IMG/VR virus record: IMGVR_UViG_3300025010_000093
Span: 1-48,154 of that record
Length of the DNA: 48,154 bases
Source: a virus
Direction: 5' to 3' (one strand)
Positions 1 through 48,154 of the stretch are shown in pieces. The translations under genes were made by a program, and so were the position numbers. Below the pieces are notes generated by a model. It made no database searches, was not told the origin of the DNA, and saw only the letters and a program-made list of their open reading frames with translations. The first letter of the stretch is position 1; each line of letters starts with the position of its first letter.

Positions 1-324
1 CCCCTTTTAAACCGTCCCATGAGGAGGGAGCATAGGACGGTCAAGGGCGAATATTGTGAAATAGCAATTAAAGTGCCTTTTGTTATATGCGCGGTATGTA
101 GGGGATATATATATAGTGAAAAGTTTCCAATCCGGTGCCTCCCCACCCGGGTCTATCCAGAACACATACCAGCCTTATATATAACAGTAAATAGCCTTAA
201 TTACGCTAAATATTTATTTCGTGTAATTAGAGCAATGCCTTATAATTGTTGGTATTACTGGGTTTCAAGGATTGATGCATAATTAGAATAGTACAGATTA
301 CGCGAAATATACTATATATAGTAG
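1..324. other. Gene-free AT-rich region between small-terminase-like and RepL-like genes
   Basis: I see no convincing gene here. An 87-codon plus-strand frame starting at 19 has no ribosome site and atypical composition. The stretch holds an inverted repeat ACCGTCC/GGACGGT (11-17 and 35-41), a longer AT-rich one TAATTACGC/GTGTAATTA (198-206 and 221-229), and a 14-bp palindrome TACTATATATAGTA (310-323). If the molecule is circular it joins the promoter region at 47992-48154, giving about 480 bp of non-coding DNA within the terminase-side operon. That would be a plausible place for a packaging or replication site, which is inference. Confidence 0.5.
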
Positions 325-759
325 TTATGATCCGGTTAATTGTTTTAGTTCTTGCAGCATTACTTCAGTATCTTTAACTAGATCAGCTATTGGTTTACGG
401 TTCTCTGTAATAACTGTAGCTTCACCAGCAAGTAATTGTGCCTTGTCTATCATAGTACCTGCTACAATAGCAGAATCACGTGCTGAAGCCTTTTCGATAA
501 CTTCTGGCTGCTTTAAATGATCTATGTAAGCGGATGCAATGTCCAAAGCTTTGACAATCTGGTCTCTTTTTTTCTGCAAACGATACTGATTAAAAGTATC
601 ATCATCCATAAAATCCTTATCATTCATCAAATTGCTTATAGTTGATTGTGATATTCCTGTAGCTTTTGCAACATCATGCTGCGATAACTCAGGATTAAGA
701 TATATAAGAGACTTCACAAGCTCTCGTTTATCTCCTGGTGTCTGTTTACCTCTTGGCAT
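325..759 (-). CDS. Small terminase-like HTH protein (candidate TerS)
   Basis: A 144-aa protein with an N-terminal helix-turn-helix (about residues 20-50, pattern SQHDVAKATGISQSTISNLM) and a helical C-terminal half containing DKAQLLAGEAT, a stretch typical of phage small-terminase-like proteins. TerS binds the packaging site and recruits TerL. It starts at an ATG after AAAGGA. It lies just beyond an intrinsic terminator and the ArpU-like gene, where the first late gene is expected, and reads through the window edge toward TerL if the genome is circular. It could instead be another phage HTH regulator, because the gene is not adjacent to terL. Confidence 0.5.
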   Translation of the reverse strand: MPRGKQTPGDKRELVKSLIYLNPELSQHDVAKATGISQSTISNLMNDKDFMDDDTFNQYRLQKKRDQIVKALDIASAYIDHLKQPEVIEKASARDSAIVAGTMIDKAQLLAGEATVITENRKPIADLVKDTEVMLQELKQLTGS

Positions 760-894
760 ATCTAATCACATCCTTTATATTTCTTTGTCTCTATCACTCT
801 TGTAGGCTCTCTACTCACTATATCCTTATCCAATCCAATCACCTACTTTATCCCTCTACATAAAAATAAGCTGCCCATCTCGGACGGCTCCCAA

Positions 895-923
895 TAAAAA
901 AAGAAGCCTTATTTGGGCTTCTT
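895..923 (-). terminator. Intrinsic terminator ending the small-gene transcript
   Basis: On the minus strand AAGAAGCC and GGCTTCTT form an 8-bp stem followed directly by a seven-T tract and ATTG. It overlaps the last codons of the 59-aa gene at 909-1088 and separates that gene from the small-terminase-like gene. Confidence 0.85.
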
Positions 924-1088
924 AAATCGTATACTTGCGTTTATTGTGTCTCTTGCCATTGACCTCAGCCAATCTGTTCTCCCGTAATATCCGAGTGTTT
1001 TTATTGCTTCGTCTAATAATTCTTCGTATCTTGCTTTACTTTCTTCTGTTTCGTGTGCTATCCTTATTTCTGTATATATACGAGGCAT
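909..1088 (-). CDS. Small hypothetical protein, 59 aa
   Basis: An ATG-started frame of 59 codons whose start overlaps the upstream stop (TAATG), with GAGGCGGTG upstream. The product begins MPRIYTEIRIAH and ends RFKKPK. It is acidic in the middle and basic at the end, with no recognised domain. Its 3' end is folded into the terminator. Tight coupling to the preceding gene makes it likely real; function is unknown. Confidence 0.65.
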   Translation of the reverse strand: MPRIYTEIRIAHETEESKARYEELLDEAIKTLGYYGRTDWLRSMARDTINASIRFKKPK

Positions 1089-1267
1089 TATATCACCGCC
1101 TCTATTGTGTAATCTCCATTACGATTAATTAATCTAAATTTGTTGCCCTCAACGTTCCACCCGTAGAATTTGTTGTTTTTGGGGTAATCTAATTGTGCTA
1201 ACAATATACTTTGCTGTATCCCTTTGTATGTCGTTAAGATGTGCTTTGTCATACTCCCTTTGCTCAT
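1088..1267 (-). CDS. Small hypothetical protein, 59 aa, with its own promoter
   Basis: The start is the ATG at 1267, preceded by GAGGGG at a spacing of 8; an upstream in-frame extension lacks a ribosome site. The product (MSKGSMTKHILTTYK... ending DYTIEAVI) has no recognised domain; its C-terminal half looks like a small beta sheet. It is the first gene after a near-consensus sigma-70 promoter at 1298-1326 and is coupled to the next 59-aa gene. A two-gene unit with a private promoter and terminator suggests independently expressed accessory proteins (inference). Confidence 0.65.
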   Translation of the reverse strand: MSKGSMTKHILTTYKGIQQSILLAQLDYPKNNKFYGWNVEGNKFRLINRNGDYTIEAVI

Positions 1268-1297
1268 TTTTACATCCCCTCTCGATTTGATATTCAC

Positions 1298-1326
1298 ATC
1301 ATACCGTACATTGTACCGTATGTCAA
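1298..1326 (-). promoter_or_regulatory. Strong sigma-70 promoter with repeated operator-like spacer
   Basis: On the minus strand: TTGACA, a 17-bp spacer, TATGAT. The spacer and -10 contain the direct repeat TACGGTA...TACGGTA, with the partial palindrome GTACAATGTAC between them, so a dimeric regulator site over the core promoter is likely. It lies about 30 bp upstream of the 59-aa gene. Confidence 0.8.
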
Positions 1327-1350
1327 GAGGATATTTAAAATGTTTTATGC

Positions 1351-1385
1351 AAAATAAAACTGCATCAGCTTTCGCCTTTGCAGTT
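1351..1385 (-). terminator. Intrinsic terminator downstream of the ArpU-like gene
   Basis: On the minus strand AACTGCA pairs with TGCAGTT across a 14-nt loop and is followed by TTATTTT. It closes the early operon after the ArpU-like gene and insulates the promoter at 1298-1326. Confidence 0.7.
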
Positions 1386-1465
1386 CTGTATAACTTTCAA
1401 CAATACTATTGTAACATGATGTGTATATAAAATGTGGTAATATATCGGTAATTTGTAGGTAGTTT

Positions 1466-1984
1466 TCAGGTAACTTTTGAGCAATATGGGTTAAGTACAT
1501 ATTCAAGCTTAGATTTTGCTTCTTTATGCATTTGTCTCAATCGTTCCTCTGTTACATCCTGCTTATTTGGGTATTGCTTGTTGAAGCTGATTTCAATATT
1601 TGCCCAAAATAGTCCCTCAAAGTATTTCAGATTGATTATATACCTTTCTTGCTCTGTCAACGCTTTTAACGCATGTTCAACCTGTTCCACTTCTATCTCT
1701 ATTGGTGCTATTCTGCTTCTATCCTCCTTTATCCACTCTTCTAATAGTTCTTTTGTAACATCATCATTCTCGTTGTTTGCAAACGCTTCACGCTCAACCT
1801 GTGAGGTTGCGGAGTGTGCTGATGGCATCCCAATTTCACGGTTATATAGCTTGTACCCATAAAACTCTATGTTGGGATCTAATAAGATTCTTTCCCATGC
1901 CGCTATTCTTGCGTGTGTTGCATCAACGACAGCTTTTTTCTCTTTGTATGATTTAAGCATCTTCTGTATATCCAATTCCCTCAC
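1466..1984 (-). CDS. ArpU/RinA-type late transcription regulator
   Basis: A 172-aa protein whose C-terminal 60 residues read like sigma-70 region 4: ALTEQERYIINLKYFEG, then a helix-turn-helix ending TEERLRQMHKEAKSKL. The N-terminal half is helical. This is the layout of the ArpU/RinA phage regulators that switch on packaging and structural genes in Firmicute phages. It is the last sizeable gene of the early operon, directly before the terminase-side genes. The 1984 start is GTG almost fused to GAGGGG; an in-frame TTG at 1975 has better spacing, so the true start may be three codons downstream. Confidence 0.8.
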   Translation of the reverse strand: MRELDIQKMLKSYKEKKAVVDATHARIAAWERILLDPNIEFYGYKLYNREIGMPSAHSATSQVEREAFANNENDDVTKELLEEWIKEDRSRIAPIEIEVEQVEHALKALTEQERYIINLKYFEGLFWANIEISFNKQYPNKQDVTEERLRQMHKEAKSKLEYVLNPYCSKVT

Positions 1985-1988
1985 CCCC

Positions 1989-2144
1989 TCATATCGCGTT
2001 ATACAATCTTCCGCTTACCCTTGCTATCCTGTGCGTTTCCACCGCTTGTATATCCTGTTTCTCCTGCCATTCTCGCAAGGCTTTGCGCTTACGCTTGATG
2101 TTCTCGCGTATCTCCATCATGCGGATAAATTTAGCTTTGTCCAT
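1989..2144 (-). CDS. Small basic helical protein, 51 aa
   Basis: The ATG at 2144 follows AGGAG at a spacing of 9, and the frame runs 51 codons to TGA just before the ArpU-like start. The product (MDKAKFIRMMEIRENIKRK...) is rich in Lys/Arg and strongly helical. It has no recognised domain. It sits tightly between the VRR-NUC gene and the ArpU-like gene. Confidence 0.6.
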   Translation of the reverse strand: MDKAKFIRMMEIRENIKRKRKALREWQEKQDIQAVETHRIARVSGRLYNAI

Positions 2145-2148
2145 CCCC

Positions 2149-2511
2149 TCACGCTCCTATCTCTTGTATCATATACTCCGCAATAACCTTTACCGCCTCG
2201 CCCCATCCGTAGCACACCGCTACTTTATACCCTTGCTTTTGTAACTGCTCGATCCACCACATTTGATTCGTGGATGGCTTATTTTTGTCAACTTTCATCT
2301 CGATGTATAGCCCATGAAATTTACCACATGGAGCAGGAAGGCATATGTCTGGAACGCCCGATTTGACACCTTCTTTTTTTAACCTGGCCGCTGTTGCAAT
2401 GTTACGCTTACCACCGTTCGGTACTGCGAATAATAGTTTCAACTCCGGTGTTTTCTTTGCAGCTATTTCGGCCCATTGAAATAAAGCTTGCTGTTCAGTG
2501 GATTCGCTCAT
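2149..2511 (-). CDS. VRR-NUC domain nuclease
   Basis: A 120-aa stand-alone VRR-NUC domain (PD-(D/E)XK superfamily). Visible signatures are PNGGKRNIATAARLKKEG, GVPDICLPAP and LYIEMKVDKNKPSTNQ, matching the family's G-V-P-D and E-M-K active-site strands, with the NQ helix after. Such phage proteins are thought to act on branched DNA during recombination or packaging. The start ATG overlaps the upstream stop by 4 nt (ATGA), so translation is coupled. Confidence 0.9.
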   Translation of the reverse strand: MSESTEQQALFQWAEIAAKKTPELKLLFAVPNGGKRNIATAARLKKEGVKSGVPDICLPAPCGKFHGLYIEMKVDKNKPSTNQMWWIEQLQKQGYKVAVCYGWGEAVKVIAEYMIQEIGA

Positions 2512-2792
2512 GCCCCCGTCACCTCCATCGCAAGTTGTCCAGCTTCAACCGCTTGCTGTGCTTTACTTTTATACTCTTTTCGTGGTTGGTATTGTCTGAA
2601 CCCACCGTCTGGATTTGCGCCTAATAAATCGTTTGGATTAAATTCAAAATGCTTGCACTTGTTTATTCTTTTAGCCTTATCTATGTCGTATCCTCTGCCT
2701 GAGCCGTTGTTGCCGCATGGAGCGTTTGCCTCACATATCAGCATCCCGTCATAGTCCAGTGCGTTAGCGCAATACCGGCAATACTGTTTCAT
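2508..2792 (-). CDS. Cys-rich hypothetical phage protein
   Basis: A 94-aa protein with Cys residues in the N-terminal half (CRYCANAL, CEANAPCG, then CKHFEFNPNDL), giving a probable zinc-binding knuckle. The C-terminal 30 residues look unstructured. Proteins with CANAL...C.HFEFNP are common in Firmicute phages but uncharacterised. It is coupled by overlapping start/stop codons to both neighbours. Confidence 0.7.
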   Translation of the reverse strand: MKQYCRYCANALDYDGMLICEANAPCGNNGSGRGYDIDKAKRINKCKHFEFNPNDLLGANPDGGFRQYQPRKEYKSKAQQAVEAGQLAMEVTGA

Positions 2793-3316
2793 TCCCCCAC
2801 CACCTCCGCTATTGTTGCAAGTGCTTCGTCAATCCATCTATGGTTGTCATATCCAATCTCACTAATGTAACTTAGCGTTTTAAATACCTCCCTCGCCACC
2901 TTCAACGCCTCGCGCTGCTTGCCTATAATCTTATCCCTATACGCCATCTGAATATTAGCGTCTGTTATGTCCTCGCGGAATATCTCGTTTTCTGTCGCAA
3001 GCCTTTTCCAGTGATCGTTTGTCACTTCGTAGCACCCTCGTATACGCTCATTCTCCTGCTGTAAGGCTTCTATTGTGTCAAGCAAAAACCGCATATCCTC
3101 TGGTGCATGTGCAATAAATTCTGCTGTGTCTCTTGGCGGACTGCTCCAATCCATGCGAGCTATTACATAAGTCGTTTTCCCCTCTTTTTTAACGATATCT
3201 ATTTTCTTTGTAAACTGTTCATAACCCGGTTCTTCCATGTTGGTTATTTCGGTTTTCCACTTACCGGGTATCGCTTTATTTAACCGTTCTTTTATTAAAT
3301 TCACTGTCAATTTCAT
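2789..3316 (-). CDS. Hypothetical protein with Ea22-like central segment
   Basis: A 175-aa protein. The middle section DTAEFIAHAPEDMRFLLDTI is typical of Ea22-like phage proteins, followed by a coiled-coil stretch (EALQQENERI) and more helix. The ATG at 3316 follows GGAGGTAGAGGG. The function of this group is unknown. It overlaps the next gene by 4 nt in the accessory end of the early operon. Confidence 0.65.
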   Translation of the reverse strand: MKLTVNLIKERLNKAIPGKWKTEITNMEEPGYEQFTKKIDIVKKEGKTTYVIARMDWSSPPRDTAEFIAHAPEDMRFLLDTIEALQQENERIRGCYEVTNDHWKRLATENEIFREDITDANIQMAYRDKIIGKQREALKVAREVFKTLSYISEIGYDNHRWIDEALATIAEVVGE

Positions 3317-3615
3317 CCCTCTACCTCCAATCCTTTCAGCAAAGCCGCCAGTTCACAGCCCTTTTCATGCCCGTATGCCTTATCTAATCCACATATAGGG
3401 CATACATCATTTTCTCTGTCCAACCGTTTCAGCATATCCGCTAGTGTAAGCGCAGTTTGGGCGGCATTACCCATGCACCCTGAATCTTTTATCGATGTAC
3501 CTTTGCCAAATATTCTTCCTCGTCTACACCTATTATCTTTATTGTTACATTCGCCGCACGCTATTTCGCCTTTATTGCACCTCACTATGTCTTCTAATTG
3601 CTCTCTTCTCAACAT
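3313..3615 (-). CDS. Cys-rich hypothetical protein, 100 aa
   Basis: I place the start at the ATG at 3615, which has AAGGGAG at a spacing of 9; longer in-frame starts (GTG at 3678, ATG at 3642) lack a ribosome site. The product carries Cys clusters CGECNNKDNRC and CPICGLDKAYGHEKGC, suggesting zinc binding. No known function. It lies just downstream of an orphan reading-frame tail (3632-3703) that may be the remnant of a gene split by the HNH element. Confidence 0.6.
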   Translation of the reverse strand: MLRREQLEDIVRCNKGEIACGECNNKDNRCRRGRIFGKGTSIKDSGCMGNAAQTALTLADMLKRLDRENDVCPICGLDKAYGHEKGCELAALLKGLEVEG

Positions 3616-3631
3616 TTCAACTCTCTCCCTT

Positions 3632-3703
3632 CTATTCGCCATTTCTAGTCTTAATTTTATCTGGCAATATAATTTCACCTTTGATTAATTTAAACTTGTC
3701 CAT
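3632..3703 (-). pseudogene. Possible 3' remnant of a gene interrupted by the HNH endonuclease
   Basis: A frame open from about 3760 ends at TAG 3632, only 16 nt before the next gene's start and overlapping its ribosome-site region, as real gene ends do in this operon. From its only ATG (3703) it encodes 23 aa (MDKFKLIKGEIILPDKIKTR...). With the HNH gene immediately upstream, it could be the tail of a disrupted gene or a short peptide. Tentative. Confidence 0.3.
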
Positions 3704-3760
3704 GATACCGTTTTGGCTCTTGCGTTTGATTTTATGATGTTTTGAATATTGCGGTAGATT

Positions 3761-4297
3761 TCAGTCTAGAACTATTGCGTGGTACTCTGTGTTTTGAATT
3801 ACACCTTTCGTATCGTAATCTAGACATTCCGCACGTTGGTTCCTATGTCTACCTCTTTTTGCGGTATCTTTATTGTTTTGCTCTACTGTACCCATTTCTA
3901 AATGGTCTGGATTAATACATGATCTGCAATCACATTTGTGTCTTACAACATAGCACGGCGGTATCGCACCTTTGAAGTGTTCATAAATAAACCTGCTCAG
4001 CCTAAATGATTTTCCATCGAAGCGTATAGATGGATAATTATAAGAATCTGGCAAATAATTTTTATATATCCAACATTCTCCTAATTCTTTGTTTTGTGAT
4101 TGGTATTTATAGTACACTATTATGCGGTGCTGCTTATCTTTTATTGAGTTTCTTTCGTGTCTTAATTCTTTTCTTGATTTATTTAAACAAAGTTTGCAAA
4201 TTGTTTTTAATCCACCTTTGTTGGATTTTCCAGTGTAGAAATATCTTGTGGTTGCTGGTTTTAATTCTTTGCACTTTGTACACATTTTGTATTCCAT
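3761..4297 (-). CDS. HNH homing endonuclease-like protein
   Basis: A 178-aa protein from the ATG at 4297 (GAGG at a spacing of 9). The N-terminal zinc ribbon has CTKC and, about 30 residues later, CKLC. The C-terminal HNH core reads VVRHKCDCRSCINPDHLEMG, then VEQNNKDTAKRGRHRN, the classic phage H-N-H pattern with NP-HL and NN-D. These enzymes nick or cut DNA and are often selfish insertions. The gene is more AT-rich than its neighbours and is flanked by about 175 bp and 60 bp of sequence without a good complete gene, supporting acquisition as a mobile gene. Confidence 0.85.
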   Translation of the reverse strand: MEYKMCTKCKELKPATTRYFYTGKSNKGGLKTICKLCLNKSRKELRHERNSIKDKQHRIIVYYKYQSQNKELGECWIYKNYLPDSYNYPSIRFDGKSFRLSRFIYEHFKGAIPPCYVVRHKCDCRSCINPDHLEMGTVEQNNKDTAKRGRHRNQRAECLDYDTKGVIQNTEYHAIVLD

Positions 4298-4472
4298 TGT
4301 ATATAACCTCACTTATCTCTTTTATTGGCTGCTTATATGCGGAGTTAGAAGGCTTAGTCCGCTTTGTATCGGCCAGGATACTAATATAGTTTTGGCTAAG
4401 GAGGCATTGTACACCACCTTTTATTTTATATTCCAAGCCTAGCCTCCATCAGCGTTGGTGCGGATTTTCTTG

Positions 4473-4931
4473 TTATGTTGAACTAACTTCCCATATATAT
4501 TTCTGTTCCGTGGGATATCTTTCGGCCATTACTCTAGGCCTACTTGGCACATCCCACCCTTTAGGCTTATACTCCGTTTGACCAATTACGTGATACCCGG
4601 CTGCTTTCAGGCTTGTTCCCGGTTCTGATATGAGAGTATATGTAATCAGTCTTTTATACCCCATTGCTCTAGCTGCTCTCCATGCAGCTGCGTACAGTTT
4701 ACTGCAAGCATCTTTGTAGCCATCAAGTACACAGGTTCGCAGGACTTCGAGCGTGTAGCCATCATCATTGTGCCTTGCTATTGGTCTGCCTACCATACAA
4801 ACGCCTATAACCTTCTCACCGTCATTTAAACCGATGCTATATTTATGACCTACTGGAGCTACGTTGTGCCTATGATGCTCATTTACAAAAGCCTGTGATT
4901 CTTTCAATGTTATAGGCTGTAATTCAAGCAA
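4473..4931 (-). CDS. XF1762-family GNAT protein (Mom-like)
   Basis: About 152 aa from a TTG at 4931 (AAAGGGG at good spacing; a GTG at 4955 is possible). The sequence matches the XF1762 family closely: FVNEHHRHN near the N-terminus, KYSIGLNDGEKVIGVCMVGR, LEVLRTCVLDG, and CSKLYAAAWRAARAMGYKR followed by ITYTLISEPGTSLKAAG. This is a GNAT acyltransferase fold related to phage Mu Mom, which modifies adenine in DNA. The actual substrate here is unknown. It sits next to a methylase-like gene, consistent with an epigenetic or anti-restriction role (inference). Confidence 0.8.
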   Translation of the reverse strand: MLELQPITLKESQAFVNEHHRHNVAPVGHKYSIGLNDGEKVIGVCMVGRPIARHNDDGYTLEVLRTCVLDGYKDACSKLYAAAWRAARAMGYKRLITYTLISEPGTSLKAAGYHVIGQTEYKPKGWDVPSRPRVMAERYPTEQKYIWEVSST

Positions 4932-4987
4932 ATTTCTCACCCCTTTACTTCGCACTTTTTATATTTGACCAGTCCTTTTATGGCGCA

Positions 4988-5536
4988 TTAACTAACCTTC
5001 ATTTCAACTGTTACGATCGTGTCGTTTTTTGCTCCACCATGTGGAATGAGCAATATTTTAACGGCTTCAAACCCTCTTGATTTACTCATGCCCATGCTGT
5101 TCCAGCCAAAACTAATTACTTTCCCACCTCGCTTGCATACCCTGGCAATTTCGTCTTTTGGTTTAGAATAAAAGTCCATTTTTGTATTGTAGGCTGCTAT
5201 GCCTATGCCCTGATAACACTCCATTACCTGTCTCATGCTATATGGTGGGTCAAACAATACACCATCAGCATAATTGTCTGAAAATTGCTTTAAAAAATCT
5301 ATTGCTTCCATGTGGTAATTAGTATCACAAGCAGTGTTCAAGTCATTTGTAATAGTGGCTATTTTGCTATTTCTTGCAAATGGGTCTAACCAAATGCCGC
5401 CAGCTATTTCTTGCTTTAATAGTTCTTTTATGGGCTTTATTGAAAACGTCTCACTGTTTGGCATTGCCCATTGCCGCATAATCTCCAATGCTTTCACCTC
5501 ACATTTACCTCGCAATCTTTTTAAACTTTGAATCAA
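4988..5536 (-). CDS. DNA N-methyltransferase-like protein (DPPY-type)
   Basis: A 182-aa protein with a Rossmann-type methyltransferase core: WLDPFARNSKIATITNDL as the SAM-binding loop region and LFDPPYSMRQVMECYQ carrying the DPPY catalytic motif of N6-adenine/N4-cytosine methylases, then GGKVISFGWNSMGM. It lacks room for a full target-recognition domain. The start is uncertain: TTG at 5536 is very close to its Shine-Dalgarno sequence, while an in-frame TTG at 5488 has GAGG at a spacing of 8. Likely self-protection against restriction, or an accessory methylase. Confidence 0.75.
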   Translation of the reverse strand: MIQSLKRLRGKCEVKALEIMRQWAMPNSETFSIKPIKELLKQEIAGGIWLDPFARNSKIATITNDLNTACDTNYHMEAIDFLKQFSDNYADGVLFDPPYSMRQVMECYQGIGIAAYNTKMDFYSKPKDEIARVCKRGGKVISFGWNSMGMSKSRGFEAVKILLIPHGGAKNDTIVTVEMKVS

Positions 5537-5769
5537 CTCACCTTATGTAATCCCGTCTGTCCCATATAAACCTCTGCCACACTCATTATTTCATCCGCAA
5601 ACTTATACACGTTTTCCCTTGATACTTCCAGTTGTGCGCCCGTCTGCCGATTAATTATCCAAAGCGAATCTTTCTCGATGGCATAAGCAATTTCAGGGAA
5701 ATCAGATTGAATCGTTATGATGTGTCGGCGTTCTTCGGCTCTGAGCAGGTCGTTATGCGATATTTTCAT
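5533..5769 (-). CDS. Hypothetical protein, 78 aa
   Basis: The ATG at 5769 overlaps the upstream stop and follows GGAGG. The product (MKISHNDLLRAEERRHIITI...) has alternating strands and helices and no domain I recognise. It overlaps the methylase-like gene by 4 nt. Real by operon context; function unknown. Confidence 0.6.
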   Translation of the reverse strand: MKISHNDLLRAEERRHIITIQSDFPEIAYAIEKDSLWIINRQTGAQLEVSRENVYKFADEIMSVAEVYMGQTGLHKVS

Positions 5770-6020
5770 CCGTCAAATTCCTCCTGATCTGTTAGTGTGC
5801 TTTTTCTTTTGTGCCTTTCAATCTCCTTAGGAAGGTTATATCCATGCGGGTCAATGCTTAATTCCCTGCATTTTGCTATACAACTTGTCATACCTGCCGT
5901 TGACGTTCTATTCATGAGTAAATCTCTTACCACACACCAATTACATGTTCTTTGCCTATATGCTTTTGTCGTGCAATCAATAAAATTTCTTAGTATTCTT
6001 AATGTTTCTTCTTTGTCCAT
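5766..6020 (-). CDS. Hypothetical protein with four Cys, 84 aa
   Basis: The ATG at 6020 follows GAGGTG. The product has CTT..., CNWC and CIAKC spaced over the first 50 residues, so it may bind metal, with a charged C-terminal tail. No family recognised. It is coupled to the following 78-aa gene. Confidence 0.6.
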   Translation of the reverse strand: MDKEETLRILRNFIDCTTKAYRQRTCNWCVVRDLLMNRTSTAGMTSCIAKCRELSIDPHGYNLPKEIERHKRKSTLTDQEEFDG

Positions 6021-6023
6021 ATG

Positions 6024-6128
6024 TCACCTCACAAATTTTAAATTCCCTTTAATTATTTCACGCATTATTTGACATTTGCGCTGGTTGCTCACCTGTTTCA
6101 ATTGTTCAGCAGTTATCGTAGATTGCAT
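6024..6128 (-). CDS. Possible small peptide gene, 34 aa, overlapping dnaB end
   Basis: A 34-codon frame starts within the last codons of the helicase gene (ATG at 6128) and ends at TGA 6024, just before the next gene's start. The product begins MQSTITAEQLKQVSNQ and is basic. There is no separate Shine-Dalgarno sequence, so it would depend on coupling. It fills the only gap in an otherwise gapless run of genes; otherwise uncertain. Confidence 0.3.
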   Translation of the reverse strand: MQSTITAEQLKQVSNQRKCQIMREIIKGNLKFVR

Positions 6129-7375
6129 AATTTAAACGTCCTCCTGTAATATCTCAGATATATGTATCCAGTAGGACCGTTCCTTTGTTTCCCTACTATC
6201 ACCTTAATATCAAAGTTGTCCGCTGCTTCATCGGTTTCTTTGGGTACATGAAGGAATATTACGTTATCCGCATCCTGCTCAATACTTCCGGACTCTCTTA
6301 AATCGTGTAACTCTGGTTCTCTAAATGTTTTTGCGCTGTCTCTTGATAATTGGCTGAGTGCTATGACCGGTATTGAAAATTCAAGTGAAATTTCTTTGAG
6401 CTGCCGGGATATATCCTCAACCTCCTGCCTTCTGCTCTCTGTCTTTTTCATACTCCGGCATAATTGGAGATAGTCCACTATAAGCAAATCAATACTCCTT
6501 TTGTTTTTCAACTCTCTGCAATATGCCCGGATTTCTTGAATAGTTGCAAGTGTGTCGTTTAGTTCTATTGGCATATTTTCAATCTCTGTTAGTATTCCGG
6601 TAATTTTGGGCCAGTCTGAATCAACAAGACTTTTACAGAATCTCAGTTTTTGTCCATCTACCAAAGCAAGATTTGAAAGGATCCTTTTAGCAATTTGAAC
6701 CTGTGACATCTCACGTGATACAAATAAGCATTTACAGTCCTTCTTTGCCAGGTTCAACATGAGCTGCAGTGCAAAGGCGGTTTTACCTACTCCGGGACGT
6801 GCGGCTATTATTGTGAGTTCTTCGGGGTGAAGCCCTGCGGTGATCTTGTCCAAGTCATAAAACGCTGTGAAATATTTCTGCTCGTTTGGCGCGTTGAATT
6901 TATCCTCAATATCATCCATTACCGCCATCATTATAGTTTTGAGGCTATTGTCCGTTTTTTTGTTGTCATATACGGCAATATCAAACGCCTGTAACACATC
7001 ACTTTTTAACTCTACTGCATTTTCAAAGTGTTCACCCTCTGCCATTTCCCTTGCTTTCATGGAAGCCTTAATAATTTCACGGCGCATTGTATAAGTTTTC
7101 AAGATACCCATGTAATGTTCCATGTTTTCAGGAGTCGAAACGTAACTTGCGAGGCCTACAACTATTTCAAGTGCGTTATCAATATTGAGTGCATCCGATA
7201 CGGTGAATTCATCAACTGTAGATTTATGCTCGTGAATCTCCCTGATTGTTTTGTATATTTGCCGGTTGACTTCGCTCATAAAGTCAAGTTCTGATAATTT
7301 CAAAACATAGTCAAGCTTTCCCATCAGTAAGCAGCCAAGTACACTTTTTTCAATTTCTGGATTGTTTGGTAACAT
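6113..7375 (-). CDS. dnaB: DnaB-family replicative helicase
   Basis: 420 aa, close to the usual length for phage DnaB-like helicases. The N-terminal domain starts LPNNPEIEKSVLGCLLMG. The RecA-like core has Walker A AARPGVGKTAFALQL, Walker B LLIVDYLQL, then ALSQLSRDSAK and the ESGSIEQDADNVIFLH motif. It unwinds phage DNA at the fork as a hexamer. The ATG at 7375 follows GGGGGAGTG. It is directly downstream of the DnaD-like initiator, the standard Firmicute phage replication pair. Confidence 0.97.
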   Translation of the reverse strand: MLPNNPEIEKSVLGCLLMGKLDYVLKLSELDFMSEVNRQIYKTIREIHEHKSTVDEFTVSDALNIDNALEIVVGLASYVSTPENMEHYMGILKTYTMRREIIKASMKAREMAEGEHFENAVELKSDVLQAFDIAVYDNKKTDNSLKTIMMAVMDDIEDKFNAPNEQKYFTAFYDLDKITAGLHPEELTIIAARPGVGKTAFALQLMLNLAKKDCKCLFVSREMSQVQIAKRILSNLALVDGQKLRFCKSLVDSDWPKITGILTEIENMPIELNDTLATIQEIRAYCRELKNKRSIDLLIVDYLQLCRSMKKTESRRQEVEDISRQLKEISLEFSIPVIALSQLSRDSAKTFREPELHDLRESGSIEQDADNVIFLHVPKETDEAADNFDIKVIVGKQRNGPTGYIYLRYYRRTFKLCNLR

Positions 7376-7379
7376 GTAA

Positions 7380-8009
7380 TCACTCCCCCGGTTTATAATT
7401 TGTCATATCGCGGTATTTACTTTGTTGTTCTTTAGAATCAGAATGCTCCCATGTCCTTACCGCGGCTTTCCAATCTTTCATTTTGTTTTTGCCAATCATC
7501 CATCCTTTGCTTGAATAAAAATCTAACCATTTTTCAGGACTGACTTTATTATCTCGTTCTCTGCAATATGATTTAATTTCTTCGATAGTTGGTGGGGCAA
7601 ATACAGATATATCTTTTTTCTTATCATTCTTATCATTCTTGTTAGTTGTTAGGTCTTTGTTACCCGTTTGTTGATTGCTTTGTTGATTGCTTTCTGTCGA
7701 CTGGTACAACTCCCAATTTAGAACAGTTACAAGCCTTGACTCCTTTGTTGATTCGTATGTTAGAAATTCAAGTTTTTCAAATCTAACAAAGGCAGTGCGT
7801 ATGTTTTGTATTGAAACACCTTTGCCGCATTCTTTGCGTATTTTTTCAAGGCTTGTAATCTTTTGCCCAGGCCTACACATATATTTTTTGCCTTGCCATT
7901 CCCATTCCTCAGTATCATGGTTTACCATGCATAAAAGGGTGACAAGAATGGTTTTTTGTTCTGGTGTTGATAATTTCCATATTGGCTTTTTTATAAGCTC
8001 ACGGTACAA
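7380..8009 (-). CDS. DnaD-like replication initiator (phage replisome organizer)
   Basis: About 209 aa. An N-terminal winged-helix domain (YRELIKKPIWKLSTPEQKTI...) is followed by a charged linker rich in Asn/Lys and a C-terminal module ending KNKMKDWKAAVRTWE, the DnaD/replisome-organizer signature. It should bind the phage origin and load the adjacent DnaB helicase. A TTG at 8009 has GAGGG at a spacing of 10. Homologues usually begin M-x-GWIKLYR; here that stretch is in frame upstream but begins with ATT, placed after AGGGGGTGA, so a rare AUU start five to six codons earlier is possible. Confidence 0.85.
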   Translation of the reverse strand: MYRELIKKPIWKLSTPEQKTILVTLLCMVNHDTEEWEWQGKKYMCRPGQKITSLEKIRKECGKGVSIQNIRTAFVRFEKLEFLTYESTKESRLVTVLNWELYQSTESNQQSNQQTGNKDLTTNKNDKNDKKKDISVFAPPTIEEIKSYCRERDNKVSPEKWLDFYSSKGWMIGKNKMKDWKAAVRTWEHSDSKEQQSKYRDMTNYKPGE

Positions 8010-8069
8010 CTTTATCCATCCCTCAATGATTAATCACCCCCTAAGAGGGGTTGTTAGCCCCTCATTTAT

Positions 8070-8462
8070 CTAAAATGGCAACTCTGTGTTATTGTAAAAA
8101 GCCTTGTAAATATACTCATACTGCACGCCTGTTATTTGCCCGAAATAAGTTGATTCAATTTTGCAGTCAAAAAGCCTTCTGGCAATCGGTATAGGTATAC
8201 ATACGGGCGTTCCATCTTCGCCAACACAGAATAGTAAGTCGAAGTACCGATCATCACCATCACGCTCGCCAAATTTCTTTACATAAACAGAATTGCGATA
8301 GTCACCGTTGCACAATTTAAGAAATTGCTTTGTTTTGGCAACATTTTCAGTACCTTCAATGATGGATAAATCAAATTTCAATTCTACTGGAATCTTTATG
8401 CCACACTTTTCAAGTTCCTCATGGATGACTTTGCGGTATTCATTTAAAGTTATTTGTTCCAT
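8070..8462 (-). CDS. Hypothetical early protein, 130 aa
   Basis: Starts at the ATG at 8462 after AGGTGGGGG. The product is mixed alpha/beta with VCIPIPIARRLFDCK near the C-terminus. I do not recognise the family. It overlaps the upstream NinB-like gene by 23 nt and precedes the DnaD-like gene, so it is probably part of the replication/recombination module. Confidence 0.6.
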   Translation of the reverse strand: MEQITLNEYRKVIHEELEKCGIKIPVELKFDLSIIEGTENVAKTKQFLKLCNGDYRNSVYVKKFGERDGDDRYFDLLFCVGEDGTPVCIPIPIARRLFDCKIESTYFGQITGVQYEYIYKAFYNNTELPF

Positions 8463-9012
8463 TTTTCCCCCACCTTTCATTCATTCCCGCAATTTCCTGT
8501 GGTGTCATAGTCTCAATGCCCAGTTCCTTTGCTTCGCTTGCTATCCCGTCTATCAAGGTTGCCATTTGCTTACTGTTGTATTGACTGGAGCCTATCAAGA
8601 TTCTGAAATGCTTGAACGCCTTCCCATTCAACTCACTTTCCCCCACCTCCGCGCAATGGTTCCTCGTGGCTCTGTAGATCATGGGTGCAGCTTCGGCGAC
8701 TACGGACAATAACTCCGGCTCATGCTGCCCGTATCGTTTCAGCATTTCGATATACACATCATCCTCTGGTGTAGGAGGTTGCCATGCTTTAGCTATCTTG
8801 CCGATTAGCACCCAGCAATAAGAGTTAGAATCAAGGCTGCGTTTCCTGCTTTTCTTCTTCAACTCCACTTCAAGCTCACCTTTCTGCAATATCTCCCTAC
8901 ACTCTGCTACTGCTGATATTGCCTCTTGGCGGGTACAGGAGAGGGTGAGGGTGAGTTCTGGGACGTTGGTGTCGGTGAAAGAGAGGCGGATAGATTTAGA
9001 TATGGCTTTCAT
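8440..9012 (-). CDS. NinB-like recombination protein
   Basis: 190 aa. The segment KKKSRKRSLDSNSYCWVLIG is the NinB hallmark (basic patch, then LD-N followed by an aromatic/W helix), and the C-terminal half has GSSQYNSKQMATLIDGIA and MTPQEIAGM. Lambda NinB binds single-stranded DNA and works in Orf-type recombination. It fits here beside Erf, SSB and nuclease genes. It overlaps both neighbours by a few bases. Confidence 0.75.
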   Translation of the reverse strand: MKAISKSIRLSFTDTNVPELTLTLSCTRQEAISAVAECREILQKGELEVELKKKSRKRSLDSNSYCWVLIGKIAKAWQPPTPEDDVYIEMLKRYGQHEPELLSVVAEAAPMIYRATRNHCAEVGESELNGKAFKHFRILIGSSQYNSKQMATLIDGIASEAKELGIETMTPQEIAGMNERWGKNGTNNFK

Positions 9013-9251
9013 ATAACTTCTATGGACATTATTGCGTAACCGTCTATAATGCCCATTTGCCCCTCTAAAATGTATGTAACTTTTACGTGGAGTTCATCGC
9101 CTGTATATTGCTGCGTGTCAGGGTTGTATTCAAGGAGATTTAATATGTCGCCCTTCTCAAATCCTCTGTCATTTTTACGATATTCAAATGTCTTATCCCC
9201 ACCCTTGATAGCTTGAAAGTATTTAGGCCATGTTTTCAATTGGTGCATCAT
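9009..9251 (-). CDS. DUF3850 (ASCH-like) domain protein
   Basis: 80 aa, essentially one DUF3850 domain: HQLKTWPKYFQAIKGGDKTF, EYRKNDRGFEKGDIL, then YTGDELHVKVTYIL. The domain belongs to the ASCH/PUA-like fold and may bind RNA or modified nucleic acid. No reaction is established. The ATG at 9251 follows GGGAGG; ends overlap both neighbours. Confidence 0.85.
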   Translation of the reverse strand: MMHQLKTWPKYFQAIKGGDKTFEYRKNDRGFEKGDILNLLEYNPDTQQYTGDELHVKVTYILEGQMGIIDGYAIMSIEVI

Positions 9252-9574
9252 AAATAATTCCTCCCAAACATTTTTAAAAATTCATTCCTTGAATACACTT
9301 CTTCAAATCTCTTTTGTGCTTCTCTATGTAATTCATCCATCAGTACCCTGTCAAAATGCACACCTGCGCCGCCTGTATGGTGTTTGTGGCATAGATACAC
9401 TTTTAGACCGTATAGCTCGGATATGGGGCGATTGGCACCGCCGAAACAGTGATGTGATTCAAGGGTTAGGACAGTGCCACATACCCAACATTCTTTTGTG
9501 TGCTGCATGGTTATCTTTTGTACTTTATGTGTCTGCCTTTTGTGGGTGGGCTTTGGTATAGGATGTACGTTCAT
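9248..9574 (-). CDS. HNH-type zinc protein (putative phage nuclease)
   Basis: 108 aa. The core reads CWVCGTVLTLESHHCFGG then VYLCHKHHTGGAGVHF, i.e. a C-x2-C...HH...C-H-x-HH arrangement like the small HNH-fold proteins of phage recombination regions. The C-terminal helix AQKRFEEVYSRNEFLKMFG is characteristic of this group. It probably processes recombination intermediates. Position in the Erf/SSB cluster supports that; catalysis is not proven by sequence. Confidence 0.7.
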   Translation of the reverse strand: MNVHPIPKPTHKRQTHKVQKITMQHTKECWVCGTVLTLESHHCFGGANRPISELYGLKVYLCHKHHTGGAGVHFDRVLMDELHREAQKRFEEVYSRNEFLKMFGRNYL

Positions 9575-10164
9575 GCCAAAGCCTTGTAAAAACTGTCATA
9601 CTTGTCTATGTAATCCCACCGATCAACAAACTTATTATATTTACTGTCCTTGCCTATACACATTGATATAAGTTTCAATTCATTTGATGGAATTATAAAC
9701 AGCCTTTCGGTTTTCCCGGATTCGCCAAGAGCAAATATCATATAAATATCACACAATGGGATTTTTTTATTGATACCAAAAGTATGTACCCTAGAGCCTC
9801 TTAAAAGCCATGGTCTGCCAACTTTAACATCAATCCTTACATTGCTATTTACCAATACATCAAATGCACATTTACGGCTCATTCGCTCAATTTTATAGCC
9901 TCTATCTTTCAGCAGATCAATTGCTATTTCTTCATATGCCCATCCGGTTTTTGACTCAGAATCTTTAATTTTCAAACCCAGCCTATTCGCCCAATATTCA
10001 TACCCTCCGCTACGAACTATACCGTTGTGTAAAGGATCGTTGTGTCTTAAGTAAAGGATTTCGTTTCTTGTTGGCATATAGTCTATTTTAAGTTCGGATT
10101 TTACTTGTAAGATTCTTTGTTCTATTAATTCGTGCGTCCATTGAGTTCCGTGAGTGTAACCCAT
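9571..10164 (-). CDS. PD-(D/E)XK-like endonuclease candidate
   Basis: 197 aa. The N-terminal 80 residues contain MPTRNEILYLRHNDPLHNGI and RSGGYEYWANRLGL, a DNA-recognition-like repeat seen in phage nucleases. The C-terminal part begins GWAYEEIAIDLLKDRGY and has FDVLVNSNVRIDVKVG, which fits the D-x(n)-D-x-K active site of the PD-(D/E)XK fold with an upstream Glu helix. Start ATG at 10164 after CAGGAGG. Likely a Holliday-junction or accessory endonuclease; specificity is unknown. Confidence 0.65.
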   Translation of the reverse strand: MGYTHGTQWTHELIEQRILQVKSELKIDYMPTRNEILYLRHNDPLHNGIVRSGGYEYWANRLGLKIKDSESKTGWAYEEIAIDLLKDRGYKIERMSRKCAFDVLVNSNVRIDVKVGRPWLLRGSRVHTFGINKKIPLCDIYMIFALGESGKTERLFIIPSNELKLISMCIGKDSKYNKFVDRWDYIDKYDSFYKALA

Positions 10165-10208
10165 TTTATCCTCCTGTACTGACTTTTTATATGTGGGAAG
10201 TCTAACCC

Positions 10209-10601
10209 TTACTTAAAAGGTAATTCATCATCTTCATCCATCGGCTCAAACGCTACATTGTTTGGCTGCGCATTTCCTTCGCTCTTCCTGCTTTCAGCAA
10301 AATAACATTCCTCTGCATTTACCTCAGTAACATAATGTTTCTTGCCCTCATTATCATCCCATACCCGATTTTGCAGACTCCCAAAAACTACAACCTTCAA
10401 GCCCTTTGCAAAATACTTGCCGCAAAATTCCGCTGTATTTCTCCATGCAACAATGTTGAAAAAATCAGCCTTTTTTTCTTCACCCTGTTTGGCGAATCTG
10501 CGTTCTACAGCAATACTAAAACTGCAATGCGCTGTATTATTAGTGGTGTAACGTAATTCAGGGTCTTTGGTCAATCTACCCATCAATATAACTTTGTTCA
10601 T
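10209..10601 (-). CDS. ssb: Single-stranded DNA-binding protein
   Basis: 130 aa OB-fold SSB: starts MNKVILMGRLTKDPELRYT, contains FFNIVAWRNTAEFCGKYF and GLKVVVFGSL, and ends DEDDELPFK, the acidic tip that docks partner proteins. It coats single-stranded DNA during replication and works with Erf. The ATG at 10601 overlaps the erf stop and follows AGGAGG. Confidence 0.97.
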   Translation of the reverse strand: MNKVILMGRLTKDPELRYTTNNTAHCSFSIAVERRFAKQGEEKKADFFNIVAWRNTAEFCGKYFAKGLKVVVFGSLQNRVWDDNEGKKHYVTEVNAEECYFAESRKSEGNAQPNNVAFEPMDEDDELPFK

Positions 10602-11203
10602 TTTGCCTCCTGACTTGCCTTGTATCGTTTAGACACGCATGATTGGCACAAGTTTTTCTTATAATATTTCTGGCTGCCCTCTATAATCTGAGCAATTGTT
10701 TTCTTTGATGTGTCCTTGACTTCAAGTCCGCAATCTTCGCAGTGATAAACCTTTTCTGCTGGCGGGTTGCTAGACCTTTTCTCTGCAAGTTCGTGCGATT
10801 CTTTGTCGGGGTCTGCCATTTCCTCCGTGGGGATACAAAATGCCTGAAAACAAGCATATTTCATTGCAATAGCCATAGCCTTATTAGTTGCCTTGTCTCC
10901 ACTGTCCATACCCTCACCGACTACCACGGCGGTTACGTTTGAACCGTCTTCGGCATAGAATGTGTATTTGATTTTGCAGATAGAATAGATCAATGTGCTG
11001 CCCTGTTTGCTTAATCTGTCCTCTCTTATGTGTTCCATGACTTCCGGTACAATAAAGACTTTGTGCTTGACAAGTAGAGGCTGCAAAGCGTTCATAACAT
11101 CATCTATGCCTCTATACATAAACCCTTGCTGCTGATTTTTTTTGTCTTTGCTGATTGCGCCAATTTCGCCCATTACACCGCAGATTGATTCGTATATGTT
11201 CAT
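10598..11203 (-). CDS. erf: ERF-family single-strand annealing recombinase
   Basis: 201 aa. The N-terminal ERF domain shows QQQGFMYRGIDDVMNALQPL, SICKIKYTFYAEDGS and GDKATNKAMAIAMKYA, a close match to P22 Erf-like annealases. The C-terminal 60 residues form a probable zinc ribbon (CEDCGLEV ... CQSC). Erf pairs complementary strands, for example to circularise terminally redundant DNA or recombine phage genomes. It is translationally coupled to ssb. Confidence 0.93.
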   Translation of the reverse strand: MNIYESICGVMGEIGAISKDKKNQQQGFMYRGIDDVMNALQPLLVKHKVFIVPEVMEHIREDRLSKQGSTLIYSICKIKYTFYAEDGSNVTAVVVGEGMDSGDKATNKAMAIAMKYACFQAFCIPTEEMADPDKESHELAEKRSSNPPAEKVYHCEDCGLEVKDTSKKTIAQIIEGSQKYYKKNLCQSCVSKRYKASQEAK

Positions 11204-11207
11204 ATTC

Positions 11208-11867
11208 TCACCTTATCCTCATCTGTACATCTTCGTAAAATTCCACACCTGGGATTGCCATATTACCCTTGGAAGCCTTTGCAAACTTGTCCAATGCCGA
11301 CATATCAACAGGTCTTAGCATTGCCCCCATGACCGTTATGGGAACGAGGGAATCATTTGTGATGCGAGCCTTCCATACCCTTATTGCTGATGTGCCTGCG
11401 GTTTTCTCTTGCTTGATTTCGGGTATATACATGGTTTCAGCTTTGGCAGCTTCTTCAACAAGGTATTCAGCATGTTCACTCATTCCTTCTTTTTCTGCTT
11501 CCTCTGCCAGTTTCATAAGTCTTTCAGCTTCTTCACGTTTAAAGTGTTCAGCTTCTTCTCTTTGGATTCTTTCTTCTTCCATCTTCTGCCTCTGATATGC
11601 TGCCATCTTGCCCTTTAAATCGGTTTCAGCGGATGAAAACGGTGCAAGAAGTTCCTTTTCTTTAGCACATATATCTTTGTGCTGTTTGGCTGCGGCTTCT
11701 TTGAGAGGCTTCCAATAGTCTGTGATTTGATTGATTCTGCCCTTGATGTCCTTGCAAAGCTCGGCGGCGTTTGCATAGGTCTGCTGATCTGTTACGGTGA
11801 ATTCCTTTGATTGCTGGACAGCCAATGCCGCCCAATCCCTTTGAGTTGATTCAGTTAATTCGTTCAT
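11208..11867 (-). CDS. Coiled-coil early protein upstream of erf
   Basis: 219 aa. Residues about 75-145 are an Ala/Glu/Lys/Arg-rich coiled coil (EERIQREEAEHFKREEAERL); the C-terminal domain has GTSAIRVWKARITNDSLVP, seen in phage proteins encoded beside Erf or RecT. Possibly a nuclease-inhibitor or recombination accessory factor (inference from place and shape). ATG at 11867 after GGGGGT. Confidence 0.65.
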   Translation of the reverse strand: MNELTESTQRDWAALAVQQSKEFTVTDQQTYANAAELCKDIKGRINQITDYWKPLKEAAAKQHKDICAKEKELLAPFSSAETDLKGKMAAYQRQKMEEERIQREEAEHFKREEAERLMKLAEEAEKEGMSEHAEYLVEEAAKAETMYIPEIKQEKTAGTSAIRVWKARITNDSLVPITVMGAMLRPVDMSALDKFAKASKGNMAIPGVEFYEDVQMRIR

Positions 11868-11879
11868 TATTTTTACCCC

Positions 11880-12059
11880 CTAATATTGATAATACTTGCT
11901 CTTCAAATCGTCTATTTGCCTGTCTTTGTCTGCCAAATCATCCTCCAACTGCTCCACCGTTTCAGCCTGTTTCCTCTGCCACTCTTTCAGCATGTCCAGT
12001 ATGTCCTGTAGGCTCACGTTGGTAGGATAGTTGTGTATGTCTATGGTTATGTCAGTCAT
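11880..12059 (-). CDS. Small coiled-coil protein, 59 aa
   Basis: ATG at 12059 overlaps the upstream TGA (ATGA). The product (MTDITIDIHNYPTNVSLQDI...) has a short beta start, then an acidic coiled coil (ETVEQLEDDLADKDRQIDDL) to the end. No family recognised. It ends 12 nt before the next start, within the same operon. Confidence 0.65.
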   Translation of the reverse strand: MTDITIDIHNYPTNVSLQDILDMLKEWQRKQAETVEQLEDDLADKDRQIDDLKSKYYQY

Positions 12060-12280
12060 TCCAAATCACCTTCATATTTCTTGCCACAGAATGGGCATTT
12101 TGTTAGCAACATAGGAACTTCAATCTGCTTCATCCTGCCACTCTTGGTGACCTTTTCACATGTAAAATTTAAGTAAGTCCTACCGGAAAGCAGTTCTACT
12201 GGTGGGAAAACATTTTTATAGCTGGAATATGCTGCGGCCACCTTCTTTGCTGCCTCATTGGCACAATTACACTGTTTCAT
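12056..12280 (-). CDS. Zinc-ribbon-like small phage protein
   Basis: 74 aa. N-terminal CNCANEAAKK and C-terminal LLTKCPFCGKKY give a Cys4-type zinc site; between them are two strand-rich segments. Similar short proteins are frequent in phage early operons without known function. ATG at 12280 after GGGGGTAAGAGGG. Confidence 0.65.
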   Translation of the reverse strand: MKQCNCANEAAKKVAAAYSSYKNVFPPVELLSGRTYLNFTCEKVTKSGRMKQIEVPMLLTKCPFCGKKYEGDLE

Positions 12281-12323
12281 CCCTCTTACCCCCTTTTCGT
12301 ATATTTATACATTTACCGTATAT

Positions 12324-12352
12324 TTGCGTTTCCACTTGACCTGTGCTATACT
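12324..12352 (+). promoter_or_regulatory. Candidate plus-strand promoter for a very short RNA
   Basis: TTGCGT, a 17-bp spacer, TATACT on the plus strand, opposite to all genes here. The only thing downstream is a GC-rich hairpin with a T tract at 12373-12395, so any transcript would be about 35 nt. Confidence 0.4.
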
Positions 12353-12372
12353 CTGCTTAGTTGTTTAACTTT

Positions 12373-12395
12373 GCCGCTTGTGTGAGCGGCTTTTT
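12373..12395 (+). terminator. Intrinsic terminator on the plus strand
   Basis: GCCGCT/AGCGGC, 6-bp stem with a 6-nt loop, followed by TTTTT. No plus-strand gene precedes it. It may end a short antisense RNA from the promoter at 12324-12352, or block antisense read-through into the early operon. Confidence 0.7.
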
Positions 12396-12794
12396 CTATT
12401 TGATTAACCATTCGCCATGCAGGATTTCATGTGCTGTAACCGCTGTATCAGATTGGTCTATCATTGCATATGGATGGTTAACTCCAGGCTCATACACTCG
12501 TGTACCAAATCCCTTAGACTTGCACTCCACCGTCTTGCCTTCACTGTACGCCTTGACCGCCTCCAAAAATGGCACAGGCTGGGGGACAAGTTCCCAATCA
12601 TCGTCATAATTACCGGTTGCAAACGGATGGCCCGGGTTATAGTGGATGGTAAATATTTCTCCGACTTTAGGCACTCCACTCAACCATGCAAGGTGCCCAT
12701 TTTCGTCATAACCCAAAACGCCTCCAAACCGCTTGTTTTTAAACTGTAGCCTTGGATTTTCATACAGTGCCTTGATTACTTCCCAGTTTTTCAT
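12396..12794 (-). CDS. Hypothetical early protein, 132 aa
   Basis: Start ATG at 12794 after GAGGG at a spacing of about 5; an in-frame upstream ATG is less well placed. Starts MKNWEVIKALYENPRLQF and continues with strand-rich Gly/Pro segments. It resembles small phage proteins of the 'W-x-V-I-K-A' opening type but I cannot assign a function. Upstream stop and start overlap, so it belongs to the early operon. Confidence 0.6.
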   Translation of the reverse strand: MKNWEVIKALYENPRLQFKNKRFGGVLGYDENGHLAWLSGVPKVGEIFTIHYNPGHPFATGNYDDDWELVPQPVPFLEAVKAYSEGKTVECKSKGFGTRVYEPGVNHPYAMIDQSDTAVTAHEILHGEWLIK

Positions 12795-12811
12795 TTCAAC
12801 CCTCTCCCCCT

Positions 12812-13003
12812 TCACAATTTAATATCAATATGCCTCTCCTTGCTCCTTATCGGCTTGCTCGCCTCCTGCTTCTTCCGTGCCTCCTGCTTGTCCAATGTCT
12901 CATTAACCACGCAGAGTATGTATCCTGTTCCACCACCTATCATCATGCACAGGATTGTGACGACAAGCACTCTGATAAACGGGTGTAGATCGTGTAAAAT
13001 CAT
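12812..13003 (-). CDS. Small single-pass membrane protein, 63 aa
   Basis: One clear membrane segment (FIRVLVVTILCMMIGGGTGY, residues about 9-28) followed by a highly charged cytoplasmic-type tail (EARKKQEASKPIRSKER). ATG at 13003 after GGGAGG. Early-expressed phage membrane peptides of this kind sometimes modify host physiology or exclude other phages; no specific role is visible. Confidence 0.65.
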   Translation of the reverse strand: MILHDLHPFIRVLVVTILCMMIGGGTGYILCVVNETLDKQEARKKQEASKPIRSKERHIDIKL

Positions 13004-13015
13004 GGTGAGACCTCC

Positions 13016-13219
13016 CTATGCATAAATGGTTACATCTAAGTCTTTGCTTCTGCTCTTTTTGTGGATTCGCATAATGATGTACTTTCTGACCCCGCCAAAC
13101 TTCTTGACCTGCATTTTCTGCCATGCTACAGCAAACCTCCTGCGGTTGAATGCGTGATTTTCCTTTGTGCTATAGACCGCGTTTTTTACCTTAGTTCTTA
13201 GAATTGACCTCATTGACAT
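13016..13219 (-). CDS. Small basic protein, 67 aa
   Basis: ATG at 13219 after GGAGG. Very Lys/Arg-rich (MSMRSILRTKVKNAVYSTKE...), likely nucleic-acid binding. No domain recognised. It lies between the membrane-protein gene and the tRNA-like element. Confidence 0.6.
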   Translation of the reverse strand: MSMRSILRTKVKNAVYSTKENHAFNRRRFAVAWQKMQVKKFGGVRKYIIMRIHKKSRSKDLDVTIYA

Positions 13220-13255
13220 ATAATGACCTCCTAAATTTATTAGCCTTTCGGCTTG

Positions 13256-13316
13256 TGGGGATGCTGGATTTGAACCAGCACACGCCGCATTGTGCCGCGC
13301 TGTGCCTACTTCCCCA
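13256..13316 (-). ncRNA. tRNA-like element lacking normal D and anticodon arms
   Basis: On the minus strand the 5' TGGGGAA pairs with 3' ATCCCCA (6 of 7 pairs), and a perfect T-arm GCTGG-TTCAAAT-CCAGC carries the T-loop consensus. The whole element is only 61 nt, so about 10-15 nt are missing. The intervening GC-rich stretch does not form a standard anticodon stem; GCACA/TGTGC is the best internal pairing. No CCA is encoded. It could be a degenerate tRNA gene or a tRNA-mimic. A second hairpin AAGCGGG/CCCGCTT (13321-13341) sits just upstream in the transcript. Confidence 0.55.
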
Positions 13317-13360
13317 TGTAAAGCGGGTAGTTAGCCCGCTTATTTGCACAGTCACTACAT

Positions 13361-13501
13361 TCAAACAAATCCAGTAGGATATCCGATTACCACTGACCTG
13401 CAGCGTGGACTTTCAGCCGTACCGCTTGCATAACAGACTGTGCAATGCCTTATCAAGCGTTCCAGCCAATCGAACCAATCGAACCCGAATATTGCCTCCA
13501 T
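13361..13501 (-). CDS. Small protein with FDWFDW repeat, 46 aa
   Basis: ATG at 13501 after CGGAGGA at a spacing of about 6, a strong ribosome site. The product starts MEAIFGFDWFDWLERLI and contains CTVC and a later Cys (CRS), so it may bind metal. No family recognised. It follows the 46-aa gene at 13527-13667 by 25 nt and precedes the hairpin and tRNA-like element. Confidence 0.55.
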   Translation of the reverse strand: MEAIFGFDWFDWLERLIRHCTVCYASGTAESPRCRSVVIGYPTGFV

Positions 13502-13526
13502 AGGCTTCCTCCGACACTTTTATTCT

Positions 13527-13667
13527 TTAGCCCTCGCAACCGACCATGCGCTCCGTAATGTAGGCTTGGTAGCAGGCTTTATGGATGAACCCGCCAGAAC
13601 CGCTTAGAAACTTTACAAATGAAATGTAATTATCAGCCGGCTTTATTTGTCCGGCACATAAAATCAC
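13527..13667 (-). CDS. Small Cys/His protein, 46 aa
   Basis: GTG start at 13667 with GAAGGA at a spacing of 7. The product (MILCAGQIKPADNYISFVKF... then HKACYQAYITERM) has scattered Cys and a H-K-A-C motif reminiscent of half a zinc finger. An alternative ATG in another frame would give only 8 aa. First gene downstream of the DNA methyltransferase; function unknown. Confidence 0.45.
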   Translation of the reverse strand: MILCAGQIKPADNYISFVKFLSGSGGFIHKACYQAYITERMVGCEG

Positions 13668-13701
13668 CTGCCTTTCCTTCAAACTTTCTTGTTTTTGCGA
13701 A

Positions 13702-14724
13702 TTAAATTATCCTCTGCTGGACATTGGCCAATCTATGGTTTTCTGCAATTTTGATGTATTCAGGATTCAATTCAAAGCCTATAAAATTTCTCTGATTTCG
13801 CATTGCTACCATTGCCGTTGTTCCGGATCCCATGAACGGATCAAGAACAAGCCCACCTGGAGGACAACCAGCAATTATGCAAGGCTCAATCAGTTTAGGC
13901 GGGTATGTAGCAAAATGAGCTTCGACAAATTGAGAGGTAGCAACCGTCCAAACAGTTCTCTTATTTCTCGTATCACTGCATATTACGGCCTTCATGTTAC
14001 CATTCGTTTTAGCCCCAGCATTCGCCCTTGTTGATCCTTTTTGTCTTTCAATATCTTGTAGCGCTCTTTGAATTGAAGATGTCGCAATCGGTTCTTTAAT
14101 AGCTTCATAGTCATAATAATATTTCCTACTCTTACTCATGAGAAAGATGTATTCGTGGCACTTTGTAGGCCTGTCTTTTACGGAATCCGGCATGCATGCT
14201 GGCTTGTGCCAAATAATATCTGATCTCAGCCACCAGCCATCAGCCTGCAAAGCAAATGCTACCCTCCAGGGAATACCACATAAATCTTTTGGTTTTAGAC
14301 CTTCAGGTGTTTGTGGTCTCATTCCTTTTCTTGCCCGTCTTGTTGCCTCTTTTGCACCCTCAATGTGGATATTATCACCCATAGTTCCAGGAGCCGTTGA
14401 ACAGTAGCTATCTGCAAAATTTATCCACAGTGTGCCATCTTTCCGTAGTACCCAGCGAACCTCCCGGAATATTAAAACGATATGTCCAATAAACATTTCT
14501 ATTGTTGGCTCTAATCCTAGGCAACCAGTCCATTCCGGTATAAAGACTTCAGGCAATCCAGCCATTGGCGAATAATGAACCTCAGGCCAGTGCGTAGGCT
14601 GCAAATTATAATCCCTTAAATTCCAATACGGCGGAGAGGTTACGCAGCAATTGACGGAGCAATCGTCAAGCAGTTTCATCCCTTCCAAACAGTCCATATT
14701 GTGTATCTGATTAATTGCTAGCAT
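13702..14724 (-). CDS. Beta-class site-specific DNA methyltransferase
   Basis: 340 aa. Catalytic motif [11 protein letters not shown] occurs near the N-terminus (residues about 29-39) and the SAM-binding motif [15 protein letters not shown] near the C-terminus, the circular order of beta-class amino-methylases. SPPY is usual for N4-cytosine enzymes, but N6-adenine is possible. [17 protein letters not shown] is the conserved central region. No restriction gene accompanies it, so it is probably an orphan phage methylase protecting against host restriction or marking phage DNA. ATG at 14724 after GGGAGGGGGAGG. Confidence 0.93.
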
Positions 14725-15100
14725 CTACCTCCCCCTCCCTTATCTCCCTACACCGCAGCCCTGTCGGTGTCTCTCACACTTCCCCTTCGTTCGCCGTAAT
14801 GGTGTCCAGGAAAGCGCCTTCCATATGCAATTTTCAAGGTACAATGTGGGGCAGATACGCTCTGCCGGGCGGGGAACACTTCATGTCTGGTTGCTTGCCG
14901 TTTCGTCCCTTCGACACTATAACCGATACCAGCTTCGGGGGCTTCGTTCAGGACTTCCTAAAACCCATGCGCCATTCTCGTTTTTTGATAGTCCGCGTAG
15001 TATTGGGGCGGGATAAGCTCCCGTCGTGCTTTTGCTGTACAGTTTGTCCTATTTTGCAGACAACTTTTAAGCCCTCCGGAGAGGGTGAATGTTTGCGTGG
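14725..15100. other. Hairpin-rich gene-free stretch after the antirepressor gene
   Basis: No complete gene with a start and ribosome site is visible on either strand; a 129-codon plus-strand frame has no ribosome site and no recognisable product. GC is visibly higher than in the flanks. On the minus strand there are several perfect hairpins: CCCTC-TCCG-GAGGG, CGGGA-GCTTA-TCCCG, GGCAGA-GCGTA-TCTGCC, GTGT-GAGAG-ACAC, CACCG...CGGTG. The antirepressor frame continues open for 50 codons past its UAA. Candidate structured RNA or a decayed coding region. Confidence 0.4.
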
Positions 15101-15835
15101 TTAGGCTGATTTAAGCTTTTCATAGAAATACTTCTGGCCTTTTCCGGTAATCCGAATTGTAAATTTCATAATGTCGCCATCCTCAGGCGTGCTTATTGGA
15201 GTAATCTTGACCTTGAAAAGTCCCATCTTGACATATTGAACTTTTGCATCCCACTGCGGTTTACGCTCTTTTGTGCGGTAAATATAGTCATGCACATGGA
15301 GCCATGAAAAGAATTGGTCTTGTCCTATTTTAATACCGTCATTGGCAAGAAGTTTGACATAGTCTCTGATAAGGATAGCACCCTTACTGTTGCCAACTGT
15401 CTTGCCAAACTCTGCGGCTGGGGTTAATTCTTTGATTATGTCGTCTCTTTCCTTTATACCGGATTCAAGGGAAAGTATCTTTTTATCAGCCATTTTGACA
15501 GCTCTTGCCATGACAGCCTCAGGAGTGTTCCATTGTCTTTCAAGTTCGATAAAATACTGTCTGGCTTGCTTACCCTTTTCGGTGCGCTGAATCATGCAGA
15601 GTTCTTTTGCCATTTCAACGGTGATTTGGTGATCTTGCTTGTTCTGTCCTCCGTGACTTTCGCTTTCCAAATTTGGAAGGCAAGTTTGGAAGTCGATGTT
15701 TTCATTAAATCCATACTCTGTCATTCTGTTAAACCATGTTGTATAGTTACTTTCCACTTCAAGGAATTCATGCAATGTTCTTGCTGATACCGTCTGTCTG
15801 TCGTTGTCATAGTTAATTGGAATTAGATTATTCAT
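15101..15835 (-). CDS. ant: Phage antirepressor (AntA/AntB + KilAC)
   Basis: 244 aa. The N-terminal AntA/AntB domain includes TVSARTLHEFLEVESNYTTW and later DHQITVEMAKELCMIQRTEK; after a helical linker the C-terminal KilAC domain has LIRDYVKLLANDGIKIGQD, FFSWLHVHDYIY and FTIRITGKGQKYF. Antirepressors of this type neutralise the phage repressor to allow lytic growth. It is the first large gene of the leftward early operon. ATG at 15835 after GAGGT. Confidence 0.92.
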   Translation of the reverse strand: MNNLIPINYDNDRQTVSARTLHEFLEVESNYTTWFNRMTEYGFNENIDFQTCLPNLESESHGGQNKQDHQITVEMAKELCMIQRTEKGKQARQYFIELERQWNTPEAVMARAVKMADKKILSLESGIKERDDIIKELTPAAEFGKTVGNSKGAILIRDYVKLLANDGIKIGQDQFFSWLHVHDYIYRTKERKPQWDAKVQYVKMGLFKVKITPISTPEDGDIMKFTIRITGKGQKYFYEKLKSA

Positions 15836-15900
15836 ATTTGTACCTCACATTTCCATATTTCTACTTTTGTGATAATATTGTGTCGAAAGGGGGTGATAAT

Positions 15901-16092
15901 GTGACTAAACCTGTAAATGTAAAGCCTGGCAACAATGTTCCTAAATCGGGTCAGTATGAGTTAACTGGAGTACACGGTGGGCATTTAGGTAAAGAGGCAA
16001 CCCTTGTTAAAAACGAAACCGTACCTCCTACCCCAAAACCTGGACAATCTTATACATTAGTTGACCCGACAAAGAACAATTCAGGCAAGTAA
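15901..16092 (+). CDS. YjzC-like small protein on the opposite strand
   Basis: 63 aa from the GTG at 15901, preceded by AAAGGGGG. The sequence (MTKPVNVKPGNNVPKSGQYE...) resembles the YjzC family: KPG near the start, a G-Q/V-Y-x-x-x-G segment, and a second basic PKPGQSY motif. YjzC-type proteins are small, uncharacterised and common in Firmicutes. It is transcribed against the early operon, between ant and the Cro-side genes, so it is probably an accessory gene (moron) with its own expression. Confidence 0.6.
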   Translation: MTKPVNVKPGNNVPKSGQYELTGVHGGHLGKEATLVKNETVPPTPKPGQSYTLVDPTKNNSGK

Positions 16093-16098
16093 TTCTCT

Positions 16099-16125
16099 AA
16101 GCTCTCTATTCACAGTAGAGAGCTT
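16099..16125. terminator. Symmetric hairpin between convergent genes
   Basis: AAGCTCTCTA pairs perfectly with TAGAGAGCTT around a 7-nt loop. It lies between the plus-strand YjzC-like gene and the minus-strand 55-aa gene, and the stem reads the same both ways. The T tract on plus is weak (CCCTATTT), so efficiency may depend on the long stem. Confidence 0.7.
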
Positions 16126-16127
16126 CC

Positions 16128-16295
16128 CTATTTATCAGAAACCAAGAATCCTTCTGTATCAAAAGTATCGGGCAGTAATTCGTAAATATTTTCTACGGTT
16201 ATTGAATTTGATGCGATTGTTTTTGCTTCTTCCAAACTGGAAGCTACTAAGATATGTCTTTTTGATTTGTTGTCCGTTGCAAAGTAATAATTCAT
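16128..16295 (-). CDS. Small hypothetical protein, 55 aa
   Basis: ATG at 16295 after AAGGAGG. The product starts MNYYFATDNKSKRHILVASS and ends FLVSDK; it looks like a compact alpha/beta fold. Second gene after the leftward promoter, downstream of the Cro-like gene. No family assigned. Confidence 0.65.
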   Translation of the reverse strand: MNYYFATDNKSKRHILVASSLEEAKTIASNSITVENIYELLPDTFDTEGFLVSDK

Positions 16296-16386
16296 TGTGA
16301 TTCCTCCTTTCCTTTGATGATTATTCATTAGCTTGTCCTCGCTTTTTGGTATATTTCTGAATTTGGTTGGATATATTAATATTGGG

Positions 16387-16626
16387 TCATGCTGTCCAAT
16401 TTTCTGGACGGTCAGATAAAAAAATATAGTCAAATGTAATTTTATCCAAATCCTTTGATTTCGACCTGAGAAGCACAAGTATTTTCCTTGCCTCTTTTGC
16501 TGTAAAGTCTACATTTTCGTTTAATTTATTGGAAATAGATGTGCGAGAAAGATTAATGTCTTTTGCGAACTGTCCCAAAGAATCGTATCCCGCAGTTGTA
16601 ATTGCTGCTTTTAGATTACGAAGCAC
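16387..16626 (-). CDS. Cro-like HTH regulator
   Basis: 79 aa from a GTG at 16626 after AAAGGGGG. Helix-turn-helix LGQFAKDINLSRTSISNKLN (residues about 17-36), the usual size for a phage Cro-type protein. It is the first gene of the leftward early transcript, divergent from the repressor gene, with operators on both sides of its promoter and a further operator-like site inside its own 3' end. It should shut off repressor synthesis during lytic growth. Confidence 0.8.
   Translation of the reverse strand: MLRNLKAAITTAGYDSLGQFAKDINLSRTSISNKLNENVDFTAKEARKILVLLRSKSKDLDKITFDYIFLSDRPENWTA
16393..16410. promoter_or_regulatory. Operator-like site O3 inside the Cro-like gene
   Basis: TGTCCA-N6-TGGACG, one mismatch from the operator consensus TGTCCA-N6-TGGACA seen in the intergenic region. 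It overlaps the last codons of the Cro-like gene, about 250 bp from the promoters, where looping by repressor could strengthen control. Confidence 0.6.
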
Positions 16627-16655
16627 ATTGGCACCCCCTTTTTATTGAATTTTGC

Positions 16656-16675
16656 TTGTCCAACTTACTGGACAA
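16656..16675. promoter_or_regulatory. Operator O1, perfect palindrome
   Basis: TTGTCCA-ACTTAC-TGGACAA, 7-bp perfect half-sites. It covers the start-site region of the leftward promoter (16680-16708), so bound repressor would block early transcription. Confidence 0.85.
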
Positions 16676-16679
16676 TTTC

Positions 16680-16708
16680 AGTATAGCACGTGCCTTTTTT
16701 ACTGTCAA
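16680..16708 (-). promoter_or_regulatory. Leftward early promoter
   Basis: Minus strand TTGACA, 17-bp spacer, TATACT: close to sigma-70 consensus and stronger than the opposing promoter. It drives the Cro-like gene and the early operon; operator O1 lies immediately downstream of the -10. Confidence 0.88.
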
Positions 16709-16730
16709 TGCATTTCCAAAAAAATATTTA

Positions 16731-16759
16731 TTTACAAACTGTCCAGTTTTGTGTACAAT
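16731..16759 (+). promoter_or_regulatory. Repressor (lysogenic) promoter
   Basis: Plus strand TTTACA, 17-bp spacer, TACAAT, about 28 bp from the repressor start codon. Operator O2 fills the spacer and overlaps the -10, allowing autoregulation. Confidence 0.82.
16740..16757. promoter_or_regulatory. Operator O2 within the repressor promoter
   Basis: TGTCCA-N6-TGTACA, one mismatch in the second half-site. It lies between the -35 and -10 of the repressor promoter, so occupancy should shut the promoter off. Confidence 0.72.
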
Positions 16760-16786
16760 AAAAAACGAGAAATGGAGGAAAGATAA

Positions 16787-17011
16787 ATGCAAGATATATC
16801 AATTGAAATTGGAAAAAGATTAAGATTATTAAGAGAAGAAAAAGGATTAAGCGTTAGGGATGTTGAAGCAAAATCAAACGTTCCAAAGTCTACAATAGGC
16901 CTGTATGAAAATGGAGAAGTTGACCAAAAAATAAAAGTGTTAAAAGCTTTAGCGGATTTTTACAACGAAGATATGGAGTGGGTTATAGCTTTAACAGATA
17001 AGAGAAGGTGA
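16787..17011 (+). CDS. CI-type repressor, HTH domain only
   Basis: 74 aa XRE-family helix-turn-helix: IGKRLRLLREEKGLSVRDVE, then NVPKSTIGLYENGE for the recognition helix region. There is no C-terminal S24 peptidase or oligomerisation domain, so RecA-stimulated self-cleavage cannot be how this repressor is inactivated. ATG at 16787 after GGAGG. Directly followed by the integrase gene (4-nt gap), so both are expressed in the lysogen. Confidence 0.85.
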   Translation: MQDISIEIGKRLRLLREEKGLSVRDVEAKSNVPKSTIGLYENGEVDQKIKVLKALADFYNEDMEWVIALTDKRR

Positions 17012-17015
17012 TTAT

Positions 17016-18191
17016 ATGTCTAAAACACGCAACCCAAATGGAGTTGGAAGTTATTCAAAGAGAAAGGACGGACGATCTAGGTGGAGACTAGAAAAGAATG
17101 GACGCAAATGGGATTTATCAGCAAAAACCCCCTCGGAGCTTCAGGCAAAAATAAATCAAGTTTCAGACGCCCCAGTTACAGACAATAAATATACTGCCGG
17201 CAAATGGTTTGATAAATGGCTTGAAAATTATGTTAAGTCTCTAAAAAAAGCCGCAACATATAACCAATACGAAAGCATCTACAGAATGCACATCAAAGAT
17301 AGAATAGGTTCATATAGAATTGCAGACATAAAATCTATCGATATTCAAAATGTAATTACTCACATGCACAAAAACAACATGAGTACAAAAACAATGAAAC
17401 ACGCTAAAACTGTAATGAATAGTGCATTTGCAAGGGCTGTCAAAAATAAGATAGTAAATGAAAATCCGGTTAAAGATATTGAAATACCTTCAAAGCAAGC
17501 TAAGCCCAGGAAAGTATTGTCATACGAGGAATTATCGAAACTGTTTAAAGCTATGAAAAATTCCCGCTGGTTATGGGCTATAAAATTTATGCTTGTAACT
17601 GGCATGAGGCGTGGAGAAATATTGGCTTTGAAATGGTCTGATATTGATTATGGGAATAAAAGAATAACTGTGGATGAATCCAACAGCGTAACTGGTCTGG
17701 GCGATACCAAAACTAGGATACATTATATACCCTTATCCGATAAGGCAATTTCTTATCTTAACGGACAAACAGAGCAGATAAAAAAGGAATGTAACCCCAA
17801 TATACTAAATAAAGACGGTACATTTAAAGAAAACTTAAAAGGATCTGATTGTCTTGTTTTTCCAACTCAAAAAGGTAAAATGATAAGTCCGAATACTTTT
17901 TACCATACAATGTGCCGTTATGCTGGACAAGCCGAGATAAAAGCCACACCTCATTGTCTAAGACACACCTTTGTATATTTGTCTCGGAACACATTGTCGT
18001 TGAAGGAGCTACAAAACATTTTGGGACACGATGAATCAACAACGACACTTGATATATATGGTGACATTTTAGACGAATCTACCAATAAAACTGCCGCACA
18101 GATAGATGAAATATTTAGCCAAGTGGATGAAGAATTTAAGAAGTTGGAAGAAAAGAAAAAACCAGCCTCATATTTAAGACGAGTAAAATAA
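17016..18191 (+). CDS. int: Tyrosine-recombinase integrase
   Basis: 391 aa, typical Firmicute phage length. The N-terminal region has the arm-binding motif (SYSKRKDGRSRWRLEKNGRK) and a SAM-like core-binding domain (KWFDKWLENYVKSL...). Catalytic residues are visible: Arg in VTGMRRGEILALKWSDID, HCLRHTFVYLS (H-x-x-R-H), LGHDE, and the nucleophilic Tyr in TTTLDIYGDI. It integrates at tRNA-Pro via the adjacent attP. ATG at 17016 after AGAAGGTG. Confidence 0.96.
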   Translation: MSKTRNPNGVGSYSKRKDGRSRWRLEKNGRKWDLSAKTPSELQAKINQVSDAPVTDNKYTAGKWFDKWLENYVKSLKKAATYNQYESIYRMHIKDRIGSYRIADIKSIDIQNVITHMHKNNMSTKTMKHAKTVMNSAFARAVKNKIVNENPVKDIEIPSKQAKPRKVLSYEELSKLFKAMKNSRWLWAIKFMLVTGMRRGEILALKWSDIDYGNKRITVDESNSVTGLGDTKTRIHYIPLSDKAISYLNGQTEQIKKECNPNILNKDGTFKENLKGSDCLVFPTQKGKMISPNTFYHTMCRYAGQAEIKATPHCLRHTFVYLSRNTLSLKELQNILGHDESTTTLDIYGDILDESTNKTAAQIDEIFSQVDEEFKKLEEKKKPASYLRRVK

Positions 18192-18246
18192 TGTCCCAGA
18201 ATAATCCCACTTTTATTTAAATAATGACTTGAATCTAACCCATATA

Positions 18247-18307
18247 TTGTAAACTTAAAAACCTTTAAATTGGCTATTTGTAAAGCGTTGAATGCAATTT
18301 GTAAACT
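18247..18307 (+). repeat. Three TTGTAAA(C/G) repeats, candidate integrase arm sites
   Basis: TTGTAAACT at 18247-18255 and 18299-18307, and TTGTAAAGC at 18278-18286, lie between the integrase stop and the tRNA core. Direct repeats in this position are typical of arm-type integrase binding sites. Confidence 0.5.
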
Positions 18308-18325
18308 ATTAAAAACAAGGACAAG

Positions 18326-18375
18326 CTTGGTTCGGGACCAAGAGGCCGTGGGTTCGAATCCCGCCACTCCGACCA
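18326..18375 (+). other. attP core: 3' half of tRNA-Pro(CGG)
   Basis: A complete anticodon arm CTTGG-TTCGGGA-CCAAG (anticodon CGG), variable loop, T-arm with GGTTCGAATCC and the acceptor 3' strand CACTCCG-ACCA, about 50 nt. The 5' half that would supply CGGAGTG and the D-arm is absent; the sequence upstream is integrase-side DNA. Phage genes flank both sides, so this is attP rather than attL or attR. Integration would restore an intact host tRNA-Pro gene. Confidence 0.88.
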
Positions 18376-18380
18376 GTTGA

Positions 18381-18424
18381 TAATAGCGGGCTACGAGATT
18401 TCGTAATCCGCTATTATTTTTATA
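18381..18424 (+). terminator. Terminator after the attP tRNA fragment
   Basis: TAATAGCGG/CCGCTATTA outer stem with an inner TACGA/TCGTA stem, followed by TTTTTAT. It ends the integrase transcript. Because it directly follows the tRNA end, it may also supply or replace the host tRNA terminator after integration. Confidence 0.85.
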
Positions 18425-18426
18425 AA

Positions 18427-18447
18427 TACCCCAGTTTTACCCCAGTT
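18427..18447 (+). repeat. Tandem TACCCCAGTT repeats beside attP
   Basis: TACCCCAGTT occurs twice (18427-18436 and 18438-18447), an 11-bp period that puts both copies on one face of the helix. The position right of the core makes them candidate arm-type sites for integrase or an excisionase. Confidence 0.5.
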
Positions 18448-18450
18448 ATA

Positions 18451-18705
18451 TTATTTTGCACTTAGACCATCGTTTAAGCATCCTTTATAAATAGTTTTTT
18501 CTGATTCAAGTTGATAATCGGATACTAATTTTTCATATGCAAGGAAAAGTTTCAATTGCGATTTTGATAAAGTCTCTTTGAGTTTACTTTCTGCCGAAAT
18601 AACAGATAGATTAATATCTTGTATTGGCGCACTTCCTGAGATAATTTCCTCACATCTTCTTTGAATGAATTCCTGAAACGCTTGACTGTTTAAAATTTCG
18701 TTCAT
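18451..18705 (-). CDS. SOS-regulated small protein, 84 aa
   Basis: 84 aa, helical and fairly acidic (MNEILNSQAFQEFIQRR... ending YKGCLNDGLSAK). ATG at 18705 after AGAAGGAG. Its promoter carries a near-perfect LexA box, and no other gene shares it. It lies directly across attP from the integrase, facing it. I do not recognise the family. Since the repressor lacks a protease domain, this gene is the best candidate for coupling induction to DNA damage, by acting as an antirepressor or excision factor (inference). Confidence 0.65.
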   Translation of the reverse strand: MNEILNSQAFQEFIQRRCEEIISGSAPIQDINLSVISAESKLKETLSKSQLKLFLAYEKLVSDYQLESEKTIYKGCLNDGLSAK

Positions 18706-18737
18706 AATGAATTCTCCTTCTGCTAATTAATTTAGTC

Positions 18738-18751
18738 CGAACATGTGTTCT
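18738..18751. promoter_or_regulatory. LexA (SOS) box
   Basis: CGAACATGTGTTCT: 13 of 14 bases fit the Gram-positive LexA consensus CGAAC-N4-GTTCG. It sits directly downstream of the -10 of the promoter for the 84-aa gene, an ideal repressing position. Confidence 0.85.
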
Positions 18752-18752
18752 T

Positions 18753-18781
18753 ATTTTACTCCTGTCATTACTGGATTGCAA
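18753..18781 (-). promoter_or_regulatory. Promoter of the SOS-regulated gene
   Basis: Minus strand TTGCAA, 17-bp spacer, TAAAAT, immediately upstream of the LexA box and about 50 bp from the start codon of the 84-aa gene. Confidence 0.72.
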
Positions 18782-18976
18782 TACCAATAATATTATTATA
18801 ATCCGTCCATAGGCCCATTTACAATAATCTATAAGCCTATATAATTCGACATAATATGCACAAATGTGAATTAAAATTGCTTGCGAGAATAGACATGGTA
18901 AGGCGTGTAGACATTCGACAAAATGTGACGTTACAGAAATTTAATTATTGTAAGATATGGCTTGAAAGGCGGACGG

Positions 18977-19009
18977 TTGTAAGTGTTTAGCCATACCCGT
19001 TACTTACAA
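18977..19009. repeat. Inverted repeat in a 290-bp gene-free region
   Basis: TTGTAAGT (18977-18984) and ACTTACAA (19002-19009) form perfect 8-bp arms; an overlapping GTTAC/GTAAC pair extends the symmetry. The surrounding 18782-19068 holds no gene. Located upstream of a plus-strand HTH gene, it may be that regulator's operator. Confidence 0.5.
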
Positions 19010-19068
19010 GGTAACAATCGGCTTTAAATTCCAATATTTATGGTAAAATCCCCATGAGGGATATCATA

Positions 19069-19278
19069 ATGTTTAAATGGCGCCTTAAGAAAATCCTAAG
19101 AAACAAAGAAATGACACAATCTGAATTTTCAAGAAGAACCGGCATGAGAAAAGCTACTGTGTTTTCTTATTGCCATGGCTATGTTAAGGAAGCCAGAATA
19201 AAGGATTTACATGCAATGTGTAAAGAGCTGGGTTGTCAAATATCTGATATTATCGAGTATGTTCCTGATAAAAAGTAA
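19069..19278 (+). CDS. XRE/Cro-family HTH regulator, 69 aa
   Basis: Start ATG at 19069 after GAGGG; an in-frame ATG at 19054 is too close to the -10-like TAAAAT (19044-19049). HTH spans KEMTQSEFSRRTGMRKATVF, and the C-terminal GCQISDIIEYVPDKK is the usual end of short XRE proteins. A second, isolated regulator on the plus strand between the SOS gene and the lysis genes, with its own terminator; it is presumably expressed in the lysogen. Confidence 0.82.
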   Translation: MFKWRLKKILRNKEMTQSEFSRRTGMRKATVFSYCHGYVKEARIKDLHAMCKELGCQISDIIEYVPDKK

Positions 19279-19333
19279 TTGACTTTTGTAAAATAATGTT
19301 ATATTATGCCTTTCATACCATTTTATTTTCCCG

Positions 19334-19356
19334 CCCGGTTGTCCGCCGGGTTTTTC
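19334..19356 (+). terminator. Terminator of the plus-strand HTH gene
   Basis: CCCGG-N7-CCGGG followed by TTTTTC on the plus strand, 55 nt past the HTH gene stop. Confidence 0.82.
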
Positions 19357-19363
19357 TTTGCAC

Positions 19364-19398
19364 AAAAAAATAGCCCTCCACCGATTAAGGCAGAGGGT
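19364..19398 (-). terminator. Terminator at the end of the late operon
   Basis: Minus strand CCCTCTGCC/GGTGGAGGG stem (with two G-T pairs) and a TTAATC loop, followed by CTATTTTTTT. It lies just downstream of the holin candidate and stops the late transcript before it reaches the plus-strand HTH gene. Confidence 0.82.
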
Positions 19399-19407
19399 AT
19401 GGGTAGG

Positions 19408-19590
19408 TCATTCAGCTTTCTTATCCTTCGTGAAAAAGTATGTAACTATCATAGTCGTGCAATTTGAAAATAGTAAAAATACCTTTTCGTCAATTGCCCT
19501 TCCACTTAGAACAATAGCAATCATGGTGAACACAAGCCCTATTGTTACAATGCTCTTTACATCAATCAGCCTTGCAATTTTCTCTCTCAT
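19408..19590 (-). CDS. Holin candidate, two membrane segments
   Basis: 60 aa with membrane segments SIVTIGLVFTMIAIVLSG and FLLFSNCTTMIVTYFF, a short charged N-terminus and a KDKKAE tail, i.e. class II holin topology. It directly follows the amidase gene and is the last gene of the late operon. Holins form the membrane lesions that release endolysin. Called from size, topology and position rather than from a family match. Confidence 0.65.
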   Translation of the reverse strand: MREKIARLIDVKSIVTIGLVFTMIAIVLSGRAIDEKVFLLFSNCTTMIVTYFFTKDKKAE

Positions 19591-19592
19591 TT

Positions 19593-20315
19593 CTATTCCC
19601 CTTTCATATCATAATTTTTAAACTTTAATAGCAGATAATATATGTCTTTGTCTACCATAGCCTTATTCAACCATTTTGCTTCATCCGTGAGTATCTTGCC
19701 AACAGCGTAAGATAGGACATCTTGTATGGTTTGCTCTTTGGTTGGCACATAAGCTATGCCGAAATATTCACATATTCCTTTGCAAATTTCATCGGCGCAT
19801 TCTTGTCTGAATGAATCCGTCATCAAGAGTTGAGCTTCTGCAAGGTTGTCCATAAACGCACATTCTACCAATACGGCTGGCATATCAGTTTCACGCAGCA
19901 CATAAAAGTTAGCAGTCAATACGCCCCTATCCTTCTGCTCCGTACCTTTGATTAGTTGTCTGTGAATAATAATTGCGGCTGTGCTGCTTTTTACTGATCC
20001 CGGGTAATGATATGTACTCACGCCATGCTGATTGCCCCATATACCGTTTAATGCGTTTGCGTGGATAGAAATATAAAAGTCTGCTTTTGCGTTATTAGCG
20101 GCATCTGTGCGTTGCTTAAGTGGCGTGTCTGTATCGGTTGGAGCAACCATTAAAGTTTTAAATCCGCATCGTTCAAGATTTACTTTTAGCAGATCTGCAA
20201 CCGCCCGGTTAAATTCATTTTCATGCATATACTGAGTTGTGCCAGGGAAAAACGGAGTGCGCTTTCCTGGGGTTTCCATGCCGTGACCATCGTCAATAGC
20301 TATTAATTTGCTCAT
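19593..20315 (-). CDS. N-acetylmuramoyl-L-alanine amidase (endolysin, Amidase_3)
   Basis: 240 aa. Zinc-amidase motifs in order: IAIDDGHGMETPG (first His), HENEFNRAVADLL (Glu), YISIHANALNG (second His) and AVLVECAFMDN (catalytic Glu). Residues past about 175 form a short C-terminal helical domain, perhaps for wall binding. It cleaves the bond between muramic acid and the stem peptide. Start ATG at 20315 with GGGGGA; the longer TTG start is unlikely. Sits between the XhlA-like gene and the holin candidate. Confidence 0.93.
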   Translation of the reverse strand: MSKLIAIDDGHGMETPGKRTPFFPGTTQYMHENEFNRAVADLLKVNLERCGFKTLMVAPTDTDTPLKQRTDAANNAKADFYISIHANALNGIWGNQHGVSTYHYPGSVKSSTAAIIIHRQLIKGTEQKDRGVLTANFYVLRETDMPAVLVECAFMDNLAEAQLLMTDSFRQECADEICKGICEYFGIAYVPTKEQTIQDVLSYAVGKILTDEAKWLNKAMVDKDIYYLLLKFKNYDMKGE

Positions 20316-20316
20316 C

Positions 20317-20586
20317 CTATATTCCCCCAATCACTTTCCCGACATATTCGGGTCCTAATATCACTGCCAACAATACAACAGCAATGATAAATACTGATAC
20401 CGTAAGCATCTTATCAAATATACTTTTCTTGCCTATACTGTCTACCATGATAGTGAGTTTCAATACTGCATCTTCTACTGAATCTATTCGGTCTGAATGG
20501 TTGTTCAATCGTTGCTCCGTTCTATTCATGCTCTCATCTACTCCTTTGTGTATTGCCTTGCAAGTTTCGCCCGATACATTCTCCAT
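20317..20586 (-). CDS. XhlA-like membrane protein of the lysis cassette
   Basis: 89 aa from the ATG at 20586 (AAGGCGGTG). The N-terminal two thirds is an amphipathic coiled coil (MNRTEQRLNNHSDRIDSVED), then one membrane segment (MLTVSVFIIAVVLLAVILGP) near the C-terminus: the hemolysin XhlA/holin-accessory layout. It probably works with the holin and amidase in lysis. Confidence 0.78.
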   Translation of the reverse strand: MENVSGETCKAIHKGVDESMNRTEQRLNNHSDRIDSVEDAVLKLTIMVDSIGKKSIFDKMLTVSVFIIAVVLLAVILGPEYVGKVIGGI

Positions 20587-20666
20587 CTTGCACCGCCTTT
20601 CGTTATGTGATAATATTGATAAACCTTCCTTTGTTAGCGCACCGCCGACAAAAGGAGGGCATAAAT

Positions 20667-20698
20667 AAGCCTCCTTGGTCTGAACACCTTGGAGGCTT
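20667..20698 (-). terminator. Hairpin between ejection-protein gene and lysis cassette
   Basis: AAGCCTCC and GGAGGCTT pair perfectly with additional inner GG/CC pairing. The downstream minus-strand sequence is TATTTATG, so this is a weak terminator or an RNA-processing/pausing hairpin separating structural from lysis genes. Confidence 0.55.
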
Positions 20699-20717
20699 CT
20701 GAGTTTAAACCTACAAA

Positions 20718-23700
20718 TCAATCGCCCACTTTGTTTTTAATACTGCTAATTGTGCTCTCGACAGAATCATATGGCAGCCCTGCAAGCTTAGATAAAATGG
20801 AAAATGTTTCATCAGTCAACCTGCTCAACGTCTTTTTCCATTTCAGTTTGCCTTTGTTTTCACCTGACTTATAGCGCTCTTTTGAGGATACTTGCTCAAT
20901 TAAACTTGTAATATCTGCGGCATAATCGATTACTTGATTTACAACCTGAAACTGCGACACAGTTAGATCGTAACCGGCAAACTTTCCATACTTCGTCTTG
21001 CTTCTATATGCGCTGAACGCCTTGCCAACAAAGTACACTTGATTCAATATGCCCTCAACAATGTCCATCGGTATATTCCACTTGTCCTCATCATCATCCT
21101 TTCCCTTTATTTTGTTCCTCAATTGGTCAACGCTTTGCTCCATCAGATTTGCAATGACAAGTATCGTCACAAGCTTTTTAGAAGCTCTGGCGAAATCCTT
21201 TGGGGTCTTATCGCTCTGGCTATACTCTAAAACCGCCTGTGTTGTCGAATTAAACATGATGTTAGTCTGTGACGTAAACATTGTTGCAGCCCGTGTAAAC
21301 AAGCCTTTTGACCGCGCTATTGACGATCTGTCGTACATAGTTGATGCGGAATTGGTGTGCCGTACAATTTCTTCTGTCTTTCTTGCTACCCTAGTTAATA
21401 ATTCACTTTCCGTCAACGAAGGGTTCTTTTCTTTAATCGCCATCTTAACGGCATTCCAAGTTTTATTCAATATCTGTCTGTCTGCCGCGACTATGCCCTT
21501 TGTAAGAAGCTGCGGAATATCCTTATAGTTTCCGAACAGCCGCCTTATTCTGGCAATCTTACCTATCTCGCCTAATTCAAGTGAAACATTACCGACCGCA
21601 CGTTCTGCTAGTATAGGCGAATACTTTTTAATTTCATCAAACGCCGATTTGGTAAATTGCGCCTTTAGCAGATATTTAACTGGTATTTCGTTTGTTTCAA
21701 GCGCATAGGCTGAAAACTGTTTTAAAATCGTGAATGGATTTAGCCCTAATGCGGATGAAGCAAATTTATTCTGCAAGGTGTACCCTAGCTTATCAATGAA
21801 CTCCATATCAGTAGACTTTGTTTCAATGTCCTGCAAATATTTATTAAGCTGTGTATAAATATCATACATTCCAACTTGGCGATATGAGTTTTTCAGTTTT
21901 GGGTTCTCCACCAGCATCTTTGCGTTCCTTAAAGGCTTTGCAAGCCCGTAGTATGACGATACCTTTTCAATGTGTTCTACTAATACACGGAAAATATCAT
22001 CCACCACAATAGGGGTAGATGCCTTTACACGCTCTTTTAACGCACCCATTCCTTCAAGGGATACACTGTTTGACTTGTTCCGCATTTTTAAGTAATCCCT
22101 GTCAAGAAAGTCCTTGTGTCTCTTGATCGGTATATAGCCTTTTCTTTGCGGTATTAGTTCATATCCATTGAGTTCAAGGAAAACCTCATTCATTCTCGGC
22201 CTTGCGAAATCAAGAAAATACTTTGTTGCAAGATCAGCAAATTGTTTTTCTTCCTTTGACATGCTGTTGGCGATTGTTTCAATATCTGCCTCTGTTAGCT
22301 TAACGATCTGGCTTAGATTCGTTCCAAACGATACACCGCTTCTTAGCATACTCCTTTTTGCATCTGCATCTAGTGAAGCTAGAAATATATACATCCTTTC
22401 CGATTTAGTAATTTTGATCTTAGTTATTATCTGCCCGTGCTGCTTCGCTATCGGTATTTCAACCAATTCGCTGTCCTTCAGTCCTTTGTTGAAACTTCTA
22501 CTCCAATTCCGTATATCACCGCCCAATCCTTCCAAAAACTTCTCAAATATAGTGTAAGCATCTTGCCTATACCTTAGTTCTGTTGAATGTCCTTCGTACA
22601 TATCATCAAACAGGATTCTTTTGATTATGCCGTTATTCCTTTGGTCAGACATAATACTCAACGTTTCAGGATTTAAATGGTTATGAAAAAACTCTTTTGC
22701 AAAGCTTTTTGAAAACTCTGGCTTATTCGTGTCTATCGCCGTAGGGTCAACTTTTACTTTCCTGCCTTCAAGAACATTCTCTGAAGCTTCGTCCGCAATC
22801 TCTGCCGCATCCCTGTAACGTTCCTTCATAATAAGTTTATTCTTTAGCTTTTCAAGGTGGGCAAGGTGCATCACGGCATCATATATATTGTCAAATTCTT
22901 CTTTGGTTATCTGCGATACAGTCTTTTTACTTAGTACATCTAATTGTTTCAGCAGATGGTCAGGTATGTTATGCTCCGGGTTATCCTCTATGTACTGCTT
23001 TAGCCTCTGTAGTTCATTAAGTTTTCTTGTTGTATGACTCTTAGCGGTTGTATCAAACATAGAAAATATAAACTCAATCTGTTTTTTGTATTCTGGTCGC
23101 ATATGTTTCAAGTCCAAATTCCGGAGCTTTCCAAACTTCTTATTTATTTCTGCACGTTCTGCCGCCTTTGACCTTTCAATTGCCGCCTTGTCCCGCATTT
23201 TTTCTTTAAGTTTGCCGATAGCTTCCGTTTTCTTTAATGTATACTGCTTCTTAGTGTCTTTCAGCTTCTCGGAAAATGCCTTTTTCATTGTGCCGATTTG
23301 CTCATTTTTGTCTGCGCGGAGCTTGTTAATTCTGTCTCTCAAATCCTTTTTATCAAGCTCATTCTTCCAAAATTCCTTATACTTTTCAGCATTGAGCAGT
23401 TTATTAAGCTTGTCTATCTTGGCATCATACTTTTGTGACAACTTGTCAAGTGCAGCGGTCTGCTTCTCTTTTGCAAGCCAGCGAATAGCCGCCTTTTCCT
23501 TTTTAAAGTTTTCCAAGACTTTATTCTGTGCCTTTTTCATTTTCTCGGCGAATAGCTGAAGATTAATTTTTAACAGGTGACTTCCTTTGCCGAAAAATTC
23601 TTCCTCAATCGCCTCTATGCTTTCGGTTACAGTTTCTTGCTTTGGGCCTGCGCCGGGGTAATCTTCTTGCGCGTTAACTTTGGCAGTTTCTATAGCCTTA

Positions 23701-25280
23701 GTCTTTGCAACGTTTTGCACACTATTTACGCCAACTGCAGCATTCTTTACTGTTTCAGTCTTTGGGTTTACAACACCCTGTGCGCCATTTTGAGCCACTT
23801 TATTTGCCGCGGGTGTGTTTACTTGCTCTGCTGCTTTAGTTACCTGTACACTGTCATTGTATCCCGTAGCTGCCTTTAATTCATCAATATTATTTTGTAT
23901 CTCCGCATCTGGTGTAGGTGTGGTGGTTGTACCTTGCAATTCTGCATCGGCTTCAACTATTCCTGCTGCCTTTTTAATATCTACTTTTGCTGCTTGAGCA
24001 AGTTGTTCCGTCTGCATTCCTTCTTTAGGTGCTTTTTTAGCGTAATTTTTTAAGTCTGTTTCAGTTTGCTTCTGCAAATCAACCAATTCACTATAGCTTA
24101 TAGAATACTTTGCTTTAGTATATTCTGCCGCTTTTTGGCTTGACTTATATGTTTCTGGCAAGCCTTGCGCTACTGCTAAAGTAGCATCATAGTTCTGTTC
24201 AATGAATTGTTTTGTTGCCTTCGCCTCTGCAATATTGAAAGGGACGTTAGCTCCCGCAAATAAACCGCCTGTGATACCGCCTATTAAAGCGTTGTATCCT
24301 ATTTGTTTTAAGTCAATAACGCCACCCTTACCTGTCCATGGAGTGGTTTTGCCAAACGTTAGCTTCTTTACAGTTCCCATAATCGGATCCGTTACAGCTT
24401 CTTCAGCGGCTTCACCAAGTGCGGCCTTACCAGCATTTATTCCAACATTCAAAAGATTTTTCCGCATATTTGCTGTACCGTTCTTTATAACCTTGCCTAA
24501 CAAGCCATCTGGCAGCATTTTTGACAACGGTTTTATAAACGCTATTCTCTCAATTGCGGCCTCTACAGTACCGCCAACGATTCCGTAACCTAATTGCTGT
24601 CCACTTGTTGCACCTTCCAATTCTGCTTCTCTTGCGTACTGCCCTCCTGCTGGAACAGCAAATGAAGCCATTCCAAGTGTAGGATTAGCGAAGCTTGCAA
24701 GTATTGACGGCAACATTCGAGTAGTTGAAGATAGTACATCACCGGTTATCTGCTGTGCTTTATTCTTAGCCTTATTAGCTTCACTATTTGCCTGTATCTC
24801 CTTCTCAAATCTATTCTGTGGCTCCTTAAAGGCATTTGTTACACCAGATATATGTTTGAGTGGGGTATTGTCTACCACTGTAGCGGCTGCGTTCGTCAAG
24901 CCTTGTTGAAAGCTGTATAAGCCTTCCTCTGCTCTATTGCCAAGATATGCAGCCGTCTGTCCACCTAACTTTGTCCTGTATGCGGCGGTATTTTTTGCTC
25001 TTTCTTCCGGTGCCATGCTTTGCATCTTCTTTGTGCCACTTACAGCCGACTTCAGCAAGTCTGCACCTGTTTGCTTATACCACGGTTTAGACACTTTTTT
25101 AACATTTTTATTGGCATTTTTATTGACGGAGCTATCCATTTGCTTTTCTCTATTTTCCTTAAAAGCAGATTTTTTCAAGGCGGCTTTTTCCAACTCTTCA
25201 TCTTCTTTTTCTTTTAATCTGCTGCTATACAGACCGCCGCCGCTTTTGGTCTTTACTTTTGCAGAACTATATAGTGCCAT
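20718..25280 (-). CDS. Giant internal virion / DNA-ejection-type protein, 1520 aa
   Basis: The largest gene of the window. N-terminus is basic and disordered (residues 1-80), followed by Ala/Gly-rich, partly membrane-like segments (about 130-360, e.g. GYGIVGGTVEAAIER), then a Lys/Glu-rich coiled-coil block (about 570-700), and a long helical C-terminal region with hydrophobic stretches. There is no tape-measure repeat. In short-tailed phages such large proteins (T7 gp16, P22 gp16/gp20 type) ride inside the head and form the conduit for DNA. The position after the tail-completion genes fits. Assignment is by architecture and context, not clear homology. Confidence 0.6.
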   Translation of the reverse strand: MALYSSAKVKTKSGGGLYSSRLKEKEDEELEKAALKKSAFKENREKQMDSSVNKNANKNVKKVSKPWYKQTGADLLKSAVSGTKKMQSMAPEERAKNTAAYRTKLGGQTAAYLGNRAEEGLYSFQQGLTNAAATVVDNTPLKHISGVTNAFKEPQNRFEKEIQANSEANKAKNKAQQITGDVLSSTTRMLPSILASFANPTLGMASFAVPAGGQYAREAELEGATSGQQLGYGIVGGTVEAAIERIAFIKPLSKMLPDGLLGKVIKNGTANMRKNLLNVGINAGKAALGEAAEEAVTDPIMGTVKKLTFGKTTPWTGKGGVIDLKQIGYNALIGGITGGLFAGANVPFNIAEAKATKQFIEQNYDATLAVAQGLPETYKSSQKAAEYTKAKYSISYSELVDLQKQTETDLKNYAKKAPKEGMQTEQLAQAAKVDIKKAAGIVEADAELQGTTTTPTPDAEIQNNIDELKAATGYNDSVQVTKAAEQVNTPAANKVAQNGAQGVVNPKTETVKNAAVGVNSVQNVAKTKAIETAKVNAQEDYPGAGPKQETVTESIEAIEEEFFGKGSHLLKINLQLFAEKMKKAQNKVLENFKKEKAAIRWLAKEKQTAALDKLSQKYDAKIDKLNKLLNAEKYKEFWKNELDKKDLRDRINKLRADKNEQIGTMKKAFSEKLKDTKKQYTLKKTEAIGKLKEKMRDKAAIERSKAAERAEINKKFGKLRNLDLKHMRPEYKKQIEFIFSMFDTTAKSHTTRKLNELQRLKQYIEDNPEHNIPDHLLKQLDVLSKKTVSQITKEEFDNIYDAVMHLAHLEKLKNKLIMKERYRDAAEIADEASENVLEGRKVKVDPTAIDTNKPEFSKSFAKEFFHNHLNPETLSIMSDQRNNGIIKRILFDDMYEGHSTELRYRQDAYTIFEKFLEGLGGDIRNWSRSFNKGLKDSELVEIPIAKQHGQIITKIKITKSERMYIFLASLDADAKRSMLRSGVSFGTNLSQIVKLTEADIETIANSMSKEEKQFADLATKYFLDFARPRMNEVFLELNGYELIPQRKGYIPIKRHKDFLDRDYLKMRNKSNSVSLEGMGALKERVKASTPIVVDDIFRVLVEHIEKVSSYYGLAKPLRNAKMLVENPKLKNSYRQVGMYDIYTQLNKYLQDIETKSTDMEFIDKLGYTLQNKFASSALGLNPFTILKQFSAYALETNEIPVKYLLKAQFTKSAFDEIKKYSPILAERAVGNVSLELGEIGKIARIRRLFGNYKDIPQLLTKGIVAADRQILNKTWNAVKMAIKEKNPSLTESELLTRVARKTEEIVRHTNSASTMYDRSSIARSKGLFTRAATMFTSQTNIMFNSTTQAVLEYSQSDKTPKDFARASKKLVTILVIANLMEQSVDQLRNKIKGKDDDEDKWNIPMDIVEGILNQVYFVGKAFSAYRSKTKYGKFAGYDLTVSQFQVVNQVIDYAADITSLIEQVSSKERYKSGENKGKLKWKKTLSRLTDETFSILSKLAGLPYDSVESTISSIKNKVGD

Positions 25281-25292
25281 TGTCTCACCACC

Positions 25293-26753
25293 TTATTCCA
25301 TCATTGATTTAAGCTTCTCGTAATTTTCAATTCCTACCTCATTTATTATTATTTTCTTCCCATCTTGCATTTTTTTCTTAAACGCTTTAGGGTCGGTTTC
25401 GGCAAGTGTATAATACTCTTGATATTTTGTTGATTCTGTGGTAGATCTGTTTTTATTAATCTGTGCCTGTGCGGCCTGAGCTAGTTTTGTTGCTCCTTCG
25501 TAGGTGAACGTATCGTAGTAGTCTTGATAAGAAGTGTTATAGTTTGCAAGCCATCCTTCAGGATCTCTTATTGCCAAATCCATTTCAGCAGTGTACACAG
25601 GGTCTTTAACATAATCCGTTGCTTGCGTATCCTCCCCATAACTTTTCTGCACTTTCATTGTACCCGTTAAATCGCTCAATAGCTGTTCATACAAAGGCTG
25701 CCCAATAAGTTCAATATTCTGCTGTGCATGTGACAATAGCCAATTGTAGGCTTTTAGTGGGTCATTCGCGTATGATCCATTACCACCACCCAGGTAAATG
25801 TCTCTGAGATCATAATAATTCTGCATCTGCTGTTCAGTACCCGTTGAAGCCTGTTCTTCCTCTGCCGCTATTTTCGCCCTGTAATCTATAATAGCCTTTT
25901 CCTTCGCCAATTGCCGTCTATCCGATGCAATAGCTTCCTGCTCTTTCCTCTTGGCATCTTCAACCGCCCATTCTCTTTCCTGCAATGCTGTTTTAGCCTT
26001 ATTGGACAATGTACCAACCGCTAACCCTGTCAACTGTGAAATTTCATTATCAACATAATCCTGCTCTGAAAGTTTCTGATAGGCGTTATCAATCAATCTC
26101 TGTTCCTCGTCTATCCTGTCAAGTCTTTCCTGTCTCGCCGTCTGCCTCGCCGTGTTGTCCATTTCCCACTTCTGTGTAAACTGGGTGAAATCATCACTTG
26201 ACAGATTCTGAAAAAAGTTAGCAAACTCCATCAACCTTTGTCCCTCATTCTGCCAATTCTCACGGGCAAGCTGTTCATATTGGGGAATTAATGCGGCGGT
26301 CTGCTGTGCTACATTAGCTATAGTAGTATCACCATAAAGCATATTGCGTGATGCTGCCATGTTCCTAACGCCTGTTTCAGTTTCTTTTTGTGCTTGTTGC
26401 AAACTGGTATCAGTAGCAGGATTATAGCTGAACGGCGTGTTTGCAAACTGCGTAATTTTATTTGTGGCATCGGCAAGCTGTGTCTGGTATGGATTTGTAT
26501 ATTGCGGTGTACGGGGTGATAATCCTGCTGCTGAAAGTCTTTGCTGTACAATGTCTGGATTAGCGTATAAATGTTGGTCTGCTCCACCTGTGAACCCCGA
26601 TGAATCAAAGTCCTTGCCGTAGATCGTTACAGACTTCGTTGCGTTGTTGTAGCCTATATCATCGTTTGAATACCCCGCGCCCGTTAATATGCCACGTATT
26701 GGCTTAAGGTTTTCATCAATCGGTGTTTGTGTTCCATATTGTGTAACTGCCAT
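25293..26753 (-). CDS. Putative internal virion (ejection) protein, 486 aa
   Basis: 486 aa, Gln/Ala-rich, nearly all helical from residue 120 on, with a long coiled coil (RQERLDRIDEEQRLIDNAYQ region and QEREWAVEDAKRKEQEA). The first 90 residues are Gly/Tyr-rich strands. The smaller ejection proteins of podoviruses show the same type of composition. It lies 12 bp upstream of the 1520-aa gene, and the two are probably partners in the virion. ATG at 26753 after AGGGAG. Confidence 0.55.
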   Translation of the reverse strand: MAVTQYGTQTPIDENLKPIRGILTGAGYSNDDIGYNNATKSVTIYGKDFDSSGFTGGADQHLYANPDIVQQRLSAAGLSPRTPQYTNPYQTQLADATNKITQFANTPFSYNPATDTSLQQAQKETETGVRNMAASRNMLYGDTTIANVAQQTAALIPQYEQLARENWQNEGQRLMEFANFFQNLSSDDFTQFTQKWEMDNTARQTARQERLDRIDEEQRLIDNAYQKLSEQDYVDNEISQLTGLAVGTLSNKAKTALQEREWAVEDAKRKEQEAIASDRRQLAKEKAIIDYRAKIAAEEEQASTGTEQQMQNYYDLRDIYLGGGNGSYANDPLKAYNWLLSHAQQNIELIGQPLYEQLLSDLTGTMKVQKSYGEDTQATDYVKDPVYTAEMDLAIRDPEGWLANYNTSYQDYYDTFTYEGATKLAQAAQAQINKNRSTTESTKYQEYYTLAETDPKAFKKKMQDGKKIIINEVGIENYEKLKSMME

Positions 26754-26768
26754 GTAATCAACTCCCTA

Positions 26769-26798
26769 TTGTATAATTTTACAAAATAGTGGTATACT
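26769..26798 (+). promoter_or_regulatory. Promoter of the plus-strand moron
   Basis: TTGTAT, 18-bp spacer, TATACT on the plus strand, followed 8 nt later by TAGGAGG and the moron start codon. It opposes the late operon. Confidence 0.65.
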
Positions 26799-26821
26799 TA
26801 TTGTAGGAGGCGAATATAATT

Positions 26822-27133
26822 ATGAAAAAATTTGTTTTAGGTCTTATCGTAGGTGCTTTTTTATTTACCATCGTTCCAGTTATAGCTACAACTGAGGAAA
26901 GTTACAACGTTCCATCATCATTGGTTGAAATGGTTGAAACCGCGCTAAGCAAAGCAGAGAGCCGAGAGGAATACAATAGGATAAGTGAAATATTAAATTT
27001 CATATCAAACCCTATGGTTATTTCATCCGGACCAAACTTCAACCCGAATGGCAAATATAATTTTGGTAAATCGGTGTATGAAAAATCTAAAGTTGATTCA
27101 GACGGTAACATAACATGGGTAAGAATTAACTAA
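26822..27133 (+). CDS. Secreted-protein moron, 103 aa
   Basis: 103 aa with a clear signal peptide: basic MKKF, hydrophobic core VLGLIVGAFLFTIVPVIA, likely cleavage near ATT-EES. No lipobox Cys. The mature part is a short helical segment (SLVEMVETALSKAESREEYN) and a strand-rich C-terminus (GPNFNPNGKYNFGKSVYEK). ATG at 26822 after AGGAGG. It is on the opposite strand within the tail/ejection genes, with its own promoter and tail-to-tail 4-nt overlap with the appendage gene: the hallmarks of a lysogenic-conversion moron. Exported function unknown. Confidence 0.78.
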   Translation: MKKFVLGLIVGAFLFTIVPVIATTEESYNVPSSLVEMVETALSKAESREEYNRISEILNFISNPMVISSGPNFNPNGKYNFGKSVYEKSKVDSDGNITWVRIN

Positions 27134-27867
27134 ACTATACTCGTTACAATTCCGTTTGATACAGACACTGTTTTCCCATCTACAGTAGTAAATGAGCCAG
27201 TTGCACCGGATATTTTCGGCTGGTAATTTGATGTTACCCAACTTTCTGTTGCATATCCGCTATCTTCAAGTCCCGTTACAGAAGCACTTGAAAACCCCCA
27301 TTCACCCCTCAGTGTACCAATAAACTCCAAAATGCCGCAGTTAAATTGTATAACCCATCCGCTGTCTGCTTTTGCCGTTATATTCATGTAGTCATTAAAG
27401 TAGATTACTCTTGTTGTAGAAGTTCCACCGGCTCCCAGGTGCAAATTGTTACCTACAAACGCATCTTTTAATGTTGATATATTACCAGCAAATACAGCTT
27501 CACCTGAGGAATTAAGGGTTAAAGTTAGGCTTCCTGCGGCATCGTACATGTTGAACACGAATTTGCTTGTTGCTGAATCATATCCCAACATCAATCTTAG
27601 CACTGGCGTAGCTTGTTTGTCGTACATCATAAGCAATGGGCCATCTATAACCGTTTCACCGTCTGCACTTTTTATATCACAATAATTCGTGTACAGTCTG
27701 CGTACATTCATATGGTCGAGATTTCCCAATAGGTTATTTGCCCAATTATTTATAGCGCTTTGTATGCCACCAATCATATCTGCCAACTGTGCATTTGAAA
27801 TCGGATCGTTTTTATTTGACATGTTGATTGTTGGTTCTTCAAGTATTAGTTTCTCAAATTTTCCCAT
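27130..27867 (-). CDS. Tail appendage protein, 245 aa
   Basis: 245 aa. The N-terminal 60 residues are helical (AQLADMIGGIQSAINNWANN), followed by Gly/Ser/Thr-rich beta segments, and a C-terminal repeat-like end (KISGATGSFTTVDGKTVSVS). This is the make-up of phage fibres or baseplate attachments, where the N-terminus docks to the virion. Its position next to the gp10-like protein supports a tail role. ATG at 27867 after GGAGG. Confidence 0.6.
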   Translation of the reverse strand: MGKFEKLILEEPTINMSNKNDPISNAQLADMIGGIQSAINNWANNLLGNLDHMNVRRLYTNYCDIKSADGETVIDGPLLMMYDKQATPVLRLMLGYDSATSKFVFNMYDAAGSLTLTLNSSGEAVFAGNISTLKDAFVGNNLHLGAGGTSTTRVIYFNDYMNITAKADSGWVIQFNCGILEFIGTLRGEWGFSSASVTGLEDSGYATESWVTSNYQPKISGATGSFTTVDGKTVSVSNGIVTSIV

Positions 27868-27869
27868 CG

Positions 27870-29297
27870 TTAGCCTCCGTAACTTAAAGTATTAACCTCT
27901 GTACCATGTATTCGTTTAAAGCCTGTGCCGCTATATTTCAGCCTGTAAGACCTCAATTGTTGTAGTTTATCAAGTGGCACTATCGTTCGCTCGTTTGACG
28001 GCTCATTTGTGTATGTCATATCTGAACTTACCGCAAGCGAATTGTAAGATGTGCTGTAAACATCTGTGCTGTAGTCGATATTCATTGTTGCCGATGTTGA
28101 ACCGCTGTGGAGCATCCACACATCTTTTACGCCTGTTTCGTATGACAGCTCGTTATTGTTGTACGCCTTGGTTTCCATGCTCCATGCTATAGCTGTTGAA
28201 TTGTCTGCGCCTGTCATCAACGTACTGTTCATGTTCCATATCCGCCCATCAGCGTTAAGACCATAAAGCGTATCAGCTATGTTGGTGAAATTTACAAAGT
28301 TGCCATCTTCGACAAACCACTTATCTTTAAAGGTGTCATATACCAAAATTATATTGATTACTGTGGATTTGTAAGGTATGGCAAAATAGACTTTATCGCC
28401 TTTATTCCCTGCACAAATTAGATTCTTGTAAGACCAATTTATACCTTTTATCCACTTATCAACCTTTTGAGAAATTATTCTCGGTGTGCTTCCGGTGTAT
28501 AGATATATACCGCCGTAGTGCATCCAATACAGTTTGCCTTTGTTCTCAACATGTGCCTTGTCATTTACACAGCCTATCTCATATGATCCGTCCACTAAGT
28601 TATAATTCAATGGGTCCGTACCATAAACCTCATGGTATGAGTTTTCGGCCCATATGATTACATGATCGTTGTATGTTCTTATTGCCGTTATAGGGCCTCT
28701 TGCGTTTGTAACATCAAAGTTACCGGCATCAAGAGAAGTGATCCAATCTGCAACACTTCCCTGTGCCGAATGTTTGACATTCCTCTTGTCACTTTCCACC
28801 CCAAATACCCTATATCTATGCGCCGTGTATAGATTGCTATGAGGTGCGTTCGTGGTCATATCCACAAGCGTAGTTGAGCCATCAAAGGCAAAAGTTTTCT
28901 GTCCAGCAGAAGAGCCATTCGCCAACACTGTAAATCTATACGCTTGCGTGTTAAACTCGACAAACTTTCCTGTTTGATTCAATAAAGTAGAAGAAATCGT
29001 CGTCCACGCTGTAGAAGCTGGTAAACGGTATTTCCATACTGCACCATCAAGTATATGTATGCTTTCGTTATTGCGCTGTCCAAAGGCATTTAGCGCTGTA
29101 CTAGAAGCATACCCAGTAGATTCAACAACCCTGTCATTTCTCGTTCGTATGTCGGGGTAATCATCGGCGCACATATTTAACACATCGGTCAATTCAGATT
29201 CATTTATGGACATAGGTGGTGCAAATGTATTCACGCCATCACCGTATTGGCGGACAACTTTTTTAGACTTGTAATTTAACGGTCTCCACATTGCCAT
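27870..29297 (-). CDS. P22 gp10-like tail stabilisation protein
   Basis: 475 aa from the ATG at 29297 (GGGAG at a spacing of 7). Repeating beta-propeller-like segments such as GKLYWMHYGGIYLYTGSTPR and ISQKVDKWIKGINW, and an early VRQYGDGVNTFAPPMSINES, match the podovirus tail-hub protein group that includes P22 gp10. This protein seals the portal channel and holds the tailspikes. It overlaps or abuts the gp4-like gene, in the order expected for P22-type tails. Confidence 0.65.
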   Translation of the reverse strand: MAMWRPLNYKSKKVVRQYGDGVNTFAPPMSINESELTDVLNMCADDYPDIRTRNDRVVESTGYASSTALNAFGQRNNESIHILDGAVWKYRLPASTAWTTISSTLLNQTGKFVEFNTQAYRFTVLANGSSAGQKTFAFDGSTTLVDMTTNAPHSNLYTAHRYRVFGVESDKRNVKHSAQGSVADWITSLDAGNFDVTNARGPITAIRTYNDHVIIWAENSYHEVYGTDPLNYNLVDGSYEIGCVNDKAHVENKGKLYWMHYGGIYLYTGSTPRIISQKVDKWIKGINWSYKNLICAGNKGDKVYFAIPYKSTVINIILVYDTFKDKWFVEDGNFVNFTNIADTLYGLNADGRIWNMNSTLMTGADNSTAIAWSMETKAYNNNELSYETGVKDVWMLHSGSTSATMNIDYSTDVYSTSYNSLAVSSDMTYTNEPSNERTIVPLDKLQQLRSYRLKYSGTGFKRIHGTEVNTLSYGG

Positions 29298-29311
29298 ACT
29301 ATCACTCCCAT

Positions 29312-29941
29312 TTACCAACTTTTATAGCTCCATCTTGTACGTGGTGTCTTTGCTCTTTTGTTTGCCATTCTCGTTTTCATTTTGCGCTCTAACTGTGTCG
29401 CATCAGCTTCGTAGTTGTTCGCCAAATCAACGTTTGGGAATCTGCCTGACTTTGCTACCCTTGCCATGACTTTAAACTTGATTAAATCAACATAGTCTTG
29501 GTCAATATTGAACTGTACTGCAGTATCAGAAGAAGCGAATATCGTAGGATATTCTTGATATAGCAGCCTTGCTGGATAGCCATTATCTGGGATAGGGTAT
29601 AGGCCTAATGTGCCGAACGCATCATAAAACTTGCTCCCGGTCATATCTTCATCATACCCCGCTAAAGAGTACGGTTGAAATACAGTATCATCACTTACGG
29701 CCTCAGTTGAACTTGCAATCAATACACCGTTTTCAAGTATCATGTCAATCGAAACATTCGTAGGCAAAGTATACGTTCTTTGACCATTAACCGTTGTAAA
29801 TTCATACATAGTGTCGGGTGTCATATGTTCCCATACCTTGCGCTGTTCTGCGTTAATTAAGCCTACCTTTGTTGCTGTGGTAAGCGAATTTGGCAATAGG
29901 GTGTCTATATAGGTTAAAACATCTTGCAATGTTTCTGACAA
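29312..29941 (-). CDS. P22 gp4-like head-tail adaptor
   Basis: 209 aa from a TTG at 29941, which has AAGGAG at a spacing of 8; upstream in-frame codons run through a terminator and are not translated. Contains LQDVLTYIDTLLPNSLTTAT and later YEFTTVNGQRTYTLP, plus a basic C-terminus (KMKTRMANKRAKTPRTRW). These features fit podovirus adaptor proteins that extend the portal below the head. The gene pairs with the gp10-like gene directly downstream. Confidence 0.6.
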   Translation of the reverse strand: MSETLQDVLTYIDTLLPNSLTTATKVGLINAEQRKVWEHMTPDTMYEFTTVNGQRTYTLPTNVSIDMILENGVLIASSTEAVSDDTVFQPYSLAGYDEDMTGSKFYDAFGTLGLYPIPDNGYPARLLYQEYPTIFASSDTAVQFNIDQDYVDLIKFKVMARVAKSGRFPNVDLANNYEADATQLERKMKTRMANKRAKTPRTRWSYKSW

Positions 29942-29960
29942 ATTAATCACTCCTTCCGTA

Positions 29961-29989
29961 AAAAGAAAAAAGAACCCATTTCTGAGTTC
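29961..29989 (-). terminator. Terminator-like hairpin between tailspike and gp4-like genes
   Basis: Minus strand GAACTC/GGGTTC (one T-G pair) with a 6-nt loop followed by TTTTTTCTTTTT. One of several such signals inside the late operon; it would lower expression of downstream genes unless read through. Confidence 0.75.
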
Positions 29990-30018
29990 CTTACTTCGTA
30001 TAATTATCTGTATGTGCG

Positions 30019-32067
30019 CTATAATACTCCGATGGCAGTCCAATAAAAGTTATTTGCTCCGGTTGTGCCTACCCTCGTTGCGGTAAACCCACTTACTGAC
30101 ACGCTTGCAGACCTTATAACTTCAGCAACATCTATAGGCGTTATCATAACACAAAGAATCTTTGCAAATGCTGTTGGAAACGTTATTGCCAATGTGCTTT
30201 GACCGTTTGCAATAGCATCAGTTCCGCATTGTTGCCTTTGCAACCCATATTTATATGATGTAGCTCCATTTTTGTAATCCAATGCTTTCAAGTGTTCATC
30301 GTTAGGGTGCTTGGTATATACTACAAAAGATGGACTAATCATGCACTCAATGCAATCAACATATACAACATCATCTGTATCTGAAACTGCTGACGGGTTA
30401 ATGTAAAAACGTACTGTAATGTGATGTGTTCCGTTTGGCACTATTCCCGATGATGTGTAATCTTTAAAAACTCCTGTTTTGTCAAACACATCTGTTGATA
30501 ATTCAAGATACGTTGTGGAATCATCACTATTACGAAAATACATTTGCATTTTATTGTTTTTATCATTTGTAGTCTCTGCACGGATTGAAGCTGTAACCGT
30601 TATTGTGTCACCTACTGTGATGCCATTATCAACGATAACTATTTTAGATTCAAGGTAAGAGTACGTTCCATCAGAAGTTATTTTTGCTGAGTAGTTACCT
30701 CGACTTTTTATCGTGCTTTCCTTTGCTAACGCCGTTCTTGCTGCTGTCCAATCATCAGGTGCAACGCTATCCCCACCACTCCATGATTCAAACATGCCAT
30801 TTTTTAGAAGGTTTGCAAAATGCGTATTCATTAGCTGTGAAGAGCAATACAATTGCGCGCCGGTTTCAATTATTGGAATATCTGCTCCGTTTTCCGTATC
30901 ATAAAACTCAATTACATTTCTATATGAGCCCGCCCTTGCTGTCACGCCGCTATCGCCTGGCGATAATTGATGGAAATAATTCGCCCTGGCTGTGGCATTG
31001 AGTTCAACACCAATTCCCGTACCCCCTGCACTTCTGTATATAGTAACTGATCTAAAAATATTGTTGTCGCAATCATTCATCACTATACCATTATTGTTAT
31101 AAATATTTATGGCTATCATTTCAAAGAGATTAAAACTTGTATTGCCATCACCAGTTCCGTCCATTTTAATAGGGACACCACCGCCATCTACTGCGTTGGC
31201 TTTAATTTTTATATTTTCAAAATGGTTTGCGTTTGTATCACCTTGATCCGCCGCTGTATTTTCAACAGTATCCAAATTCATATATACATTTGTGCAACGC
31301 TGTAATGACAAATTTTCAAAATAACAGTTTGTAATTGAAAGCAAATCAAGTCCAATTCCGGCAGTACCTTGACCGTTAAGCATAAAGTTTTCAAAATGAC
31401 AGTTTGAAGTTTTTGTGTATGCAACGTCATTTCTGGCGGTAAACCGAAACATTGTTCCGCCAACTGCGCCATTCCATAAGAATTCACAACGTTTACCCGT
31501 TAATAGTCCGTTGTCATTGATGCGTTCTGTGCTGACGCCGATTAATGATATTTCAGAAGTATCTATCTCAATGGTATTCGAAATTACACAAGTTTCAAAA
31601 ACAGGGAATATTAATGTACCACCTTTATTTGATTTCAAATATGCAATCTGTGCTAATAATGCAGTAGTATCATCCGTAACACCATTAAGCGTAACTGCCG
31701 CTAATGAAGCAGGAGGATATTTTACATTAATTTGGATTTCGGCATTATCTGCCATATGCAAAGTAAGGCTATTTACAGTTATAGTTGATCCGCCTGTTAT
31801 GGTAACATTGTTTCCTAAAAAGGTTATGCCTGTAGTGCTAGTTAATGCGGTTATCTTATATGTCTTACCGCTGGTAAAGTATACTTCACCCGTTCCAGCC
31901 GTTACCGCCGCATTTACCGCCAATTGTACGGAAATAGTATCATCCGTTACGCCGTCACCTACAGCTCCATATGCAGTTACCCACACTTGCCCTACTTTGT
32001 CCGTATAAAATGAACTTATTTCTCCTGCTGTTGAATATATTGAGTTTAATTGTGCCGGAGTTGGCAT
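30019..32067 (-). CDS. Tailspike with pectate-lyase-like beta-helix
   Basis: 682 aa. Residues 1-30 form a short virion-binding segment, followed by VWVTAYGAVGDGVTDDTISV, the signature that opens the right-handed beta-helix of phage depolymerases. Rungs continue to about residue 400 (many NCHFENFML-type turns). The next part is a jelly-roll, carbohydrate-binding-like domain (NGMFESWSGGDSVAPDDW) and a small C-terminal domain. It should bind and perhaps cut the host surface polysaccharide. ATG at 32067 after GGCAGGTG. Confidence 0.85.
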   Translation of the reverse strand: MPTPAQLNSIYSTAGEISSFYTDKVGQVWVTAYGAVGDGVTDDTISVQLAVNAAVTAGTGEVYFTSGKTYKITALTSTTGITFLGNNVTITGGSTITVNSLTLHMADNAEIQINVKYPPASLAAVTLNGVTDDTTALLAQIAYLKSNKGGTLIFPVFETCVISNTIEIDTSEISLIGVSTERINDNGLLTGKRCEFLWNGAVGGTMFRFTARNDVAYTKTSNCHFENFMLNGQGTAGIGLDLLSITNCYFENLSLQRCTNVYMNLDTVENTAADQGDTNANHFENIKIKANAVDGGGVPIKMDGTGDGNTSFNLFEMIAINIYNNNGIVMNDCDNNIFRSVTIYRSAGGTGIGVELNATARANYFHQLSPGDSGVTARAGSYRNVIEFYDTENGADIPIIETGAQLYCSSQLMNTHFANLLKNGMFESWSGGDSVAPDDWTAARTALAKESTIKSRGNYSAKITSDGTYSYLESKIVIVDNGITVGDTITVTASIRAETTNDKNNKMQMYFRNSDDSTTYLELSTDVFDKTGVFKDYTSSGIVPNGTHHITVRFYINPSAVSDTDDVVYVDCIECMISPSFVVYTKHPNDEHLKALDYKNGATSYKYGLQRQQCGTDAIANGQSTLAITFPTAFAKILCVMITPIDVAEVIRSASVSVSGFTATRVGTTGANNFYWTAIGVL

Positions 32068-32085
32068 AAAATCACCTGCCTTTCA

Positions 32086-32115
32086 AAATAAAAAGCACCC
32101 CCTAAATGGAGTGCT
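32086..32115 (-). terminator. Terminator-like hairpin upstream of the tailspike
   Basis: Minus strand AGCACTCC/GGGGTGCT with a 6-nt loop, followed by TTTTATTTT. It lies 20 bp before the tailspike ribosome site. Confidence 0.8.
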
Positions 32116-32144
32116 TCATGTTCGTTAAATTAACTTATGTCGAA

Positions 32145-32312
32145 CTAACTCACCAACGTATCAAGCAACTTTATGAGGTCACCTTTCAACATTGATGACT
32201 TATCCTTCTTGTATTTTGCGATTGCTTCTTCCTTCGCTTGCAATTTATCAATCTGCGCCTGTGTAATCTTACCCTTTGCAAGCATCTTACCTAAAAATTC
32301 TGCTCTATCCAT
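32145..32312 (-). CDS. Small helical virion-module protein, 55 aa
   Basis: ATG at 32312, overlapping by a few bases the region of the upstream stop. The product (MDRAEFLGKMLAKGKITQAQ...) is helical and highly charged, with a short-coil pattern seen in small chaperone or tail-assembly proteins downstream of XkdW-like genes. Function unknown. Confidence 0.65.
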   Translation of the reverse strand: MDRAEFLGKMLAKGKITQAQIDKLQAKEEAIAKYKKDKSSMLKGDLIKLLDTLVS

Positions 32313-32314
32313 GC

Positions 32315-32608
32315 CTATACCCCCATTTCAGCCAGCAACAAGCCTTCCATTGCGGATAATTCATCCACTGGAATAGCTACAGCTACATAGGTTACTGTGA
32401 TTTTGTCTCCTGCATCTACAGCACTATCCATCTGCAAATACTGTGTAGCTTCGTCATATACTGGCTTGACTTCCTCTATAGGCTTCCAGCCTTCCGTTGT
32501 GAGCGTTTCAACTGGCAATAGGTGATAGTTTGATACTGTCCTGCCATCTGACAATATGCCAGATGTTGGTAGAAATAATTCTGTTCTATTGGTTATTCGT
32601 CCGTACAT
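32315..32608 (-). CDS. XkdW-like tail-associated protein
   Basis: 97 aa. DGRTVSNYHLLPVETLTTEG followed by W and KPVYDEATQYLQMDSA is the pattern of the small XkdW-like phage proteins encoded near tail fibres in Firmicute phages. It probably assists fibre/spike assembly. ATG at 32608 after GGAGG. Confidence 0.6.
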   Translation of the reverse strand: MYGRITNRTELFLPTSGILSDGRTVSNYHLLPVETLTTEGWKPIEEVKPVYDEATQYLQMDSAVDAGDKITVTYVAVAIPVDELSAMEGLLLAEMGV

Positions 32609-32618
32609 AATTTACCTC

Positions 32619-33155
32619 CTATGGTGCTTTGTATGGATATTTAGTAAGACAAGTTGCTACTCCTGCGGCGTAATCGGCTGCGGATATTTCGTTCGTCATG
32701 AGCGCATCTAAATATCCGTATTGGGCTTCTGCACCAGTGCAATAAACTCTTATAGCCACACCAGTTGCGGCATCAATATCAGATGGTTGCAAAATTATGC
32801 CTTTTCTAACGTAATCGGTTGTTGCATTATATCCCGATGTTACTAGTCCTTTATCGCCTGAACAGTCAGCAGCTATTTGTATGCCTGTTGCACCATTAAA
32901 ATTTTTCAAATACGCTGAGATTAAATAGTATTTTGACGTACTTAACAAACTTAATATATCCCGATAAATAAACATGGTAGCTTGACCTGCGTTAATGGTC
33001 AACTTTAGACAGTTTGTACCTTCGTATTCATTTACTGAATCTACTGTATTAGTGCCAAGAACAGCAGTCCATCCAGTAGTGGCTTCACAACCGCCTTGAG
33101 CAAATAGATTTGTGTAACCTTCGCTGCTCATTCTAATTACGTTACTTATTAGCAT
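32619..33155 (-). CDS. Virion protein with carbohydrate-binding-like domain
   Basis: 178 aa from the ATG at 33155 (GGTGG upstream; longer frames lack a ribosome site). GGCEATTGWTAVLGTNTVDS and YYLISAYLKNFNGATGIQIA are typical of CBM_4_9-type jelly-roll domains used by phage fibres. Suggested role: glycan contact on the virion surface. Family membership is inferred from pattern. Confidence 0.55.
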   Translation of the reverse strand: MLISNVIRMSSEGYTNLFAQGGCEATTGWTAVLGTNTVDSVNEYEGTNCLKLTINAGQATMFIYRDILSLLSTSKYYLISAYLKNFNGATGIQIAADCSGDKGLVTSGYNATTDYVRKGIILQPSDIDAATGVAIRVYCTGAEAQYGYLDALMTNEISAADYAAGVATCLTKYPYKAP

Positions 33156-33156
33156 A

Positions 33157-33537
33157 CTATGCACCACCTTGCTGACAGAATCCCTCAAATGAAGTACCAC
33201 CGTCCCATGAAACATAAGTGATATTATATTTCTTACCCGTTGCAAAAGTGGGGGCAGTAGCAAACGTTGCTCCTGTGGGGTGAGTAATGGCACACCCTGT
33301 GGTACATATAAAATGTACTGTCGCCTGTATTAAACCGAGTGCGGTATTGATATTGCTGAAAGCAAATATTTTTGCATTGGCATCAGCAGACGTACATTCA
33401 AAGTTTTTTATTGGCTCATTATTGAGGTTAAAAGTGTATGTATCTGCCACTAATGCAACTACTGTTTTGTTCGTAATTGCTGCCAGCTGTGGCCCTGTCG
33501 CACCGCTTGGATTAAATTGTCCATTATTTAAACTCAT
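33157..33537 (-). CDS. Hypothetical virion-module protein, 126 aa
   Basis: Start ATG at 33537 after AGGTG. Strand-rich, Thr/Ala/Gly-rich protein (MSLNNGQFNPSGATGPQLAA...), similar in texture to phage head-decoration or fibre segments. Two adjacent Cys (CTTGC) near residue 80. No firm family. It is packed between other small structural genes. Confidence 0.5.
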   Translation of the reverse strand: MSLNNGQFNPSGATGPQLAAITNKTVVALVADTYTFNLNNEPIKNFECTSADANAKIFAFSNINTALGLIQATVHFICTTGCAITHPTGATFATAPTFATGKKYNITYVSWDGGTSFEGFCQQGGA

Positions 33538-33546
33538 ATGCTTCAC

Positions 33547-33843
33547 CTACTCCCATACTACAGCTTGATATGCCGCTGTTGTTGAATCGCCTATGATTGA
33601 TAAGGCTGATAATACTTTCAAGTCAAGCGATTGCCCCTCAATGAGTTTAAACCCATTTGTCGTAGTAGCGGCGGCAAGAGGATTGACAAATATTGTGCCG
33701 GTTGATGCATGAACCGTTATATCAAAGTTTGCGCCATAGACGGATGAACCTAATGTATCCACTGAACCTGCGGCGGTTGAAGCCACATTTTCAAAAACAA
33801 TAGCTTTCATTCTCCTGTATATTGGTCTAACGTAATTTACCAT
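33547..33843 (-). CDS. Hypothetical virion-module protein, 98 aa
   Basis: Start ATG at 33843 after AAAGGG. Basic N-terminus (VNYVRPIYRRMK), then an Ala/Thr/Gly-rich beta domain (TGTIFVNPLAAATTTNGFKL). Likely a minor structural protein; compare the equally Thr/Ala-rich neighbours. Function unknown. Confidence 0.5.
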   Translation of the reverse strand: MVNYVRPIYRRMKAIVFENVASTAAGSVDTLGSSVYGANFDITVHASTGTIFVNPLAAATTTNGFKLIEGQSLDLKVLSALSIIGDSTTAAYQAVVWE

Positions 33844-33860
33844 ATAATTCACACCCTTTC

Positions 33861-33885
33861 AAAAATTAAGGGGGATTGCTCCCCC
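33861..33885 (-). terminator. Terminator-like hairpin in the head-gene region
   Basis: Minus strand GGGGGA-GCAA-TCCCCC followed by TTAATTTTTG. It lies between the 196-aa and 98-aa structural genes. Confidence 0.75.
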
Positions 33886-33890
33886 GTGTG

Positions 33891-34481
33891 TTAAGTTGAC
33901 ACTATACCTGTGCTAAGAGAACTGGACAATCCAGCAGCAGCCTTATAAGCTACATTGGTTGAACCACTCTCAAAGTCGAGAATTGCCCATCTTGCAGTAG
34001 ACACACCGACAAGCCTTGCATAACTGTAAGGCTGCGCCATTGCTACCGTGTGAAGGTCTGTTGCTATTGCAGTTGTGCCGAATGAAACAATGTCAATGTC
34101 TGAACTTCCCGTCACAACAACGGTTACATCAGACGAACCAGCAATTGCAGCAGAGGAAGCTAAAACAAGTTCTTTAAATGTACCTTTTATTGGTGCATCA
34201 AGAGTATACTTCTTTATCGTGGTTGCTGCGGTTGAAAACTGAACAAATGAAAGTCCATACGCTTTCAAATTTGCAGTAGTTGTACCATCTTCAAAATAAT
34301 TTACAGGCACCGTATTTGAATATGCTAAACCTGTTGAACCCATAGCTTTTATAGCTGTACTATTTCCAACATATAATTCGCCAGCTATTACATCACCTGT
34401 TGAACCTATAACTTTAAATTCCGTTGAGCCATTCTGTGCATACAATGCTGCACCATTGGCAAGAGTATATTTTCTTCCCAC
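33891..34481 (-). CDS. Putative head decoration or fibre protein, 196 aa
   Basis: 196 aa, Ala/Ser/Thr/Gly-rich, beta-type throughout (ALYAQNGSTEFKVIGSTGDV and VTGSSDIDIVSFGTTAIATD). It immediately follows the coat gene, the usual place of decoration proteins. No catalytic features. A GGGGG/CCCCC hairpin without T tract sits between it and the coat gene (34505-34523). Confidence 0.5.
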   Translation of the reverse strand: MGRKYTLANGAALYAQNGSTEFKVIGSTGDVIAGELYVGNSTAIKAMGSTGLAYSNTVPVNYFEDGTTTANLKAYGLSFVQFSTAATTIKKYTLDAPIKGTFKELVLASSAAIAGSSDVTVVVTGSSDIDIVSFGTTAIATDLHTVAMAQPYSYARLVGVSTARWAILDFESGSTNVAYKAAAGLSSSLSTGIVST

Positions 34482-34529
34482 AATTAATCACTCCTTTCAA
34501 GTGAAGGGGGTTGTTAAGCCCCCTGTTGT

Positions 34530-35429
34530 TTATGCTCCGGCATTTCCAACGATGCCGATATTTGCGAGCGCGCCTGTCTGATACATTGCGATAGCATTCA
34601 GATACAGATTTTTCGTGGATATTTTGTCCTCATCGTTGTCGAAAGCGGTTTTCATGTACCACTGGAAAAGGATATGTTCAAACTTGCTGTCCCACATAAA
34701 CCATGCGTTGGTATCGCTCATGTAAGTAGAATAGTGCCATGTGATCTTGGGTAGTACGTTCTTGGTGTTGCTGAACTCATTCGCCTTATTGGTTGAACCG
34801 TAAATTTCCTCGATGTCAAGCATGTTCTGTGAATGGGTCAAGCCATCAGTAGGATAGGACTTGATAGGGCCGCCTTGGTGATTTTTGAACGCAGAAAACA
34901 TTTTAACCATTGTCTTATGGTTGTCTGGATCAGTAAGAGTTGAAGCCGTTGCAAGAGTATCATTGAAAATTCCTGCAACTTCAAGCAGAGGTTTACTATC
35001 AGAGCAAAGGGGAACACCATCAGCAAGGTTAGTTGTGAAGGCATTGTCCACCCATCTTACAGCGTTGGTTTCCTCTAACTCCCTCATGGTTCTGGAAAGC
35101 TCATTCGCCTTGATGGAGTTAATCTGTCCATACAGATCATACTTGGTTGCTTCAAGAGTAACCTCATAACCATTTGCCCATGTAAGGTTTTTGATGGAGG
35201 TCTGGTATGCCTGTCTTACCTTACCATAGTTGATAGCATCGCCCTCAACCTTCTGCTCTGCTGCTTTCAAATTGCCCATGCTGTCATAGGTCTCAGTTTC
35301 TTTAGTTGCGGTTTTTTCAGTAGTAAATGAAGGATATTCTACTGGAAACGCTTCAAAGTTTTTATTGAATATTTCTTTCTGTCCTGCAACAATCATTCTG
35401 GAAATATCCGCGGTCATCGTATAAGCCAT
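34530..35429 (-). CDS. Major capsid protein
   Basis: 299 aa. Features expected of an HK97-fold coat: helical N-arm (SRMIVAGQKEIFNKNFEAFP), E-loop region with YGKVRQAYQTSIKNLTWANG, and a long spine-helix segment (NSIKANELSRTMRELEETNA). No protease gene or N-terminal delta domain is seen, so assembly probably relies on the separate scaffold gene, as in P22. It is flanked by decoration and scaffold genes, which supports the call. Confidence 0.75.
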   Translation of the reverse strand: MAYTMTADISRMIVAGQKEIFNKNFEAFPVEYPSFTTEKTATKETETYDSMGNLKAAEQKVEGDAINYGKVRQAYQTSIKNLTWANGYEVTLEATKYDLYGQINSIKANELSRTMRELEETNAVRWVDNAFTTNLADGVPLCSDSKPLLEVAGIFNDTLATASTLTDPDNHKTMVKMFSAFKNHQGGPIKSYPTDGLTHSQNMLDIEEIYGSTNKANEFSNTKNVLPKITWHYSTYMSDTNAWFMWDSKFEHILFQWYMKTAFDNDEDKISTKNLYLNAIAMYQTGALANIGIVGNAGA

Positions 35430-35448
35430 TATTCATCATCCTTTCTCA

Positions 35449-35940
35449 TTAAACTAAATGGGTAGTTGCAATTGTGCCGTATACCTTGTTTCTAGTTGTG
35501 GAATAACCGGTCACTCTGAAAAATCTACCTTCTGTTACGCCTGTTGAACCTGTGGAGCAATCAAGAGAGGCGCCACCGGCAGCGGAGGGGGTACTTGAAA
35601 ACAATGGTCCAAGGTAGTAATTCAAATTGCTTGATACAAGCGCGGTTGTTCCTGCTGTGCTACAATCAGTTTCCAGTTCATCGCCAGGTAATACCTGCCT
35701 GATATAGAACGGGGTTGTACTTCCTGCCGTGGTAGCATCAGGCACAGCGGCAATTATGCCTCCGATTCTCCCTTTAATATTCGTAGTTGCTTCGGAAGTG
35801 TTGTACAGATAGCCGTAGCCTCCCGAACTTTCCACAACTAATCTTCCTATATCAGTAGCACCGATATTTCCATTTGCTCCTGCGCAAGGCTTAACCTTTG
35901 TCAAGCCTCTCATGGTAGCCTGTTTTCTAAAATCGTACAT
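35449..35940 (-). CDS. Head decoration-type protein, 163 aa
   Basis: 163 aa, Gly/Ala/Thr/Ser-rich beta protein (GANGNIGATDIGRLVVESSG, then GYLYNTSEATTNIKGRIGGI), the pattern of capsid cement or decoration proteins. It lies between scaffold and coat genes, the common place for gpD-like proteins. ATG at 35940 after AAGGATG. Confidence 0.6.
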   Translation of the reverse strand: MYDFRKQATMRGLTKVKPCAGANGNIGATDIGRLVVESSGGYGYLYNTSEATTNIKGRIGGIIAAVPDATTAGSTTPFYIRQVLPGDELETDCSTAGTTALVSSNLNYYLGPLFSSTPSAAGGASLDCSTGSTGVTEGRFFRVTGYSTTRNKVYGTIATTHLV

Positions 35941-35946
35941 GCTTCA

Positions 35947-36678
35947 TCATCCTTTCATAAGTTTATAAAATTTCTCTGCATTCCACGCGCTGTTTGGTTG
36001 CGCTTTCTGCAATCCTGCTAAAGCTGCTTTGTCTGTTTCATCAAGCGGATACGGGTCTTTTACTGGCTTCGATGTTGAAGCAGGTAACTTCTTATCGTCC
36101 GCATTACGCCTGTCAAGCAATGCCTTTTGCTCGATTTCTGTCTTGTACTCTTTCAGCCTTGCCTTGCCTCTTACTTTCAAGTAGGCTTCTTCCAGGTCAA
36201 GGTCAATGCCCTTCTTTTTAAAGTCAGTTATGACGGATTGGATTTCCTTCTTATAAGTCAAGGCATCTGAATAGAAGCTGTCACGTGTCAACTCTTTCAA
36301 ATCCTCGTCTATTGGTTCCAATTCCTTAAACTGCGCTTTACGAACTTCCATCCTCAGGGAAGTAAATTCATCGGCAAGCGATTCTGCAACATCTTCATCA
36401 AAGCCCTTGTCTATGTATTTCTGCCTTAATTGGGTCTTTGTGAGTTTTGCATCTGTATCAACTTCCTTTTCCTTGTACTCCCTCAGTTGGCGTTCAAGTT
36501 CCTTGCGCTTGCGTTTCTCGTCTAAAAGCGTAGCAAGTGGTACTTTGTCCTCTTTCGGTTCCTCTTTGGGTTCCTCGACAACTTCCTCTACAGATTCATC
36601 AAGGACTATTTCATCAATGTTACCGCCTTTGTCGTCTGCTTCTTCCATAAAAGGCATTCTAAATTTACCTAAAAACAT
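35947..36678 (-). CDS. Scaffolding protein
   Basis: 243 aa from the ATG at 36678 (GGAGG). Extremely charged: acidic patch (EVVEEPKEEPKEDK), coiled coil (LLDEKRKRKELERQLREYKE), then long helices and a short folded C-terminus (NSAWNAEKFYKLMKG), like the coat-binding tail of P22-type scaffolds. It directs procapsid assembly and is not expected in the mature virion. It precedes the head genes, as usual. Confidence 0.82.
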   Translation of the reverse strand: MFLGKFRMPFMEEADDKGGNIDEIVLDESVEEVVEEPKEEPKEDKVPLATLLDEKRKRKELERQLREYKEKEVDTDAKLTKTQLRQKYIDKGFDEDVAESLADEFTSLRMEVRKAQFKELEPIDEDLKELTRDSFYSDALTYKKEIQSVITDFKKKGIDLDLEEAYLKVRGKARLKEYKTEIEQKALLDRRNADDKKLPASTSKPVKDPYPLDETDKAALAGLQKAQPNSAWNAEKFYKLMKG

Positions 36679-36776
36679 ATACAACCTCCGAACCCTTACG
36701 GGCAAAAAGTCATTTTATCGGCAATGCTCAACCGGATTTGATAGCGGGTTTACTCCCGCAACACCCTTTCGGGCAA

Positions 36777-36797
36777 TAAAAAAGACCCTTGCAGGTC
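36777..36797 (-). terminator. Terminator-like hairpin before the scaffold gene
   Basis: Minus strand GACC-N6-GGTC then six T and ATTG. The roughly 90-nt leader that follows contains two further hairpins (GCGGG...CCCGC and CCC/GGG arms near 36700-36770) before the scaffold start, so expression of the capsid genes could be tuned here. Confidence 0.65.
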
Positions 36798-36799
36798 AC

Positions 36800-37129
36800 T
36801 TACATTCCGACATCATCACCCCTTATCAGCCGTATTAGTTCATCCTTTGGCGTTTTTCGCCAATCGAATTCAATTCCGTTTGATCGTGCAACCTCTTTTA
36901 AAATGTTTCCATCTACTGGTGCAAGGTTATTCTTGGAGATAAACACCGCAACCGTTTTCAAATCCATGCTTACCACAAGGTTTAACCCATTCTTTAGCTC
37001 TGCAACATAAGGATACAAATTCCCGCCGAATGAATTTTCCAATCCGTCAAAGTGACGTATAGGTATCATTCGCTTAATCGGCGCTGTATCGTATGGGTAA
37101 TCGTTCTTTAACTTATTTGCAAATAACAT
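36800..37129 (-). CDS. Hypothetical protein between portal and scaffold, 109 aa
   Basis: 109 aa, alpha/beta (RMIPIRHFDGLENSFGGNLY ... DELIRLIRGDDVGM). No family recognised. Perhaps a small assembly factor, given its place. ATG at 37129 after GGAGG. Confidence 0.55.
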   Translation of the reverse strand: MLFANKLKNDYPYDTAPIKRMIPIRHFDGLENSFGGNLYPYVAELKNGLNLVVSMDLKTVAVFISKNNLAPVDGNILKEVARSNGIEFDWRKTPKDELIRLIRGDDVGM

Positions 37130-37131
37130 TT

Positions 37132-37485
37132 CTAACCTCCATAATCAGGTAATATAATATCCCGTTTCAACATTTCACCTTGATGTGCAACACTTCTGAA
37201 CGTCTGCCCTGTAGGGTCTACATCGTACCCACTGGCTAAATATGACGAGTAGGTTATAGGGTATTTGGTGATTGTCCCACACTTCCTGCAAGTAGCTTGA
37301 CCACCCTTAGACCACATTGCCAACCCTTCACAGTGTCCACACACCGGAAGTCTGGTTAATGGGTAACGCCCTTCTATCACCGTCATGTTGCGGATTTCAT
37401 CATTGTTTAGAACATGTTTTAAGTGTTTGTTGCCATTAAAGACAACCTTAACGATTTCGTTATGTTCTTGAATTGATGCCATTTG
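37132..37485 (-). CDS. Zinc-ribbon protein downstream of the portal, 117 aa
   Basis: Start ATG at 37485 with GGGGGTGG; overlaps the portal end by 26 nt. C-terminal Cys4 zinc ribbon: CGHCEGLAMWSKGG and CRKCGTITKYP. The N-terminal half is charged alpha/beta. Function unknown; coupling to the portal gene suggests a head-assembly role. Confidence 0.65.
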   Translation of the reverse strand, partial: QMASIQEHNEIVKVVFNGNKHLKHVLNNDEIRNMTVIEGRYPLTRLPVCGHCEGLAMWSKGGQATCRKCGTITKYPITYSSYLASGYDVDPTGQTFRSVAHQGEMLKRDIILPDYGG

Positions 37486-39367
37486 CACCACCCCCAGACA
37501 TAACAGGCCTACCATCTGCCCCTATTGCTGCTGTAGCATCTTGAAGCTGCTGGCCTTGGGTGACTTGGTTCAGCATACCTTGTGCGCCGTTTTGCCTTAT
37601 CAAGTTAGCTTGTGAACCGCCCATCGTTAAGCCGCTTTGATCGTCAATCTCGATCGGAAGTCCCAAAAAGTCCTTGATAAACTTTCTGAATTCCTCATAG
37701 TGGATAAGGTTTCTAGGCTGTCCGTTTTCATCAAGTGATTGTAAAGCGGCAAGCCTTTCAAGCATCTGCCATAAGAAAGTTTTATTCTTCGGAAGTCCTG
37801 CGCCGATGTTGATTTCAATGTCAAGGTCAACCGATTTGGTAACATCCTTGCCGCCTTCCTGCATAATCTCCCATTCCGGAGAAGGCAGGTCCGGATTTCC
37901 TTCTCTGAACTTCTTTTGATATGCCTGTGTAGCAGGTTTCATAGCTGGTACAGAAGTCATTTTGCGGAAGTCAACCCACTGGAAGTCTGCTTTATCTTCG
38001 CTAAGTCTAAACGCTTTTGCTTCGGTGTAATGTTCCATCATCAGCCCTAAACAGTATTGGCAAACTTCTATAAGCGTTTCTTGCAACATGAGTTTCTTGT
38101 GGTCCGTTGACAAGTACCCTTGCTGTTGCTGTATGCTAGCCTGTGTTGCTGTGTCTGAACTCTTGCCCTGTCCAACCATCAAATCGGAGAATCGTGTTAC
38201 TCTCTGCGCTTCAACGTGAATTCTGTCTAATAAACTCCACCATGCTTCATTTATTATGCCGTATTCAACTTTATGTACTGGAACACCATTTACGGTTGAG
38301 CCTTCGTAATATCGTGGTTCAAGTGAGTTTTCATCGAAGTCTGACAAGTCAACCTCTGCATTGGTGTCAATCAATATTAAGTTCGGCCTTGCACAGATTC
38401 TTATTTTGTCGTACAGTTCATTAATCAGCTTTTGCAGAGGTAACAGTAGCTTACCGTCACCGAAACCGTATAGCTCTCCTTCTTCCGGATACATAACGGT
38501 TATAAAGCAAGGGTAACGGTCATTGACAAATTTGTAATATGATTTAATATTCTTCTCGGCTGACTTCTGATTGTCTGTTCTACTGCCTTTTTTGTGGGAA
38601 TCATACAGTAGAAGTCCATCACCGCTGATTTCCATAAGCCTTAACTTGCCTTTTTGCCTTGACCACAATAGAAGGATATGAGCAGAATCTTCATCGTCAA
38701 GCGTATCGTCACTCTGGAACACTCCATTGTCCTTGTATAGCAGACTACCGAAGTCAACCATATCTGCCTTTTCTTTGCCGTATCGTTCCTCAAAATAAGT
38801 CTTGGAGGCTGTTACAATCTCGCAGATATAATCTGCTTCCTGGAATCTCAATGGATCCTTTATCTTTCCATCGACAAGTAGCTTATTCAATGGTGTAGGA
38901 TAGATTTTAGCAAGCCCAAACTTGCCTATTGCTTCACTGTCCCAGCTTACCGTAAATGCGCCTATCCCGAACTTTAACCTTCTGCGTTCATGGGTAGCAA
39001 GCACAAGTTTTATCTTATTCTTGCGAAGTGTCCAATCAAGACCGATTCTCGCCCATTCTGCAAACGGTTCATCGGAAGGACCCTCTCCCCTTGTCGTTAC
39101 CGCTATGTTCTGTTCAACAAGCTGAGATACTTGCCCCTCGATGTTGGCGTTCATTATGTTTACTTTTGAATTAGGCTTCTTATCTACGTCTGGCTGACTA
39201 TTTGAATAATAGTTTTCAATATCTTCCCACTCTGCAAACCGCGTACCCATATCACCTATGCGTTGGTTTAACTTTGATATGTAGTTATTGACCATCGTCA
39301 TTTCGTCTTTGGTCATAAACTTTTCACGCTTGCTATCTTTCGTTTTTCGCCAATCCTCTGAATTCAT
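37460..39367 (-). CDS. Portal protein, P22-like
   Basis: 635 aa from the ATG at 39367, placed 8 nt after AAAGGGG. Size and features fit large podovirus portals: MGTRFAEWEDIENYYSNSQP near the N-terminus, RRLKFGIGAFTVSWD, PCFITVMYPEEGELYGFGDG, then the stem region LLPLQKLINELYDKIR, and a Gln-rich C-terminus (TQASIQQQQGYL; VTQGQQLQDATAAIG) that may form the barrel. The dodecameric portal is the DNA gateway and docks TerL. Unusually it is separated from terL by about 5.8 kb of other genes. Confidence 0.88.
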   Translation of the reverse strand: MNSEDWRKTKDSKREKFMTKDEMTMVNNYISKLNQRIGDMGTRFAEWEDIENYYSNSQPDVDKKPNSKVNIMNANIEGQVSQLVEQNIAVTTRGEGPSDEPFAEWARIGLDWTLRKNKIKLVLATHERRRLKFGIGAFTVSWDSEAIGKFGLAKIYPTPLNKLLVDGKIKDPLRFQEADYICEIVTASKTYFEERYGKEKADMVDFGSLLYKDNGVFQSDDTLDDEDSAHILLLWSRQKGKLRLMEISGDGLLLYDSHKKGSRTDNQKSAEKNIKSYYKFVNDRYPCFITVMYPEEGELYGFGDGKLLLPLQKLINELYDKIRICARPNLILIDTNAEVDLSDFDENSLEPRYYEGSTVNGVPVHKVEYGIINEAWWSLLDRIHVEAQRVTRFSDLMVGQGKSSDTATQASIQQQQGYLSTDHKKLMLQETLIEVCQYCLGLMMEHYTEAKAFRLSEDKADFQWVDFRKMTSVPAMKPATQAYQKKFREGNPDLPSPEWEIMQEGGKDVTKSVDLDIEINIGAGLPKNKTFLWQMLERLAALQSLDENGQPRNLIHYEEFRKFIKDFLGLPIEIDDQSGLTMGGSQANLIRQNGAQGMLNQVTQGQQLQDATAAIGADGRPVMSGGGANGINSRT

Positions 39368-39390
39368 CAGCATCACCCCTTTTTAAGCAA

Positions 39391-39430
39391 TAAAAAAAGA
39401 GACCACCCACCGGTTAAGGTGAATGGTCTC
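39391..39430 (-). terminator. Strong terminator closing the nonulosonic-acid cassette
   Basis: Minus strand GAGACCATTCACC pairs with GGTGGGTGGTCTC (one mismatch) around a TTAACC loop, followed by seven T and ATTGC. It separates the Com-like gene from the portal gene and resembles the hairpin at 43023-43060. Confidence 0.87.
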
Positions 39431-39438
39431 AATGGACT

Positions 39439-39588
39439 CTACTTCATATTAATTGAATATTTGTTTTTGCATCGGTTGCACAACCGTATAATGTCTGCAC
39501 TCTCTGTACTTTTGGAAACAGTTATATCATCCGTTTTAGCATCTGCAAATAGCTGATCGCAGTAAGGACATCTTAAAGGCTTATCCAT
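39439..39588 (-). CDS. Com-like zinc ribbon, 49 aa (downstream copy)
   Basis: Start ATG at 39588 with GGGAGG; overlaps the preceding 54-aa gene by 8 nt. Two Cys pairs, RCPYCDQLFADAK and LCNRCKNKYS, form a small zinc ribbon in the style of phage Mu Com, a translational activator. Last gene of the neu cassette, directly before the terminator. Whether it regulates translation here is unknown. Confidence 0.65.
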   Translation of the reverse strand: MDKPLRCPYCDQLFADAKTDDITVSKSTESADIIRLCNRCKNKYSINMK

Positions 39589-39745
39589 CCTTTTTCCTCC
39601 CAAGTAATCCGTCATTGTTGCGGTACTTCTCATATTTGTCTGGCTTGCCCTTGTTAAATTGAATTATGCCGAAATTAGCTAACAACGCCAAACTTGCAAG
39701 GCATATGGCAAATGTTGATAATATAACTGAAATTAAAACTTCCAT
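39581..39745 (-). CDS. Small membrane protein of the neu cassette, 54 aa
   Basis: ATG at 39745 lies inside the neuA stop region, and the stop overlaps the Com-like start, so both ends are coupled. One membrane segment at the very N-terminus (VLISVILSTFAICLASLALL), then a basic tail (KGKPDKYEKYRNN). Could anchor a product or partner at the membrane. No homologue recognised. Confidence 0.65.
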   Translation of the reverse strand: MEVLISVILSTFAICLASLALLANFGIIQFNKGKPDKYEKYRNNDGLLGRKKDG

Positions 39746-40359
39746 TCAAGTACACCACCCTTCAATAATGCTTCTGCCATCATCATATCCTCATAGGAAT
39801 CTATATCAATGCTGCGGCTGTACGGCATCTCATATTTTGTCGCTGTTTCATCCCACAACTTATTCTGTTTAATAAGTTCCCGGGAAGTAATGAAGATTGC
39901 ACCATTCCTTTGAAAATGTTTCTCGCTTGTGTGCTTATCATATGGCTTGTCTGTCTTGATACCCATGTAGTAGCCACTGTATAGGCATGTAGCGTTTGAA
40001 CCTCGGTAAAGCTGTATTGCATCATCAATGTCCTTCGCTGTCCGCAGAGGGCTTGTAGGCTGTAAGAGGCATATGGCGTCTATGTGCTGAGCGAATGCTC
40101 TCTCATATGATTCAATAACGCTTTTTACAACTGGCATCATAGGCGTATCATCTTGGGCGAGTTCTTTAGGACGTTTGATAAATTTACATCGCCCATCCAA
40201 ATAATCGAAGGAATCGCTTGATATGACAATTGAATCAATCTTACTGCCCAATGCTGCATTTATTGTGTACTTGATGAGTGAAATATCGTATAATGGATAT
40301 TTATTTTTGTCCTTAATACCTTTTGAATTAGCCCTTGCAGGAATCAACCCTAAAATCAT
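39733..40359 (-). CDS. neuA: CMP-nonulosonic acid synthetase (NeuA-like)
   Basis: 208 aa. Activates a nine-carbon sugar with CTP. Motifs: LIPARANSKGIKDKN (CTP-binding P-loop-like signature), VVISSDS, RPKELAQDDTPM, ICLLQPTSPLRTA, RNGAIFI and the SIDIDSYEDMMMAEALL end that carries the Mg-binding Asp pair. Slightly shorter than cellular NeuA (about 220-230 aa) but all signature regions are there. ATG at 40359 after GGAGGT; overlaps the neuC end by 32 nt, indicating coupled translation. Confidence 0.92.
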   Translation of the reverse strand: MILGLIPARANSKGIKDKNKYPLYDISLIKYTINAALGSKIDSIVISSDSFDYLDGRCKFIKRPKELAQDDTPMMPVVKSVIESYERAFAQHIDAICLLQPTSPLRTAKDIDDAIQLYRGSNATCLYSGYYMGIKTDKPYDKHTSEKHFQRNGAIFITSRELIKQNKLWDETATKYEMPYSRSIDIDSYEDMMMAEALLKGGVLEWKF

Positions 40360-41338
40360 TTTTCAATACCTCCACAATTTTATTTGCTGTATTCCCATCT
40401 CCAAACCTGTAATCTCGTTCATACCTTCCGTGTTTTATAAGCTTTTTTATTATTGAAAGAATATCGTCTTTATCGTAGTCTAAAAACCATACATTTTTTC
40501 CGTGTTCCCTGTTGTGCTGTCTCTTGCCCACAATAATTGCAGGAATCCCATAAAATGCACCCTCTTTGATAAAACTTGACGAATTACCTACACAACATTT
40601 TGCATTGTAAATCAACCTCAAATATTCGTTAGGGTGAAGGTCTTTGACAAACTCAACATCCTGCTTATGAATCAGCTTCAACATTGCCTTACTTCCTGCA
40701 TCTGTGTTCGGGTTCACCCACACTTTATGTATATTTATACATTGCAATGCATCCACAAGCGGCAACATGCTCTCAGGGTCTGTAGTGTTCGGATGATGAA
40801 GGATAACAATGTATGGCTCTGCGCGTGTATTGGTCAGGTCAACATCATTTGTCAAAGCTGTACTTCCCACTACATGCACATTCTTAAAACCCATACGCCT
40901 TAGTTTGCGCCCAGCTTTCTCTGTGACAGGAAAATGTATGTCTGTTAGCGCAGATATAGCATAGCGTACCTTATTGTCGATTGTGCCAGTATCCTCACCG
41001 CCCTCTGAATGGGCAAGGGGGATATTCATATATGCCGCTGCTATTGCAACCGCTAATACTTCGTGTCTGTCTGCATGGACAAATACCAAATCTGGTTTTA
41101 GTTTCTTCAAGGCATCCGTAACTTTGATGGTCAGCAATCCTGCTGTGAGCGCCATTGCTTCGGTATCGTCACCGCTTAACTGTGATTGTATGCGGAAGTC
41201 AGGTTCAAACTCATTTTGGGCATTATAAAAGCTGCAACCATATATCAATTGCAGCTCAAAGTTTTCCTTTACCGCTTTTATGACGGAACGTAAACGTCCA
41301 AAATTGGCACGGGATAGAACACATATACATATTTTCAT
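40328..41338 (-). CDS. neuC: UDP-GlcNAc 2-epimerase, hydrolysing type (NeuC-like)
   Basis: 336 aa. Supplies N-acetylmannosamine from UDP-N-acetylglucosamine. GT-B fold motifs of the WecB/NeuC family: VFVHADRHEVLAVAIAAAYM, IPLAHSEGGEDTGTIDNKVR followed by YAISALTDIHF, VVGSTALTNDV, and the UDP-site region GNSSSFIKEGAFYGIPAI with GKRQHNREHG. The SEGGE-TGTID form is typical of NeuC-like enzymes. Other NulO routes use a similar enzyme on a diacetylated sugar, so the exact substrate is open. ATG at 41338 after GTAGGTG. Confidence 0.9.
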   Translation of the reverse strand: MKICICVLSRANFGRLRSVIKAVKENFELQLIYGCSFYNAQNEFEPDFRIQSQLSGDDTEAMALTAGLLTIKVTDALKKLKPDLVFVHADRHEVLAVAIAAAYMNIPLAHSEGGEDTGTIDNKVRYAISALTDIHFPVTEKAGRKLRRMGFKNVHVVGSTALTNDVDLTNTRAEPYIVILHHPNTTDPESMLPLVDALQCINIHKVWVNPNTDAGSKAMLKLIHKQDVEFVKDLHPNEYLRLIYNAKCCVGNSSSFIKEGAFYGIPAIIVGKRQHNREHGKNVWFLDYDKDDILSIIKKLIKHGRYERDYRFGDGNTANKIVEVLKNDFRVDSCKG

Positions 41339-41345
41339 TTGTCAC

Positions 41346-42161
41346 CTACACAATATGATTATTCAGATCGTAATTAATCTCGCCAATTGCACCGTCAAGC
41401 TGTTTTACTCCTGCATCTAACTGTTCCATCTTCCTTTGAAGATTTTCAATTTCAGCAAGCATACCGTTTTTGCGCTGTTTCAGTTCATTCTTGCGAGTTT
41501 TCTTCTTTAATCTCACTTGATTGTCTGTGTCAAATCCGTAATCTTGTGGAAATTTGCACAGTTCACTGTTGCGAGGAATGAGGACTTTTATACCTTTGCC
41601 GGCCGCATAACCTATGAAGAAATTACAGCTTGGCCGCTGAAATTGGTATTCGCTTTGCTGCGCCATATCCACGCCGGTAATCCAGATTTCTTCATACCAT
41701 TCATATATTGCAAGGGCCACCATCCATGAAATGCTATTGCTGTATTCAGTAAATGGACTTCCTGCCTCGTTGATGATGAAATTTTGATTGAAATATTCCT
41801 TGATTTCCTCTCTCGGATATGCCACCGACATAGGAATATCGTCGTAGTGTTCCTGCATAAAAATAGGAACCTTACAGTTCCTTAAGAATTCCGTATGTTC
41901 TTTTGTGTTCTTGCTTGGACTGTCGGGGGAATGAATCTCAAACCACCTGTCCGCCCTGCCGTTCTTGATTTGCTGGAACAGTTTGTAGGCTTCGTTGAGC
42001 GTCCACACCTCCATTGTCGGGTCATCAAACGGGGTAAGTGTCCATGAAGGAGCAAAACCCATGATGCAGACACGTTTCCTTCTTACTTCTTGCTTCTCAA
42101 CCGCCTCAACCAATGGCTTCAATTCCTCTTGAATCTTCGTTATCTCTGTAATCTTATCCAT
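41346..42161 (-). CDS. DUF115/GT42-like protein ('norphogenetic protein' family)
   Basis: 271 aa. N-terminal Rossmann-like motif RVCIMGFAPSWTLTPFDDP, then EVWTLNEAYK, DRWFEIHSPD, SISWMVALAIYEWYEEIWIT followed by GVDM, and SCNFFIGYAAGKGIKVLIP; the C-terminal 50 residues are a basic coiled coil. Similar phage proteins near terminase/portal genes are annotated 'norphogenetic protein'. The order of motifs also recalls DUF115/Maf and GT42 sialyltransferases, but the catalytic His of CstII-type enzymes is not seen. In this cassette it is the natural candidate to bind or transfer the CMP-sugar (inference). Confidence 0.65.
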   Translation of the reverse strand: MDKITEITKIQEELKPLVEAVEKQEVRRKRVCIMGFAPSWTLTPFDDPTMEVWTLNEAYKLFQQIKNGRADRWFEIHSPDSPSKNTKEHTEFLRNCKVPIFMQEHYDDIPMSVAYPREEIKEYFNQNFIINEAGSPFTEYSNSISWMVALAIYEWYEEIWITGVDMAQQSEYQFQRPSCNFFIGYAAGKGIKVLIPRNSELCKFPQDYGFDTDNQVRLKKKTRKNELKQRKNGMLAEIENLQRKMEQLDAGVKQLDGAIGEINYDLNNHIV

Positions 42162-42274
42162 TCATTTATCTCCTTATTTTTCTCCAATTCTTTTTTAAAT
42201 GCTTCAGTATAGATTTTATAAAATTCTTCGGGGTTTTCTTTGATAAAATTATATATCGCCGTTCCCAACAACAT
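42140..42274 (-). CDS. Small helical protein of the neu cassette, 44 aa
   Basis: ATG at 42274 overlaps the neuB end by 26 nt (ribosome site GGGAG), and the stop lies inside the next gene. Product MLLGTAIYNFIKENPEEFYK..., an amphipathic helix with a charged tail. No domain. Overlap at both ends argues that it is translated. Confidence 0.5.
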   Translation of the reverse strand: MLLGTAIYNFIKENPEEFYKIYTEAFKKELEKNKEINEWIRLQR

Positions 42275-42992
42275 TTGACCATCTCCCTTTATAAAGCGGA
42301 ATTTTTGCTTTGTAGTTCCTGTAGTCAACCAGCTCTTTGAATTCGCTTACTGTACTTGAAAACTTATGATCGTTCCCAGGTAAATCCTTGCCTAATGTAA
42401 AATGGCGTTCAATGTACTCCATTCCCATATCAATAGCTTTTTTGGCGCATTCAATATCTGCTGTATGGTCTGAAAAGCCGTCGAATAGCGCCATCTTGTC
42501 AAAGTCTATTTCATTCTTAGGGCATGGGTAACGGGATACGCAATAAAAAGCTGTATGATATTTGATTATTTCATGTGCTTTTCTGTTACTTACCATGCCA
42601 CAGCTAACAAGCATATTGCTGAAATTCTCTGTGCAGTATTGCATTAGTGGCTCATTGTCTGCGTCCGGTGAAGCTATCTTTACAATATTTATGCCTAACT
42701 CTTTCAACATCTTCGCCTTGTCAAGTGAAAACGCCGTAAACAGCGGCTTCATGCCATATTCCTTACATTTGGATATAATAAAAGTGTGGTCACTAGGAGA
42801 TAACTCAACGCTTCGGTAATATTCCTTTGACTTTTCGTAGTCTGGCCATGCAGGATTTAGCTTTTCTGCGTTGAAGGATTGCCACTTTATGTAGTCTACT
42901 CCCGCCTCCGCTAACAACTTTATGCCTTGTTCCATTATCCGCCTGCTGCCCATATGGTTTGAACAAAAATCTCCAATAATTTGTGTACTCAT
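42249..42992 (-). CDS. neuB: Nonulosonic acid synthase (NeuB-like), catalytic domain only
   Basis: 247 aa from the ATG at 42992 (GAAGGGA at a spacing of about 8). Condenses phosphoenolpyruvate with an N-acetylhexosamine to give a nine-carbon acid. TIM-barrel motifs: IIGDFCSNHMGS, VDYIKWQSF, VKIASPDADNEPL, CVSRYPCP, GFSDHTADIECAKKA and the metal-site region ERHFTLGKDLPGNDHKFS. The usual C-terminal SAF (antifreeze-like) domain of about 60-70 residues, which lids the partner's active site in NeuB dimers, is absent. The gene ends cleanly and overlaps the next one, so this is not a simple frameshift. Confidence 0.88.
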   Translation of the reverse strand: MSTQIIGDFCSNHMGSRRIMEQGIKLLAEAGVDYIKWQSFNAEKLNPAWPDYEKSKEYYRSVELSPSDHTFIISKCKEYGMKPLFTAFSLDKAKMLKELGINIVKIASPDADNEPLMQYCTENFSNMLVSCGMVSNRKAHEIIKYHTAFYCVSRYPCPKNEIDFDKMALFDGFSDHTADIECAKKAIDMGMEYIERHFTLGKDLPGNDHKFSSTVSEFKELVDYRNYKAKIPLYKGRWSNVVGNGDI

Positions 42993-43022
42993 TCGGTATC
43001 TCCCTTCATTATTTTGAGCAAT

Positions 43023-43060
43023 AAAAAAAGACCTGCCTCCCAATTAAGGGAAACAGGTCT
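43023..43060 (-). terminator. Strong terminator upstream of the nonulosonic-acid cassette
   Basis: Minus strand AGACCTGTTTCCC/GGGAGGCAGGTCT with TTAATT loop, followed by seven T and ATTGC. It lies only 30 nt before the neuB start, and no promoter fits between, so the cassette needs read-through or antitermination. Confidence 0.87.
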
Positions 43061-43072
43061 GCTTGAGACGCT

Positions 43073-43474
43073 TTATATTCTTATGTGCATTTTTAAATCG
43101 GTTTTGGGGTGTATTTTTTTATATCGTTTTCTTCCTTGTATCTTCCATAATTTTCTAACATGCTCTGTATTATTGTTGCAATACTTTTTTTTACGTTTAT
43201 TTATGAACTTCTTGTTGGTTTTGTAATACTCTTTTTTTCGTTCCTTGATGCGTTCTTTGTTAGCGTTATGGTACTCTTTATTTTTTTTTGAAATAATGTC
43301 TCTGTCTATTTTTCTTTGTCTTTCCTTGGATGCTTCCTTTTCCCTTTCCTTATACGTAATGTTTGTATGATACATAACTGTTTTATGACACGTGTTAAAA
43401 TATTTTGCTATCACCCTATAACTCATTCCAGATTCACGCATTACCCGCATTTTAGCAATTGTCAGTTCGTCCAT
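43073..43474 (-). CDS. Highly basic HTH protein, 133 aa
   Basis: Start ATG at 43474, 2 nt past the upstream stop, with GAGGTG. Residues 1-40 form a resolvase/HNH-associated-type helix-turn-helix (RVMRESGMSYRVIAKYFNTC). The rest is a long Lys/Arg/Asn helix with repeats of the form NKERIKERKKEYYKTNKKF, like proteins of the 'NKE-R-K-YY-NK' repeat type often linked to HNH endonucleases. No HNH core remains. DNA-binding is likely; it may be a decayed homing-endonuclease relative. Confidence 0.6.
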   Translation of the reverse strand: MDELTIAKMRVMRESGMSYRVIAKYFNTCHKTVMYHTNITYKEREKEASKERQRKIDRDIISKKNKEYHNANKERIKERKKEYYKTNKKFINKRKKKYCNNNTEHVRKLWKIQGRKRYKKIHPKTDLKMHIRI

Positions 43475-43475
43475 A

Positions 43476-44177
43476 TCACACCTCAATAAGCAATTCTAAT
43501 GTTTTGCTTATTTCTGATGTAAATTTTTCAACCCTTTCCTGTTGGTATTCCTTGTCTGTTTTTGAAAGAAAATGCTTAATTTTTGGTATTTTTTCATTAA
43601 CAAAAGAAACAATATCAATTAACAAGGCTTCTGCTTCTGCTTCAAACCTTTTATTGGATTGTGCCAATATTAAATCCTTTTGTGCTGTTACCTCTAACAG
43701 TTGGTCATATCTTTTACTAATAATTGATTTCTCTTGCTTTTCCTTTTCGTACTTATTTTGCAATTCATCAACTTCGGGTGTGATTTTTTCAAGTTCCTTT
43801 TTAAGCTTTGCGTTTTCTTTTTTAACCTCAATTAAAGCTTTGGCGGTCTTGACTTCGCCCTTTAAAACCTTTTCTTTAAGTTCAGGTGTAGTATCTTCTT
43901 TTCCATATTCAATAACAAGCTGTATTGGTAGCTTTTGTAATTTACCGCAGTTTTGCTCGTTTATTTCATAGTATTTAACGTAGTTTCTTGCACATTCAGG
44001 GCTTATCCCAACTTTAACAACCCATTCTATAAAGTTAATATCTGTGCCCTCAAGCCTTGTTTTTACGTTTTTCAATATTTTGCCGACATTATATACGGTT
44101 GCTATTAATGAATTTTTGATTTCACTTTCCTTTTGATCTAAATAGTCATTTAAACTTAAATCTATTGTATTTTCCAT
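43476..44177 (-). CDS. DUF3102-like coiled-coil protein
   Basis: 233 aa from the ATG at 44177 (AAAAGGAG at a spacing of about 10). The N-terminal 80 residues match DUF3102: YNVGKILKNVKTRLEGTDIN, then VKVGISPECARNYVKYYEI. Residues 110-175 form a long coiled coil, followed by a helical C-terminus. DUF3102 proteins occur in phages and plasmids and are thought to bind DNA, but no function is established. Sits between the Com-like gene and the basic HTH gene. Confidence 0.7.
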   Translation of the reverse strand: MENTIDLSLNDYLDQKESEIKNSLIATVYNVGKILKNVKTRLEGTDINFIEWVVKVGISPECARNYVKYYEINEQNCGKLQKLPIQLVIEYGKEDTTPELKEKVLKGEVKTAKALIEVKKENAKLKKELEKITPEVDELQNKYEKEKQEKSIISKRYDQLLEVTAQKDLILAQSNKRFEAEAEALLIDIVSFVNEKIPKIKHFLSKTDKEYQQERVEKFTSEISKTLELLIEV

Positions 44178-44193
44178 ATTTGACACGCTCCTT

Positions 44194-44349
44194 TTATTTT
44201 GGTGTGCTTAAGTTTATAATTCCTTTGCTTGTAACCACTACATGAGTGGTTGCCCCACATTTGGGACATATTTTCTTAACCTCTCCCAATGCTTCAAGAA
44301 GAAGTTTGCCACATTTTACACATTTTACAGGCATTACTTCTATGCTCAT
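44194..44349 (-). CDS. Com-like zinc ribbon, 51 aa (upstream copy)
   Basis: Start ATG at 44349 with AGGAGG. VKCVKCGKLLLEALGEVKKI and CPKCGATTHVV show the C-x2-C-GKLL...CP-x-C layout of Mu Com, which melts an mRNA hairpin to allow mom translation. Here it follows the dehydrogenase gene. A Mom-like GNAT is encoded far away at 4473, not adjacent as in Mu, so a direct regulatory link is speculative. Confidence 0.72.
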   Translation of the reverse strand: MSIEVMPVKCVKCGKLLLEALGEVKKICPKCGATTHVVVTSKGIINLSTPK

Positions 44350-44359
44350 TGGCATCCTC

Positions 44360-45160
44360 CTATAATCCATCATATTCAAAAGTAAATTTCGGCTGATTAA
44401 TAAATTCAACAATTTTGTTTGCAATGTATACGTCTGTAGCTTTTCTGGCTTCAAGGCAGTTACCACCGATATGAGGTGTTTGAATAACATTGCCTAGCCC
44501 TTCATATCTGCTGTCGTAAAAGTCAGATGCGTAAGATATTTTGTTTTGGCATAATGCGGTTAATAGTGCGTCATGGTCAACAATCTCAGCCCTACTTGTA
44601 TTCACCAATAACGCCCCCAGTTCCATCATTGCGAATTCTTTTTCGCCAATCATACCGCGTGTAGAATCGTCTAAAGGAACGTGAAGGGTGATGATGTCGG
44701 ATATGCTTAGCCATTTGTTGTCTATGCCTTTATCCCTAAAAGCAACAGTCATATTAAAAGCTTCTGCATATTTCGCCACTTGCTGACCTACTCTGCCATA
44801 ACCGATTATGTGCAGCGTCTTTCCTTTTAACTGCATCCTGTTCATCTTTGCCAACTGCAATATCAAACTCCATGTGTGTTCGGCGGTACTTGTTATTTCT
44901 CTGCCCTCATTGGCTTTCCAATGTTCGTCAAGGTGGATTATTGGCACGTTGCTCCTGTTTGTGATGTGGTCGATTCCAGTACACGGGCATCCGATAAATT
45001 TTAGGCAAGGATAGTCTTTGGTGTCTACACAGGTTAGCCCTGTATAAATACCTTCGTATGTGTTAGTCCATCCATTTCCTTTTGTTACCTCTGCCACTTC
45101 CTCCATGATCGCCCTTGCTTTGGGGTGGGGTTCGTCTAATAGTAAAATTTTCGGTTTCAT
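44360..45160 (-). CDS. D-2-hydroxyacid dehydrogenase family protein
   Basis: 266 aa, shorter than the usual 310-330. NAD-binding motif LHIIGYGRVGQQVAKYAEAF in the middle, GCPCTGIDHI from the substrate domain, LHVPLDDSTRGMIGEKEF, catalytic Arg in LVNTSRAEIVDHDALL, and the catalytic His in TPHIGGNC. The N-terminal substrate domain is trimmed. It would reduce or oxidise a 2-keto/2-hydroxy acid. Its place beside a keto-acid sugar pathway is suggestive, but no link is shown. ATG at 45160 after AAAGGAG. Confidence 0.82.
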   Translation of the reverse strand: MKPKILLLDEPHPKARAIMEEVAEVTKGNGWTNTYEGIYTGLTCVDTKDYPCLKFIGCPCTGIDHITNRSNVPIIHLDEHWKANEGREITSTAEHTWSLILQLAKMNRMQLKGKTLHIIGYGRVGQQVAKYAEAFNMTVAFRDKGIDNKWLSISDIITLHVPLDDSTRGMIGEKEFAMMELGALLVNTSRAEIVDHDALLTALCQNKISYASDFYDSRYEGLGNVIQTPHIGGNCLEARKATDVYIANKIVEFINQPKFTFEYDGL

Positions 45161-45171
45161 AGAACTCTCCT

Positions 45172-46695
45172 TTATTTTTTATTTGGCATTGCCAATACTT
45201 TGATTTCTCCGTTCTTCTCCATCATGCGGATTTTAGCATCACTGTAGCCCTTCTGCTTCAGCTCACCGTAGACGTATACGCCGCTTTGTTTTATATTGCT
45301 TTCCGCAGGTATAACAGCAGGTGATTGCCTCGATACACAAAAGCACCGTAAAGCATCTAAAAGATGTGTTAGGTCATGGGGTTGTGTTGCGACATCGTTT
45401 GGGTTTTTATCGTCCTTTTGGATATTAGTTATAGACTTCCATAGATCAGGCGCGACACCTTCATCTATCGTCAAGTTGGCTGTCCTGTAAGTTTCTCCTG
45501 TTTGCTCATTTCTCGCATCATACGGCCTTATCCACTCTTTGACAGCTATCCAGCCGGATTCTCTATCGTTGGATGTCTTTATAAGCTTGACACCGTTTTC
45601 ATGGAATATTGTAAACGCAGACTTTCCTGTGTCATTTCGTCTATTCCATAGGTCAGGCGGCGCATAAAATGAGTGTATATTCTCACTGCCTGTCAGCTTT
45701 AATATTGCTTTTGCTGCCTCGGATACAATAAGATTCTTTTTTATGAATTGCCTGTATATCCTTGCTTTGTTTTGGGTATCAACATATATCCACAATACCG
45801 CCGTAGCATCAAGCCCATAGTCAAGGCAGACAAAACGTTTGTAGTACTCTGGTATGATAAGACTAGGCTGTACAATATGAATTTCCTTCCGCATTTCAGG
45901 GAAAGCGAATCCACATAAAGAAGTAAATTTTCCGTACTGTCTGGCTTCTCTTTCTTCCTCGGTCATAGTGGAAACAAGCTTGTTAATTTCATTCTGCGAT
46001 AGCCACGGGTTATCTTCCCATTCTGCCATCCAATACTCAACGTCAGGATCATTTCGTTCATTAAGGTAAATAAGGTTATACACAAATGTGAGACCTTTCA
46101 ACGGTGTCATGGTAAACCATATATCACCTTCGGTATCAAGCACACGCATTTGGCATTCTTGGAATATTTCAAGTGGCGGTTCTTCATCAAACCATATCCA
46201 GCCTTGCGAAGTACCTTGAAAACTTTCCCTTCCTTGTTCGCAAGTTTTAAAGCCTATCGTTTGACCATTCTTTAATATGATCTTATCTATAATAGAGTTT
46301 GCCGGATCATCCTTCCTGCCATGGCGTATTACAAAGTCTTTGATTTCACTCTTTGGCAGCCAGTTTAGAATCTCTTTCTGGGCAACATCACGCTGAACCT
46401 CGTTCGTGAGAGAGACAACCCATCCTGAAGAAGCTATGAGTTTTCTAAACCTGCTATTACCTGTAGCATGACATACACCTTCGACAGCTCCTGCGACAGT
46501 TTTTCCAACCCTGTTACCACCAAAAAAAGCCTTCGATCTCTTAGCACTAGAATGAAAGGCTATCTGCTTTTTATGTATCTTCTCTCCTGTGTTGTATAGT
46601 TCAAGCCGTCCTTCTTTTCTCCTGCGTTCTATCTCTTTAAGGTTAGCTTCTACCTTCGCCCGTATCTCTTTTACTCGCAATTCTTTCTCGTCCAT
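45172..46695 (-). CDS. terL: Terminase large subunit
   Basis: 507 aa. ATPase: Walker A FFGGNRVGKTVAGAVEG, Walker B region QGWIWFDEEPPLEIFQE, coupling motif WFTMTPLKG. RNase-H-like nuclease: FVCLDYGLDATAVLWIY and a distal acidic region near HDLTHLLDALRCF. Terminase_6-like layout. It pumps DNA into the procapsid through the portal and cuts it. ATG at 46695 after GTAGGTG. It precedes the accessory block rather than the portal, an unusual order. Confidence 0.95.
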   Translation of the reverse strand: MDEKELRVKEIRAKVEANLKEIERRRKEGRLELYNTGEKIHKKQIAFHSSAKRSKAFFGGNRVGKTVAGAVEGVCHATGNSRFRKLIASSGWVVSLTNEVQRDVAQKEILNWLPKSEIKDFVIRHGRKDDPANSIIDKIILKNGQTIGFKTCEQGRESFQGTSQGWIWFDEEPPLEIFQECQMRVLDTEGDIWFTMTPLKGLTFVYNLIYLNERNDPDVEYWMAEWEDNPWLSQNEINKLVSTMTEEEREARQYGKFTSLCGFAFPEMRKEIHIVQPSLIIPEYYKRFVCLDYGLDATAVLWIYVDTQNKARIYRQFIKKNLIVSEAAKAILKLTGSENIHSFYAPPDLWNRRNDTGKSAFTIFHENGVKLIKTSNDRESGWIAVKEWIRPYDARNEQTGETYRTANLTIDEGVAPDLWKSITNIQKDDKNPNDVATQPHDLTHLLDALRCFCVSRQSPAVIPAESNIKQSGVYVYGELKQKGYSDAKIRMMEKNGEIKVLAMPNKK

Positions 46696-46705
46696 TGGGT
46701 ATCAC

Positions 46706-46990
46706 CTACTTAAATATGTCTGGATTATCTTTTATAACCATGTGTAAGGCCTTTGATAGCCTGTCTACTTCATTCTCATTCTGTTCAAATCCGCAATGTT
46801 CATAGATCCCGTGAAATATCTCGTGCAATAAAACATAATCAAGGTAGTCACCTGTTAAGTCTTTGCGTATTTCAATCGTATCTTGACTATAAATTATTTG
46901 ACCGTCCGTGTTTCTATTGTCGGCATTGCATTTATCAACTATTTTCACAGCGTACACTTGACCGCCTATTTTAACTTTATCAGGTATCAT
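46706..46990 (-). CDS. Minimal HExxH metallopeptidase-like protein
   Basis: 94 aa with the zinc motif LLHEIFHGIYEHCG and a downstream helix ENEVDRLSKALH whose Glu could be the third ligand. The N-terminus is strand-rich (KIGGQVYAVKIVDK; QIIYSQDTIEIRKDL). Such tiny proteins occur in many phages upstream of terminase genes; the substrate is unknown. ATG at 46990 overlaps the previous stop (ATGA). Confidence 0.8.
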   Translation of the reverse strand: MIPDKVKIGGQVYAVKIVDKCNADNRNTDGQIIYSQDTIEIRKDLTGDYLDYVLLHEIFHGIYEHCGFEQNENEVDRLSKALHMVIKDNPDIFK

Positions 46991-47118
46991 AAATCCTCCT
47001 TATTTTCCTCATGGCTATTTATTGCACTTTTGTATTGTTGGTATTTCTCGCACGTTGCCTGTTCGCAGACATATGGAGTGTTGCAGTATTCACATCTATG
47101 GCATGGATATTCAATCAT
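46987..47118 (-). CDS. Cys-rich mini-protein, 43 aa
   Basis: ATG at 47118 overlaps the upstream TGA, and its TGA overlaps the metallopeptidase ATG. The product MIEYPCHRCEYCNTPYVCEQ... has six Cys in CxxC-type spacing, a probable zinc knuckle. Full coupling on both sides supports translation. Function unknown. Confidence 0.65.
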   Translation of the reverse strand: MIEYPCHRCEYCNTPYVCEQATCEKYQQYKSAINSHEENKEDL

Positions 47119-47255
47119 GCTTCGTACCTCACATATGTTTCGGTTTCAATGGCATCATAAACATTCTTACACGTAACAAAATTATAGATACGTTTCAAAA
47201 ATCCATAACCCAAAAATTGCACTACATAAGTTTTCTTTATATATCCAAATGGCAT
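47115..47255 (-). CDS. Small hypothetical protein, 46 aa
   Basis: ATG at 47255 with GGGGGA; ends overlapping the next start (ATGA). Product MPFGYIKKTYVVQFLGYGFL..., aromatic-rich with one Cys. No family recognised. Confidence 0.6.
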   Translation of the reverse strand: MPFGYIKKTYVVQFLGYGFLKRIYNFVTCKNVYDAIETETYVRYEA

Positions 47256-47416
47256 AATATATCCCCCTTTAATCCCACATTTACCTCACGTTTCAGTCTG
47301 TTTCGCATTTGCTTTTTGCCAAGTCTGCGATTTGCTTTATTTTGTGCGCCCGATTTTCCATGGTTATAATTTGAATACCAGCTTTGATATTTCATAACAA
47401 ATGATCTTTGTTTCAT
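47237..47416 (-). CDS. Small basic protein, 59 aa
   Basis: ATG at 47416; AAGGAGGTG lies about 14 nt upstream, a long but usable spacing. The product (MKQRSFVMKYQSWYSNYNHG..., then RRLGKKQMRNRLKREV) is Lys/Arg-rich. Overlaps the next gene by 19 nt. Function unknown. Confidence 0.5.
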   Translation of the reverse strand: MKQRSFVMKYQSWYSNYNHGKSGAQNKANRRLGKKQMRNRLKREVNVGLKGDILCHLDI

Positions 47417-47511
47417 TGGAAGATAACGCACCTCCTTTAATCCCCATACACCGCCAGAAGCTAACTTCACAACAACCGATAACTTTTAGGCTGCGGTATT
47501 GGGGGAATAGT

Positions 47512-47991
47512 TTACCATCTCGCCCATTTACTTTTTCTAAACAGGTCGTATACAGTTTTATTTATCTTTTCGCCTACCGTCACCACGAAAGGATTTACAA
47601 CAAAAACCTTCCCTTCAATGGTAGATGCTTCTACAATTAAACCGACTTTAATTAACCGGTATATTGACCGTTTAACAGTAGGTTCAGATACTTTTAAGTC
47701 ACTTTGCAAGTTCTCCCGGGTAATCAGTTTACCATTAGGATATTTTGCAACATTACTCACATAACGAAGGTTGACAGCTAAATGCATGAACATGATTAAT
47801 TCGGATGCAGACAATTCACAGTCAACTATTAATGGGATAACCTTGTGGTACAGTTTTGTAAATGTCTCGCCCTGTGGTGCACTCTCAAATTCATGGAATG
47901 CCTCAACACTTGCTGCATGGACTATTCTGTCCCCGTCTTTCAACTCTGTCATTATTTGACCTGTTTCTGTATCAATAACAATTCGTGCCAT
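47512..47991 (-). CDS. RepL-like winged-helix protein
   Basis: 159 aa. The C-terminal two thirds resembles Firmicute plasmid RepL: ASELIMFMHLAVNLRYVSNV, the winged helix LITRENLQSDLKVSEPTVKR followed by SIYRLIKVGLI, and the closing FVVNPFVV motif. RepL-type proteins initiate plasmid replication; here it stands first in the terminase-side operon, after a promoter with repeats. It may be a regulator derived from RepL or a second replication initiator. ATG at 47991 after GGGGTGAC. Confidence 0.75.
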   Translation of the reverse strand: MARIVIDTETGQIMTELKDGDRIVHAASVEAFHEFESAPQGETFTKLYHKVIPLIVDCELSASELIMFMHLAVNLRYVSNVAKYPNGKLITRENLQSDLKVSEPTVKRSIYRLIKVGLIVEASTIEGKVFVVNPFVVTVGEKINKTVYDLFRKSKWARW

Positions 47992-48008
47992 GCTGTCACC
48001 CCATTTAG

Positions 48009-48055
48009 ATCAAATTTGATACGAAATCAAAGAAAAACGGATCATTTTTGATACG
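48009..48055. repeat. TTTGATACG repeats and palindrome upstream of the RepL-like gene
   Basis: TTTGATACG occurs at 48015-48023 and 48047-48055, exactly 32 bp apart (about three helical turns). The 12-bp palindrome ATCAAATTTGAT lies at 48009-48020. Located between promoter and start codon, they look like binding sites for the RepL-like protein itself. Confidence 0.55.
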
Positions 48056-48060
48056 TTTTC

Positions 48061-48088
48061 ATAATACGTTGTAGCCCTTTATTATCAA
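48061..48088 (-). promoter_or_regulatory. Promoter of the RepL-like gene
   Basis: Minus strand TTGATA, 16-bp spacer, TATTAT, about 65 bp upstream of the start codon and just before the TTTGATACG repeats. It could also feed the terminase and neu genes downstream. Confidence 0.62.
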
Positions 48089-48154
48089 TGTGTAGAATGC
48101 TGTTTTAAGGCGTTCTATTCCTCTTTATCTATTAACTACTCATTTAACCCCTTT

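Follow-up and report, generated by a model that had tools for sequence, protein, structure and literature searches.

Comparison with described systems

Phages add or alter sugars on their hosts, on DNA and, in a few cases, on virions. In mycobacteriophages virion glycosylation is phage-encoded and concerns a capsid and a tail protein (Freeman et al. 2023, cited in PMC12619734), the glycans being located at the C-termini of the capsid and tail tube subunits; a nonulosonic acid pathway is not described in the portion of that article covered here (PMC12619734). EpaA-EpaB of an A. baumannii prophage are likewise phage-encoded enzymes acting on nonulosonic acid, but they only epimerise host-made pseudaminic acid, for the host capsule (PMC12053666), whereas here the whole CMP-nonulosonate route appears phage-encoded and belongs to the core of a lineage. 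Cytoplasmic glycosylation of flagellin with nonulosonic acids by FlmG is reported in the part of PMC7591256 covered here. The logic proposed below is shared with Maf and FlmG, i.e., a soluble enzyme loads CMP-nonulosonate onto a self-assembling protein before assembly.

Bacterial neuBCA/nab clusters (e.g., the Moritella capsule locus and Omnitrophota L045) likewise group homologues of NeuB, NeuC and NeuA in an operon. The phage set differs from them as follows: (i) it is located in the late block, in the terL-portal interval; (ii) its NeuB is minimal; (iii) it comprises a GT42-like coiled-coil gene and is devoid of export or polymer genes. Phage NeuB and NeuC fall together with loci of Nitrospirota, Omnitrophota and Rokubacteria in which the cellular NeuB is SAF-less.

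The locus is best read as the initial annotation had proposed, i.e., as a self-contained CMP-nonulosonic acid route with a candidate transferase, since the catalytic residues of NeuB, NeuC and NeuA are conserved and the product of the fourth gene is similar to GT42 sialyltransferases. It would belong to the core of a temperate, podovirus-like group of uncultivated phages and serve to make a CMP-nonulosonate, the residue of which is transferred late in infection, a virion protein being the most likely acceptor; we give this complete reading about an even chance. No report of a lineage that passes on a whole CMP-nonulosonic acid pathway in the manner of a structural gene was found in the literature searched, which comprised few subscription journals.

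Organisation of the locus

The window is the whole stretch of DNA analysed, i.e., the 48,154 nucleotides of IMG/VR record IMGVR_UViG_3300025010_000093. The open reading frames first listed were all recovered in place on the minus strand, overlapping or abutting, between terL and portal (Table 1). The sugar genes are thus on the late strand, among structural genes.

Table 1. Features of the terL-portal interval and of its borders in the window.
Feature	Position	Strand	Characteristics
Large terminase subunit terL	45172..46695	(-)	homology to phage TerL; one border of the interval
D-2-hydroxyacid dehydrogenase-family enzyme	44360..45160	(-)	266 aa; PF02826 E=8e-31
Intrinsic-terminator-like hairpin, just upstream of neuB	43029..43060	(-)	13-bp stem, -23.6 kcal/mol, z -5.8
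NeuB-type nonulosonic acid synthase	42249..42992	(-)	247 aa; TIM-barrel domain only, no C-terminal SAF domain
44 to 47-aa ORF	within 42140..42283	(-)	between neuB and the GT42-like gene; phrog_26053 (function not assigned) E=1e-5
GT42-like putative glycosyltransferase	41346..42161	(-)	271 aa; C-terminal coiled coil
NeuC-type hydrolysing UDP-HexNAc 2-epimerase	40328..41338	(-)	PF02350 E=4e-56
NeuA-type CMP-nonulosonate cytidylyltransferase	39733..40359	(-)	CTP_transf_3 PF02348 E=5e-14
54-aa membrane protein	39581..39745	(-)	C-terminal KYRNxDGLL motif
64-aa zinc-ribbon protein	39439..39633	(-)	four Cys in two pairs; weak zinc-ribbon Pfam matches
Intrinsic-terminator-like hairpin, between the block and portal	39399..39430	(-)	13-bp stem, -22.7 kcal/mol, z -6.6
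Portal protein	37460..39376	(-)	phrog_156 portal E=4e-16; other border of the interval

The initial list of sugar genes holds for neuB, neuC, neuA and the GT42-like gene. It had missed the D-2-hydroxyacid dehydrogenase and had included the 54-aa membrane protein, which seems to be part of the portal block rather than of the sugar set: a similar small membrane protein is found directly 5' of portal in relatives, including L123, and L140 has an 85-aa membrane-like ORF before portal, both L123 and L140 being devoid of sugar genes. Counterparts of the zinc-ribbon protein are also present 5' of portal (L003, L017, L023, L031 and L035). In L140, terL and portal are nearly adjacent, which fits the close spacing of these two genes evoked at the outset for many phages.

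Both hairpin/T-tract signals are real, no shuffled sequence folding as well. The proposal that they bracket the block stands as far as their existence is concerned. It does not imply independent expression: the T-tract of the upstream hairpin is only ~27 nt from the start of neuB, i.e., too short a gap for a separate promoter. A hairpin with a T-tract precedes portal in 7 of the 26 contigs tested; the hairpin before neuB was found in 2/24 and was rejected as a conserved feature. A conserved operon promoter was also sought, the consensus matches being only modestly above chance.

Conservation and co-divergence with portal

Relatives were collected by portal similarity alone, in order to avoid choosing them by their sugar genes. 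Sugar genes are found upstream of portal in 21 of the 23 relatives with sequence there, the two others being L123 and L140. The same order of sugar genes recurs between terL and portal in numerous divergent and independent metagenome contigs, and the set is kept where the terL type differs (L018, L019 and L022).

The Mantel rho vs. portal is 0.75 for NeuA, 0.69 for NeuB, 0.66 for NeuC and 0.64 for the dehydrogenase; the values for the comparison genes are 0.64 (scaffold), 0.40 (MCP) and -0.01 (terL). In other words, the sugar genes co-diverge with portal as strongly as scaffold does, while terL does not, and this co-divergence spans contigs down to 36% portal identity. The sugar genes are therefore linked to virion genes by both their position and their co-divergence. 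They are under purifying selection (dN/dS 0.05-0.13), and the G+C content of the cassette (40.2%) is that of the genome (40.2%). Recent acquisition is ruled out by this equal G+C content, by the co-divergence with portal and by the single deep clade of phage NeuBs. The sugar block is lineage-core, neither a local nor a recent cassette, and the acquired cassette of the initial annotation has to be revised accordingly.

These results largely refute the view that the sugar genes are chance passengers (ordinary auxiliary metabolic genes or an assembly artefact) with no specific role. Host-like sugar genes are indeed common cargo in phages, and L123 and L140 lack them, as such a view would allow; nevertheless the constant order in independent contigs, the purifying selection, the co-divergence with portal and the one ancient phage clade make it very improbable.

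The retention and joint inheritance of sugar set and particle genes suggest that a sialic-acid-like sugar is put by the virus on one of its own components or on one of its host's. The uses first suggested, namely decoration of the virion, alteration of the receptor and mimicry of host surfaces, are putative. The acceptor could be a glycan of the host surface, either in lysogenic conversion or for masking of the receptor late in infection, the modification blocking superinfection or the trapping of progeny on debris, in the manner of phage glycosyltransferases and EpaAB-type systems. Known GT42 enzymes act on lipooligosaccharide. The phage is temperate (an integrase and an antirepressor are present), its tailspike has a pectate-lyase-like domain, which implies that surface sugar matters, and in A. 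baumannii the capsular pseudaminic acid is altered by EpaA-EpaB of a prophage (PMC12053666). However, the sugar genes are located among the late structural genes, away from the integrase, the upstream hairpin leaves no room for a promoter of their own, they co-diverge with portal, and the set is devoid of flippase, lipid carrier transferase and O-acetylase. The placement in or near the lysogeny region and the own promoter of a lysogenic conversion locus are thus not observed, and a surface acceptor is considered the less likely one.

The portal profile was also used to look for a host through prophages: a search of genome contigs gave no match; in ~800 genomes belonging to the groups of two Bacillota centres, portal was either missing or matched weakly, by single fragments with E 2e-4 to 9e-4; it was absent from all 246 Nitrospirota genomes.

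NeuB, NeuC and NeuA

The assignments of the three enzymes are borne out by profile searches (PF03102, PF02350, TIGR03568 and PF02348) and by the retention of catalytic residues. The TIM-barrel of NeuB matches PF03102 with E=2e-41 (142 bits vs. a cut-off of 22), and its PDB relatives are NeuB/SpsE/PseI. The true start of neuB is most likely ATG 42992, behind the RBS AAGGGAG, rather than that of a longer TTG ORF. Residues K53, Q55, K122, S125, H193, H214 and D225 (264-aa numbering) are near-invariant in 24 phage NeuBs; we take the corresponding Lys, Gln, Lys, Ser, two His and Asp of N. meningitidis NeuB to be the PEP, metal and substrate reference residues.

With its 247 aa (about 335-350 aa for classical NeuB), the protein of the window has no C-terminal SAF/antifreeze domain, an Arg of which is in contact with ManNAc in the N. 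meningitidis enzyme. The SAF-less state is common to the whole phage clade and to some cellular homologues; the structure of a 290-aa NeuB homologue has been solved (6ncs). The comparison with cellular neu genes gave the following tree: the 24 phage NeuBs form one clade (support 100/99), nested among SAF-less NeuBs of cells (Nitrospirota, Omnitrophota and others), a clade which is itself apart from full-length NeuB (98/98). Such a topology makes a single old acquisition likely. A further match to NeuB, at 23%, is in an uncultured phage of 484 kb.

NeuC is above the cut-off of NCBIfam TIGR03568 (256.2 vs. 235.9 bits), and its closest PDB relative is the epimerase domain of human GNE (E=9e-46). 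NeuA matches the CMP-Neu5Ac synthetase 6ifd (E=3e-22) and has the N-terminal Arg/Lys, QPTSPLR and DxD motifs; R9, K18, Q100, D185 and D187 are near-invariant among 23 phage homologues. Its best curated equivalog (i.e., sugar-specific score) is TIGR03584 (PseF), with 82 bits vs. a cut-off of 206. Among GenBank phages (~50,700 records) there is no true phage match to NeuC or NeuA; the sole apparent one was discarded, being a capsule contig of Moritella wrongly filed as a phage.

The GT42-like protein

The fourth gene had been proposed as DUF115/GT42-like, of which only the GT42 part is retained. The AlphaFold model of its product (pLDDT 79) has the fold of a GT42-type sialyltransferase, making it a candidate transferase: the top 12 Foldseek matches in the PDB are without exception GT42 sialyltransferases (prob 0.99-1.00, best E 4e-5), with a TM-score of only 0.4-0.5, and the best matches of the profile search are Cst-II (E 0.002-0.02). 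In contrast, neither PF06002 (CST-I) nor PF01973 (DUF115) is matched in the protein of the window, the only values, short of the cut-off, being E=0.04 and E=0.008 in L033; a DUF115/Maf assignment by Pfam alone is thus unsupported. The difference from Maf lies there, one GT42-like homologue having a very weak MptE-like (DUF115) match. FlmG is an unrelated modular protein.

The predicted fold is like that of Campylobacter Cst-I/Cst-II, Asn56 aligning with a conserved Asn and Tyr172 with the second conserved Tyr of Cst-II. The phage protein differs by its very low identity, its extra coiled coil and the lack of a conserved counterpart of the catalytic His (the general base, His188 of Cst-II). No His after residue 89 is near-invariant among 23 GT42-like homologues. 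As this His is not conserved, the protein is only a putative transferase; the alignment with Cst-II did not extend over the His188 loop, so another residue, e.g., H77, could be the catalytic base.

Dehydrogenase and putative tailoring genes

The dehydrogenase (catalytic R190 and H230 near-invariant) is located upstream of neuB in nearly all relatives whose sequence reaches that far. In its extended form the set reads: dehydrogenase, (methyltransferase), SAF-less NeuB, (GT42-like), NeuC, NeuA, (mini UDP-sugar dehydrogenase), the methyltransferase and the mini UDP-sugar dehydrogenase being frequent among relatives. From these additional enzymes the product may be other than plain Neu5Ac.

A rival reading is that the product is a different CMP-activated keto-sugar or a small methylated/oxidised derivative, with a central role for the hydroxyacid dehydrogenase and a SAF-less NeuB acting on a non-ManNAc substrate. 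The separation of the SAF-less clade from full-length NeuB, the near-universal dehydrogenase with its frequent methyltransferase and mini UDP-sugar dehydrogenase, and the same combination in the Omnitrophota glycan cluster L045 (NeuB-NeuC-NeuA-HADH-MTase) are in its favour. Nevertheless NeuC is above the cut-off for hydrolysing UDP-GlcNAc 2-epimerases and the key NeuB residues are retained, so a ManNAc-like substrate remains the simplest and the different sugar is judged improbable. It is compatible with the preferred reading at the level of transfer.

Proposed pathway and acceptor

In the preferred reading, i.e., synthesis of a CMP-nonulosonate and its transfer to a virion protein, strong homology leads us to infer that: (i) NeuC would convert a UDP-sugar to ManNAc (or a related 2-epimerised hexosamine); (ii) SAF-less NeuB would condense this product with PEP to a nonulosonic acid; (iii) NeuA would activate the latter to CMP-nonulosonate. 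The following steps are put forward more tentatively. The GT42-like enzyme with its coiled-coil tail may move the residue, late in infection and in the cytoplasm, most likely onto a virion protein, in analogy with the loading of flagellin by Maf or FlmG; a host surface glycan is the less likely acceptor. The dehydrogenase(s) and, in relatives, also the methyltransferase may tailor the sugar or its acyl group.

Were the particle decorated, this would be a plain example of a virus that glycosylates itself with a sialic-type sugar through enzymes of its own, and host recognition, shielding and immune clearance would be affected. A stronger version, which we hold to be less likely than not, is that the lineage as a whole depends, for building its particles, on a nonulosonic acid of its own making, perhaps a novel (methylated/oxidised) one, which a new GT42-related coiled-coil transferase family would attach to a virion protein. 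If so, CMP-nonulosonate synthesis would be part of virion morphogenesis.

The points counted against the preferred reading were the His of GT42, the TM-score, the SAF-less NeuB, NeuA below equivalog cut-offs, the GT42-like/MCP rho and the lack of the genes in L123 and L140. The GT42-like gene does not co-diverge with MCP (rho 0.12), a comparison made as a possible clue to the acceptor.

A point in favour of the preferred reading is that the GT42-like gene is located just 3' of the major capsid gene, often beside the tailspike, in several relatives (L018, L021, L129, L130, L132 and L139). Several enzymes of the set are small and separable (SAF-less NeuB, mini UDP-sugar dehydrogenase and GT42-like putative transferase), so that their chemistry is accessible in vitro without the phage.

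Sugar genes of the terL-portal interval

By its gene content, the phage of the window (48,154 bases, IMG/VR virus record) is temperate and podovirus-like, with an integrase, a portal (phrog_156), a major head protein (MCP), an internal virion protein, a SU10-type adaptor, a pectate-lyase-like tailspike, an antirepressor, DnaB and an amidase. The gene list of the initial annotation, with ORFs that overlap or abut between terL and portal on the late strand, is confirmed with its positions, as is the strength of both hairpin/T-tract signals; a D-2-hydroxyacid dehydrogenase, absent from that list, must be added.

Features of the terL-portal interval and its borders
Feature	Positions	Strand	Remarks
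terL	45172-46695	minus (late)	one border of the sugar-gene interval
D-2-hydroxyacid dehydrogenase	44360-45160		PF02826, 2-hydroxyacid family match, E = 8e-31
dehydrogenase-neuB interval	43073-44490		ORFs: 98-aa zinc-ribbon, 236-aa phrog_1733-like, 137-aa HTH_38-like
hairpin/T-tract	43029-43060		strong
GT42-like gene	41346-42161	minus	fourth gene of the set
hairpin/T-tract	39399-39430		strong
portal	37460-39376	minus (late)	other border of the sugar-gene interval
shorter hairpin	36784-36797	minus	5' of the scaffold gene; tail TTTTTTATTG as in the two strong hairpins

The three hairpins look like related intra-operon terminator-like elements. G+C content in the dehydrogenase-neuB interval is 32%, compared with 40% genome-wide, and most relatives have no counterparts of its ORFs at that place; the interval is possibly a later insertion.

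The proposed NeuB, NeuC and NeuA identities hold in HMM searches (PF03102, E = 2e-41; PF02350, 4e-56; PF02348, 5e-14, respectively), and NeuC also exceeds the curated TIGR03568 cut-off. The best NeuB start is ATG 42992 (RBS AAGGGAG), giving 247 aa that contain the barrel and lack the C-terminal SAF domain. The nearest solved structures are NeuB/SpsE/PseI for NeuB, CMP-Neu5Ac synthetases for NeuA and the epimerase domain of human GNE for NeuC. Among 23-25 phage homologues, the near-invariant residues are: (i) K53, Q55, K122, S125, H193, H214 and D225 in NeuB (264-aa numbering); (ii) R9, K18, Q100, D185 and D187 in NeuA; (iii) R10, H88, D90, H110 and the GG motif at 113-114 in NeuC; (iv) the Rossmann GxGxxG, R190 and H230 in the dehydrogenase. 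These are the residues expected from the characterised enzymes.

Gene order in relatives

NeuB, portal and the GT42-like protein served as queries in the scans for relatives, and gene order was tabulated with HMMs. The consensus (variable genes in brackets) is terL, hydroxyacid dehydrogenase, (SAM methyltransferase), NeuB, (GT42-like), NeuC, NeuA, (NAD enzyme of about 235 aa), small membrane protein, (zinc ribbon), portal. The NAD enzyme, missing from the window and from one relative (L003), has the predicted structure of a shortened UDP-sugar 6-dehydrogenase (pLDDT 89; E 4e-12); one Lys is invariant, and there is a cysteine motif, GHC.

Sugar genes (NeuA at least, and a fuller set where the contig extends further) lie 5' of portal in 21 of the 23 relatives that were chosen by portal similarity only and include 500 bases or more of sequence before portal. 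Neither exception has sugar genes there: in L123 the region upstream of portal is rearranged, and in L140 (32% portal identity) terL, one 85-aa membrane-like ORF and portal are consecutive. The latter layout fits the state before insertion of the sugar set. Since the membrane-like ORF is kept there, the small membrane protein goes with portal and not with the sugar set. Another relative, L126, has NeuB, NeuA and two GT42-like genes, without detectable NeuC.

terL is modular in this phage lineage. Three contigs (L018, L019 and L022) have a terL of another type, without detectable homology to that of the window over most of its length and followed by a calcineurin-like phosphoesterase; portal and sugar genes are retained. 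The terL of L018 is also interrupted by an HNH-like ORF. At one end of L022 (7330-7958), segments of neuB and portal recur in inverted order, probably as an assembly chimera.

Age and origin

Sugar genes track portal divergence as well as scaffold does and better than MCP (Mantel rho: NeuA 0.75, NeuB 0.69, NeuC 0.66, dehydrogenase 0.64, p about 0.001; scaffold 0.64, MCP 0.40), while terL does not (-0.01); the sampled contigs are partly non-independent, since L018, L019 and L022 are closely related to one another. The dN/dS of the sugar genes between L018 and L022 is 0.05-0.13.

In the maximum-likelihood NeuB tree, the 24 phage sequences form one clade (100/99), nested in a clade of SAF-less cellular NeuB (98/98; Nitrospirota, Omnitrophota, Rokubacteria and others) that is separate from full-length NeuB. 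A quick NeuC tree also groups the phages with five cellular genomes having SAF-less NeuB (0.98). The series NeuB-NeuC-NeuA-dehydrogenase-methyltransferase is found, uninterrupted, in a glycan locus of Omnitrophota (L045). The simplest history is that an operon of this kind was taken up once, long ago, between terL and portal and has since been inherited vertically together with the virion block.

Phage-encoded editing of nonulosonic acid is already known (EpaAB, PMC12053666), as are glycosylated mycobacteriophage virions, according to work cited in PMC12619734. No description of a complete CMP-nonulosonate pathway forming a core part of a phage lineage turned up in the literature searched, and NeuC/NeuA matches among about 50,700 GenBank-derived phage records included no true phage record. 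FPLJ01000048.1, filed in that collection, is a chromosomal capsule locus of Moritella viscosa.

GT42-like gene and proposed function

The fourth gene had been labelled DUF115/GT42-like. The GT42-like fold is upheld, and the Pfam search of its product gave no significant match. The best PDB matches of a 10-homologue profile are Campylobacter Cst-II sialyltransferases (E 0.002-0.02), and with the AlphaFold model (pLDDT 79) the top 12 PDB matches are GT42 sialyltransferases only (best E 4e-5, probability 1.00, TM 0.4-0.5). In the HMM alignment, a conserved Asn of Cst-II aligns with N56 and its second conserved Tyr with Y172. No conserved His is found among homologues at the expected catalytic position; the protein is thus GT42-like in fold only, and a putative GT42 enzyme. 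At its C-terminus the model has a long, coiled-coil-like helix, and the homologues are likewise extended there.

From strong homology, NeuC would give ManNAc or a similar sugar, to which NeuB would add PEP and NeuA CMP. With moderate confidence, the GT42-like enzyme may transfer the nonulosonic residue late in infection. Modification of the sugar or of an acyl group is the probable role of the dehydrogenases and the methyltransferase. Tentatively, a virion protein is the most likely acceptor, given that the sugar genes are late genes, belong to the lineage core and are linked to portal; the main alternative is a glycan of the host surface.

Among relatives, the GT42-like gene lies either within the sugar set or 3' of the capsid gene, often adjoining the tailspike. 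Dozens of phage contigs outside the portal lineage (L158-L214) also have GT42-like homologues, and a few of them (L165, L187, L189, L195 and L205) also encode, no more than about 9 kb away, a NeuB from a different branch.
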